Assembly (NCBI GenBank): GCA_020747065.1
Contig: JAGMVK010000018.1
Coordinates: forward strand, 930,001-994,000
Source: Cadophora sp. MPI-SDFR-AT-0126
Taxonomy: Eukaryota; Ascomycota; Leotiomycetes; Helotiales; Ploettnerulaceae
Direction: 5' to 3'
Length of the DNA: 64,000 nucleotides
Shown: positions 1 through 64,000 of the stretch, piece after piece
How the letters are laid out: each line of letters begins with the position of its first letter
Numbering within the stretch: the first letter of the stretch is position 1
Position numbers and translations under genes: made by a program
Notes under the pieces: model-generated
Databases searched by the model: none
Seen by the model: only the letters and a program-made list of their open reading frames with translations
What the model was told of the DNA's origin: nothing

Positions 1-131
1 CATACCGGTCCTGTCAAAACCTTTGCGGATTTCGTAGACCACGTCCCGACGAGTTGGGCGTTGAGGGCTGAGGCTGAAGAGATGAGGCATGCGCCTGCGA
101 TGAGTAGCGAGTGTAGTGAGAGTGAAGACAT
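1..131 (-). CDS. ROT1: ROT1, N-terminal exon only (runs off left edge)
   Basis: The minus strand from 131 to 6 encodes 42 residues: a start Met, a hydrophobic signal peptide of about 20 residues, then LNAQLVGTWSTKSAKVLTGP. The block LVGTWSTKS...TGP is the conserved beginning of mature Rot1, an ER-membrane chaperone needed for beta-1,6-glucan synthesis, N- and O-glycosylation and protein folding in yeast. The exon ends in phase 0 at a CCG codon, and the last five bases of the window read GTATG on this strand, so an intron starts there. A longer overlapping reading frame on the same strand is out of phase with the homology and ends at 14; I rejected it. Everything downstream lies outside the window. 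The assignment rests on a short but characteristic motif after a signal peptide. Confidence 0.75.
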   Translation of the reverse strand, partial: MSSLSLHSLLIAGACLISSASALNAQLVGTWSTKSAKVLTGPV

Positions 132-419
132 TGTTGCGTGTGAACGAGTGTGGTTGTGGTTTCGAGAGGCGTGAGTTCGTTCAAGTTTAGGGAGGTTTTG
201 AGGAAGTCCATCACTAGCCACACTTGACGCCACAACGCCTATCGAGTTTTACCCCTGCCGAAGATCTGTTCGGGAGTCTTGGCGTGCTGCTTGTGTTCAG
301 CGGACTCTCTTTCGCTTGAGGAGTGTGCACCACTCAAGACTTTTGAGACCATCTGGGTGGTGGCTTGAACGGAAGCTATGAGTCTTCACAAAGTTTGAAG
401 AGCAATATCTGATATTCCC

Positions 420-1246
420 ATGGGTGGCATTGTTGGCCTCAAAGATCCTGAACCAGCAATGGCTTCGTCAGTTGCTCTGAAAGCAGCGAAGAAGGAGTTG
501 CGAACGCTGATGAAAAGGAAGCTTTCAAGTGTACCATCAGCGTCAATTGAATCTCAAAGTGAGTCTACTCATCACTATCTGAATTCAGGATTGATCATAA
601 GTTAGGTGCTGCACTCTTTATGACAGTGACAAAATACAAGCCATACCAAGACGCAAAACGTATTGGTGTGTACCTTTCAATGCCAACAGGCGAGGTCCAA
701 ACAGATGCTATTGTACGCCATGCTCTTCAAAGTGGGAAGCAGGTCTTTGTACCTTATCTTCATAGGGCTCAGAACCCACCTTCCAACACTCCTCGCTCTG
801 TGATGGAGATGGTGGATTTACGGTCCCTATCTGAATATGAGTCTCTGGAGAGAGATAGCTGGGGAATACCGACCATCAGCCCAGGTACTGTGGAGCAGCG
901 AGAACATGTACTGGAAGGCTTGACCAAAGGGAGCAAGCCACTTGACTTGATTATCATGCCCGGCGTGGCTTTTGATCTTGACCCAAGAACTGGATATGTA
1001 AGGCGACTTGGTCATGGAAAAGGCTTCTACGATTACTTTCTGCACAGATATAAGCAAAGTCGAGGGTCACAGACGATAGAACCAACGAGTCCAGAAAGAG
1101 ATGTAATTTTGTGTGGTTTGGCTCTTGAGGAGCAATTTCTGGACACCGAGACAGGGTCTTCAGTGCCTGTAGGAGACCATGATCACCTCTTGCACAGTCT
1201 GGTGGTAGGCGATGGAAAACTCTTGGAAGGCCCTCTCAGGGAATAG
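420..1246 (+). CDS. FAU1: 5-formyltetrahydrofolate cyclo-ligase
   Basis: Converts 5-formyl-THF to 5,10-methenyl-THF using ATP, returning stored folate to one-carbon metabolism. Two exons, 420-558 and 606-1246, with a 47-nt intron (GTGAGT...TTAG), give 259 residues. The join restores the expected run from the N-terminal helix (KAAKKELRTLMKRKL) into YQDAKRIGVYLSMP. Family signatures are the MPGVAFD segment and the substrate/Mg-ATP loop GHGKGFYD. Length is slightly above that of the human enzyme because of an insertion near the C-terminus. The start is uncertain: Met1 at 420 is followed by an in-frame Met at residue 14 (459), where family similarity begins, so the latter may be the real start. 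The gene is divergent from ROT1, with about 290 bp between the starts. Confidence 0.9.
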
Positions 1247-2146
1247 AATTCGAGGACGAATGAATAAGAAGCCCAATCGAAACTCCTCCCACCACTTTGC
1301 GCACCATTCGGTACTTTTGTCCTTACTGAGCCCGGCCTGAAAGCAAATAACGCCATTTGGTACCTTCTATCCATTCAAGCTTTGGATCAACGAAACATTA
1401 TCTCCCTTCAGTAAAATTTGTCCTGGCGCATGTTAGCTTGTTGCAAGCTCGACATCTGATTCAAATTTCTCACCTAACGATCTCCGACTCTCCTCACTTG
1501 TCTTTGTGGCTTGCTTAACCTCCACTGCATCGTCGATAACCAGGTTCATGAATTCATCGAAGCCCTGTTAATGCTATCAGCCTAGAACCAAAACCAGTCC
1601 AGATGCAAGACCACTGACTCTGATCTTGCCCTCAATTCTGATAGCCAACTGCTCGTATAACCAAATCTGGACCGTCGATCGCTGCTGGAGGAGCTTGAAG
1701 ATGAAGTTGATGGGGGGTAGTAGGACCTTGCGCCCACCGCCTCCGCCTCTGTTCATGTTTGCTGACGGTCGGGTGTTTGTTAAGAGGTCAGAGGACCTTC
1801 CAAGACTGGAGTTGTTGATTTAGAAAGTCGAGAGTGGTCTTTCTAAGTTACCGCGTTGTTGAGAGGTCTGTGAAAATGCTTGGTCGCGATTCACGAGCCT
1901 TTGAACGAGGCTGTCAAAAAGAACGGCGCGCTAGCGGGGAAGGCACGACCACTTCAACTTCGGCTGCACAATCCATCCTCCCAAAAAAACAAACAAGACT
2001 CCTCCCCCGTTATTCCACACTACATCACCTCTCGACTACTCGAATTCGTATTGCAACCGACCAGAAAGTCTTTTGCAGCTATTGCATGCCTCTCCATACC
2101 TGAGCGCTCCGCTCTTCCACACTCCGCTCTACCCCTCCATCATCAG
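1247..2146. other. Intergenic, FAU1 to MTR10
   Basis: Holds the FAU1 3' end and the MTR10 promoter and leader. Small open frames here show no recognisable protein. A reading frame open from 1880 runs into MTR10 exon 1, but its first part has no family similarity and is best read as 5' leader. Confidence 0.6.
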
Positions 2147-5100
2147 ATGGTCGTCATGGGCTCGAATGGCAATACCCCCGCGGGGGCTTTCGCGCCTGTA
2201 CTCACGGCTATGTCCACCATGCGCGATGGTCAGAGGGAACAGAAGAAGGCGGCGCATGCGTTCCTGGAGAGCTTTCAGAAATCGGTACGTTGCAGGAAGG
2301 CAGGGCTATGGCTGTGACGTTGATTCATGAGGCTCACCGATTTCGCAGGCGGAAGCATGGCAGGTCACCATCGGCATCCTACAGTCTACCGCAGATGCAG
2401 AGGCCAAGCTATTTGCGGCTACAACTTTAAGAGGAAAGGTAGGACAGCGGGACGATATACACGGGTTCAGACTGGGCTGATCGTGCTAGATAACCTACGA
2501 CGTCTCTCAAATACCAGCTGATGCGCTGCCATCACTCCGCGACCAGGTCCTGGAGCTTTTGAAGATATTCGCAACTGGACCGCGACCCATTCGAATTCAA
2601 CTATGCGTGTGTTTGGCTATTCTGGCAATACAGATGACCGGTTGGAAGGATGTAATACCAGCAGTCGTTTCCGCCTTGGGCAATAGCTCCGATAGCCACG
2701 CCTGTATCCTTGATTTCCTCAAAGTTCTTCCCGAAGAAGTCACCGAGGGACGCAAAATCAATTTGACTGTATGTGGGCCGAAAATCACCATCCTCCGAGA
2801 ATCTACAACGACGCTAGGAAGGCGAGAAAATACAAGTATCAAAATCTAATGCGTTATATTAGGAAGCGGAGCTGCAAACAAGGACACAGGAGTTGTTGGG
2901 AGATAACGCCACTATCGTCGTGCAACTTCTGATCAGCTACGCCCAATCGTCAGGTACGCTGCTCCGAGAGCATGGAGCGCTCATTCGCTAACTCTTACCC
3001 TAGACACTGCGGCAACGAACCCACAACTACTTGAAGTTATAACATCATGGCTACGTGAAGTAGCGGTAGCTGATGTCGTAAATTCTCCCCTTCTAAACGT
3101 GGTTTTTAGCGCCTTGGACAATGATCGCTCATTCGAGGCCGCAACGGACTGTCTTTGCGCGATCTTTAAGGAAACTCGTGATGTGGACGATAACCTTGCA
3201 ACAATCCAGGTACTCTTACCACGAGTAATTGCGTTACAACCTCGAATCGCGCAAGCTCAGGCACAAGAAGATACGGAACTCTTCAAAGGCATCACACGCA
3301 TCTTTGCTGAAGCTGGTGAAGCATGGGTTGTCCTTATTGCCCGTGATCCTGGAGTATTCCGCCCTCTTGTTGAGGCTGTCTTGGAATGTGCTGCCAGAGA
3401 TATGGACAGAGATTCGATTGCTCTAACATTTATTTTCTGGTATGAGTTGAAGCTATATCTCATCTTGGAGAGATATATCGAAGCTCGTATGCAATACATG
3501 GACGTGTACGCCAAGCTTGTGGATGTAATGCTGAAGGAGCTGGAGTTCCCGTCAGCAGACGGACCGAATCCATTGGATCTCTTTGATGGTGATCGCGAAG
3601 CCGAGGAAAAGTTCCGTGAATTTAGGCACCACATGGGCGATGTCTTGAAGGACTGCTGCGAAATTATGGGGGTTACGGAATGTCTGTCCAAAGTCCTAGA
3701 CCGGATCAAGGTTTGGATGAGCTCATACGCTGCGATGGCAACTCACGATTCGGTCCCTCATTGGCAACAACTCGAAGCGCCTCTTTTCAGTATGCGAGCT
3801 TTGGGCAGAATGGTTGACAAGGATGAAGACATTATCCTTCCACAGATAATGCCGCTGATCGTTCAGATTCCACACCACGAGAAGTTACGATTTGCCACCA
3901 TTATGGTTCTCGGTCGTTATACTGAGTGGACTTCCAACCATCCTGAGCTTCTCGAATCGCAATTCACTTACATCGTCTCCTCTTTTGAAACCGACTCCAA
4001 GGAAATTGTTCGAGCTGCTGCCATGGCAATGAAGTTCTTTTGCACCGACTGCAAGCATCAACTAGGTGGCCAGGTGGTGCAATTGCAACATTTTTACAAC
4101 CAAACGCTTGACAAATTGCCTCTCGTCAGTCAGGAAGAGTTGACGGAGGGTGTAGCATCAGTCGTTGCGGTTCAACCTCCAGGACAAATTTTTGACCTTT
4201 TGAAACTCTACTGCGATCCTCTCATGGCTAGACTAATGGCACTCGCTAATCAGGCCTCAGATGACGAGGGCAAATTGGCAGTTGCAGGTAGGTGTTCCCT
4301 GTTTGCCTCTTATAGCGATCCTTAGTGCTAACATCCTTCAGATCATGTCCAGCTGATCACACTCTTCATCCAAATTGTAAAGCCATACGTCGAACCTGAT
4401 CAGGAGAACCCCGCAGTTAGATACTGCCAAGAAATTTTCCCTATCCTTTCTACGATACTCGACACCTATATGACTTTCACGCCAATTTGCGAGCGAATCT
4501 GTCGAAATTGGCGCCACATGGTTATCTCATACCGAACAGCAATTGCGCCACTTCTTCCCGTAATGGCAACCAAACTTGCCAGCGGATTTGCACGCTCAAG
4601 ACAAGGTTGTTTCCTCTGGGCCACAAGCGCTATTTTGCGGGAGTTCTCCGAAGACCGAGAGCATGTGGATGACCAGACTACGGAGGCCATATACACATTT
4701 TTTGAGGCCCAGTCGACAAACATGCTCCGGATCATGAACGACTTGCTCCCTCAAGAGACGCCGGACGTCATCGAGGATTTCTATCGCCTTCTCGTTGATG
4801 CCCTGCTATACTATCCCCACAAGTTGGTACACTCTCAACTCTTTACACCTATATTCCAGGCTGGTGTCTCAGCCCTGGCCCTCGAGCAACGGGATCCTCT
4901 CATTGCTGTTCTCCACTATATCCGAGACGTTATTGGTTATGGTGGTGAAAATCCTCCAAGCTCGACGAACGCTGCCAACCCTCCCGATATTCAGAGTGTG
5001 GTTCAACAGCTCATCCTGGCTCACGGTGAGGATCTTGTTAAGCAAATTCTTGCTGGCATGATGATCACGTTCCCCGATGACTGCTTTTCAGACGGCAGTG

Positions 5101-5372
5101 GTGCCTTGCTCGGTCTTTTTGAGCTAATGCCAGAGGCGACTGCCACTTGGGTCGACAAAACTGTCCGCATGTTACCTGCAGGAACTGTGAGCGAAGCTGA
5201 AATAGATCGCTTGATGGCTGGTATCAGGTCCCGCTTGGTGGAAGGACGGGAGGGCGTCCGAAAGGTTCGCAGCTTGCTCCAGGATTTCACCAACAGCTAC
5301 CGAAGACGATATGTTGCGCCTCGAGACGGCTTGGGCAGACTTGAACCAGAGAGGTTCCGATTCAGTTCGTAA
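2147..5372 (+). CDS. MTR10: Importin-beta family nuclear transport receptor Mtr10/transportin-3
   Basis: Karyopherin that imports SR-type RNA-binding proteins; in yeast Mtr10 is also needed for retrograde nuclear import of tRNA. Six exons: 2147-2284, 2349-2438, 2490-2768, 2863-2953, 3004-4287, 4342-5372; all joins keep frame and give 970 residues, the usual length. Donors are GTACGT, GTAGGA, GTATGT, GTACGC, GTAGGT. The protein is built of HEAT-like helical repeats. Recognisable family segments include GPRPIRIQLCVCLAILAIQM, LPEEVTEGRKINLT, IFAEAGEAWVVLIA and DVLKDCCEIMGVTECL. Met at 2147 and Met at 2156 are both possible starts. The exon pattern (four short 5' exons, then two long ones) is clear. 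Confidence 0.93.
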
Positions 5373-6373
5373 GACGCAGTTTCTTTCTCTTATATATTGC
5401 AGTGTTACACGGCATAGCGAAGGTGTGGATAATATCGCGTTCCTAGAATTCGAGCGCAATCTTGTGAAAGGAGAGCAGTGAAGGTTAAAGAGCGGAATTT
5501 TTAGCTTTCTGGGCGGGCGGGAGTTTTGGAATCACGCAGGAAGTCAGTCAGCACTACCCTGATAGATGGATCGATGTAGATTGGTCATAGGCATCTGAGC
5601 TATAAATGAAACGACTGGTGGATAGTACCGGGGTAACTGGGTCGGTAATACAATCGATGGCTTTCACGCATGGGGACGAGAATCTTGGAACAGATGAAGA
5701 AAAAATTGTGGGGGGTGTTGTTAGGTTGTGAAAGTATATCGCCAAATACTGTGGTGAGACCTGTATGGATGATACTCCTTGGCCGGCATGGTGGTGATGA
5801 TGGTTGGCTTGATTTGATGCTACCGAGCGAGAGATACCTGGAGGTCGTTTTGGTGAGTGACTGTTGCTATAGACAACGATTATAGGAATTTTTGAGGATG
5901 AGCCGCTGACCTGTTGACTAATTGTGAAGACCCTTTGAGACAATTCAAATTCTACAACTGCCCATTGTTCAGAACTGACATTTAAGCAAAGCCACTTGAT
6001 GTGGATGTTGCCGATACAGATTAGTGGTCGGCGTACTTTTTTTTTTTTTTCGAAAGTAAACTATCGTCGCCTTAAGATCTGCTCACCTCACACGCTCGTT
6101 CTCAAAAGCTCTCAGTTGGTGAATTATATTGACTCTTTGAACAGCGATCCAGCTCAGATCTTCATCCTAGCTACAGTGTGTCTTCAAATTTCCATTTGTG
6201 CTTGCAGCTAAGGATTCAATTCATTCTTTGGGCTCCAGCTCAAGGTCCGGTCCAAGCAAACCTCGCAGGCGATGCCTTCAGGAGCAAACCCTTCTCAACA
6301 AAGTTAGCAAACTCATCAGACCTCTCAACAACCTTAATACTCTCGCTCTTCCAATAACTCAAAGCTATATCAA
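5373..6373. other. Intergenic, no gene seen
   Basis: MTR10 3' region. It contains a run of about 15 T near 6038. Short open frames on both strands have no family features. Confidence 0.5.
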
Positions 6374-6679
6374 TCACCATCTTTCTATTTCGTTCCTGTC
6401 ATATACCTCAGCATGGTTCAGACCGTTGAGCCACATCATATCCAAAGGCCCACCTATCCACTTCGTTATCTTCCATACGCTTCAGTCTCGATCATCGTCA
6501 AGGGCCTTGACTCCTTCAGGTGAAGTTAGATATTTCCCAATAGCATCCGCTGCAACGATAATGTCCAGCTCGCTTAGCAAGATTGTCCAGCGACGTCCCT
6601 GCGGGTCTTCTTTCCACGAGACGCTGTCAGGACAGCAGACCCTTCGAGCCAGCGTATAAGCGGCCGCCATATCCGTCGA
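6374..6679 (-). pseudogene. Alpha/beta-hydrolase C-terminal relic
   Basis: On the minus strand, 6679 to 6374 reads in one frame as STDMAAAYTLARR..., SWKEDPQGRRWTILLSELD (acid region), then, after a single in-frame TGA at 6484-6482, WIGGPLDMMWLNGLNHAEVY with the typical catalytic-His neighbourhood, ending at TGA 6376-6374. This is the C-terminal third of a family of fungal alpha/beta-hydrolases as I remember it. The N-terminal half with the nucleophile elbow is not found upstream, where the frame meets stops at once. Internal stop plus missing 5' part indicate a dead fragment. I cannot exclude a stop-containing intron around 6484, but no good splice pair is visible. Family assignment is from motif memory, not from a search. 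Confidence 0.5.
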
Positions 6680-7502
6680 AGCGAATTAGTACAATTGATA
6701 CTCTGAAGCTCATTGTGGAGAGCGTCGAGTGAAGTTATATGTCATGTCTGGGAGGTGTAGTTGGAAAGATACCGGTTTAATAAAATTCATGTCGTTTGAT
6801 GCATGGAAATTCAGCTATCCCACACCAAAGAAATCTTTGCTTTAGAAGATCTCAACATTTATCATGTTGGGAGTCATCCATCTTTGGATGCCGTTCTCTG
6901 GGTTGACTTACTGACTACCGAATCGTGCATAAATAAAGTAGATTCCGTACTGGTTTGCGACTTTAATATATTTCTGGTGCGCATTTATTTGCTTGTGGAA
7001 GTCTTTTTTGGAATGAGGGCTATGGAGCCGGCGGTAGGAATAGATTCAGAACTTCGTATCCTTCTACATCTGAACAAATAGAGAGAATGTTAAACTCAAA
7101 AAATACACATTAGTCTCATGTAACTGTTTGAAAGACCTAGCGCGGAGATGAAAATGATCTCCTACCTTTCATCCCGAATAATATCATGCCAAGCTTCATA
7201 TGTATGCCGCCATGGAATACGTTTTTAATCATTGCACGTTGGGGGAAGATATATTCGCGTTCATGATTCCTTCTCCGATTCCGATCAACTTACCAAGAAT
7301 GGTTTGTAGACTAACTATTACGTACAGTAAAGTCCCCGTCAGCGCAGGACGGGTTCTAGCTGTCGCTGGTTGGACAGACAGTCTTGCAAAAGTGGGAAAG
7401 GTGGGGGAGGCTGGTAGGGTAGATGCAGGCTCGTGCCACTCATTTCGTTAATTGTCGTAGGTAAGCAAATAAGAAAAAAAAGCTTAAATCATTCTGATTT
7501 GT
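6680..7502. other. Intergenic, upstream of tRNA-Pro
   Basis: No convincing gene. AT-rich, with small open frames without family features. The 50 bases before the tRNA are A-rich, with a run of eight A around 7473. Confidence 0.5.
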
Positions 7503-7509
7503 GGCTCAA

Positions 7510-7521
7510 TGGTCTAGTGGT
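7510..7521 (+). promoter_or_regulatory. Pol III A box (internal)
   Basis: TGGTCTAGTGGT lies uninterrupted in the first tRNA segment and matches the usual A-box core of fungal tRNA-Pro genes. The partner B box is split (see 7640-7704). Confidence 0.7.
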
Positions 7522-7538
7522 ATGATTGTTGCTTCGGG

Positions 7539-7571
7539 AACTCGAATCCCTCTCTTTCTCTAGAGAATGAC
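7539..7571 (+). other. Canonical tRNA intron after position 37
   Basis: 33 nt at the standard eukaryotic tRNA intron site, one base 3' of the anticodon. No GT donor. TCCC at 7547-7550 can pair with GGGA at 7536-7539, the anticodon-intron pairing expected for tRNA splicing endonuclease substrates. Confidence 0.75.
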
Positions 7572-7581
7572 TGTGACAGGC

Positions 7582-7635
7582 GTAAGTCTACTGAAGATTA
7601 CACTTCAGCAAACACCCGAAGCTAACTGATGATAG
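7582..7635 (+). other. Spliceosomal-type intron in tRNA variable loop
   Basis: 54 nt, donor GTAAGT at 7582, CTAAC at 7622-7626, acceptor GATAG ending 7635. Size and all three signals match neighbouring mRNA introns. It lies between positions 47 and 48 of the tRNA. Its removal joins AGGC to CCCGGG, the normal variable loop/T stem. Confidence 0.75.
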
Positions 7636-7639
7636 CCCG

Positions 7640-7704
7640 GGTGTAAGTTCTCTCCACTACGAACCATCGAAAACGCGGTATTAATAAGACATTCAGTCAA
7701 ATCC
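7640..7704 (+). promoter_or_regulatory. Split Pol III B box
   Basis: The B box reads GGT at 7640-7642 and TCAAATCC at 7697-7704. In DNA the halves are 54 bp apart; only the spliced RNA has the contiguous box. Confidence 0.7.
7643..7696 (+). other. Spliceosomal-type intron in tRNA T loop
   Basis: 54 nt, donor GTAAGT at 7643, acceptor TTCAG ending 7696, TTAAT-type branch candidate near 7680-7685. It sits between T54 and T55. Removal rebuilds a perfect T arm. It shares length and donor with the preceding intron but no obvious extended sequence similarity. Confidence 0.75.
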
Positions 7705-7723
7705 CGGTTGAGCCCAACCAACC

Positions 7724-7728
7724 TTTTT
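7724..7728 (+). terminator. Pol III terminator T5
   Basis: TTTTT nine bases after the discriminator base of tRNA-Pro, followed by a second T run at 7731-7734. Confidence 0.6.
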
Positions 7729-9465
7729 GCTTTTCCATGCAAATTCTTTTAAATGTTTCCACGCACCAGTGAGCATTGCTCCTCTGAACTCTTTTTTATG
7801 TTCGATGCATGACGCCTGCCTTTCAGAGAACAACCATTGAGACTGGAAGTGAGAGCGCCAAGTGTTCTCTCAATAGGAAGCAAGTGGTCTCGGGTCATAT
7901 TTGTACTATTCAACAGCTTTTCCAGCGATATTCCACTACTTTCGCATGCCTTACGCAAAGCTGGGAGGTGACATGGGAGTTCAGCGACTTCAGAGAGAAA
8001 GATACTCTACTCCAAGAATGCGAGAAGTACACGTCATTTCATTCGCTTGATTATTTTATGGTCAGTCGGGATTGCGAAGAGAGGAGGGGCGACAGGGTCC
8101 GTAGATCAACTGAATAAGTTCTCAGTATTCCAAGTCCTCAGCGGCATAAGAACATGAAAGCTGATTGCTGAACAGTTGAATGATATTTCCCAGATTCGCC
8201 CCATCCAGACCTGACCTCTTCTTATCGAAGCCCCAGAATGATGGTGGATCACATGTGTTGGTATGTTGGCAAGCCATTGTGACCAGTGGGGCGTCAGTGA
8301 GTGGATGGAGAGTACCAACTACGGAAGAAGCTTCAAGGCCTTCCTTGCAATTACCTGCCTGCTTATCGTGACGCGGTTCCCGGTTGTAAATTCAATGTTG
8401 ACTTCGCTCGCTCGCTAGCTAGCCGAAACCTCTCTTTCGTCCTGAGAATAAACACAGCTTCAAAACTTCGGCACGACAACCTAGTCAAGAAGCTTGCTAA
8501 TGCTCCCAATAGACTACGGCCTGTTGGATGATCCCTTGGTCTAGCCTGTGGATCGGATGGCCAAACCTGCCGCCCTTCAGTCATTTCCTTACGCAACTTC
8601 ACTGTCCCAAAAACATTTCACGACATGGCAAAATCGTGATGATAAGGAACACAACATGTTTTAAAAGCAGAATTCTTACCCCAACAAGAATCCAGGTCCA
8701 GCTGAAAGCAACACACTAAAGTCATCGAAAGGTAAAGGGCGAGCATTGAGTCTCATCAGGCAAGTTGATGATCCCAAGCCGCAAACGGTGGACCAGCCTC
8801 TAAATCCTGCTTCTTGTATTTAAGATTGATGAGTCTGATACACTGATGTTCGGTTCTTGCATTGCAAATTTGCAAGTACACAGGTCTCTTTGCCGATCAG
8901 AGATAAGCCTACTGGATGGCTTGCGGAAACAACATCCTGTTCACTTTGGTCAAGGTAAACAAAAAGTATGCTCAAACGCCTTCAGAGCTGCCCAGAATGT
9001 GACGATCTGTAAGTGCTTTCTCTAATATCAGGTACCAGACAGGATTCAATTCATGGTTTTGTCAAAATCTCATGTTCTTCTTTGTCAGGTAGTCACTGAT
9101 TTTAGTGGAAGTCCTCGCCAAAGTATGATGACCGCATCAAGGATTTCCTTCAAGATATTTACTTCGTTAATGGCATCCTTGTATAAACAATTGAAAAGTG
9201 GGAACCCGCAGTAAGTCAGAAGCAGAGAAATGAACATAGCGAAGATAAATGTTTCTCATATTTTGAACGTCCTCAAAGCCAAAAATAATGGTTGCACATG
9301 CTAGAAAGCTGGCCCCCTTGCGTCAAGCCGCTATGACGTAGGTTCAACGCCATCCAAGTCAACAATCTCGAAGTCCAGCCAGCTTCAGCAAACTAACTTT
9401 CTTCCCGAAACTTTACTTCGACGTTTTCTTATCGTCCCATTTATCTTGGGATTATCAAGGACGGA
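7729..9465. other. Intergenic, no gene seen
   Basis: About 1.7 kb of AT-rich sequence with only short unrelated open frames. Promoter and leader of the DUF3292 gene occupy the last few hundred bases. Confidence 0.5.
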
Positions 9466-11737
9466 ATGTCGTCAGTGCAAAGCGATACTTCGCTGGCGGC
9501 GTCACAGCAATTCGAGGTTGTAAACGCGCCCAACATCAACGAGCCAGAAATCGCAGAAGCTGCACCAGAAGAACTTCCTACCGAAAGCCACGCGCTAGCA
9601 AATGCGGAGCACGAAGAGAAAGGGGCAGCCCAAATTGATCATGGACATACTGAAGTGAAGGACCTGGGATGGAATGACCATCCATCTGATGTTCCTGCGC
9701 CATTGGTAGGAGGATTACCAAATGAAGAGCTGTGGACACTTATTAGACGATTTAATAAGGTGATTTGCAATACCTTTTAGCGTACAATCCTAGGTGGGAA
9801 AGTCACTGAACTCTTCCAGCACATGTATCATGTCAAGGCTCTTCCTGAGCCGCCTCTCGGCGGACTCGATCTGAATGTTGCAGACGAGGAAGAATTCTCT
9901 CCAGACAAACTAAGAGCCTACATAGAAAGGTTTTACATGACTATCGGGGTAGGTTTAGTAGGATTTTGGAAACATATTTCAAGGCTTCGATCTTGGAGGG
10001 AACGAACCCGAACACTGGTCTTTGCTACGGTCTACTTCTGCGCTTGGGCATTCGACTTCCTTGTCCCGACTATGATAGCTTTCCTGATGGTGCTGATTGT
10101 GTATCCACCGGCCAGAACATACTGCTTTCCACCTGCTCCAATTGCTTTGATCGATTCCAAGACGGGTGGGATCAAGAAGCCACCAGCTGGTGTACTTGGA
10201 AGTGATGACAGCTTGACTGGAGCTCCAGAGAAGCACCAGGGAGAGGCGGTTGAACAAGAGGCTAGCAACTTTGTCAACGGATTTACTTCCATTGCGATCA
10301 GTAGCGCTACAGGCAAGCACCCAGGGGGCGATCAAACTGATGAAGCACCGGATAGCCTCGAATCTCGAGCCCCAGATCCTACAAACTTTGCCATGGGAGC
10401 GGCTGATGCTAAGGATATGACAGCCGGAGGAGAACCAACCGCTGTGCAGGATAAGACCAAAGAGCCCATGTCAGCTGCAATGTGGTCCAAAACAAGACCT
10501 GTTATGCATGCTATCTGTGATATCAGCGATGGTTGGGAGAGATTTGGCAACGCGTTATCGCCGACGGCACCCTTTCCAAAAGAGAAACCTCGAATGAAGC
10601 TGGCTGCGGTAAGTCCTTTTCTACCCTTCCTCCACTTCTCGTTGGAGCTGGCTTTCTGCAAGGACAAATGACCAGAAGGCACCATTGGAATAGAGGCATC
10701 TTTCTTTGAGTATTCACTGATGACTTGCAGGTTCTTGCACCAGTTCTTCTCATCTCGTTGTTCACAAACTCCTACATCTTCATGAAGATGAATGGCTTGT
10801 TTGTTGGATTTGGATTCTTTGCAGATCCTATTATTTGGAGGGCGGCGACGTACCTAAATAGGAAATATCCACACTGGCAAAAACTTCTCGAAATCAGGAA
10901 CACCCTACTCAAAGGAGTGCCAACCAATGCCCAGCTTACTGTTACGCTTCTTCGCATAGGCGAGGCAAAGAAAGCCCCTCTTCCTCCACCGCCCTATTCA
11001 GGACCACCCCCACCAAATGTTGCCCATGAAACTGCTGGCCAGAATTTGGAACACCTCGGTGTGTAGCCTTTGTCCGTTCTATGATTTATACTGACATGCA
11101 CAGAAGGTGTCCCCGACGAGGAGATAGCCAATGCCATTCAGCCAGATGCTGCGGTAACGACTGGCACAGATGTAGCACCCAAGAAGAAGCAACATGGACG
11201 AAGGATTCTTGCTGCAATCAAGGGCGTCGCTAAAGGTGGCGTTGAGACAGCTCTGGGCACTGATCGCCTCAAGGCTGCAGCTGGCGGAGAGCATGCTAAG
11301 AATCGACTTGGTGTTCTGAAGTCTGGGGGAATAGATCATGCTGGTCCAGTTGATTTTCCGTGCCGATTTAAGGGAAAGAAAGGGCATGCATACATCACTT
11401 CGACCGCCACTACGCCCGCTTTGAGTTGGACAACCGAGAAGGAGGATATTGATCCTGTTTTCTCGATTGCGATTACTGATATTCAGGTTGGTTCTCACAT
11501 TCTCGATCTGGAACATCTGGACTTAGCTGACTGTCATCACAGGAAATCAAGAAAGTTGGAGGTCTCGGATGGAAGACTAGACTTGTTGTCGGATGGGCAA
11601 CTTCGAGGGAAATCGCTGATGGTATACTCATCGTCGATAAGCAAGGAAATAAGAAGCAGCTCACAGCTATGGAACTCCGTGAAGAGCTTTTCAATCGTCT
11701 CATCACCATTGGAAATCAGATGTGGGAAGCTTGGTAA
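9466..11737 (+). CDS. DUF3292 family membrane protein
   Basis: Five exons, 9466-9759, 9820-10608, 10731-11058, 11104-11486, 11543-11737, all in frame, give 662 residues. I recognise the overall layout as the fungus-only DUF3292 family (function unknown): an acidic N-terminus; a conserved segment with GLPNEELWTLIRRFNK; membrane segments in the region VFATVYFCAWAFDFLVPTM and a following hydrophobic stretch; a long low-complexity loop; a second hydrophobic segment (LAPVLLISLFTNSYIF); a proline-rich stretch; and a folded C-terminal half ending MWEAW. The alternation of membrane segments and a cytosolic beta-rich C-terminal part suggests an organelle-membrane protein with a lipid- or membrane-binding tail. 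That is inference. The start ATG lies in a plausible context (GGAATGTCG) with no earlier in-frame Met nearby. Confidence 0.8.
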
Positions 11738-12150
11738 GAGCCACGAAGAAGAAGAAGAAGTAACAGAGTCTGTTTACTCCAGCGCATATATACACCTGTC
11801 TTGAGTACGCAAATAGAGGTATTGATTTCTGACCTCAGGGATTGTGCAATTACATAAACTGAATTCAATGAACATGCGCTTATCGCTCTCCAAATCGAAA
11901 TATTCTTTTTGTAAGTTGAGAAAAGAAACCCAAAAAACCCATGAGCCAAACTTCACAGCATTCACTGTGTCCCGCCCACGTGACCCAAGCACGAGACGCG
12001 AATATCGGCGCGTCGAACCTGGCAGCTTTAGGTTCTTTCTCCTCAAACTTGGTCAATTTCATCAGTCCCTTTCCCACCTTGGCCCGTTGCCATATCATAC
12101 AATTGCATGATGTTTGGTATCTCTCGTATATACAACTGAACGTTCCCAAA

Positions 12151-15025
12151 ATGTCGTCCAAGACGGTGACTCGAAAGCGTAGCAGAACGCAACTTCTAGA
12201 GCAAGACGAGCTAGCAACGGAGCAGGACATTGCACCGCTTTCGAGTACCAAGAAGAGGAAGCTGAATGCCGATGGCCTATCTCCCCCGACAGGAAGTAGA
12301 TTTGGTTCTATCAAGCGCTCAATTGGTGGACTTTTGGGCCTTAGGAAGACTGAAAAGGAGAATCTACCGCAGGATGGTGAGCAAGATGAACTTGCCGAGC
12401 AGAATAGCGACAACGATGCCGCGGATGATAAAGCGGGCAATGATATATGGGCGGTCGAGGACTCAGAACCTGAGGAGGTAATTGGGAAAAGACGTAGCTC
12501 CGGGCGCAAGAAAGCAGAAGCAACGCAAAAAAGCGCACGGTCGGCACAAGGAGGCAGGGCAAAATCTAGAAGAGACAAAGAGGCATCTGGCGGCAAGGGA
12601 GAGGATATCTGGGAGGTACCAGAATCTCCGCCGAGACCTAGCAGAAGTGCTTCTACAGCAGAGCGGGTGAAGACTATTTTGGCGCCACCAGTCCACCAGT
12701 CAAGCCCTGAGCCTGTGAAACGGACGCCTGGACGACCTAGAAAATCGGACATACTGAAGAATGCGAAAAAGCTTTCTAACCAGGCCATACGGGAGAAGAT
12801 GATGGCGACAGGTGCTGATGGATCGGAGGATGAGGGGGACGACACTGCAACACCTACAAGAAGACGGAGGAAAAGGGCCCACTCTGAGGCAGATATTGAA
12901 GTTAAGCCACTATCCAGGGCCGGAAAAGTTTCTACGGCAAGGAAACGAGGCCGACCAGCACGGGTACATGCATTCGAAGGAACACAGGCACCGAAGGGTA
13001 TTATGACGCCTGTCAAGCAAAGGGCTGGACGGGGAAGAAAAAGCGTGGTTTTTGATGCGAGTGATGAAGTTGACTTGGGATTTAAGGACCTGCCATCATC
13101 CGCCGCAACATCAAAGTCCAATAGATCCAAGAAGTCCCTTCAGAGTCCATCTCAAAGTCTTGCTTCCCAATCGAAGAATAAATCTACAGAACCAGTCGTA
13201 GACTCCGAAGAAGAAAACCAGGCAGAGGAGATTGCAGAGGAAGAGGAGATTGAAAAGGCGGAAGCGGGAGATGAAGAGGAGTCGGATGACGTTGATGATG
13301 AGATGTGCCAAATTTGTTCCGGCCTCGAGTCCACGAGAAAAGACCCTATCTTGTTCTGTGATGGTAAAGACTGTGACTTTGCTGTTCATAAAGAATGTTA
13401 CTCGGTTGCAAGGGTACCTAGAGGTGACTGGTTCTGCCGAGACTGCGAGTCCCAAGCTGAGGAAGTGCAATTTCAACAGTTAGAAGCTGTTGTCCCGGCT
13501 ATTGGAAGCTCCAACGTCCCTGATATTGAAGGATTCAATGATAATTTGAGACACATGCAACGTGTTGTGCTGGACAGATTGACCGGTCAGCGCCGGACCA
13601 GACTACGAGGTCACGACGAGGAGATGCAGAAGGTTCACCAAGTCGTTGAACAGACAGTGCTGGCTGGTGAGGGAAACTCGATGCTCGTGATTGGAGCTAG
13701 AGGTTGCGGCAAAACAACAGTATGTCCAATGCGACACAACATTTTAGGTCTGGCTAACGTATCTCTAGCTTGTGGAGTCTGTCATATCGGATCTTAGTAA
13801 AGATCACAGAGACAACTTCCACGTTGTTCGATTGAACGGCTTCATCCACACTGATGATAAGCTGGCTTTGAAGGAGACCTGGAGGCAACTGGGTCGTGAA
13901 ATGGACTTGGAGGATGATCTCGCCGGCAAGGTGAGGCATGATGCTACTCTTTACCTTCACACTGCTAATATCTCACAGACGAGCAACTACTCTGATACAC
14001 TGGCCTCACTTTTGGCTCTCTTATCCCATCCATCAGAAATATCCAGTGCAGAGCCTGAACAGACCGCCAAATCTGTTATTTTCATCCTAGATGAGTTCGA
14101 TCTCTTCACAACCCATCCACGCCAGACTTTGCTTTACAACCTTTTTGACATTGCACAAGCGAGGAAGGCTCCAATCGTTGTCCTTGGGCTGACAACGAGA
14201 GTCGATGTGGTTGAGAGTCTAGAGAAGAGGGTCAAGAGTCGTTTCAGTCACCGCTATGTGCATCTATCATTGCCACGTAGTCTCCCAGCGTTCTGGGATG
14301 TTTGCAAAGGAGGCCTCTTAGTCGATGCAGATGAGTTAGATGACGAGAGCTCTGGCCTCAGCGGCCCCAGCCAGGATGAGTTTATCTCATTCTGGCAGTC
14401 CATGATGGAGGTGAGAAACTTCAGTAATAATAATTAGTCTGTTTACTAATAAAATTAGGATATGTACAGCAAAGATGCAATTTTCAAGCATCTCATCGAA
14501 TCAGAGTTCTACCGATCAAAGTCTGTTCCAGTATTCTTCACGTCATGCATCATCCCAATCGCGAACCTGGGACCGGCAAACCTGCCTCTCACAGGCAAAC
14601 ATTTCACGAATACTTTATCCGCCCCTGATTCCAAGCTACATATCTTGCAGGGTCTCTCTGAGCTAGAGCTTGCACTGCTCATCGCCGCTGCGCGCCTCGA
14701 CATTATCTTAGATACGGATACCTGCAATTTTGCCATGGCTTATGACGAGTATAGCAATTTGACTTCGCGATACAAGATTCAGACTTCAAGCACCGGGATC
14801 ACGGCTCTTGGGGCAAGTGCAAAGGTTTCGGGGCGCGATGTTGCATTAGGGGCGTGGGAGAGACTAGCTGAATACGGATTGCTTGTTCCTGCAGGAATTG
14901 GTGGGGGCGGAAGGGACTTTGGAGCTGGTGGCCGCATGTGGAAGATTGATGTTGGACTCGAGGAGATAACGGGAAGCGTCGATAGCCTGAGTGGGGTGAT
15001 GGCCAAATGGTGCCGTGAGATCTGA
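12151..15025 (+). CDS. ORC4: Origin recognition complex subunit 4 with AT-hooks and PHD finger
   Basis: AAA+ subunit of ORC, which loads MCM at replication origins. Exons 12151-13719, 13769-13930, 13979-14410, 14459-15025 give 909 residues. Order: basic, disordered N-terminal third with AT-hook-like cores (TPGRPRK near residue 190, RGRPAR near 265, GRGRKS near 295); acidic stretch; PHD finger at about 385-435 (CQIC...CDG...C...H..C...WFCRDC); Walker A GARGCGKTT near 515; Walker B FILDEFDLF; Orc4 winged-helix C-terminus. AT-hooks recall S. pombe Orc4, which uses them to bind AT-rich origins. The intron 13931-13978 is 48 nt, in frame and stop-free, so its retention would only add 16 residues. 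I chose Met 12151 because the in-frame codons before it, open from 11941, lie in promoter-like sequence. Confidence 0.92.
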
Positions 15026-15886
15026 AATTATACGCCCTGCAGCCAAGCTACAGTATCGCGATTCAAATCCCTATTCCGGTAGAGTGAGCTGTCACCGAGG
15101 ACTCTTACGGTTGCCACACGGATTGGTGAGCTTCGTATCTGTGACGGCACTTACCGAGTATCTCTTTGTTGTCCTCAACAAAAGTATTGTTGATGACGTC
15201 GGCGGCTATGACGCTTTCTGCAAATGTCTGCGTCGTATCTTCGATTACAATGCTCTTGCACCTTTGCTTGTCTGGTTGGCTATTGCTACCACAAAGCCGA
15301 AAACATCGGCTCAGTTTTACTTGCTTTTCCTCAATCTCTGGCCTCAATCCAATCATGGCCGGCCACCTCGTCTGCATTGCAGTGAGCCACTCCTTGGCAT
15401 AGAGGTTGTACAAGCAGTCATTCATTTACCTTTCCGATAAACCATCGGAAACAGCTTATGCGGCTCGGGATTTCCACTGAGAATTGCTTGCATCTCGGCC
15501 AGTGCTGACTGCAACAGGTGGCCTCGTTTAACCCATACGCCCTCATTGTGTCGTTCCTAGATGTCGTAGAACGTCCACTATCGGCCAACTGCATTTTCTC
15601 AAACTGGACGATTGGTCAAAGTTGGGTTACAGTAGCTATGATGTATCTTGCGTGGCTGGCCTCAATCATTTTCATTGGATCTCCCATGGAATACTTCAAG
15701 CTGTCCTCACCAGCTGCAGCCTCGCTTTCGTGGAGCGGGGTAAGTGCAAACACTCTTAAGTAGTCCCCGCCGTTTGCCCTATTTCCTGCCATCTTCTCTT
15801 TACCTCTGCTTAAATTCAAAAGAGCTTTGGCACCGACTGCCCGTCTCGCGAGATAATTTGGAGCCGCTGCAACCAAGCTCAGAATC
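15026..15886. other. Intergenic, no gene seen
   Basis: Only short overlapping open frames on both strands, none with recognisable features. A B-box-like ATTCAAATCCC near 15061 has no pairing stem and no A box in place. Confidence 0.5.
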
Positions 15887-18800
15887 ATGGACATGCATGC
15901 TGCTGAAAATGCTCTGGCAACAACGAGCAAGGTCGCTCGCTTCGGAGGAGCAATCATAAGCGTCCTCACCAATCATGCAATCAGCGCAAGGAAGATTCCG
16001 CGAGGATTCGAAGGTGCTATAAACATCCTGAATGCTACTGTTACGACTCTTCAACAGGTTTCGAGTCATCTCGCAGCCGAAGCTGGCGCATCCCCAGATT
16101 ACAAGAAGCAGCTCTTCAGTCGCCCAGGTCTCGAATACGTTCAGCTCCTTGCCACAGAATGTGCCGCTACACTTGTCACGATTCCTTCGATCATGGCTGA
16201 CGCGTGTCTGGATCCCAAGGAGCTTAAAGCTAAGCGCAAGTTGGAGAAGAAATCTGTCGTCAAAGGAGATGACCCGAAACTCAACATCGATGCTTTGGAG
16301 CTAAGCAAGGCAGTCTTCACAAAGGTCAGCAATGATTAACTAAAGTTGCATCTCGATAAGACAATGATTTGTTGAAGTCGAGTGGTTGCCAGTGGTTGCC
16401 GGTGGTCACCTTAACAGCGAAACCCTAGGCTCTGTTGGTGCTGATTATTAGAATAGTCCGTTGAGAATTCAAATTGGCTCTTGGCAGGGGATTCTCTGGA
16501 AGATGCCTTGAAACGACTCCACGAAATTCAACTCTATCTTCTTCTTGTCCATCAAGTGATCTCCCTGGGCGAAATATCGTGGATTAGGTTAGAAACATGC
16601 ACTTATTGGGAATATCTACTTACATCTGTCAGCTCGTCCAGCCAAGTCGACGTCAAGACCGTAGTCGACTTTCATGTGCGAATTACGCGCACAGCTGATC
16701 TCATTGGTATCAAATCGCCTGGCCGCATAAAGACAAGCAGCCACTCCATTCGAAACTTATCCAGTGACAGCGATAGCATGTCTAGCTTGAGTGACAGTGG
16801 TAGTGACAGTGGTAGTGACACTGACAGCGACGAATCCGACTATAACCCAAAGAGATATAAGAAATCCTCACCGAAGTCTCCGCCATTCTGCCCTCTCCCA
16901 GGTATTCGCGAGCCTCCAGCACCTTCCCCGCTTGTGCGTCCTGTTGCTCAAAACTTCCCTCCACCACCCGCAAACTGCTCGCCTGGAAGTCCCAAGCCGG
17001 CGGGACCTGGACCGTCTCCAGTCATAGTCATGCGTAGTCCAAGTTCTGACGCTGTTAGTATCCCGATGTAAACATCAATTATGGGCTAACATTTGATAGG
17101 CCAAGCCTCCAGCGTATTCTGAAGCCCATAAGGCTGGACCCTCAGAAGTGACCCCCAGCTCTGGGACTTTGACTGTACCGGCTATTGTAGACTGCCCTTC
17201 GAAAGCCATGGCCATGCCACCTCAACATATGCGTACTTTTCAAGCTGCTACCCACCCACCTGAGAAGGAGGCTGGCCCAGAAGCGAAGAAAGGTATCAAG
17301 TGAGTGACCTTGGACCAGGCATACTTTCGGTATCTAACATAACTAGTACCACTACTCTCGAACCTCGTCTGTTCAAGACAAAGTCAAATGGTCTTGGTTT
17401 CAAGCTTAAGAGCATCTTTCGAAGTAAACAGTCGCTAGCTGAAGAGATGAAGAAGTCTCTGGGCGATTCCGATTCTCACCTGAGGGCGTTCGTCCTCAGA
17501 GGTCATGAAACGAGACTGGTTCCACACTCAGCCTTCCATACTTTGGAAGCCACACATATGCGGACTATCCTCGCACAACTCAATGATAATACCTGGTACA
17601 AAACGTTTACAATGTTGAATCAGGTCGAACACCAAACTGTGGAGCGTCTCTTGCACCCATCTGTCATGGGCAAAATGTACGAACGTGACATTGTTGTCCT
17701 TAAAATTCTTCGGGAGAATAAGCCAAGTGCTTGGGTATTGTTACTCCAGAATCTCTTCAAGTCTGACCCGGTAACACAAGGTTCCAATAACCGTGTGATT
17801 CTAGCAATTATGCGCGAAAAGTTGCATGATGGTAAATCAATATCATTCGGTCCTCGATGCGGCATGCCACCACCACCACCACCTCTTCCTCCCGGATTTG
17901 GCTATCCCCCGACCGCTCCGACGATACGGCCGCCTCCAATACCGTCAAATCACCGCAGAATCTCCAGAATATCCGACCTATCAATGCCAATACCACCTCT
18001 GCCAATGCCTTCCAGCATGCCGTGTCCTCCAATGAGAAGGGACAATCCAGGACCCCGCGGGATCGGTGGAAGAAGTACTAGTGACAAGAGACCTCTGACC
18101 AACCATGCCGCCATCATGGCACTGACAAGTTACACCGAGTACACTCTCCGTCCAGCGGATCCTTTGAATCCAAGCTCACCTCGCTCATGGGCACGAGTAG
18201 CTATTACTCCAGAGAACGCTGAGCACGGTCTTCTTATCCAGCGCATTCAAGCTTTCCATCAGAAGGGGGGAAATATAATCGAGAAGAAACTTCGGATGAA
18301 TGACGACCAGAACAAGCAATTGACGCGCCTCATGGACGAGCTCCAAGCTTTCGAGCGAGATTCAGCACGCTTTGAATGGTGCTGGGCTGAAATAAGCTTA
18401 TACAACGATGCAGGCGAGCTCAGACTCGTGTCTCAAGCCAGCTCCGCTACAGCGACAACGATTCATCTCATCGCGCAGCGAATGCCAAAGCCATCCTGTA
18501 AGCCGATAGAGCTGTACAACTCCTTAACGGAGCCGCTTCCTCCTCTTGCACGACCTCAGCCATCGCCCCCGGTTCTCGTCATGCGACCGTCAAGCCAACG
18601 ACGGAAGAAGAACAAAAAGCGTTGGAGCACAAATATCAGTGATAGTAGTGGTTCTGATAGTGATTCTGATTCCTCAAGCTCTGACAGTGAGCGAGGAATG
18701 AGATTGTTTCTGAGGAGAGACAGGGCAAGGAAGATGAGCAAGAAGAACAAAAAAGCTAGGAAAAATGGGAAGATCGTGGACAGTGATAGTGATGTCAGTG

Positions 18801-18931
18801 GTAACGAAAGTGAAGAGGATGTTATTCAGGTCAAGTTGAACTTGAAGAGGGGCGATGATGTGGTGAAGGCGTTGTTGGATCTCTGGACACCTCAAGGGAA
18901 AGACGAGGGCAAGGGAAAGCTTGCGGTATAA
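15887..18931 (+). CDS. Uncharacterised fungal protein, helical N-terminus, proline- and Ser/Asp-rich linkers
   Basis: Not recognised to family level. My best structure is 15887-16324, 16457-16587, 16633-17053, 17100-17299, 17347-18931 (924 residues). The last three exons are solid: their joins keep frame with GTTAGT/CTAAC/ATAG and GTGAGT/CTAAC/CTAG signals. The first join is uncertain, because the donor GTCAGC is weak and other acceptors are out of phase. Residues 1-200 are helical and resemble the small N-terminal helical domains that precede fungal STAND or ankyrin proteins. Then follow a Ser/Asp repeat tract (near 16770-16830), a proline-rich linker, a globular central part, a polyproline run, another helical part with SWARVAITPENAEHGLLI, and a C-terminal basic region with a second Ser/Asp tract. 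No catalytic motif seen. The Ser/Asp tracts look like casein-kinase-type phosphorylation substrates. Confidence 0.65.
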
Positions 18932-21507
18932 GCATCTTTGGAACAGCCATGCAGTCCTTCGCTGGTCAATGGATTTGGCGGGCATTTATCAGGTTCAATG
19001 TCTAGGTGCAGTGGTTACGGCTGTGGAGGTTAGGTTTCGTGATGGTATTGGGTTGCGGGGTACCAAATATGGCAGTTGTTGTGGTTCGATAAAGTGTGCT
19101 GTTCAATTCTCTCCTCTGTCTTTCTTACGATAACGAAAATAACGAATCTCAGACATGACCTTGCTCCTATTTTCCCACTCTAAAGAGATTTGCATGTTAT
19201 GGCAATATTTTATCGCCATGGCTGTAGACTAGTGGTAACCATTCAGATATTTGTGCTTTCATCATTCTAGAGTGAGAGGCCTTGCCCAGAAAATCTGAAT
19301 GTTGAAGACATTTGTTGTTTCGGACAATTTTATCTCGCTAAATGAAAAAGAAGGTGGGCTTTCTGGCTGAGTTTCTATGTGGGGCATGTAAACAAACGAG
19401 ATCCATGAGTCCTGGAAATGAAGCACAAAATATCTAGATTTATGACCTATTTCTCATCCTCCATAAAATTCAAACGTGACATAGCTTCGTATTAAGCAAT
19501 AATCCAACTCTGGTTCTCCCATGCGCGGCGTCATTCATGGTAGCAATACAAGGTTAGGTACTTGTTGAAAATTGTCTATAGCGTTCCCACTTACCTTACT
19601 CCCATTACATCACAGCACTCAATCCTGCACCTAGCTCAGCACCTTACATCACCAGGGAATCATTTTAGCTAGCAGTGTGAGTCACACACTATCCAAGTCC
19701 TGAGTATAAAGCCCCTTCTCAATCCCCCGGAACTCCTTTCTCTTCTTCCATCCTACACATCCTCACTCATGCGAACTTGTGTGAAGGGCACCGTGAGAAG
19801 CGCAATGTCTTTTCCAATTTGCCTTCGCACACCACCCTACGATTCCACAGCATCATTGATGCGTTGGACATTGTGATACAATTTTTTGTATTCAAGTGGC
19901 TGTTATTCCAAAAGATCGCTGTTGTCGTTGCTACTCGGTACAACACTTCCACCTTGTAGCAACACCAAAACCTACATACCTCCTCACCAACACACATGTG
20001 GGAGGTCCGCACATCGTGTTGAATCGCAACGTATTTTTTTAAGTTGCATTCTTACACCATACCTGCTCAAGGTCCCACACTCAATCAGAGAAGAAGCTAC
20101 AATCTTCAATCTTTGGAACTTTCATCTCGTCATGTGGTACGGGGGAGATTCCATAGCTACTAGGAGTTAGAAGCTCCTAGTGGCATTAGTACGACACAAC
20201 TAGGTTAAAAAAAGTAAGAAAAAAAAATTAAGTTGGGGCCAGGGGACTTAAGTTAATTAGTTTAATTTTGTCTTTGGGTGCTGCCTTGTACTACACTGCC
20301 TCGAGGCAGCACCTTCCTTTTCATTGCAGATGCTGGCTTGCCAGTACTGTGAAGAAGAGCAGATAGTTGGACACTCATTTGGGGAAGGAGTGGTTGTGCC
20401 ATGTTATGTAGTGCTCGAGCAACTTGATCGTCTTCATTCCAATGTCTCAATTAGAACTTGCAGTCTGCCAGTGAAGCATTGGAAAGCGATTCATTCTTTT
20501 ACGTGGTCAATGTATGTAAACGTACAATGATTCTCGTCATGCACCGCACATCTCTATTATCGAGGTGGTTTTACTTCTCTTTCGTCATCGTCATCGCAGG
20601 CTGTTGTCGAGCCTCTCGTTTCATGAAACCCTGATGCTACACCAACGACAGTGTCTCTTCATCAAGCCCATCTTATTCCAAGGCGTTTCTTTCACAACAT
20701 CGTTCGGCAGCCTCACCCTAGTTCTAAACCACCCAAGTCCCGTCCTGAAAATTTTATCGGCACGCAAGCCCAACACACTTTCCCGTCGAGCAAGTTCCAG
20801 AATTCTCTCGCTCCTAGCTACCATGCGCTTCACTGCTTCGAGAGGGAAGTGGCTTCCGTCTGAGGGACAAACTCGTATCGCAGCAATGAATTGTCTGCGT
20901 AAGTTCTTGCGGCAGCCCACTTGTTGGTGGATCTTCCTTCAAAAAATCCCGGGCCAGCCAGTCAAAGGTATAACATTATCCACTCTACACTTCTGAGTAA
21001 AGTCCTTGGGACAGTCTAGAACAGAGCCTTTCGAGCTGCGCAGAACTGAAATTCAAGTGCCACCAGAAATCGAGTCTTGTCGCAGGGAAAGCACATGGGG
21101 GATAAACCTTTTTTGAATGATTGTAGATGCCCAACATGTGGCTATTGTAACCAATCCGCCGCAGCAATGCAACTGCAGGGTCAACTATCCCGGTGCTCGT
21201 ATTGCCTGTGAGAAAAACAAGAACAAGCCTCCAAACCTTACAAGTTCTTTTCTCCAGAATTGGTTCCAACAGAGGTCGTCCACAACGTGCACAGAGATCT
21301 GTTGGATCACCGGGCAGGAGACAAAAAGTCACTCGAGATCTTGACCCTCGAAAACTGGAAGCCCCCAGGGACAGCACTGGGATAATCATCTTTTCTTGTC
21401 TAATCTAAAACATCAACGCCTCAAATGGTATTGTGTATCCTATAGAGCTAAAAACGCCATTCTAATGCAACTGCGAATGTAGAGTCTAAAACGCCATAAG
21501 AACCCGT
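18932..21507. other. Intergenic, 2.6 kb, no gene identified
   Basis: Open frames on both strands at 20565-21410 (up to about 140 codons) have arginine- and cysteine-rich translations with no motif I know. 19140-19560 is AT-rich. A short A-rich tract lies at 20206-20232. Confidence 0.45.
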
Positions 21508-22945
21508 CTATAAGCCTGTCAACAGGCAAATGCCCAGCAAAATACCCGTGACTACCCAGAGGCGCCGACTTGTCTGTCCAGACCTGGTTCCACCGCTCTT
21601 TTTGGACGTCGTAAGACTCGCAGTCTCCGTCTTCGTCGGCAGAGGGACTGCGGACGGCGTCTCTGACGGCGATGCCTTCAAGTGAACGTTGTTGCTATGC
21701 AACGGTGGCAAACTTTTGCTGCTTAGGAGACCTTGAATGGTCTCCAGAGCACTCATTTGCTGTCCAACGCCAAGCTTCCCATCCCATCCAGGCACATACC
21801 ATCTGGCTCCACAAGTAACTCCGTCAGTTCCGCCAGTACAGCTATCTGCCGCGGCTAGAGATGATGCTGTCAAGTACGTCGTTATAGCTTCGGCTGTGAA
21901 AGGAGCAACAAGTGCGGTTGCCCACATAAATCGCGAAAGGTAGCCTTTGAAGGAGAACTGGTCCGTATTACACGTGTTGACTGTCTCGCAAGCTGGCTCG
22001 TACATAACATTCGTCGAATTGGAGTAGGGACTGAAAAAGCCTGCTGACGCATTCAGATAACCTTGTGTACGTTCGGCCCATAGAGACGATCCATTCGTGT
22101 AGTTGTACAAAACAGCACTCCCGTACATGAACACAGCCGTGTTATATGTCCAGATGATCTTGTTTGTTTCAGAACAGTTTTTCAGGTCGTCAGTGCCGTC
22201 AAACACACGATAGTCGTCAGTGATGAGACCAATACTCCTAGTCCAGTCATAGACCTTGTGTGCCCAATCGACATATGTTTGATTACCAGTGAACCTTGCG
22301 AGTCGAGCAGAAAGCTGGAAAAATGCGCCGTTCGATATCGAGTTCTTGTAGTCAAACCCTTTATTAAAATCGAATATCTGCCACTTCAAGCCTCCTCCGC
22401 ATGACTCCGTGTTCCAGCGCCGCACTTGTGTATTCCACAGATTTTCCGTAAGCTCTACCCAGGAATAGTTGCCAATTGTCGGTTGGGGGTAGTCCTTTTC
22501 TGCAGCAGACATTGTTGCAAAACCCCAAAAAGCTTGATCGTCGTTCCCTTCGCTAAGATTGTACAGAGGTACCATGTAATCGAATTCTGGACCAACTTGC
22601 GAGAGAAGAGCCTGGGTCGTGATATTATTATAGGAATCATCGCCCGTGTAATGGAAGTAATCGAGCAGCAGCCCCCACATAGCGCCGGCTTGCCACCAAT
22701 AATAGGGCTTTGGCAAGACTGCTATCGTCCATGGATTGTTGGTAACGTTTCCGTCGTAGTATTTGACCATCCCATACGCGATTGTACTTGCTGCTTCTCG
22801 GATCGACGCTATAAAGTGTCAGGCAAGGGATAGCAATGCGAAGGGAGAGGGGCAAACCATCGTCAGTGATATTCAAGAAGATAGCTGCAGACTGCGGGGC
22901 AAGCACTGATAAAAGCACAGCAGATGCTGCAAGAAATATCCTCAT
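21508..22945 (-). CDS. GPI-anchored GH76 alpha-1,6-mannanase (Dcw1/Dfg5 type)
   Basis: Cell-surface enzyme or transglycosidase thought to link GPI-mannoproteins to wall glucan. Exon 1 is 22945-22858 and exon 2 is 22808-21508, with a 49-nt intron (GTTTGC...CTGAC...ATAG), giving 462 residues. Signal peptide at 1-21 (hydrophobic core ending QSAA). The GH76 fold is shown by PYYWWQAGAMWG, the paired catalytic aspartates in NDDQAFWG (Asp119-Asp120), GGLKWQIF and SNGAFFQLSARLAR. Many N-glycosylation sequons follow. The C-terminus has a Ser/Thr/Pro-rich stalk, a small-residue omega region (KSGGTRSG) and a hydrophobic tail, the usual GPI signal. The family is essential as the Dcw1/Dfg5 pair in yeast; I cannot tell which paralogue this is. 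Confidence 0.93.
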
Positions 22946-23945
22946 CCTGAATTTGTGCTATTTGTGCATGATGATGAGAGGAAAAGAGTCGAGGCGACAG
23001 GGAAAGGGAAGGAATGAAGGGAGGTATTTCTACCAAGTTCGTGAATCAGCAAGTTCGTCTTGAAGACTGCAGGACCCGCATCATAGAGTCGATCTCCAGA
23101 CAGGGGTTTATTTTAGAGCATGCCGAACCCGCATAAGACCTCCAGGCCATGCCAATCAATAGCCTCTCTTTTGATCGACACCAAGGATGCCAGTATGGGG
23201 GTCTGCGCGAGCTCGTATCAAGGTGTGTCGTGTTGCAAAGTGGCGCCGCTTATCGACTGAGACTTTGCTGACCAGAAGAACTGTGGCGGAATTCCAAAGA
23301 TCATTCCTCCTCTGACAAGCCCGGAGAGATACGATAGAAAAGCAATGTTGATGTAGTTAGGAAACATACAGTACACTTGACCGACCAAGGAATTTCCAAG
23401 TTTGGCTTCAAAGGAAAACAATGCCAATCTTGTTTTGTGGATCCGAGACTCCGAACCCAAGAAACTGCAAAGGCGATAAGGATCCAGTGGGCCTTCGTGA
23501 TTGCCCGTATTCCATATGAAATTCGCGCCGTAGTCATCAAATGCTCCTTACACCCTCTCCGAAAGCCCCTGTCTTCGATAGCTGCATTGTCACGATAGTG
23601 ATACCTACCCAGCCTTGCAAAGAGCGGTCATCTGCTGGATACGATGGTCAGATCGTGGAGTGCTTCTGGTGGAGTGCTAGACCCAGATAGGAGAATGAAG
23701 CATGAAAGAGACAACACAATACGGCATAATCCCGGCGTAGGTCCCGTGTACATGTTGCCAGGACAGCTCTTGTTGAATGGATGATGTTGACGTTGAAGTT
23801 TCAAAACGAAACAGAAACGAAATGAGGCTTCCGAATTTGGAAACGGTCATGTGATCTCGCTCCCCTCGTGCCGCCTCCCGCAGCTTGCAACGCGTCGTAG
23901 CGAGACCAGACAATCCCAGAACATGAACCACCAAGTCAAGCAATC
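22946..23945. other. Intergenic between divergent genes
   Basis: Shared upstream region of the GH76 gene (minus) and the Rad51 paralogue (plus), about 1 kb. No convincing gene. Confidence 0.55.
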
Positions 23946-25787
23946 ATGGACTACAACTCTATCCACGGCCCTGGGCAATCTAATTTCTCGTCTCCAATAG
24001 CTCGTAGGTATCCAATTAAGAAGATGTGAGCAGGACTAATTTTTCCAGACCGCATGCCCACAGTCTCAGCAGCACAAGCATTACAAGACTTAAAAACATC
24101 ACCGACGCGATGTATCTCCACGGGATTAAATCTTCTGGATTGTGTTTTACAGAATAGAGAGCGGGCATTCTCAGATTTAGAATCACTCCCAGGCGGTGTG
24201 TCGAGAGGGAAGGTGACTGAATTCTATGGTCCACCTGGTGTTGGGAAGACGGCTCTCGGGTGAGTGATATTCAGTCATCGGAAGGGATTGTTGCTGACGA
24301 AGATTCAGAATGGAATTGGCTGCTAGTGCGTTACATGCTGGGGAAGGAGTTGTTTGGATAGGTAAGTAGCTTCAGTTTCCTCTGATTTCATGTTGACTCC
24401 TTTTCTTCCGAGAAAGCATTGGCTCGGCTATTTGTCCTTCACTCTATTTACTTTACGACATTGCCTTATAATTGTGTCTTTTCTCTGATAAGAGAATGTT
24501 TTTTTCTTCAACGTAAAACCTTCATCACGTCCAATTCCCAATCGTTATAGACCTCTGCTTTCCTAGTCTTTTGTCATTGTCACATTCTTCTCTAACTTCA
24601 AGCTAGATGCCTCACACCCCATCTCCGGATCTCGACTTACTCAAATCCTGACCTCACACAAACCAGCTAAATCAAGCTCTGCTCCATCTGACCCAGCGAC
24701 AATCTCATCCCTCCTCTCACATTTCACCCACTTCTCCACCCCAAGTCTCGCCCACCTCCTCGCCCTCCTCACACACCCTACACTCCCACACCCACCTCCA
24801 AATACAGGTTTAATAGTGATCGACTCCTTCTCAACACTAATTGCCAATGCATTCCCCCGATCTACAGACCCAAATGGCACACCTAGAAACCCTGGGGGTA
24901 AGGATAGAGCTCTCCAGCTCACTCTTCTCCCTCGTCCTGTCTTGTTCGGAATTTACTAATAATTACCAGTACCCAATCCTTCAGCACGCAAATTCCCCAT
25001 CCTCCAACATCTCATCTCCTCCCTCGCTAAATTAGCCACCACACGCAATATCGCCATCGTCGTAACCTCCCAATGCGTCACAAAGATGCGACCCGGAGCA
25101 GGCGCCGTGCTAGTGCCAGCCGTCAACGCCACAACCTGGGAACAAGGTCTCGGATGTCGAGTTGAGCTCATGCGGGACTGGGGATGGGAGGATGAGGAAG
25201 GAGTTATGGTCGATGGAGTGAGGTTAGCGAGGGTGCTGAAGGCGGAGGGCGTGGCTGTTAGTGGGGCGAGACTGGTTGGATTTACGGTCCGTGAGGTATG
25301 TTTGTTTCCATCTCTCAGATCACCTTAAAACAAGACTACGATCATTGATACCCGCTTCCCCCAACAGACAGGCATCCACCCACTCTCCCTCCCCCTCACA
25401 GTCCTCCCAACCCAACCATCGCCCCAAGCGCTTCGACAACCAACCAACACCAACATCCAGACAGCACCCTCCAACACCACCATGCTTCCTCAAAAACGCA
25501 AACTCTCAGCCACAGACCTCGAAATCCCCGACAGCGACGCAGAAGATGACGAGGACTACGGGTGGGCGGAAGAAGATGAAGAGGAATTGCCGCCGCCACC
25601 GCCGCAGTGGCAGGGGAGTGAGGACGCGTTGGAGCCGCCGGTTGAGGAGAACGAGGGAGACGAGGAGTTGTTGGAATTGGCGATGGGGGAAGATGAGGAG
25701 GATGATAGAGTTGGGGTTGAAAAAAGTAGGGAGAGAACGATCGGGAAGCATGTTATTGATGACAGTGAGGATGAACTTGCTTTATAA
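23946..25787 (+). CDS. RecA/Rad51-family recombination paralogue (Rad55-like)
   Basis: Six exons: 23946-24003, 24049-24259, 24309-24361, 24607-24897, 24970-25295, 25368-25787; all joins keep frame, 452 residues. The RecA core starts with CISTGLNLLDCVL, then LPGGVSRGKVTEFYGPPGVGKTA (shown split here: LPGGVSRGK, and Walker A GPPGVGKTA at about 80-88), Walker B GLIVIDSFS, and IAIVVTSQC. This is the layout of Rad51 paralogues that assist Rad51 filament assembly in homologous recombination. Among fungal paralogues Rad55/Rhp55 is the best guess; a Rad51D/XRCC2 type is possible. The last exon is an acidic, disordered tail (DSDAEDDEDYG, runs of E and D). Intron 3 is 245 nt, much longer than the other introns of the gene. 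Confidence 0.8.
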
Positions 25788-26097
25788 ATTGGGTGATGGA
25801 GAGATGAAGGAATGGAGGTCAGTAATGCACACTCCTATCCATAGACTCGTCGTACGTTGTGTTAGAGTGAGCTAAAGTCACTTCATCATAATTACAAACA
25901 CGTTTGTATGTCAGAATCGACTCCTAGTTAAACGAGAACTTGAATTTCTGGCACGACAAGATATCATACAAGCCGCACCAACCGAAACGACAAAAGACGC
26001 TCAAACCAAAGCACTGTTTTTCACCGTACCACTTCCTAGTCCCGACCAGTTTCCCCACCAATACAGAGTCTTGCCGTAGCAAAGACTAGACCATTAC
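25788..26097. other. 3' ends of convergent genes
   Basis: 310 bp between the stop codons of the Rad51 paralogue and the acyl-CoA synthetase. Nothing else seen. Confidence 0.6.
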
Positions 26098-28287
26098 CTA
26101 ATTATTCCGGGAGTAAGCAGCATCGACTTCCTTCTTGTATTTTTCCAAGATCAACTTTCGGTTGAGCTTCTGAGCTGAGGTGACCATATTCTATCATGTT
26201 TGTTAGTATTAGAGTATGATGCGAGGGATCGGGAAAGCTTACGTTTTGTGGTGTCCACTCCTCATCGGCCAACACTGATCCCTCGATGATCTCAATGCCG
26301 CTCAATCCACCAGCTCGTCCAGCTTGTTGCAGCTCTTTCAGAACTGCATCTTGGATCTTTCGATTATGGACCAGGTCCTCGATACCGTTACCCTGAACAC
26401 CAATTCTCTCGGCGAGCTTCTTCAACGCTGGCTCAGCAGGAACGATGATCGCTACTGGCTTAGTGCGTTGTTGATCGGCATACACGCAAATGTTGGCCAC
26501 CACGGTTGCGGCTCTATAAACAGACTCCAGCTTCTCGAGAGCAATGTACTCGCCATTTAGAGTCTTGACCAAGTTCTTCTTTCGGTCAATGATCTTCAAG
26601 TGGCCATTCTTGTCCCACTCTCCAATGTCACCGGTCTTGAACCATCCATCTGGGCTGAGAGCCTCCTTGGTCTGTTCCTCGTCATTGTAGTAGCCTTCCA
26701 TGACAGTAACACCTCTGATCCAGATCTCTCCTTGTGGGTTTGGCTTGTTCGTCGCATAGTAACCGGCATCAGGGAAGTCGACCAACTTGATTTCCACAGA
26801 TCCAGGGATATCACCAAGGGTCTCGTCGGTCCATTCCATAGGATCCATCAATGCACCCATAGCGGTAGTCTCAGTCAGTCCGTAACCGCTGATCATGGGT
26901 GTGATTGCCATCGAAATGAATCTCTGCGTGTCCTTTGCGATTGGCCCCCCTCCGTTCATGCAGATTCTCAATCGTCCACCAGTCGCATCCTTGACCTTTT
27001 TAAACACCACATTATCAAGAACGCCAACTCCTGGCAATCCGTAGTGAAGCAGGTTCTGCTTAGCCCAGAGTGCACCCCAGAAAAGGTTCTTGACGATCGG
27101 GCTTCCAGAATTGACCTTTGCGACAATTCCCTTCTTAACGGACTCCCAGACAGCTGGGACACCAACAAGAACTGTGGGCTTGAACTCGCGAATATCTCCC
27201 TTGCAGTTCTTCACGGATGTATCTGACAGCGTCTTTGGGTTTCCATAGCCCATAGTTCCACCCCAGTATAAGCATGCATTTTCGAAGACAAATTCGAGGA
27301 TATGAGCGAGGGGTAGGTAGGTCAACAGACCGTCTCCTGGACCAAGGTATGGGTGGACAATAACACTGACGCCAGCGACTGCTTCATTTAGTACTTTTCT
27401 CCATGAGGTCTGGGGATTTACATACTTGCGCCAATGACAGCCTTGTGCTTGAGAGGCACACCCTTTGGTGGACCAGTAGATCCGGAGGTGTACATAATGC
27501 AGCAGAGATCATCAGCAGAGGGCGGTACAGGCTCAGCTGGATTGCTCTCTCCAAGCTTCCGCAACTCCTCAAAGCTCAAAATTGTCAACCGATCGTGGGC
27601 TTTCTTCAGAGCGTCGATGTTTTCTTGCTTGACCTCATTCTGACTGTTCCAAATGACATATTTGATTTCGGTAGCTTCCTTAAGTGGTTTGATGAGGGTA
27701 GGTAGGAGATGAGGGTCGAGGAAGATAGCTTTGGCTTTCGTTGCCACCAGGGAGTGCTTCAGACCTTCCTCTCCCAAAGTGTCGTAAGCAGTGACGATGG
27801 GCATTGATTGTGATACAGCGCCATGTGCGGTTGCAAGCCAGTGAGCACTGGTAGCTGCGAATATGTGCACCCGATCGTCCTTGTTCAGGCCGAGCTTTCT
27901 GTAACCCGAGCCAATCTGTAGAATCAACTTCTCATAATCGTGGAAGCTCAGGTACTCGTATCCACTGAGCTCGAAGTATGTCCATTTCTTATCAACCTCT
28001 GTCTCCTGCCCATCTACCATCTTCTTGACCTTCTTGGTCTCTTGATGCGTCTTGATGAGCTTCCGGGTGCCCAGGGCCTTGGCGTTGCCATACTTCTCTG
28101 AGCTGAGCTTCACAATATCGAAGAGAGTTTCGACGCCTTCGGCCGGGCGCTCTTGGAGCTTGTTCACTGACAAAGGATGTCTGCGAGGGATCGTCTCGCC
28201 CTCGACTGCCTCATATCCTGGAGCTTCGACGCTGAAGGGCGGCTTATGGTAAATTTTAGGCTGCGGCTGGATGTTCTTGAGCGACAT
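26098..28287 (-). CDS. FAA1: Long-chain fatty-acid-CoA ligase
   Basis: Activates long-chain fatty acids to acyl-CoA with ATP, for lipid synthesis or beta-oxidation. Exons 28287-27426, 27378-26243, 26190-26098 give 696 residues, typical of yeast Faa1/Faa4. Motifs: AMP-binding P-loop YTSGSTGPPKGVPLKHK, LPLAHILEF, YGLTETTA, and the fatty-acid signature DGWFKTGDIGEW, followed by IDRKKNLVKTLNGEYIALEKLE. No PTS1 at the C-terminus (ends SRNN), so the sequence gives no peroxisomal signal. The chosen start MSLKNIQ matches family N-termini. The same frame stays open to an ATG at 28524, which would add 79 residues with a hydrophobic segment. Encoded upstream of FOX2, with which it shares a pathway. Confidence 0.94.
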
Positions 28288-29118
28288 CTTGGATAGCAAT
28301 TTGTTGGGAAGCTCAACTTCTGTGTTTGGGGAATTGTGGATGCAAACAAGGCACAAGAAGAGGAATGCGACTCGAAACGCGGTCGCGTACAGAGTGAAGA
28401 TTAAATTCGAAAAAGCGTTGCGGTGGGGGAAGTGGATGAGATTGGGGTGGAAAGAGTTGAGTTGAGTGCTGGTGAGTGAGCTTGGGCAACGGGGACAGTC
28501 GTCATGGTTTTGGGTTCTTGTCAACAGAGCGGCAGGCCGGCCACTTCCCAGACTGGGCTAGAAGCCAGCGCCAAGATTGATTCAGCATTGGTCCCTCCCT
28601 GGTCTTTTCTGCACAACGTCGGGGATGCTCCCCTTTTCTGCCTCCACTGCACCGCCCCATCAGGGTCTTTGAGACTGATTTGCAGATGGAGATGGGGTTT
28701 GGAGATGGAACTAGTTCTCGTCAAAATGATCGACCATACCGAGGTAGAATTTACAGCTTTATTCAAATTACTGGGCGAAGCGTTCAACATTTCATTTCAC
28801 GCTCTTTTCTTCACTTCATCGGAAACCTAAAACTCTTTGCCGGCGCCCGTCAGAGCAGTAATCTCATCCTACGCTTACCAAGGACGCCGACGTGTCCAGT
28901 TCTGGACCGCCACGGCAACATCCTTTGTCTCGCCATATCAAATTCCTTCATCCTGAGTAGAGCCAAGCCCTGGGCAAATGATCAAGCGAGCTCAGCCTGG
29001 CTCCTTGGAGAATTGCAAAACGGTTGTACAGAGACAAAGGCTCAAATCTCGGTCCGTGAATGGTTAGGCATATCGGTTGAGGATTCTGACTCCTGGTTAA
29101 CTTACCCTGATTCACCCG
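28288..29118. other. Divergent promoter region of FAA1 and RKM5
   Basis: 830 bp. Contains CCGAGG at 28739-28744. An open frame at 28680-29126 has no recognisable features. Confidence 0.55.
28739..28744 (+). promoter_or_regulatory. CCGAGG, candidate FarA/FarB fatty-acid response site
   Basis: CCGAGG/CCTCGG is the known core bound by FarA/FarB (Ctf1-type) Zn-cluster activators upstream of fungal fatty-acid catabolism genes. This copy lies about 450 bp upstream of the acyl-CoA synthetase start and also in front of RKM5. A six-base motif is expected by chance about once per 2 kb, so this is only suggestive. Confidence 0.35.
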
Positions 29119-30057
29119 ATGATTAGTTCAATGTTGTTGGACGCTCTTGGCGAAGAGATAGACGACCCCGAAACAGAATCATTTCTTCTCTTCTCACAAT
29201 CTATTCCATCTCAGAATCTCGGCTTCGTCGACTCAAAAGCCACACTGTTGGAGCTGACAATCGGTGACCGGGACCTGACGATCAACCAATCACCGACGAT
29301 TTTATCTTCGAATAGAGGTGGTGGTACAACCGGTGCAGGTTTGACTTAGAACTCATTTGCGGGGTGCATCAACTGACGGACTTTCGCAGTCGTTTGGAAA
29401 ATTACCCCTCTTTTTGCAAGATGGATAACGTCCACCAGCTTCCTCTTCAAACTTGGCATTCTTGACTCCAAGTCCAATGTGCTTGAACTCGGCTGTGGCA
29501 TATCGGGGATCATTGGGCTGTCCCTAGGGCCACTTATCGACTCCTATGTCTTGACCGATCAAGACTATGTTATGAAACTTCTGAATCAAAATCTGACCCA
29601 GAATCGACAGGGAACATCCACAGCAAGCAAAGGTCGGAAGAGCTCATCGAAACCCAAAAGGGGCTCAGCATCGACAAACTCGTTGCAAACAGTCAGCAAC
29701 ATCACTGCTCGGCCATTGGACTGGGAGACGGACGAAGTGACACCTTCGCTTACAGGCAGCGATTCAAACAAGAGCTTTGATGTCGTGATAGCTTGTGATT
29801 GCATCTATAACGATGCGCTGATCAGACCATTAGTACAGACTTGCGTCGATGCTTGCAAGCTACGAGTGACAGACGACCCGGCGAAAAGTCCAACTGTCTG
29901 CATTGTAGCACAGCAGCTTCGTTCGTCGGAAGTTTTTGAAGGGTGGCTCAAGGAATTCCATAAAGCATTTCAAGTCTGGCGACTTCCAGATAAAGACCTC
30001 ATTGATGGCCTGAAGTCGGACTCGGGATTCGTGGTTCATATTGGCATCTTGCGTTAG
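29119..30057 (+). CDS. RKM5: Ribosomal lysine N-methyltransferase 5
   Basis: Seven-beta-strand (Methyltransf_16) SAM-dependent enzyme; yeast Rkm5 monomethylates ribosomal protein L1. Exons 29119-29338 and 29390-30057 with a 51-nt intron give 295 residues. Order of family signatures: GTTGAVVWKITPLFARWI, SAM motif I VLELGCGISGI, YVLTDQDYVMKLLNQNL and VVIACDCIYND. The same sequence of blocks is present in yeast Rkm5. A basic, serine-rich insertion (residues near 160-185) separates two halves of the fold. Start at 29119 or at the in-frame Met of 29131. Confidence 0.85.
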
Positions 30058-30527
30058 CGGACAATCATCCCGCGGATAACATTGACCTGGATGAGTAGAA
30101 GGTTATGTCTGCCTCAGCAAACGTCCAAGGACTTACCAGCAGGACGGTAATCTTCATCGTCCATATCACAGTGAAGTCATAAGACTACTTCACTTAGTGA
30201 CATGAATTAATGGACGTTGAAAAAAGATCTCGATTAAATCAGTTGCCAAAAGTAAATACTAGAGACTCTAGCATTACAATCACACCACTTCATTAACATT
30301 GAGTGACTTTCAAACCCTTCTTGAGATGCCCAATTAGGCAAGTCACGTTCTCGCGTGCTTGACTATTTGGCGCGACTCTGTCGCTTTCAACCGCGCGTCC
30401 CTCGTCCTTCATCCTTAACCATCCACGAACATCCATCGGCGATGGGCACTTGAGTTTGGCCTGTTATCTGTCGATCGGATAATAATCCTGCTCTCTCGGT
30501 TCTCGATACCGCGTCGATTGGTAGATC
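30058..30527. other. Intergenic, RKM5 to ECM11
   Basis: 470 bp holding the RKM5 3' end and the ECM11 promoter. Nothing else seen. Confidence 0.55.
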
Positions 30528-32090
30528 TTGGTCTACAGCCACTGCGAGGCTGCCATCCGGACGACTTTCTATTCACGACTTTCCATCGAGACCACTGCCC
30601 TCTCCCAAGAAGCTTCATTGAACGCGCATACGGTCACCGAACCTCCAGGCCATTGCTTGAATGTTGGACATCCATCCAGATATATCAACCAGCTGATCAT
30701 GAACCGCTTCGTCCAAACTCGCGCCCAGAATGGCCACCAGAATGGCCAAAATGGAAGAGCTCCAACATCACCTCTAGGTCAGAGTGTTAATGGTGATAAC
30801 GGTCGCCCGGATCGTTCATCAGCTCGAGATTTGAAGTTCTCGAAAAAGTCAGGCAACACAACGCTCACAAATACCGAGCCTTTGCCCGGATATACCTCGA
30901 ACCAGGTTAGCGATGCCAATTTATTTTCCCACAACCTATACCAACAAGTGGAATATGGTCAAAGCATGGATGGGTCCAAGGAGGCTCAGTATCAGAAGGA
31001 CATATTGGAGGAAACTACTGTGGGATCGGACTTTGACCGTACCAAGAGTGACATTGGTTTCGAGCTTGAACAATACGACGAATACAATGAAGGTGGGTTC
31101 TCCACAGATGATGGCAATGGCTACATACACGACCGCCGCCCTCATGTGGAGATTGTCGGTGCCAAAGAAGTTCACACGATTCAGTATAAACAGAGTCGAT
31201 CGCCGTTGAGAAGTACCAAGACCGCCCACCAGACTCAAAGACAACAGCCATTGGCTATCGCTGGACGCTTCGAAGCAAACAAGCAGCATCAGGATCTTCA
31301 ACTAAGAAGTGGTCACGGAGCTTCTGAACCTCATCGTGATCAAGGCTCCAGGAAGCGATCTCGTTCGGGCGGTGCACTTCATGCGCAGGTTACTCGAGGC
31401 CTACAGCAAGAAGTCCCTGATGATGGCGACGATGAAGCTGATCCGGAATCTGCAGGTGGGCAAGCAGATGCCACTGTTCGCCTTGGTGACGTCCACTTGA
31501 AGAGTGATGGTACTGAACAGGCAACTCCAGTCCAGAGTCCAATTCGTCAACGCAAGTCTCGAACACTTCCACAAGTTCCGAGTTCTCAAAATATCCAACA
31601 ACCCGAGAATCCACAGGCCCAGGAGAACCTTGCTATCGACGATCGTCTCATTCCAGACTATTCAGATGCGGAACTCAAGCTCATGAAATACTCAGATCTT
31701 GATGGAGAGAATTGGGATATGGTACCGAAGGCGACGCAGTACAAGCTGCCGGCTGAGCTTCATGGCCGCAAAGTCACAATGGAGATGAAGATCGCACACC
31801 ACCTCAAGCTAGATCCGGAGCATGGTCAGCTTCCATTCTACGAAAATCTGTCAACAGAGGAGTGGGAGCAAGCTGGAGATCTGTTTATTGAAAAGTTTGC
31901 TGAATTGATGAAGAAGCTTAAGGAGAAGAAGCGAGTGAAGCGTGAGACTGCATCGCAATTTGAAAATGAAATCAAGGAAAGGGAGAAAGCTGTGCGAGAC
32001 CATGCTACTATGCTCGACACCAAACTTGAAGGAATGGAGGTTGCTGGAAAGTCCCTGTTGGGAACAAAGAAGAAGCGGACCAGGGGATGA
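30528..32090 (+). CDS. ECM11: Ecm11-domain protein
   Basis: One exon. Yeast Ecm11 is a SUMOylated component of the synaptonemal-complex central element and acts in meiosis. The C-terminal part shows the Ecm11 domain: PDYSDAELKLMKYSDLDGE..., WDMVPKA, LPFYENLSTEEWEQAGDLF, then a charged coiled-coil (roughly the last 90 residues) and a basic tail KKKRTRG. The first 330 residues are low-complexity and Gln/Ser-rich. From 30528 the protein has 520 residues; from the in-frame Met at 30699 (MNRFVQTRAQ) it has 463. The latter is the better start, because the residues before it look untypical. No intron is needed. Confidence 0.8.
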   Translation: MVYSHCEAAIRTTFYSRLSIETTALSQEASLNAHTVTEPPGHCLNVGHPSRYINQLIMNRFVQTRAQNGHQNGQNGRAPTSPLGQSVNGDNGRPDRSSARDLKFSKKSGNTTLTNTEPLPGYTSNQVSDANLFSHNLYQQVEYGQSMDGSKEAQYQKDILEETTVGSDFDRTKSDIGFELEQYDEYNEGGFSTDDGNGYIHDRRPHVEIVGAKEVHTIQYKQSRSPLRSTKTAHQTQRQQPLAIAGRFEANKQHQDLQLRSGHGASEPHRDQGSRKRSRSGGALHAQVTRGLQQEVPDDGDDEADPESAGGQADATVRLGDVHLKSDGTEQATPVQSPIRQRKSRTLPQVPSSQNIQQPENPQAQENLAIDDRLIPDYSDAELKLMKYSDLDGENWDMVPKATQYKLPAELHGRKVTMEMKIAHHLKLDPEHGQLPFYENLSTEEWEQAGDLFIEKFAELMKKLKEKKRVKRETASQFENEIKEREKAVRDHATMLDTKLEGMEVAGKSLLGTKKKRTRG

Positions 32091-32475
32091 AAGACAGAAC
32101 TTCACCTTGTATTCACATGCTTTGTTAAATGCGTGCTGTTCCTGTTGCAAAGTTGGCAAACTTATGGTTTTGATCAAGTGGCCGGGAGAATCGAGGACGA
32201 GAAGTGTTGGGAATATGGAACATTTCATACAGGCTTTCTCGGCATGGTATTTCAAAGTTTTGATATGGGGGATGGACGGAATCACGGTGCATGAAACGGT
32301 ACGTTATTAGCATTTGCAAGGAGTCATGGCTATGATTTGAGAGTCGGAAAAGCGTGCAGAAACTTTGGAGTTATCACAATACCCATTTGCTTTAGCATCA
32401 TAGCCAATTCAATGAATGAGCTTTCTTGAATCAAGTGCATTCAAGCAAAGCTGCTTCAATTAATCTGATCTCGCT
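32091..32475. other. 3' ends of convergent ECM11 and TDA10
   Basis: 385 bp, no gene seen. Confidence 0.55.
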
Positions 32476-33384
32476 TTATATTTTGATCACCTCCTTAACC
32501 CTCCTGTCCCTTCCAACAACCAATCTCAACTGCCTCCCCTCAGCCCCTTCTCTCCCCTGAAAGAACCCTTTCCTCAACCTCTCGGTATAAAGCTCATAAG
32601 CCGGATAATACCCATCCACGAACCTCACCACCTGCTCCTCACTCATGCCACTTCCTTTCTCCCTCCTCAACGCCTCCTCCTGCTCCTGCCTCCACTTATA
32701 CACGTACTCGGTCTCCTCAGCATCTACATGAATAAACGCATCAAAACTCTCATTCACAACCTCATAGTCCCTCAACCTCTCATTTACGAACAGCAAATCC
32801 TCAATCCTATGCCCTTTCAACGTCCTACTCTCCCCTCTCTGCTTAGTCCGCACTTCTTCATCACTCAATGCACTGAAGCCAACACACCACCCCTCGAAAA
32901 TCACGACTTGGATCTTTTCCTCTCCAGGCCTATTCACGACTTTCCACTCCTTCTCAGGAACGCGATCTCCTTGTCCCGAGAATAAACTCTTGTCGTATTC
33001 CGGGACCTTTACTTCTCTCCCTTCCCTCAATGCAGAGAATAGCTCTCTGGCCAGACGCATATCATGCGTGCCTGGCTCGCCGCGGTGTTGTACCAGGGGG
33101 TTGGAGGGGTGGGATTCTGCGAGGGAGACTTGGTCGGAGTGTGTGAGGTAGAGGTCGTCAATACTGCAGACGAGGGTGCGGAGACCCTGGCTGTTGAGGG
33201 TTGAGGAGAGGGCTGTTACGAGGGTTGTTTTGCCGGCTCCTTGGACGCCGTTGAGGCCGATTATGAAGGGCGAGGATGAGGCATTGGACTTGGATTCAGG
33301 TGGGTGGGTGTTGAGGAGGGAGAGGATGAAGGGGATGCAGTGGGGGGATTTGTCGTCGATTATCGTGGGTTTGGAGGTTGACAT
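32476..33384 (-). CDS. TDA10: ATP-dependent small-molecule kinase, Tda10/glycerate kinase type
   Basis: P-loop kinase related to yeast Tda10 (YGR205W) and plant D-glycerate 3-kinase; substrate in fungi is not established. Single exon, 302 residues, start MSTSKPTIID. Walker A is GLNGVQGAGKTT, followed by CSIDDLYLTH, the conserved HRGEPGTHD segment, PEYDKSLFSGQGDR, VIFEGWCVGF, and a C-terminal FVDGYYPAYELYTERL region. The order and spacing fit the family. An upstream in-frame ATG at 33495 would add 37 residues without family features. Confidence 0.88.
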   Translation of the reverse strand: MSTSKPTIIDDKSPHCIPFILSLLNTHPPESKSNASSSPFIIGLNGVQGAGKTTLVTALSSTLNSQGLRTLVCSIDDLYLTHSDQVSLAESHPSNPLVQHRGEPGTHDMRLARELFSALREGREVKVPEYDKSLFSGQGDRVPEKEWKVVNRPGEEKIQVVIFEGWCVGFSALSDEEVRTKQRGESRTLKGHRIEDLLFVNERLRDYEVVNESFDAFIHVDAEETEYVYKWRQEQEEALRREKGSGMSEEQVVRFVDGYYPAYELYTERLRKGFFQGREGAEGRQLRLVVGRDRRVKEVIKI

Positions 33385-34239
33385 TTGGAAGGATTCGCAG
33401 TGCCTTGCAGGATCGAAGTGGAATTGATTGACCTGATCTGATCTGAGTTGGGTTGGATGGATTGTGCAATGCACTTTCTGATGCTGGGTGTTCACATCGT
33501 TGCGGTCGCTGAGGCTTGCCAGTCCAAGACTCTGTGTTGGGCCGAAGTGGGATGAAGCTCAGCTCTTCCCCGCGACAATCGGTGGTTTGCGGGTGGGTTT
33601 GGTAATTGGCTTTATTCACACTTGGTAATGACTGAATTGGCGGCTCCCTTCCTTTCTTACTCGCTTCTAATAATAATAACAATAAAAACACTACACTTTC
33701 ACATGAACGAAGATTGCGCCCATTCTCACCAGCTGACCAGCTGACCGGAAGACACTCACCTCACACCAGTTGAAGCTTTCCGAAATTCCGTAAGATTATG
33801 TACGGGCACGGGTCTTTCTTCTGCCACCTTGGTTTTGCATGTGAATTTCCCGCCGCACCCAACTGCCAGCAGTGCGTGCCAGCCCTGGTGTGGTGTGGTG
33901 TGGGGCTTTAGTTTGTGGGGTCGTCGAATGCCCGCCCGCACGCCGATTCTTTGGCCCCCCGGCTTTAGAGGTCGTCATGTCTGGCCTGTCCGTGTCAACT
34001 TGCCGAGGCATGCAAGAGCCGAGTGAAGGTGCCAGCTGCTCTGTCAACAGCCTGCTCACCAACACTTTAAAGTTCTTTCTCTTTCTCAACTCTATCTTCA
34101 TCGTCCCGAATTTCTCCTGCCCTTCCTCTTCCTCTTCTTAAGTATCCTCAATACACGTTCCTTGAGATCCGGTACGAGAGATACTAGAGACAGATTGATT
34201 GCTTTGGACATAGAGCACTGAAACACAATTGATTTGACC
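33385..34239. other. Divergent promoter region of TDA10 and FOX2
   Basis: 855 bp; contains CCGAGG at 34003-34008 and pyrimidine-rich leader sequence before FOX2. No gene seen. Confidence 0.55.
34003..34008 (+). promoter_or_regulatory. CCGAGG, candidate FarA/FarB site of FOX2
   Basis: Same core as at 28739, here 232 bp upstream of the FOX2 start codon, a typical position for such sites in beta-oxidation promoters. Confidence 0.45.
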
Positions 34240-37200
34240 ATGTCGGAATTACGATATGATGGCCAGGTGGTGGTGGTTACTGGCGCTGGAGGAGGACTTG
34301 GTAGGTCGCAGACAACTATTGAGAAGATTGGCTACTAATTCTTGATGTTCAGGAAAGGCATATGCTTTGTTCTTCGGCTCGAGAGGTGCTTCAGTCGTTG
34401 TAAACGATCTTGGAGGATCATTTAAGGGCGAGGGCAACTCGACAAAGGTACGTCCCCGCACACATTCAAGCTAAAGCGGGACAACACTGACAGATATCCG
34501 CACAGGCAGCAGATGTCGTCGTCGACGAGATCAAGGCCGCAGGCGGCAAAGCAGTGGCCAACTACGACAGTGTAGAGAACGGTGACAAGATCATTGAGAC
34601 CGCTATCCAGAATTATGGCCGCATCGACATACTGATCAACAACGCCGGTATTCTCCGCGACATCAGCTTCAAGAACATAACGGACAAGGACTGGGATCTG
34701 ATCATCGCCGTCCATGTGAGGGGTTCATACAAGTGCGCTCGCGCAGCGTGGCCATACTTCCGGAAACAGAAGTATGGTAGAGTGATCAATACGGCATCTG
34801 CGGCTGGTCTCTTTGGAAGCTTCGGACAGACAAATTACTCGGCTGCTAAGCTGGCTATGGTGGGCTTCACAGAGACGCTGGCAAAGGAGGGTGCGAAATA
34901 CAACATTCACGCCAATGTCATCGCCCCAATTGGTGAGTTCCCCGCAGAACATTGGATTTTCACATGCTAATTCTAGAAACGCAGCTGCCAGCCGGATGAC
35001 CCAAACCGTTATGCCACCTGATGTCCTCGAAAACCTCAAGCCAGACTGGGTTGTTCCTCTCGTGGCTGTTTTGGTACACAAGGATTCCGAGGAGAATGGT
35101 TCCATCTTCGAGGCTGGTGGTGGCCACATCGCCAAGCTCCGATGGGAGCGTTCCAGCGGTCTGCTCTTGAAGGCTGACGATTCTTATACCCCTGGTGCTA
35201 TCTTGAAAAAATGGGATCAGGTCGGTGATTTCAGCAAGGGTGCTGAGTATCCAACTGGCGTTGCGGATTTTATGGGTCTGCTCGAGAAGTCCATGAAGAT
35301 GAAGCCCAATGATAAGGGCGAGACTCTTGATTTTAAGGGGAAGGTTGCTTTGGTTACTGGTGGTGGCGCTGGGTAAGTAACAACACTGGTACTCTACAGT
35401 TTTCTCGTTAACTCTTGCTAGTATTGGCCGCTGCTACTGTCTGGCATTCGCTAAGTACGGTGCTTCTGTCGTTGTCAACGACCTGATGAACCCAGACGAT
35501 GTCGTCCAGGAAATCCAAAAACTTGGTGGCAAGGCAGTTGGTGTCAAGGCATCGGCTGAAGATGGTGAGGCAGTTGTAAAAGCAGCAATTGATGCTTTCG
35601 GCCGCATTGATATCATCGTCAACAATGCAGGTATTCTCCGCGACAAGGCCTTTACCAACATGGACGATAAGATGTGGGATCAAGTTATTTCAGTACATCT
35701 TAGAGGCACGTACAAAGTCACCAAGGCCGCTTGGCCATACATGCTTAAGCAGAAGTATGGTCGTATCGTAAACACTACTTCAACAAGTGGCATCTACGGT
35801 AACTTTGGACAAGCCAACTATGCTGCAGCCGTAAGTCTTACCTTATGACACCTCCTGATTTCGCTAACATAGGTAGAAATGCGGTATTCTCGGTTTCTCT
35901 CGCGCTCTTGCTCGCGAAGGCGCCAAGTACAACATTTTGGTGAACACCATTGCACCAAACGCCGGTACTGCCATGACCAGAACCATCCTTCCAGAAGAGA
36001 TGGTTCAAGCTTTCAAGCCAGACTACATAGCGCCTCTTGTCGTAGCACTTTGCTCTGACAAGGTTCCCAAGCCAGGAACTGGCGCCCTCTACGAAGTCGG
36101 TAGCGGATGGGTGGGACAAACCCGCTGGCAACGAACTGGTGGACACGGATTCCCTGTCGACCAGAAGTTGACACCCGAAGCTGTGCTCAAGGAATGGAAG
36201 CGTATCACCGACTTCGAAGATGGACGAGCAGACCACCCAGAGTCCAGCCAAGACGGACTGAAGAGCATCATGGCGAACATGCAGAATAAGAAGGGTGGTG
36301 CGAGTAAGGTATGAGCCAAATTCTCTAAAATTCACTCCTTTCCCGGCATGAAACCTGGCGCTGTTTCTATATCTGTAGTTGTACTCCATGTCTAGTGAAA
36401 AGATGTTAACTTTTATTCGTACAATAGAAGACTGAAGGCTCGCAAGTGAACGAGGAGATTCTTGCGAATATCGAAAAGGCGAAGAAGGCAGAAAATTCGG
36501 GCACTGAATTCAAATACGACGAGAGAGATGTAATGCTCTACAACTTGGGTGTTGGAGCAAAGAAGACTGATTTGTCTTACGTCTTGTACGGCGTCCATTA
36601 TCCTGCTCGTGGCTGGCCTATGCTAACGATTGTTTGATCACAGTGAGGGAGACGAGAATTTCCAAGCCCTCCCAACATTCGGTGTCATCCCCTTCTTCAA
36701 CGCCGAAACGCCCTACCAAATTTCGGATATCGTGCCCAACTTCAGCCCCATGATGCTCTTGCACGGCGAGCAATACCTTGAGATCCTCTCCTACCCCATC
36801 CCCACCTCTGGTACACTGATCTCCAAGCCCCGCCTCCTCGAAGTAGTCGACAAAGGCAATGCGGCGATCGTGAAGTCCGGCGTAACAACCATCAATAAAG
36901 AAACTGGCAAGCCCCTCTTCTACAACGAAAGCACCGTCTTCATCCGCGGCTCCGGCGGCTTTGGTGGCATCAAGAAACCCCAAGACAGAGGCGCCTCCAC
37001 AGCAGCCAACAAGCCGCCTTCCCGCGCACCAGACGTCGTTGCCGAGGAGAAAACCACGGAGGAACAAGCTGTACTGTATCGTCTCAGTGGCGACTATAAC
37101 CCGCTACACGTCGACCCTGCATTCGCAAAAGTTGGCGGCTTTGATGTCCCCATCCTGCACGGTCTCTGCTTCTTTGGTATCGCGGCCAAGGCTGTGTATC

Positions 37201-37391
37201 AGAAGTATGGTGCCTTCAAGAATATTAAGGTTAGATTCGCGGGAACTGTGCTGCCTGGCCAGACGATTGTAACAGAGATGTGGAAGGAGGGTGGGAAGGT
37301 GATCTTCCAGAGTAAGGTTAAGGAGACGGGCAAGTTGGCGATTAGTGGTGGTGCGGTGGAGCTGTTAGGGGATGGGAAGTCGAAGTTGTAA
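34240..37391 (+). CDS. FOX2: Peroxisomal multifunctional beta-oxidation protein (hydratase-dehydrogenase)
   Basis: Carries 2-enoyl-CoA hydratase 2 and (3R)-hydroxyacyl-CoA dehydrogenase, steps two and three of peroxisomal beta-oxidation. Exons 34240-34300, 34353-34447, 34506-34932, 34985-35372, 35422-35830, 35877-36308, 36428-36585, 36644-37391; all in frame, 905 residues. Domains: SDR 1 (TGAGGGLG at 14-21, NNAG, active-site YSAAK); SDR 2 (TGGGAGIG near 320, NNAG, YAAAK assembled across an intron); MaoC-type hydratase 2 with GDYNPLHVD near residue 805 and ILHG. The C-terminus is SKL, a perfect PTS1. In the eight-exon model the 36586 donor GTACGG yields the expected YVFEGDENF. FOX2 works downstream of the acyl-CoA synthetase encoded 6 kb away. 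Confidence 0.96.
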
Positions 37392-37846
37392 ATCGGGGTT
37401 TTAGGAGAGAAATTGTACTTTAGAATGGGAACTTTGGATTAGCAAAATTTGGAGTGCATGACCTTGAATTTCCAACAAGCTCCAGCGTTGCTACTGTGCC
37501 TTCTAGCGATTCGCTTTGGTTGGCTTTCCAAAAGTGGCTGGTGAGCATGAAAGTTTGACAATCAAGAGTCTCGTTTAATTTAGTTGGACCCCCTTTTGCG
37601 CTCGTCACGCATACCGTGACTTCAAGCAAAGCCAATACCCACCGCTGGAAAGTGACTCGATCAACGGTATTTTATGAACTTCCTGTACTGCTGGCAATCA
37701 AACAAAGAGCATCTTCACAACGGCAACCCAAGCTTCTGGACAGCAAACCTTTCTGTCACATCGGAAGTGGATCGAGCTTGTGAGCAGATAGCTGTGAAAT
37801 GATATTCGTTTGCCAATGTATAATGCTCATCCAACACCTTGAGTCT
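37392..37846. other. 3' ends of convergent genes
   Basis: 455 bp between FOX2 and the small secreted protein. Nothing else seen. Confidence 0.5.
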
Positions 37847-38922
37847 CTATTGCATCCCAGGGTAGATAGTATAGACCTCTGTCACCGTCGTAGACTATGT
37901 TGAGCACCCATATCAGTAAAAGTACATTTCCATCAATCTCAAACTCATATGTTTCCCCTCTCTCTTCATCTCAAGCAACCAACGACCAAGCAAATCCACT
38001 ACGCCAAACATTTAAGAGCACCGGAAGTTCTAGGGAGAATAGAAAGACTCACCACAGTAAACTCATAAAACGTACTCGTCTCCGTAGCAGAGATCAGGAT
38101 CGAGGGATCAGCACTCGTTATGATACATGAACAGCCGGGATCCAGACGCCCGTAGAAATACCATGGTTCGAGATATTCTGGAACGGTGAAGCTGCGTTTC
38201 TTGAGGCCGTTTGCTGGAGCTGAGAGGGTAGTGGCAGGTGAAGTGGTTATGAGGGCTGCCGGTTGTGTTGTTGGAGAAAGGGCGGTGGTTTTGGCGGGGA
38301 TACTGGAGAAAAGAGAGATTAGTCCGTATTCTGGATTTATGTTGCATTTGGAGAGGATCAGAAGACGGAAATTGGAACGGGGTGTACGTACGATGGCTTG
38401 GTTGTCACGGGTGATGCGTAGACCAGACTTATCACCACTGATGTTGATGTCGTGGTTGGGCTTGTTACTTTCACGATTGAGAGGTCGGTTATTAGAGGGC
38501 GGAGGAATTCGGAGCAGAATGATGTTGCGTCGAATTTGATCTGGTCGGGTCTGTGATTTGACAGATGGTGTTAGCTGCTTTACCTTGTGGCACGGCGATG
38601 GAAGGCATGAGAGGCACGAGAGGAGCATACGGATTTCTCATGCTGCTTGCTACAGCGAAATATTCGTAGGAGTTACATGCTGTATAGGTTCAGTCTCTGT
38701 TCCATGTTCACTTGATTTGTGATCCAGAAGAAGGCCTTGAACAATTGACGTACCAGCAGACGTCACCCATGGCCCCGGTGTGCAATATGAGCATCCTTCA
38801 CCGACTGCCGTTCTCTTCTCAACATCATTATGGATGACTGGAATGGCTGACGCAAGACCAGCGAACACAAACAAAACAAGGGAGAACATCATCTTCAAGA
38901 AAAGAGATGATACTATTGTCAA
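37847..38922 (-). CDS. Small secreted protein, uncharacterised
   Basis: Not recognised. Proposed exons on the minus strand: 38922-38754, about 38679-38594, about 38540-38392, 38302-38053, 37894-37847 (233 residues). The N-terminus is a signal peptide (MMFSLVLFVFAGLASA) followed by a Kex2-like KR and a Cys pair. Later parts are Thr/Val-rich (VTSPTTTSTSVV), then a cysteine-bearing block with LEPWYFYGRLDPGCSC and an end STTVTEVYTIYPGMQ. Donors GTACGT, GTACGT and GTGAGT and the phase-0 last join support exons 1, 3, 4 and 5. The join between exons 2 and 3 is weak: the best-looking donor (38583) does not keep frame, while GTGCCA at 38593 does. Thr-rich linker plus Cys suggests a wall-associated or extracellular protein. 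Start may be 38922, 38892 or 38889. Confidence 0.55.
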
Positions 38923-39595
38923 GAAAAGCGTAGATAAGATTCAAATCAGATCAAAATATTATCGCACCAAAAGAGGAAAGAAGAGAGAAGTACCTTCGTG
39001 AAACGCGGGGAAGGGAAATACGTCTTCCACACACCTACCTATATCGTATCCAGAAAATTGCTGGATGAAGGTATGGCTAAGCTACCCCAAGAAAAGCTTT
39101 TGGCACAACCTTATCCGGTGCTTAGAGTAGAATTCCTCTTGTGATCAATATTGTGGGGCCGTATTGGGGAAATGGTAATATATGGGTGTTCTGATTGATT
39201 GGGGTTTTTGATCGAGTGCTCGGTAGTTGGATGCCGAAGCGAGAGAGTAGGGGGAAGGGGGATCATCCGGAGGGTTACTTGCGGGAAAACTGGTATTGAA
39301 TGGGAATAGCAGATAATTTGTTCTTCGGAAAGTGTATCTTACGTGAGATATAGTAATTCAAGCATCTTTCGGAGGGGTAACAGCACTCAAAAGGTCCAAG
39401 GCACGCGTAAAGCGTCACGTTTTGAGGTTGGGTTCCTGATTTGTCTTAGCTCGAAGGAGCTGAACAACATATCTCCATCTCACTCACTGTGATGTCCTCA
39501 TTTCAACTCCCAACTTGTTTCTTGTTTAAATCGGTAGCCAACTGGGTAGAAGAGGACGGCGATGAGTCTACGAAGACTATACCGGGCATCTGAAG
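38923..39595. other. Divergent promoter region
   Basis: 670 bp between the secreted-protein gene (minus) and the kinase gene (plus). No gene seen. Confidence 0.5.
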
Positions 39596-41623
39596 ATGGC
39601 CAGCTCACTCGGAAGTGGGGTTAATGTCACCCCGCTTCAGCAGCAAAGCGTGGATGAGATCGTGCGTTCGGGGGATGAAGGACATGGGCCAGGTGTTGCG
39701 TTGCTCAGTGCTGCACCACACTTGGACGCTGTCGATGGGAATCATATCATTGCTCTGGATGAAATGGACAGATACCAACAGCATTCTCCATCATTCACCA
39801 ACCAAGATTCATACAAGGCGGATTTGTCGCTCAGCGGCGATGTAAAGAGATCCGAATCTGTGGTTCTCAATACCGTCTTCCAGTCGTCCAATAGGCTCAT
39901 TCCAATTGAGCATGTCCTGGCGAATGATTACGACTTTCCAGAACAATTGGGGAGTCTTTCAATCGAAGAGAAAGAAATTCTGGAAGCAGGCTCTGGAGAA
40001 GGCTCCTGGGGCGTATTTCGATGTGAACACCCGAGCTGTTGGGACGTCAGAGACAAGTTCCGCTTCAACGTGTTCACAGATCTCGCACATCACTACAAAC
40101 GCTCACATCCAGCGAATATAGAAGCTGAGATGATCCCCTGCAGCTACGACTCATGTAAGAGATCAGATGACCCTTTCACCAGGAAAGACGCCTACCGAGA
40201 CCACCTTCGAGAGTATCATTTAGAAGATATGCTAAAGAGGCATAAGAAGAAAAATCGGGAGCAGGAATGGTGGGCGAGTCGAATTGTTTCGCCCGTGTGG
40301 TGGCGATGCGTCCGATGCTTGGGTCCAAGTATCCTTGTGAAGAGAGATGGCTGGACATGTAGAACATGCAGTCAGCAGTGTGAGCCCGAGCGAATCTACA
40401 TTCGGAAGTCCATTGCGACCAATACGTCAATGAAGGGTGGAGGCTTCTCTGAGGAGTTTGGAATAGTATCGCCTCGGCAGTATGCTGATGGAAGTACCAA
40501 ATGGGTTGCCTCTGCCACTACACGCTCAGAGGATGCTGCATCCTCTTCTTCTACAGTGAAGCAGAAAAATACCGTGGAAGCAGATCTTCAGGACTCTTCA
40601 ACAAGCCAGACGACCAAAAGTGATCCTGGATATTCAGAGCCTTCCAAGGCCGTTGCACAACCACCGAGCACGTCTGGTTTCGGTCATTTCGAGTATACGA
40701 GCCACAAAGTCGTTCCGTTTACGACGGTCAAACAACTCGGCCATGGGTCTCTCGGAAGCGTTGACGCGGTTCGTCACAGTGACGATCTAGACGGTGTAAT
40801 TCTCGCCCGTAAGGTAATCCGACTACCTAACATGGCTCGAAAACGACTTCTGCCTCTTATTCAACAAGAAGTGTCTGTCTTACGAGAACTCAGACATAAG
40901 CATATTATCCAAGTCATCAGTACATACGAGACTACATCCGCACCACGACAATTCGGAATATTACTGTCGCCTGCCGGAGATGAGGACTTGAGCCACTACC
41001 TTGAGCGTGTTTGTGAGGATGACTTCCCCGACGAAGACTTGCAGCGGCTGGAGAAGTGGCAGTATTGTTTAGCATCGGCTGTGGCATACATTCATTCCCG
41101 TAATGTCCGACACAAGGACATTAAACCAAGCAATGCCATTTGTAAAGGTGGTGACATCTTCTTAACCGATTTCGGCTCAGCTCATCAGTTCAGTGCCGGC
41201 CTGACCAGTTCAACTGAAGGGTACGCCGCGGGCATCACCAAAATGTACAGCGCACCGGAAGTCATATCTCTCGATCGAAGAGGCAGGCCAGCAGATATTT
41301 ACTCCTTGGGTTGTGTATTTGCGGAGATGGCGACAGTCATTGGCCGTCGAGCAATCGAGGACTTCCACGAGTTTCGGAGCGAACCTGTTGTAGATGAGCC
41401 TGACCGATTGACGCTTTGCTACTATGCCACAGCTCACAAACTGGGTGATTGGTTTGAGTCTGATGCAGATCCTTGGTCGTATACCCTGATCTCAAAGATG
41501 TTAGCTGAGGATCAAGCTTCACGGCCATCGGCTGAGAAAGTCCTCTCGATACTGGTCGAGTGCTCCAGATATTCAGACTGTTCGTGCAGATTTGTATCAG
41601 ATCGAGATTTCAGTCACCGTTGA
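39596..41623 (+). CDS. Protein kinase with N-terminal Cys/His zinc-finger-like region
   Basis: Single exon, 675 residues. Residues about 140-265 carry repeated Cys/His pairs: CEHPSCWDVRDKF...HHYKRSH, CSYDSCKRSDDPF...HLREYH, then WWRCVRCLG...CRTC, resembling C2H2-type fingers plus a zinc ribbon. A serine-rich linker follows. The kinase domain starts near 374: glycine loop LGHGSLGSV, lysine in ILARKVI, catalytic loop HKDIKPSN (near 506; HKD in place of HRD), DFG in LTDFGSA, and YSAPEV with ADIYSLGCVFAEM. These are complete, so the kinase is probably active. I know similar finger-kinase proteins as anonymous, multi-copy families in Pezizomycotina. Substrate unknown. Confidence 0.8.
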   Translation: MASSLGSGVNVTPLQQQSVDEIVRSGDEGHGPGVALLSAAPHLDAVDGNHIIALDEMDRYQQHSPSFTNQDSYKADLSLSGDVKRSESVVLNTVFQSSNRLIPIEHVLANDYDFPEQLGSLSIEEKEILEAGSGEGSWGVFRCEHPSCWDVRDKFRFNVFTDLAHHYKRSHPANIEAEMIPCSYDSCKRSDDPFTRKDAYRDHLREYHLEDMLKRHKKKNREQEWWASRIVSPVWWRCVRCLGPSILVKRDGWTCRTCSQQCEPERIYIRKSIATNTSMKGGGFSEEFGIVSPRQYADGSTKWVASATTRSEDAASSSSTVKQKNTVEADLQDSSTSQTTKSDPGYSEPSKAVAQPPSTSGFGHFEYTSHKVVPFTTVKQLGHGSLGSVDAVRHSDDLDGVILARKVIRLPNMARKRLLPLIQQEVSVLRELRHKHIIQVISTYETTSAPRQFGILLSPAGDEDLSHYLERVCEDDFPDEDLQRLEKWQYCLASAVAYIHSRNVRHKDIKPSNAICKGGDIFLTDFGSAHQFSAGLTSSTEGYAAGITKMYSAPEVISLDRRGRPADIYSLGCVFAEMATVIGRRAIEDFHEFRSEPVVDEPDRLTLCYYATAHKLGDWFESDADPWSYTLISKMLAEDQASRPSAEKVLSILVECSRYSDCSCRFVSDRDFSHR

Positions 41624-42008
41624 AGACTCGGGGCATGTGTGATCAATTTTTGATTTCGGAAGAGGACTCAGTGCTGATGCGGACATTTTAATCGTAGCTT
41701 GCGATCACAGCTCTCTGTCGATTGTTTGCCCTTACAGGAAAGTCAGAATGAATAATACCGAAATTGTCAGCAGCTTATGGAGGTTACGGATGAGCACCTA
41801 TGACTCATTCACTGTTGTTTGCCATATTCAATATCAATCAGGGCAGCCCACCCTCCGTTCAAGCAGGAGCGACCGGCGACCTAGATCTCCTGACCTTGCC
41901 TCCCATTTTTACCTCGTCTTCGCAACCCATTCCAGCAAATCCCAAATTGAAGATTCCATCCGGTACATCCCACGTCATATGAGAGCATTGGGACAGCGGC
42001 ATCAATCA
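41624..42008. other. Intergenic, no gene seen
   Basis: 385 bp. Only the kinase 3' end and unrelated short frames. Confidence 0.45.
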
Positions 42009-42420
42009 TGGACAGTAACACATATGTGGTTCCTCCTTTCGGAGGAAGCCAGACACACACAATTATTCTGCTCCATGGTCGCGACAGCATCGCATCAAAT
42101 TCGCAGAAGAATTTTTCGAGAGTCAAGCCTCAGATGGCCGCACACTACGTGAATTAGTCCCAACTGTGAAATGGGTCTTCCCTACATCAAAGCTACGACG
42201 ATCAGCTCGCTTCGATGTAGAGATGTCGCAGTGGTTTGACATGTGGTCTGTCGAGAACCCATCTGAGGGGATGGAAACTCAGCTCAATGGAATGCGAGAG
42301 AGCATTGGAGAGATCCTGAGTATCGTTCGCGATGAGGCGGAATTGGTCCCCTTGGAACGAATCTTCCTTGGAAGGAAAATATGCTTTATTGGGTGCTCGC
42401 GCTGTCGTTAGACAAGCGAA
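42009..42420 (+). pseudogene. Broken APT1-type carboxylesterase/phospholipase
   Basis: From ATG 42009 the frame reads MDSNTYVVPPFGG, then THTIILLHGRDS, the start of an acyl-protein-thioesterase-like hydrolase. Near 42085-42095 the coding frame shifts by one base and continues as KFAEEFFESQASDGRTLREL, VPTVKWVFPTSK, SQWFDMWSVENPSE, up to PLERIFLG near 42371. Intact relatives continue there into GGISQGCA, the nucleophile elbow with the catalytic Ser. Here that motif is missing and the sequence jumps to ATGCTTTATTGGGTGCTCGC, which looks like the family's following ALLGAR, out of phase. So one frameshift and one deletion that removes the active-site serine. No splice pair explains either. The C-terminal third (Asp, His) is not found downstream. 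Very likely a dead gene. Confidence 0.65.
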
Positions 42421-42762
42421 ATGATATCCTCATCGTAGATCTGACCAATCAGCGTCGCCTGGTTATAATCAGTGCTCCAATTGGGACCCTTACCTAGTGT
42501 CAGCACTACCACCAATCCAGGTGGCACAGTTTCAACCCAACTTTAATGGTCTCTGACAGCACCTCTCCTCTAGAATGTTTTTTGAACATCAACAGCCCTT
42601 TGCACATCAGAGACCACTACTTTACTCACAATTTGCTATCTCGAAAGACACCCTTGTGATCGCTAGACCTCTAGGTCCAAGCTTCGCCGTAGCGCTGGCA
42701 GACCTCATTTCAATCTAAAAGTCTATTCGTCATCTTGATCTTGTAGCTTGACCCAAGCAATC
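42421..42762. other. Intergenic, P450 promoter
   Basis: 340 bp; no coding remains of the broken esterase recognised. Confidence 0.45.
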
Positions 42763-44611
42763 ATGTCTGCTTCTGTTGCTTTCGATGTATTGCTGCAAGG
42801 TTATACACCATCAATCATTCTTGGTATCGCGGCTGTCCTGCTCGTCTGCTGGCAGCGACTCTCCGTGCAGTGTGATCCTCGAGAGCCGCCTCTCTTAAAA
42901 CCGAGTATTCCATATATCGGCCACATCATTGGACTTTTTCGATACAATGGCGAGTATTTCGAGAAGTTAAAGTATGTACTCTTTGTCTCGACATGGCCAA
43001 TATGCTTAAATATCACAGTGCCAAAAAGCCATTGCCCATTGCTACTCTGCCGATGATCAATGGCAAATTGTACATCATCACGCAGCCGGCTTTGATCCAA
43101 AGTGCTTATCGAAACAAAAACTTATCATTCGATCCATTTATGATTGATTTTGCGCAACGTATGCTTGACTTACCTGAGGTTCGCAACTTCTCTCTGGATT
43201 CTACCTTTCCCATTCTCCCTTTGTCTTCGGAATGGTATTCCGGGAGGACACTCAGGTGGAATGACTTACCATTTCTACAGCGTCACAGTCTGCCAAATCT
43301 ATGCTTACACACAAACAGGAGGTAATGGTCCCGGTCCGAGACATTCCCAGCTTTATTCCAGAAGTAGTAAAGGAGATCCATGGGTCTATGCTCGGAGAAC
43401 ACCTCTACAAGATGAACGCCGATGCGCTGAACAATGTAGCTGTCACTATCAATGGTTTATCAGCAACATTCAAGGCGGACAGTCTGTACCTTTGGATCCG
43501 AGAGACGTTGACTATGGCTACCTGCAATACCCTTCTCGGGTCGCATAATCCTTTGAAGGATGACTTGAGCTTGGTAGATGCTCTGTGGGAATTTGAGGCT
43601 GGAATCCTTCCACTTGTGCTCGGTATCATGCCGTCCATCGTTGCTCCAAGGGCCTACAAGGCAAGGGCAACCCTTCAAGCAGCACTCAAAAAGTACTACG
43701 GCAAGGAATATGATCTTGAACCAGATGTTGCGAAGCTGACAAAGGTAAGCCTAACCCAAACCTGACTTGCCATTTTCGCATACGAGAATAAACTTGCCAT
43801 TACCGTAAAGTTACAAACACTAACTTTTCGAGCGCAGGCCCGCGCGGCATTGTACAGACGTTACAATATATCATCGGCCGGCATCGGACAGATGGAGCTC
43901 GCTTTGCTGCATGTCTCAACGGCGAACGCAATTCCGACCCTGTTTTGGCTCATCGCATTCATTGCATCAGACCCTGCACTCGTGGCCAGTCTAAGAGAAG
44001 AAGTGCCCTCAGTGATCACTGTTTCGAAATCCAAGGACGGAAAACGCGAAGCTCGAGTCGACATCACGAAGCTCGATCCTGACTGTCCCCTCTTGGTATC
44101 CTGCTACCGCGAGGTCATCCGTCTTGTGAATTCACAGCTTGGGACTCGGCGTGTCATGGCAGATACCACAATCTCGGATGGAAAGTCAACCTACCTCCTT
44201 CGTAAAGGGTGGGATGTAAACATGCCATCCGGTGTATCCCATCTGTCTCCAGGTTCCTGGGGTCCGAATGCTTCCTCGTTCGATGCCAGACGATTCATGA
44301 AAATCGAAGGGAAGGGCGCCGCAAGCGAGAAGGAGAAGGAGGAAAAGAGAGCATATATCCCCTTTGGCGGAGGAAAGCATCTTTGTCCGGGTCGAAACTT
44401 TGCGTTCGCAGAAATCCTGGGCTTTGCTGCTGCGCTGGTGATGGGATTCGATGTGAAAAAGGATGATGGTGGATTGATTGAGGTGCCGGAGATTAGGAGG
44501 GCAAAGCTTGGCGAGGCAGTTTCGAAGCCTTTTGGAAATGGGCTTACGATGGGAGCTAGGATTACCAGAAGAGAGGGCTGGGAAGATGTTTCTTGGAATT
44601 TCACCACTTGA
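42763..44611 (+). CDS. Cytochrome P450 monooxygenase
   Basis: Heme-thiolate oxygenase, membrane-anchored in the ER. Exons 42763-42971, 43019-43158, 43281-43744, 43838-44611 keep frame and give 528 residues. The second intron (GTATGC at 43159, acceptor CTACAG at 43280) is my best choice; a GTTCGC donor at 43179 with acceptor 43288 also keeps frame. N-terminal anchor: SIILGIAAVLLVCWQ. I-helix region STANAIPTLFWLIA lacks the usual AGxDTT and resembles CYP7/CYP8-like fungal P450s. K-helix ExxR is EVIR; the PERF-like segment is FDARRF; heme loop FGGGKHLCPGR with Cys near 453. Substrate cannot be told. There is no cluster of biosynthetic genes beside it, only a broken esterase. Confidence 0.88.
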
Positions 44612-45628
44612 ATGAGTCTTGATTACTTTTATCCCAAATCACACCCACAATTTTAGTCTGAAAGATTGACAGGGTATGTTCTAGTAGATATAGACACAAA
44701 GTTTAGAAAGATGCCCGTTTCCAGGAATACTTCAGTTCAAGAATGAAACTACATTAGCCATATTGATCCCTATCCCTTCGCGTCAGCCGGTGATGATTCC
44801 AGCCACGTATGGTGGCCAGCTCAAGTTTGATAAATAATTATGACCAAGACCATTATATTCTGCGTGGACACCTGCTTCAAGTGAAGGAAATCGGTGTCTT
44901 TTGAAGCCATTCTCGCCAAGGATAGTGGTCAAATACTGACCTATACATGGACGGCCAGCAACAGTGGAAGAGAAATGGACACTTTACAGGAGAAGTAAGC
45001 GTGGCTTATAAATATTCAAGGTTCCAAAAGTCCAGCATGTTCTGTAATAAACTAGTTTACCCTTGCTTTCAGCTGTAATCTCACTTTTTTCCAATTCCAT
45101 GATAGTTTTATAAACAGCTTCCTCCCTCTCGAAGTATAAATCGTCTTTCTCGTCACTTTGAGCTCCACAATTACTACTGCTACATGATGTCGCTTTTTTT
45201 CACCTCTAGTCTTCATCAATCATCATAACTGAGGTAAAAGCCGTGCCTGCCTTTTCTTCGTTCACTTTTGAGCACATTATTATCGTGAGTCAACAACGCT
45301 ATGTCGTCGAACATGATCTCAATGAATCAAAGTTCTTGACTCACCAACACTACCCCCTATTTCTTCATTTACAGACAGTCATCACTATTCCTTCTTTCCT
45401 CAGGCTTAGCTCAAAGTCGTCGACGAGCAGGCTCTTCTCTCTTCTAACACCACTGAAGGCCATCCTATTTCACTACGTCAGATCCATCCATACTCGGCGC
45501 AATCACACCTCCAGCGAACGTCATTTTAAAACCGAAAACAGACTCAAACAGACCTCAAGTCATCTAATCAACACCCAAGACTCTCACCCATCATCTAAGT
45601 TCTTCAATTTCAATATACACGCTCGCAA
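44612..45628. other. Intergenic, no gene seen
   Basis: 1 kb. An open frame 45243-45668 has leader-like composition without family features. Confidence 0.45.
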
Positions 45629-46617
45629 TGGCACCACAACCTCACAAATATCGCACTCATCCTCATAGTTCTCACACTCATCTTCTCCGCCACCAGCATC
45701 CCTGTCACCTCCTCATCGTACGAGGTCTTTTCTCGCAATGAAGGTGAAGCTCGTGCTGAAGACTCCGACTTACTCATTGAAGACAATGTTACCTGGGCAA
45801 GATCTGTGAGTGATTGCAAGGTATCTCGTGCCGAGGACTTTGACTTGAGTACTGTTCCATGGGCTCAGTCACCCGACAACAGCATCCTCGTTGCAGCATC
45901 ATCAACCCAACCTCTCAGCACACGCACCGAACCAGACTGGCTCATCCAACTCCGCAGCAAATCCTTCCACGCACCACCATACTGCATGCAACAGATCCTC
46001 GGCTGGTGCTCTCTCACCTCCGTGGTCCGCAACGACGGCAAGACCGTTGACCTCTACGTCTTCGACGACCGTGCATCGCCAAAGGATACAACAAAGCCTC
46101 GTTACCCGTCAAAGCTTTCAACTTCCGGTCTTTGAATGGCGGGGAGATTGTGCTCCAGCAAATCAGCAGTGCGGAACCTCATTCATATACGTTCCGTAAT
46201 CGGGGATATGGTTGGGGTTTCACGAATTCGTGGTGTTGGAATGCGGGGGTTTCGAATGACTATCCTGGCTTTAGAATGGCGTGTACCAGTGGCTTTGATT
46301 GTAGCTCGCCAGAGGTTGCAGCCAGAAAGGCTGCTCGTGCTGATGGTTTTGAGTTGAGTACTGGGGGTGATGGTCCGTGGCGTCGAGGTGTTGATGGCGA
46401 GTCGTGGTTGAGGAACCTTCGGTATCAGCAGGTTCTGAAGGCAATTCAACTCATTACAGCTCTAGCTTCTGTGGTATCGCATTGGAAACCAGGGTATCGG
46501 TCAAGGATATTCGATTTCGTGGGAGATATTGCATGGTTCTCTAAATGGCGTTCCCTCATTGTACCTGGACATCGTGGGACTTCAATGAATTCCATAGATG
46601 TTCGTAGAAAATAAATT
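45629..46617 (+). pseudogene. Secreted-protein gene disrupted by frameshifts
   Basis: Unrecognised family. From 45630 one frame encodes a strong signal sequence (NIALILIVLTLIFSA) and continues through a coding-like stretch with a Cys-bearing block (PPYCMQQILGWCSLTS) to VDLYVFDD near 46068. There the coding sense moves to another frame: CIAKGYNKASLPVKAFNFRS, LNGGEIVLQQISS, GYGWGFTNSWCWNAGVSND and so on to the stop at 46612. A second break is at the start: ATG 45629 is one base out of frame with the signal sequence, and no in-frame Met precedes it. So at least one, probably two, single-base shifts. Either a recent pseudogene or base-calling errors; no intron signals fit. Restoring the frame is not attempted here. 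Total length would be about 320 residues. Confidence 0.55.
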
Positions 46618-49600
46618 GCATTACAACCTTATTCTTATCCTTTCCAGGTGTAGTGTCATTCTACATGCTGAGGAGGCCAATTGAAGAGTTCCTCTTTCCG
46701 AGACATAGCAATAAATCGTAGAACCCTTTTTAGAACCACAAATGCTGCCGAGAAGCTACTCAGAGTGGTAGACGATGTGACCTACCACGCAATTCGATCG
46801 GGGTGAGTAGAGTATTTGGACCACTGAGTCTTTTCCATGCAGCTTAATTTATGGACTCCACGCCTACACATTCTATCAAGCCAGTGGTCTGCAGTACAGT
46901 CCCCAATGTTGACGTGGGAATTGGCGAAGCGAACGAAACATCAACATTGTTATCTTCACACACACGGATTAGTACTTTCACGCAGCTGATACAATACTTA
47001 ATACCTCATTCGAATGACTGTGCTGTAGCAAATAGAATCATTGCAGAAGTTCAGTAGAAAATACTAAAATGGATCGTAAGGAAGCCTCCCTTTTGCCGCC
47101 AGACTTGCCACGATTTGTACCACTACCGGTCTCGAGACGCAGCTAGTACAAAAGACCTAGACGCGCATCTTCGGTGCACAACAATAACATAGTCGTTTCA
47201 TGTTTTATTTCATTTCATTGAGACTCCACAGTCAGAGCCTTAGATAGCCTCTTCGAGAAACTATCTCTGTATCATTGATTGGAAATGAGGTTCAGGGGCG
47301 TAGATTCGCTCAGCAACAACAAAAATTGTGCTGAATTTTTGCAGAACGACCACTCACTTATGTCAAGATGGAGACTTATCGTCCAGTAACGTGAATTTCT
47401 CATCGACCAGGAGATTGGAACCGTTCTTGCCATGTAGCTCTTAATCAACTGAGTAGACTATCCAAGCCCGACTGGGCATGCTGGGGGCATTTGCCGAAAA
47501 GCAGAAGCAGGAGCAGACGAGTTCATTCTTCTGTGAGAGCTACAGTGGGAAAATGCCGGGCTTGTCAAACAACTCTCATATCAAGGCTTGACGATATGTA
47601 GAGGAGAGGAACTTCTCTAGGTACTAGTTTCCTGCTGCAGCATATAGCTGCTTGCAATGGCTAATGACTTGACGCATTTGTATGGTCAACAGTCTAGATG
47701 CCCCCCAACAGAGACATCTCCTCTTGACATTTGACATGTACCCTCAATATCAAGCCTCACACAACCTCGCATGCCGCTGGCCAAATACCTCGGGTCATTC
47801 TCTGTCTCGCCAGTTCCGCATTTGATCTCTCCGCCTTGTCATTCCCTAGTCCCCCAACCTTCGTGTAGGAAACATTCCCCCCAGATCCGAATAGCCAATT
47901 TGTACCTTGGCTATCATGTATTCATCGAACTCAACGCTCCCCTAATAGCAAGCATAACCTCGGCACACGTGACTATCATTCGTCTCCTATTCCATCTCTT
48001 CTGATCCGGCTGTATCAACCTCGGATGCTTCATCCTCACGAAGCGCAACCGGCGACGACCCACCTCGGCAACACCCCGGCATAAACACCATTGCCTCAAA
48101 CCATCAAGCAATACCCAAGCGAAGTCTCCCAGCTGCCCCTGTCAACAATCGTCATCCACGCATCAAGTCCGATCAAACATCCCTCCCTCCATTCCTTCCC
48201 CATCAACATCCGCTCGCTCCCAGTAAATCACAAATTAAGGGACCAGCTGAAAGCAGAGGAATGAAAGACTCACTACTCCCACCAAAAAAATACGAGACCC
48301 AAAAGATGGAGTCTCCTAAAATTTCCCCGTAAGTAGCACCGCCGCCCCATCACATCATACTCCACGGCTATCGAAAATGCCACCTTGTCCTACCTTGTCT
48401 GTCTCCATGATGCCATGTGAAGCAGGCAGGTCAAGCGAGACCTCGCCCTGGCATTAGTGCCACAACCTCCCAGACCATGATCCCTCCCCTCCTTCCCCTC
48501 TCTCCAAGATCCTCTCATCTTGGCAATTTACTTGTAGAGATAAGGCTGCATTGGAAGTTCCGCCACGGCGTCACCGGCGCTGTTCGTCCGTACTGCTTTG
48601 CCTCTTCTCCTTCCTATCTGTCTCTTTCCCCTAGTGTAAGTTGCTGTCGTGTACCATGGGGAGTAAAAGAGGGGCAGACTTCACGCCAAATCTCAGACAA
48701 ACCTCGACGACCTCACATAAGAGAGAAAAGCGGAGACAGAACCGGGCAACTCGGCCCTTCAGCCCCGCAAAAACAGCAAAAACACCATTCCTGCATGGAA
48801 TGTTCCTATTTGGTACCCCCTGCCCTGAAGAGCCACAGCATTGAGAGGAGAGAGAGAGAGACAGGGAAAAGTGGCATGATGATGCGCTAGAGGACGCTTA
48901 TGCGGCTATTCCACTTCGCTTTCATGTGATACTTAGCGCCGATAACGAACTGATCGAATTCTTCTTTGACTTGATAATTTTTATCTTGGCGAGGAGGTGT
49001 TCCTTTGCCTCACCAGGGAAGAAGTCCGTTCGAGCCCTTTAATAGCAGGCCAAGGTTAAACTAGAATTCCAAAAGAAGAGCTAAGGGGATATGAAAGAAG
49101 AGCTAATGGGATAGTATGGAAGGAAGTGGGCCAATTGGATGTTTCGATTGCCTGGTCTGGTCTGGGGAAATGGACGACGGCATCGGGCTTGGTCGGCTGG
49201 CTTTGTCGTATCCGGTATAAAGGATGAAAGAGGTTTCGACTGATTTTTTTTCGTAGCCGATACGTACGTGTAGCTTTCGCCATCAAGAAGCGCAGGTGTC
49301 GTTCTTACGCATCCTGCTTATTTTGCATATGACGATGATGAATGGATGAGGTGATTCGCATTTTTGAACGAGTCAGTCTGCGAAGAGAGTTGGCCGTTCT
49401 GTCCGATTCTGGCCCTCTGCAGGGAAGGAAGGGTCAGTCATGATGTCAGCGACGAACTCTGCAAACCTAATTGCAACCCCCTCGATCAATGAGCATCACG
49501 AAAGCCAAGAGCATTACGAGTCGCCTTTCGAGAATTTCTGAAATTGTTGAGGACAATCGCCGTCATCATCATACCATACCATGGGGGATTGTTCGGCGGC

Positions 49601-52600
49601 CACCGAGACAGCGCCGGCTCTTGGATGACTATTCGTCTGGGGTTGAGGAAATGTTTTCAGACGGGAATTGTCCGTGCAGCCGACGCACCTCTTCCCTGTC
49701 TCCCTTTCAGCCGTCGAGAAGTTATTGAGCAAATCTCGGCCTATTTCTGGAAATGCTGTTAGCTAGCAGCAAGTTGTAAGTATACTTCGCTCTCACGTGG
49801 GGTTTCGATTTCAGATTGGAATCGAATCGGGGAAGCCGAAGAATACAAGTGGGGAAGATAAGCTTTGTGGTTGAAAGATGGGGTTGGAAGGAAATTGAGG
49901 CTGATTTGACTTTCACATGTCAAACATGATACAACTCGCGATGCTCGCACTGATGCGTACCCCTCGTTTCTCGCTTCGGTTCCTCTCCTGAAAGTGGACG
50001 GACGTCAAAGTTCGCGAACTTCGGGACGACCGACCGAGAGATACCCAAGGGGAAGGTAAGGTGTACCAGTTCCTGCAGCGTTTCATAGGCGCGCATGCAG
50101 GTATCGATACTTGGAAATTGGTTCTCCTCGCCTTGAACGGAGCTTTGTACCAGCTGGGTCGAGCTTACGAGAGGAAGGCAGGTCGCTGGAGCGCTGGAGA
50201 TGATGCTTCGGGTGAATTCGGAATTTGTGGAGTATCTGCTCTCGGTCAATTAGATCGCGAATTGTGGAGGAATGGAATATTGTTGCTGAAACACGTGGAA
50301 AAGTACCTCCGTACCTCCGTCCCCCGAACCCCTTTGCAACGACATCTGGCTGAATTTGACCCACGTGTTTCCCCTTTCTTAACCGATCTCCATGTCTGGG
50401 GGCATTGTTGGGAGAGTGCTTTTTTTTTTTTTGGGACAGACACCATCTGCATAATTTAAGATAACATGTTACAAGTGAACGAATGGCAGGATGCCACTAT
50501 GAGTTTTCTTACCACACTTCCTCTTGAGCACTGATACCCCGTGGTAGGCGTGCCAAGTATGTCCATATAATTCGTGGTATGATAGGGAAAGTTTGCCCCC
50601 CACGCTCGCCAACCCGCACCACACGTAACACGTAGGTAGAATGTCGGATTCCTATCGTATCACACTCGTCCCATGCGGTGCCTTTCAGGTCGTCACTTTG
50701 CTGCCTTTGCCAATTGTTGCATTTTCCCATGCACGGAAGCTAGGCTCCGAAACCGAATAGGCCGTTGTCTTAGTTTCAAGGCAATTTCAAACCATTGGTT
50801 CTAGACTTACAAACCAGGGAGAAACCAAGCTGAGTGAGCAAGAAAGACGACTTTGGTGTTTGACATCCAATTGATCGGACTGTGGAATGCGCGTCTCCTA
50901 TCTCGCATTACCACTTTGAAATTCTTCCGGCCGGACGTTGGTTTGCATGGCCGTGTTGCCGGATGGAACATGCAGTTTGAATTCCCGTGGACCCCTGTCA
51001 AGGGAGCAAGCATCTCTTCTCCACATTCCGGGGTCTTATCGCCCGTCGTCTCCGCATTCGAGAGGATCAATTCGTGGAGCCGTGAGTAGTTCTCACCCAG
51101 CCGCGGCGCCAACCAGATCCAAGTGCTCGTACAGAATGATTTTAGGCAGATTTGGGAGCGTTTAGGAGCATTCCAAATGTGTACACAGCGTCGGATAACT
51201 CGACTGTTTAGGCATGTGTCAAGTTCGGTGTATCTTACTTTTGTGCCTTTCTCTGCTTGGCATGATAAAGGAACCTGGTCGTCGGACTCGGATGGGCCTC
51301 GCCTGTGAACATGTTTGGAGATTTGTACTTTGCATTGATCTCCCGTGCATCGCGAAGCGCCTGTTTCCCCTTACACTTAGGCTGCTCGTTCCGGGGGCAG
51401 ATTAATTGGATTTTCCTTCGTACGATGTAACATACAGGAAGCCAAGGGAGCCGTCCTTACGTTATGTGATGAACATGATTTGCGGCTGATGATTCGTTGG
51501 TTCGTGGCTTTGACGGCTTCATTCCTATCCTGACGATCAAGCCATCATCAATGCTTTTTGCTTTGATTATCCTGCTGTGCTTTGTTGGCTGTCAGGTGCA
51601 TGAGATGATCTCGAAAAAAGCAAGAAAATGGCTTGCTATGGACGAGACGGGCCGCCGTCGACCGTCCCCACAGATGCCACATTTCCCCAGCTCACCATGC
51701 AACCCCCACGCACCAGACCCCTTTAGGACGCTCGTCGCGGAGAGCCGTGAGACAGGGCGTTTGTTCATCAAAGGAAGCAACAGAAAGCCCGGGTCCAGTT
51801 CCAGGCTGGCGGATCGTCCAGGCCTGTGAGTGGAAATGGTTGAGTGATAGGTTCACCAAGGGGCGCATGACAAAACACAAGATGCTTTTTGGGATTGGAT
51901 ATGTGATGAGGCGTCCTGCTCAGCCCCAGCCCCAGAATCCTGTCAGAAACACAAATATTGCTGACACGAGTGGCCACGACATAAATATCTGGGGCAGGAA
52001 TGCTAGGTCGGACAACCTCCGAAACCACGCCTGGAAGGATGATACGATCGGAAGCTGTCCAGATCGAACGAGTCAGCTTCATGATCTTCATCCAAGACAC
52101 CCAGGAACGAGTCGAACGAGGGGAACCCCTAATTTCTCCACTCTCCACTTTACGCTATTTCCAGGGGATCAGATAAGAAACGAGACATCGAGTTGATTTG
52201 GTGAGGCGGAGTCTGGATCTCGATGATCGAAATACAAGACAGGTGTTGTCAGCAACAAAACTCGAATCACGGATGTCCGACTCCAATCAGCTCGTAAGGT
52301 TCCATTCTATCGAACTCTAGCTGATACCACATATAGAAGTGGAAGTTAATCAGAACTATTGAAGAAGAATTGGCAGCGGTCCTCAGATCCTGAAGGGGCA
52401 GTTGTAAAGCCTGAGAAAACAAACCTTCCGCTACAAGCCCTTCGGCGAAACTTAAAGCCGCCAATCCCGCCCCCAGCATGAATTCCACTGTGGGCTTCAG
52501 GGGCTCTAGCGAAGGCCAAGCCTGTGGAGCTCTCTAAAATGCTTCTGGAAACCTCATCGAAGGGCTTCAGGCCTGTTGCCAGTGCCAATGGGCAAAGTCA

Positions 52601-55600
52601 CGATGTTCCTTTTTGATATCAATTTCGAGTTCTGAAGACTCCAGGCGGCTATTGCGCTCCTCAAGCAATGCAATCGTTTGTAGTCTCTATTTGATTCGGT
52701 CTCATTTGATAGATGGATAGAGACACCCAAGAATTGCCAATGCAAGTGCAGCGCAGTGCGCAAATCCTTCCATTGGGATCGCTATCAAGAATTCTTTCTT
52801 CGTGGCAGGCCCCCCCCCCCCCCCCCCCCCACTGTCGACCCATTCCGAAGCGTACCAAAGCGCTTCTGAGCGCAGATTGGGTGCTCAACAAAAGATACCC
52901 AAGGCCTTCATTTCAATAATTGTCCTATCTCTGCTTCACTTTGGGTGCGCTTCAAGACGTCTTACTCAGCGCTGTACCGTTTTCTCATTGCAACGTGCCA
53001 ACAGAAATTGAGGACGAGCAGAACAAAAGCATCGCTTATTCGGCTCCCCTATTTCGATGGTCTCCCACCAGACACGCACGTGGAATCACGCTTCATCTGA
53101 TGATTGTCGCATTGCTATGTCTTACGTCCGTAACGACGTACCTCGCAAGATCCATCACCACAGCCAAACGAAACAGCGTTCTCATCATCATCCATCCTCA
53201 TCTCCTTCAAAAGCCGAGCTGGCCCACCCCAAAAATAACCTATGCTGTCGTCGGTACTTCTCGACGGCAAGCAAGCAAGCCCTCACTCATGAGACGGCGC
53301 GACTGTCACGAATATGTTACGGAATGGCAAGTAAGGGGAGCCTCAGACCTTCACCCAAGGCGATCCCGATTCTTTTTCTCGCGCTTGGCTCTTGGGTATG
53401 GGTTCCACGGCTCTTTCTCCAGAGGTGTGGAGCGCAGCCCCATCGCTTGCATTATTTTCCATTGTCCTGTAAAAAAGAACCGAGAAGCAGGGCCTTCTTC
53501 GGGCCGGATGTCTCTTCTGAGATTCATGAAGGGACCCAGAAATTTGAGGGCCTGGCGAAATTTTGTGATGAGGATTTTTTTTCTCGTGCTCTTTTTTCTT
53601 ATCGTCTGGATCTTTAGTTTGTCATGGTCATGGCGGTCAGTGATGTCAGTAAGAAGAAAGGAAAAAACCGCCAACAAGCAAGCGCTTGAGGCGGCCCCAA
53701 AAGATTCCGAGCTTTCTCCAGAGTCTATCTGTTCCCGTCACCACAAGTGTGGAGTCTCCAGAAAGATGACGTTTTGTCCTCTCCTTGCATTCCTAACCTC
53801 CGTAAAGCGCACGACATCGATCCGGTTTCGAAGCACGGGGGGTGGTTGGAGTTGCTGTGCTTTAGGCGCACGAGTCAGATGTCTTTGGGGGAGGGTTTAT
53901 TGAGGGACCCGCTGTAGCCACAGAGATCGTAATCTGGGATCCGCAAAATTTAAAATGGATTCCAGCGCTGTGGCAGGCAGGCAGGCAAGCCTCCAGATCT
54001 GGCGGCGGTACGCAGGAAACTCATTTGTGGGTCTCATGGATGGACGGCATGGTCATGGTTGTTTATGTATCCGGGGCATCTTTGTTACGTTTTGGGGATG
54101 TGGCGGTGCTGGATTGGATGTCGCATCACGACTTGATTCCTTTTGATGGTGAAGATGAAGATGAAGATGACGAAGTCGCGTCAAGATGGAAAGGCCGTTG
54201 AAAATGTTTGCGAAATGATAATCATTAGAGAATCTGATAATGGAAGCGATGGTTACACGATATATCTGGGCAGTCATCAGCCTCGTTTCCAGGCCTGTCG
54301 GAACTCACCCGCCTATTCTTTCATGTCTGAGGCGAAACACGGCAGTCAAAACCTCGCTCGCCATGATCAGCCCAGCATTGCTTGACCTTACGAATCGTAT
54401 CACGGCCTTCTCTCCGCGACGCTCGCTCGCTCATACGGAGATAAATTTAACAACAGCACATATTCCAAGATACGGATACGATGCACTCCCCAGATTCCAC
54501 CTAAGTCATGCACACATCTCCCGATGTACGCTTCGGCATTAAAAAGTTTATGCTTGCATGATCTGATCTCCAGGTTGGAGGTAGGGCGGTCAACTCCCGA
54601 AGGTGTACAGGTCCACTCTTCTCCTTTTGATGCCAGGTTAGGTAACCTAGTATTCCTGGAAAAAGAGATTCTAGATCTCCAAAGAAGAAGAAAAGAGAAG
54701 AAAGGGAAAGAAGAAAATGATGTGTTGTCATCCTCACTTACAGAGGAAGACCCCTGTCTGTATCTCCATGCGCGCAGACTTATCATCTTGCTTCGCTTTC
54801 AAGGTCCAGCCAGATACTCGCTGACCGCTGGATGTGTCTAGACCTTCAGGTATCTGTCACCGTATTCGACATGACAATGAATCAGCGAGTTTCCCCAGGA
54901 GATTATTAGAAAAAGTGACATTCTTTTGCGCTCCAATCAGTATTTCCCTTTTCACTGACGAGGCGGTGGAGGTGCCTGCCAGTGACTAACCAACCCCACA
55001 TTCCGCCATTTGCTTCCAACCTGCCAACCTCCCACTGGAGTGGAGTGTGGGTGTACTGTACCCCGGTATGATTTCCCTTGCTTCCGACTTACCGCTCCCT
55101 CCTACATGATACATACCTACTTTGGTACCCTCCTCAAGACATATCATATCAAATCACATCATATCATTAGTCGAGGCGACGTGGACGTGGGATGGATGTT
55201 TGATTTGGCGTTAAGTGTAGGAGGGAGGCAGGCGGTTAAGATATCATGCGATTGCGGGGGTACTTCTCAAGCAAAAGACTGACTCGAATTTCTCCGTTAC
55301 AGTCTCCAGTAGAGAAAAACCTTAGAGATACTATACTAGACCCATTCTTTTTCCTTTTGGAGAGATGAGATGAGATGAGATCCATGTCGAGACTGGTACA
55401 AGGCTTACCTTTGGAGATAAACAGGTATTGTGGGGTAGACAGGAGACGCTATCACGGTGTGAGTGAATGACTTGCCTGTTTGGGACTTTGATGTATGTAC
55501 CCCACGGCTGGGCGAACCCCAGATAACGAAAATGAAAGGGGTCTGGCCAGAAAAGGCTTTTGGGGGCGAAGATGGAGTTGGGTTGTGTTGGTTGGTTGGT

Positions 55601-58328
55601 TGCTTAGGATGATTAGTACTTATTTTCTTATGCATGTTGGGGAGAGATGGAGTAGGTGTGTGTCACATCAAGGAATAAGAAAAGTGTGGTGTGGTGATGT
55701 GATTAATGCTGGGTTGGTTTCGTGAAGCGCTCGCTCTGTTGTTGGATGGTTGGTTGGACCGGAATGATATCGGAGTGAGGGGAGGATGTCTGGAAATCGA
55801 GGATGGTGTTTTCATGCCGATTCCGGGGTGCATTCGATGGCATGGTGTACTTTGGATGGTGAAATGTTGGGGTACAGAGCGCATCGTCTTGTCAAGATGA
55901 TGTCAACATTTCATGTCAAGTCGTGTATTTTCCGAGGGTCTTCCGTCCTGGCTTACGGCACATCTTACGTCTTACATACTTCATTTACCAAAGACCAGAA
56001 GAAAATGGATTGGTAGGTAATGTAAGATAGGGAAAGCCGAATCAAAAGCCTGGACTGGAGTAGAATTTATGTATGGAATGAAGAATGACAAACACGATTC
56101 GTACGCCATCCAGATATCTATCGTTTGATATGCGTCCAGAAACGGAAAGACAGGGGTGGGACGAGAGTGGCTTGATATGGCATGGACTTCGATCTGCGAA
56201 AGTATTTAATTAATTGAACGATTAATAGAGAGAGAGGCTTTGGTACCAGTAGATTCGTGTCACCATCGCATACAAATCACGCCTTCCTGGCGCTTGAAAT
56301 TAGCATCGATGGTTCCCCACGTTCTTTTCTCAGCCCAGAAGTCCCCAGACGGAGCGATGTCGACCGAGTTGACCCGACGAAAGCCTGGCGTCTGTCTCCA
56401 ATCTCCAGAGTCGTCTCCACGACCCCAGTTAATGGCTGAGCCATCTCCCCAGACGCCCGATTATGTCGTGCTGATATTACTGGGACAGCTGGGAGGAGTC
56501 GGGGCAATTTGTCGGTGCCTACCACTGTGAGCGTACAGTCAGGATTACGAGGTTGTGATAGGCGAGAGAGAGGCGAATGGAGTGATGAGTACGCATGTTA
56601 GGATGGCTGTAGGACGAATTATTTACAAGCTGAGAAGGATATGTATGCATTATTCAGCTGGGGAGGCCGAGTCAGCAAGGCCAGACAAGATAAGTCTGGA
56701 GTTAATGTGGGTTGAATCATCGAGGAATGGGGGGAGACTGAAGAAAGAGGGAAGTCGGGGCCGGATCAACAATTGTGACAGGCGGCTTGGGGAAAATGTG
56801 ATGTGATGGAAATAGCTGTTTTAGGACGATAGCGAGATGGAAGTACAAACGAAAGGAGTTGGATATGCGGTTTTGAATCGAAATGAAAATGTGTTGTTCT
56901 GCCTTTGACGCATGTATCAGGATATATTTACCTACCACTGTTTGCAAGATCTGGAGGAAACCGGTGTTGTTGTATGGTGCGGCTCTTGATCGTCGAAGGA
57001 GAAGATTGACCATCAAACAACAGCTTCATCTTGTCCTTGTCCTTGTCCTTCAAACATGCCGTCCTCCTTCAGCTCAATGTGCTTGCTCTCAGCCCATCTC
57101 ACGAAATCCAATCTCGACCTGCATCTGCATCTGCATCTCAGCGTCCATCGCACTGCCGGCTTTGGTGGAATACTGCCCGTTTAGGCTTAGAGTAGTAGAT
57201 ATACAGAGGTACAAGGAGAGAGGGCGGATTTTTCGTTAGTGCTATTCCCCACTATCTATTCTCCCCACCAAAAAATGGGTGAGGGGTGGAACAAAAGAAA
57301 AAAAGAAAATCAATGGCCTGAAAAGGCAAGGAAAGAATCCACTGGTGATGATGCGATCATGATGAAGACGGGGGCCATGGAGCACATGCGAGATGGAGTT
57401 ATGCCACCAGGCCTATGATGTGCCAAATGTCAACGCACGATACTGTGATCGAGATCAAGGATTGGCAGGATCCCTCGATATCTTGCTCTCCACAGATCCT
57501 GTATCGTATGAGTATCTCTTTGTACAACACATCATTCCAGGAAGAGGCAAAAGAAACTTCCGTTGATTCGAGTCGAATCGAATTTGAGTCAAGCCGAGCC
57601 ATCATCAAACGTCAATATCCCATGTCCTCTCCAACAGTACCGTAGTGATATCGACGGCCACGTCCCCAAGTGTACAGCCTGGTTGCGAGCAGTAAAGCAA
57701 CCAAGCAAGCAAGCAGGCCTTCCATCCACACGTCGAGTTGCTTCCCCAGGCGGCCCCATTCGTTGCCCACAGTCCAAGCCAAAGTATATTTCAAGGTGCA
57801 GTTCCATATCGCGAGTGAGCGGCCGCCAAAGGAGCCATTTGATTCGATTTGATTCGAGTATCTCGCAATCCAGATCTCGCAGGCAGGCAGGCGGTAACAC
57901 TTCCAAGAGGATTGGATGTGCAGCTCACACACGACAAGAGCAAAGTCATACACCGACCAAGACAGATCGGCCAGCGACGAGCAAAGACAAGCTCTCAAAA
58001 CATCGTGCACCAAACATCCAAGAAGTGGCAGCAGGCTCGAAATATATACGGAATCCACCCAGAACAAACACAAGGTGCAAGATAACGAACCGGGCTGCAC
58101 TGTCGCCCCACCGTCCCAGCGCTTGCGAGCACGTCTAGGAGAAGATCATTGGAGCTGAATCACGCAGGCAGTTGAAGCAGTAGCTGAAGCACGCATCGCG
58201 CATCGGAGAGAGGCAAGAATAGGAGAAGCAGAAACATTTTGTTTCTATTTCCTTTGACTTCACGGTCAGATCCGTTTAGGCCTCCTCTCTTGGACGTTCT
58301 TGGACTTGTCTTGTCAGTCTTGTGCATG
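46618..58328. other. Gene-poor region upstream of creA
   Basis: About 11.7 kb without a gene I can support. 46.6-48 kb is AT-rich. Later parts have open frames up to 327 codons (52920-53903) and 191 codons (57563-58138), but their translations are Arg/Ser/Cys-rich, several frames overlap on both strands, and no domain is visible; the length is explained at least partly by C/T-rich stretches with few stops. Simple repeats: 13 T at 50420-50432, 21 C at 52810-52830, ATGAGATGAGATG near 55368, TGCATC repeats near 57120, CCTTGT repeats near 57035. Confidence 0.5.
52810..52830 (+). repeat. Poly(C) tract, 21 nt
   Basis: Uninterrupted run of 21 C directly read from the sequence. G-rich on the other strand. 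Confidence 0.9.
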
Positions 58329-59469
58329 CTGCATCTATCTCCCTCTCCCTCAGACTCCTCAGATCTCGGGCACAGTTATCTCCCCCCACCTCGACCAGGG
58401 CAGGGGAGTAGAGCAGCTAGCCTGACTCTCTCACACTCCACTTGCCTCCAGGTGTTCTCCACAGTGGCAGAGTGGACTAGCTCGAACTGAATTTTTGTCT
58501 TATTTAATCCCTTCACACCCCGTTCTCCGACCCCCGATTCCCCGAGCCCTCAGCATCCCTCATCCTATTCCTCCAGCGCTCCAGCACTCCAGCCGCCCAG
58601 AGCCAGCCAGCCAGCCAGCCTGATTCAGCAACCCGCCCACCAAACCAAACCAAACCAAACCAAACCAAAGCCAACATCGCCTAAGATACGCTACGCTAAG
58701 CAAGCGCTAGAAGCCAACCCGCCAAATATTCTTTCTCTCTCATCCCAGCACAATTGTCAAGTCTCGTCTCCAGCAAGCCCCAGTCCGCCGCCCCCCGTCC
58801 CCCCAGCGTCTTGCGCCTACGCCTACGCCTCGTTCCCAAATCCCTTTTCCGCCCTCAGAGTCGACATCCATCCATCCACCCATCCCTCCACTCTTTCTTC
58901 TCCCACACCCACGCCCACCCACGCTCAAGCCCGCCTTCCCTGGTCCGCCCTGCCCTGCCTGCCCTGCCCTGCCCTTGTCCGCCCACAAGCCCACACTTTT
59001 TTGTTCCCTTCTTTTCCCCCTCCACTTTCTCCTGGACTGGACAGCCCTTGCCTTGCCTTGGCTTCCCTGACTCCGACTCTTCCCCCTACGGAGAACCTTC
59101 GCCTGCTTTAAGCAGCCCTGATCGTTCGTATAAGACTCCGACCCCCCTCGGTACTCTCCTCCTCCGTTACCGTCAGAAGATTTCGAAACTCAATACCACC
59201 AAACCTACCCACGCTGCATTCCATCCCACCACCACCACTTCATTACCACAACCACTATATCAACCCTCGACTTCCGTCATACAACCATCCCCACGTTGTA
59301 AATTACTCAACAACCACAAATACCCTGACAACCCCACCACGCATTGCCAACAACAGCCTCCTTCATATTGCGATCGCTATTGAAGAGGAAATAATTCTCT
59401 CCCCGCCACACTCCGCATTCCACAGAAAGACTTAAAGTGCGGGATCCCCAACGCTGCGGCGGCAATCAC
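58329..59469 (+). promoter_or_regulatory. ATG-free pyrimidine-rich leader of creA
   Basis: From the ATG at 58326 to the creA start at 59470 there is no ATG on the plus strand in any frame for 1,141 bases. The strand is C/T-rich with runs of CTCC, ACCAAA pentamer repeats (58640-58669), CCAGCCAGCC and CCCTGCCTGCC. This is the signature expected of a long transcribed 5' leader kept free of upstream start codons. A CCCCGC (reverse complement GCGGGG, fitting the CreA site SYGGRG) at 59401-59406 could serve autoregulation. Confidence 0.6.
58640..58669 (+). repeat. CCAAA pentanucleotide repeat in creA leader
   Basis: Five to six tandem copies of CCAAA/CAAAC, directly followed by GCCAAC. Confidence 0.8.
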
Positions 59470-60720
59470 ATGCAACGCGCGCAGACTTCAGTAGATCTTC
59501 TACTGAACCCACAAACACCTTTGGAAAAGGAACAAGAAGCTGCAAGGAGGAAATTGGCAGAGATCCAAGCGCAACAGCAAAGACAGCACGAAGAAGAAAT
59601 GGCAGCCGTTATGATGCAACCGAATATGATGGGGGGACATGGAGAGGACCGACAAGATCTCCCTCGTCCATACAAGTGCCCTCTATGCGATAAGGCTTTC
59701 CACCGTCTCGAGCATCAGACCAGACATATCAGAACCCATACCGGCGAGAAGCCTCACGCTTGCCAGTTCCCCGGCTGCACAAAGCGATTTTCGAGATCAG
59801 ACGAGTTGACTCGACACTCGAGGATACACAACAACCCCAACTCCCGCAGGAGTAACAAGATGCATCAGGGTGGAATCGAGCACACAGGAGCCATGGCTAC
59901 CATGATGCCACCCCCAAACAAGAACATGTCGAGATCTGCCCCAACTTCCGCTGTTGGCTCTCCAAACGTATCACCTCCTCACTCCTACGCTTCATACTCG
60001 ACTCCCCACTCAGTCTTGAACCCGACATTCCGCAGCCTCGGAGGAAGTCCAAACAATGGTCCGAATCTCGACATCAATCTTCTGGCTACAGCTGCAACCC
60101 AAGTTGAGCGAGAGAGCACATTCGCCACGCATCACCCTCACCATGGCAGCTCACGACATCACCCATACTACAGCCACAGCAGTCACAGCAGCAGAAACCA
60201 CTTACCTTCGTTGTCAGCCTACGCCATGTCGAGATCGCATTCCCATGACGAAGATGATCACTACGCCCATAGACATGCCAAGCGGTCTCGTCCCAACTCT
60301 CCAAACAGCACTGCTCCCTCTTCTCCAACTTTCTCCCACGATTCTTTGTCGCCTACGCCCGACCACACTCCTCTCGCTACTCCAGCCCATTCTCCACGCC
60401 TTCGACCATATGGCGGTGGCTACGATCTGCCTACAATCCGCAACTTGACCCTTCAGCATACACCAGCTCTCGCACCTATGGAGCCGCAAAACATTGAGGG
60501 TCAGTATCACCCAAACAACACTGCCACTTCAGCTCCAAGGACCGGTCTGTCAATCAGTGACATCATGTCAAAAACCGATGGCACTCAGAGAAAACTCCCA
60601 GTTCCGCAAGTTCCGAAAGTAGCAGTGCAAGACCTGATCAGCTCCGGCGAGAACGGCTTCAGTACAAGTGGACACAGCAGCACAACGGGTAGTGTTGCAG
60701 GAGATCCCATGGACAGGTAG
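59470..60720 (+). CDS. creA: Carbon catabolite repressor CreA
   Basis: C2H2 zinc-finger repressor of genes for alternative carbon sources in the presence of glucose; binds SYGGRG. Single exon, 416 residues. The start at 59470 ([14 protein letters not shown]) fits CreA N-termini; the frame is open further up but only from a GTG. An alpha-helical Glu/Gln-rich part ([20 protein letters not shown]) precedes two zinc fingers at about residues 72-124: [20 protein letters not shown] and [21 protein letters not shown], joined by the RTHTGEKP linker. Then come a His/Ser/Pro-rich region, the conserved acid/Ser tract [18 protein letters not shown], and a C-terminal segment with [18 protein letters not shown], part of the repression region. 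Lack of introns is usual for creA. It is isolated by almost 13 kb from the next upstream gene. Confidence 0.97.
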
Positions 60721-61552
60721 TCGAGCTTCTCTTCTAGGAGAAGGATAGGAGGCTAGGACCGTCCGAATGACTTTCAGGCGCGATATAGAGGATTTGCCTG
60801 ACGGCAGAGGAAGGAGTACTGGTACTTGCACGAACCCACCCTACTTCGATAATGCACTCGACGACTCGACTTGCAGCATCAACTGCAACGACTCGGATTC
60901 GAGATCTCCACTTTTACGGCTGTTACGGGCAACGACCCATTTGATTTGATTATTTCCTTCTTCACGGTGTATGTATAGAACAGCGCGCGGGCAGTATAGA
61001 TGTGGCTCTTTTCTTTGCCCTTTCCTTCATACACTCTGTCTTCCCACAGCGGGGGACATAGCTCGTTCAGGGGAAGAAGGGCAGGTTAGAGAGAGGTCTT
61101 TGGGTTCATGGCCTGGTGTGCTTGAAAGTCGCCAAGGATCTACTTGTGTGTGTTTTGTTCCTTGCTTCTATAGACGGGTTTGCTGTGCGCAGCGAGGCTG
61201 GGATTATGATGATATGACAACGGGGTCTTCATCATCATGGCAACTGGAGTACAGCGTTGTTTCTCTTTTCTTTACCTGCTTTCAGCTACAAACACCCAGC
61301 TAGCTAGTTTTCATGGCCTTGGCTCCGGCCATGCCAAATTAAAAAATTTACAAACGACCTCTACATATCTCGCTACATCCGTCACATGCTATGTACATCG
61401 TGATATCTCCTCGTCTCCCTCACCCCAAAATATATCCAGCAACTGAGACATGTGAAGACACATGTCCACTGCATGTGACAACCACTCCATCATCCGCCCA
61501 TCAGACCACAGTCGTGACACTTTGACTTTCACCTCCAAAAATAAGCAAGTCG

Positions 61553-61570
61553 CAGCAGCAGCAGCAGCAG
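61553..61570 (+). repeat. (CAG)6
   Basis: Six tandem CAG triplets read directly, in non-coding sequence. Confidence 0.8.
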
Positions 61571-62199
61571 CCAAAGCCATACAAACATCTTCCGTCTTGC
61601 CCGTCCACCATTTCCGTCCCTTCCCCCAATTCCCCACATTCTCTCCACACTCAGCGCCGACGCCGCAAAAGACGCTGATCCTTCAGCCCAGCCCAGCCTG
61701 GTCCAGCACCGAACAGCAAGCACAAAACTCACGGCTGGACGGCGCGGTGAAACCCTAATCCCACCATTTGCCGTTCCTCTGCCTGCCTGCCATGTAAAGC
61801 TGAAGCAGGAGAGGGGGGAATGGAGAAATTCCATTCCTTTCACATGTTTTGGATTTTGCTGAGGATCGACTTCCCTTACTTACTAGGTAGGGTAGCTAGG
61901 CAGGTACTTCCGTACGAACATGGGCTTGCTTCGTACAGTACAGTACATGGGACGGGGGGGCCTGGGGGAGATCGTGCGGAGTAGCTAGCGCGTGTGAATG
62001 GAAGTGAAGTGAGGGCAGGGGGAAGAGAGAATCCTCGTCTGGACCGATTGAGTGAAGTTAGAAGCGAAGGGCATTGAAAGTGAGTGAATTTTACAGACAT
62101 ATCATCGGTCTCGCTTGTACGGCTGGCTATTCGAGGTATTTTCCTTGAAAACTCGCCAGAAAAGCTAAGCACCTCGCGTGTCAACGTCGCAGCACATGT

Positions 62200-62242
62200 A
62201 CCTACCTACCTACATACATACATACATACCTACATACATATC
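62200..62242 (+). repeat. Tetranucleotide repeat ACCT/ACAT
   Basis: Tandem CTAC units changing into CATA units and back, about 40 bp; approximate ends. Confidence 0.7.
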
Positions 62243-64000
62243 GGTTCCGGCCATAATCCAAACTTGGAAAGAAGCGATACACGAAGGGAAAGCGAGGAGA
62301 CGAGAGGCGAGTAGAGGAAAGAAGAGGTTCGCGAGGATGCACGAATGCTGCTTCCGGTGCAGGGAAGGCTAGTTCTGCCGCTGCAGGAGGATCTGGTTTC
62401 GGCTTTCGGATCATGAGGGAGCGTAGGTGCAGGCGCGGTTTGCATGGAGGCTTTTGTGGATATGGGGGACTGTGACTTGTTTTCTTTTTGGCACTGGGGT
62501 TTAGTGAGGGGAAGGAGGTTTGAGATTGTCTGAGGAGTTTTGCGCGTGGTCAGGTGCTACTGATGCTTTTCTTCTCTTTCTCTTTTTCGTTCTAGTGGCG
62601 TTGTTTGTTTACTTCAAATCCTACTTTGATATTTCAGTGTGCCTTTGCGGGAATTTCATTATTCTCTCTCCATGAGAATAACCATCTCGTCACACAAGTT
62701 TCTCCTCCAATATCAGCAACTATGCAAGAATATACCAATGGGTCAGAGGAACCGTTTTCAATTTTTCATCATCTCACAAGAATCAAGCATCCGGGACCTG
62801 GGATCAGGGGTTCAACACTCCCTTTCAACCTCTTCTTTCATCAAATTTCTTCCTCCATCCAAGTTTCTAGGATCGCTGCTAGATATCCCTTCTTCTCCCT
62901 CCTTGAATCTCTTCATCCAGCCGAGCGGCTGTACAGCAAATGGCCAGGCGAACACGGCACAACTTCCATCTCCATCTTCTACCGTCCTGCAAGTCTCAAC
63001 GCTTTTGAGGCTAGTGAGGGGCTTAGAGCTAAGAAATAGCCGCCATGTGCCGTGCCGTGCAAGCGGTTGCAATATAATCTTATATTAAATCTTGAGGCAG
63101 CAAAGTTAGGTAGTAAAGCAGGGAATGGTATGGCATGTGAAAGCCACACAGATGACGCAGTCGCAATGCTCCGTGTTACTGGTACTCATCTTGATATGCA
63201 AGGACGTTGGTGCGACATCAGGTGAAGTACCGCCGGTTCGAAGGTACCGACGGATAGAATACTACTCCACCACGCGAGCGATACGCTTCCTATCCGCTGC
63301 ATATGGCCATTTGATCTCTCCGTCAATATAACATCACGTCACGGTACCTGACCAGATAGTGTTCTATCTGCACTGTTAGTCTGTTGGTTCTGTGTTTGTA
63401 GACGGAATTCCTCCTTCCATTCCCCATCTCATTCTCCTCCGGCGAAAAGAAGACTTCGGATGAACATATATCTCATATGATCTAACATACAGTATCGTAC
63501 AGGAAAACCTGGTCCTGGAAACTTCCGTATACTGCATTGCATACCACCGCAAATCCCCCGAGTAACTAACCGACCGAGAGCAACCGACGGAGAAATTCCA
63601 TTCAACGACAATACTCTATAAGCCTGCAGGAAAAACATGTGGGTACGTTATAACATGGTATGGTATGGCACGGTACAACGGCGTAGGAAGCTCACGGGAG
63701 GGGCATACATGTGTCTTGACGTGCAGGTACTTTATTCTCGGTCCGCCCTTGTTCTGCGGGCGATATAGTGGGTCGATATATTGGGTTTGTAATTCAGGCA
63801 GTGTTGTGCCGAATTAAGCGAGGCGAGCGAGAGGGGATTTGAGATACCATCCATCGGTTGATTTTTGATTCGGTACAGATTCCTGAACTTCCTTGTACTT
63901 CACGTGCCCTCATTCGATGAGGTCAAGAGTTTGTTGGTCGAATTCAAGGATCGAGATAAGAGGAGACGCAATACAAGACGCAATAGCTTCGGCGGGGAAA

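Follow-up and report, generated by a model that had tools for sequence, protein, structure and literature searches.

In the textbook account, tRNA introns are spliced by a dedicated endonuclease. Spliceosomal introns are known in non-coding RNA genes but, to our knowledge, not in nuclear tRNA genes. Tani and Ohshima reportedly described mRNA-type introns in the U6 snRNA genes of fission yeast in 1989 and 1991, and Bhattacharya et al. are said to have found spliceosomal introns in ascomycete nuclear rDNA in 2000. The mRNA-type intron is spliced from the Pol III-made U6 RNA of fission yeast and is thought to stem from reverse splicing (PMC10484740); spliceosomal introns are also removed from lichen rRNA and from Pol I transcripts of yeast (PMC8527467). 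Reverse splicing was proposed for U6 because this RNA itself belongs to the spliceosome. A 2014 review on tRNA introns, whose main text nowhere contains the string “spliceosom”, ties the non-canonical tRNA introns known from Cyanidioschyzon merolae and from archaea to bulge-helix-bulge (BHB) motifs (PMC4090602). Within the open-licence papers of PMC, a set that most subscription papers and all preprints lie outside, we found no paper that describes nuclear tRNA genes with spliceosomal introns, in line with the earlier note on this locus, which knew of no established class of this kind.

The stretch of DNA analyzed here, a window of 64,000 nucleotides from Cadophora sp. MPI-SDFR-AT-0126, contains at positions 7503–7715 a tRNA-Pro(CGG) gene that is split by three segments, one of 33 nt and two of 54 nt (Table 1); letters and coordinates were rechecked. 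Joining of the four exons yields a 72-nt tRNA with 7/7 acceptor pairs, 5/5 anticodon-stem pairs (two of them G-U wobbles), 5/5 T-stem pairs, the T loop TTCAAAT, the anticodon CGG, and C73. The parse given in the earlier note is thus right to the base, and ARAGORN identifies the product of joining as tRNA-Pro(cgg). Both 54-nt segments indeed start with GTAAGT and end with AG, and the CTAAC of intron 1 starts 14 nt before the intron end, which equals the nine bases after the motif that had been stated. In the unspliced window, ARAGORN (as run here) found no tRNA, and Rfam gave no match at its gathering score. A model trained on the genome's own tRNAs scored the unspliced gene at only 12.9 bits and found nothing further in the window at E values up to 10. 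We propose that the locus is a nuclear tRNA-Pro(CGG) gene transcribed by Pol III, from whose transcript the spliceosome would take the two GT-AG introns and an endonuclease the intron at 37/38, a reading to which we assign a probability of about 0.86. Elsewhere in the window, a GH76 protein resembles one from Cadophora malorum (91% identity) and one from Oculimacula yallundae (86%), and a DUF3292 protein shows 83% identity to one from Cadophora gregata, which places the fungus within or close to the Ploettnerulaceae (Helotiales).

Table 1. Parts of the tRNA-Pro(CGG) locus (window coordinates), GT-AG intron sites in the split tRNA genes (tRNA positions), and introns of the U6 genes (locus coordinates)
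Feature	Position	Strand	Remarks
AATAAG box	7468..7473	+	predicted upstream Pol III element, 35 nt 5′ of tRNA start
Exon 1	7503..7538	+	acceptor 5′ strand, D arm, 5′ half of anticodon arm with CGG
33-nt intron at 37/38	7539..7571	+	likely tRNA splicing endonuclease substrate; position from fold
Exon 2	7572..7581	+	position 38, anticodon-stem 3′ strand, positions 44–47 (AGGC)
54-nt GT-AG intron 1 at 47/48	7582..7635	+	GTAAGT..GCTAAC..TAG; predicted spliceosomal
Exon 3 (7 nt)	7636..7642	+	position 48, T-stem 5′ strand, T54
54-nt GT-AG intron 2 at 54/55	7643..7696	+	GTAAGT..TATTAATAAG..CAG; B box split; predicted spliceosomal
Exon 4	7697..7715	+	T loop from 55, T-stem 3′ strand, acceptor 3′ strand, C73
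TTTTT	7724..7728	+	predicted Pol III terminator; T run at +9
Pro-CGG (window)			GT-AG introns at 47/48 and 54/55
Pro-AGG L032			GT-AG introns at 6/7 and 61/62
Pro-TGG L034			GT-AG intron at 61/62
Met L052			GT-AG intron at 46/47
Ala-AGC L062			GT-AG intron at 50/51
Arg-TCG L063			GT-AG intron at 55/56
Arg-TCT L057			GT-AG intron at 6/7
Ile-AAT L050, L059			GT-AG intron at 6/7 in each
Ile-AAT L056			GT-AG intron at 5/6
U6 L088 intron	L088:1477-1527		51 nt
U6 L091 introns	L091:1462-1516; L091:1555-1605		55 nt; 51 nt

For the window gene, we enumerated all paired excisions of 40–80 nt after the anticodon half that restore the acceptor, anticodon, and T stems together with a TTCRA T loop; GT-AG ends were not required. 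Intron 2 is GTAAGT..CAG in all seven solutions obtained, and intron 1 slides through seven registers, one of which is GTAAGT..TAG. This register places AGGCC at positions 44–48, the same as in the Pro-AGG gene. The same enumeration gave no solution in resampled controls, neither with the 3′ acceptor strand kept (0/150) nor with everything resampled (0/150).

The genome (54 Mb, 38 contigs) was searched for further tRNA genes, of which 56 were read: 50 of the 51 Rfam tRNA matches (one at C4:1625499, below the cut-off, was left out), the window gene, two Pro genes retrieved with a sequence pattern, and three Phe genes. The Rfam search (RF00005), in which 62 of 1988 candidates were scored, had missed these three tRNA-Phe genes, which contain only an intron at 37/38. 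Ten of the 56 genes hold a total of 12 GT-AG insertions, all 50–60 nt long, at loci spread over seven contigs; as the Rfam search had missed the Phe genes and the split genes were recognized by visual reading, in part with Pro-directed patterns, 10/56 is a lower bound and no unbiased rate. All ten joined sequences are called tRNA by ARAGORN, the Met gene as Met(cat). Besides the window gene there are nine split loci, of which Rfam detected six, some of them only partially, and missed three entirely.

A D-arm pattern with at most three mismatches recovered four Ile-AAT and two Met genes, three and one of which, respectively, are split. Pattern searches found a single Pro-AGG gene, and this gene is doubly split. 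It occupies L032:1428-1625 on contig C8 and, besides its two GT-AG introns, holds a 17-nt intron at 37/38. No GT-AG intron was seen inside positions 8–43 in the genes read, which may be because the searches favor an intact D arm or anticodon arm. Genes for Tyr, His, Asn, Asp, and Glu tRNAs are absent from the 56 read and are perhaps split in the D arm or were simply missed; an approximate Asp query and an Asp/Glu pattern gave no match in the genome.

Judging from these loci, spliceosomal-type insertion is a genome-wide trait and not the property of one odd gene. It is scarcely credible that an assembly artefact or chance has made unrelated fragments rebuild tRNAs: the window tRNA arose in none of the 300 resampled controls, one anatomy recurs at all ten loci, and GT-AG insertions are, by eye, absent from the remaining 46 tRNA genes read in this assembly.

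All 12 tRNA introns begin with GT (11 with GTA, one with GTG) and end with AG. When the three introns of the U6 genes are added, GT...AG holds for all 15, with 10 CAG, four TAG, and one AAG at the 3′ end; GTA opens 14 of them, and the fifth base is G in every case. The 5′ splice site conforms to GTRNGY in 12/12 tRNA introns and 3/3 U6 introns. A CTRAY motif is found in 11 of the 12 tRNA introns, 14–16 nt from the end in ten and 21 nt in one, and the remaining intron, intron 2 of the window gene, has TTAAT at 16 nt from its end instead. The register is unique and GT-AG in 8/12 tRNA introns; the other four allow two to three registers that include GT-AG. TTTTT is absent from the introns and TTTT occurs in one (L063), against 16% of shuffled introns with TTTT, and the rarity of T runs within introns is no strong argument. 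Scanning the window for GT-AG introns gave 30 loose hits versus 18–23 in controls and three strict hits versus 0–1, which is too weak for an intron consensus of the protein genes in this genome.

Two other kinds of intron were considered. An introner family was rejected, since the introns are unlike each other (best z of 3.0 among 105 pairs of the 15 intron interiors), and the window locus matches itself alone at E 0.001. For group I and group II introns, Rfam showed nothing in the window above its gathering score, and 13 further loci, including nine with split tRNAs, yielded no match to such families; 54 nt is too short for either type.

The 33-nt segment of the window gene shares its position with canonical 37/38 introns, the substrates of the Sen complex. 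In contrast, the GT-AG introns lie at 5/6, 6/7, 46/47, 47/48, 50/51, 54/55, 55/56, and 61/62 and carry spliceosome signals, so that by position the canonical class fits the 33-nt segment only and none of the 12 GT-AG introns. A tRNA splicing endonuclease might still remove these introns at non-canonical sites, as in C. merolae and archaea, with the GT-AG ends being incidental. According to the review cited above, tRNA introns at non-canonical positions, in some genes several at a time, do exist in these organisms (PMC4090602), a feature shared by the GT-AG introns, and the intron of Ile L056 shows 9 of 10 possible BHB pairs. However, the C. merolae and archaeal introns are tied to BHB motifs, whereas pairing around the 12 GT-AG introns is at the random level (mean of 5.8/10 versus 5.6 for 5000 random cut pairs, 0.9% of which reach at least 9), in a comparison that had no positive control. 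GT-AG ends in 12/12 introns and a branch motif whose distance to the 3′ end hardly varies would also be unexpected for endonuclease introns. We therefore rejected the BHB class for these introns, with this limit on the comparison, and regard removal by the endonuclease as very improbable.

Removal by the spliceosome is further suggested by the 5′ exons. Five genes have a first exon of only 5–6 nt upstream of a GT-AG intron. In Pro-AGG L032, the 3′ acceptor strand TAAGACC demands the 5′ strand GGTCTTA, which is not present beside the D arm; a branch-site-like sequence and TAG are found directly 5′ of the D arm instead. Upstream lies GGTCTT/GTAAGC...CTAAC...TAG/A (slashes marking the splice sites), which gives 7/7 acceptor pairs. 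The Ile-AAT genes likewise have upstream 5′ exons, GATCGC/GTAAGT in two cases and GGTCG/GTAAGT in one. In Arg-TCT L057, the upstream exon reads GCTCCA/GTATGT where ACTCCA was expected, and its G forms a terminal G-U pair, which the paralogue L003 has too.

Conservation of the exons was judged from paralogues within this one genome. In Ile L050 and Ile L059, the exons match the unsplit gene L007 without any difference (74/74 nt). Those of Ile L056 match L007 at 72/74 nt, and the two changes form one compensatory pair (A2-U71 to G2-C71); the intron of L056 sits between the two bases of this changed pair. The exons of the split Met gene L052 match its unsplit paralogue L016. The nine distinct spliced sequences comprise 189 pair cells, of which 97.4% are paired (shuffle mean, 63.7%), the unpaired cells being four at D-stem position 13-22 and one in the anticodon stem. 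Changes on both sides occur in 17 of 21 pairs versus a shuffle mean of 12.2, in what is a small alignment with related genes. These comparisons indicate that the split class as a whole is not decayed.

The window gene itself could nevertheless be a decaying tRNA copy, its insertions staying unspliced and the tRNA being supplied by other genes. Its anticodon stem is weak, the computed fold of the joined tRNA is poor (misfolded anticodon arm, z of −1.14, 28 of 200 shuffles folding equally well), its B box is split, and a Pro-UGG tRNA could decode CCG through wobble. On the other hand, GT-AG boundaries are exact, and the upstream box and T run are present; together with the full stems across two insertions, from which the earlier note had argued against decay, these features strengthen that argument. 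Moreover, exons are conserved in the split class, and no second CGG gene was found in the genome searches. Decay of the window gene thus appears unlikely, but because of the weak anticodon stem we are less confident that this gene is active than we are for the split class. The exon pattern of Pro-CGG had zero exact matches across the viral and prokaryotic collections.

The surroundings of the split genes resemble those of other tRNA genes. RATAAG occurs at −60 to −20 in 27/46 unsplit tRNA genes versus 1.7% of random windows and is a candidate upstream Pol III element of many tRNA loci. Measured from the first exon, it is present in seven of the ten split genes (all but L034, L050, and L063), with the copy of the window gene at −35, and in the 5′-split genes L032, L056, L057, and L059 its position fits exon 1, not the body of the gene. 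A run of at least five T lies within 60 nt 3′ of 42/46 unsplit genes, and a run of at least four starts no more than 39 nt downstream of all ten split genes. The upstream box and the T runs point to Pol III genes. In the window gene and in L063, however, the B box is split by intron 2 and by the single intron, respectively, which makes it less likely that Pol III initiates efficiently there in the usual way. L063, with TTTT in its intron and no upstream box, may be decaying.

Introns of the same kind are present in the U6 genes of this genome. One gene (L088) has one intron and another (L091) has two, with GTAAGY, CTAAY, and AG; one of the U6 introns lies within the conserved core adjoining AGCAUGGC. 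No intron was found in U6 L089, and none was seen in a diverged U6 copy, L090:1501-1607 on the minus strand (53.5 bits), which lacks a T run, lies ∼0.5 kb from L088 on the opposite strand, and is possibly a pseudogene. In the 5S rRNA genes, no insertion was found among the 26 matches listed, all of which span the whole model at 119–121 nt (47 of 2664 candidates scored).

The chemistry proposed for the split tRNAs would have precedents among the products of both Pol III and Pol I, because the introns of fission yeast U6 and of lichen rRNA are spliced, as are spliceosomal introns in Pol I transcripts of yeast. Like the split tRNAs, the U6 introns of fission yeast are short, have GT-AG ends and a branch motif, and reside in a Pol III RNA gene. 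However, U6 is part of the spliceosome and tRNA is not, and tRNA additionally needs splicing by its own endonuclease. The ascomycete rDNA introns, too, are spliceosomal, lie ectopically in a gene for a non-coding RNA, and are spliced out of a transcript that Pol II does not make, but rDNA yields a long Pol I transcript, whereas the split tRNA genes consist of exons of 5–69 nt and carry internal Pol III promoter boxes.

We envisage that Pol III transcribes the window gene and the other split tRNA genes, and that GTAAGT and CTAAC would be recognized in a U1/U2-type manner. The spliceosome would then remove the GT-AG introns before RNase P and RNase Z meet an intact acceptor/T arm, followed by cleavage by the Sen complex and ligation at 37/38. 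The nine further split tRNA genes, the upstream 5′ exons, the unsplit paralogues, the U6 introns, and the random level of BHB pairing all support, at the sequence level, the involvement of two machineries suggested in the earlier note. As for the origin of these introns, Pol III RNAs may have gained them, perhaps via reverse splicing; we infer this gain because U6 is likewise interrupted and the 26 5S matches are without insertion.

It seems fairly probable that spliceosomal introns invaded Pol III genes of this fungal lineage (U6 and tRNAs of five amino acids with eight anticodons) and thereby made the spliceosome necessary for decoding, because GT-AG introns interrupt the only Pro-AGG gene found twice and three of the four Ile-AAT genes once. 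A Pro-AGG tRNA, for which this gene would be the single source, is needed for CCU and CCC, which make up 22 of the 56 proline codons among 814 codons in homology-supported exons of the window. The cell thus likely needs its mRNA-splicing machinery for some tRNAs, and we infer that, barring another AGG gene, translation in this fungus would depend on spliceosomal tRNA splicing.

Split tRNA genes can evade annotation, as illustrated by the window gene, to which ARAGORN (as run here) and Rfam are blind. If the proposed processing is correct, the spliceosome handles transcripts that are very short and highly structured and whose smallest exons measure 5–7 nt. The Ile and Met paralogues with and without an intron would then catch intron gain underway, in genes that have no protein frame, and two RNA-processing systems that have been regarded as separate would become joined.
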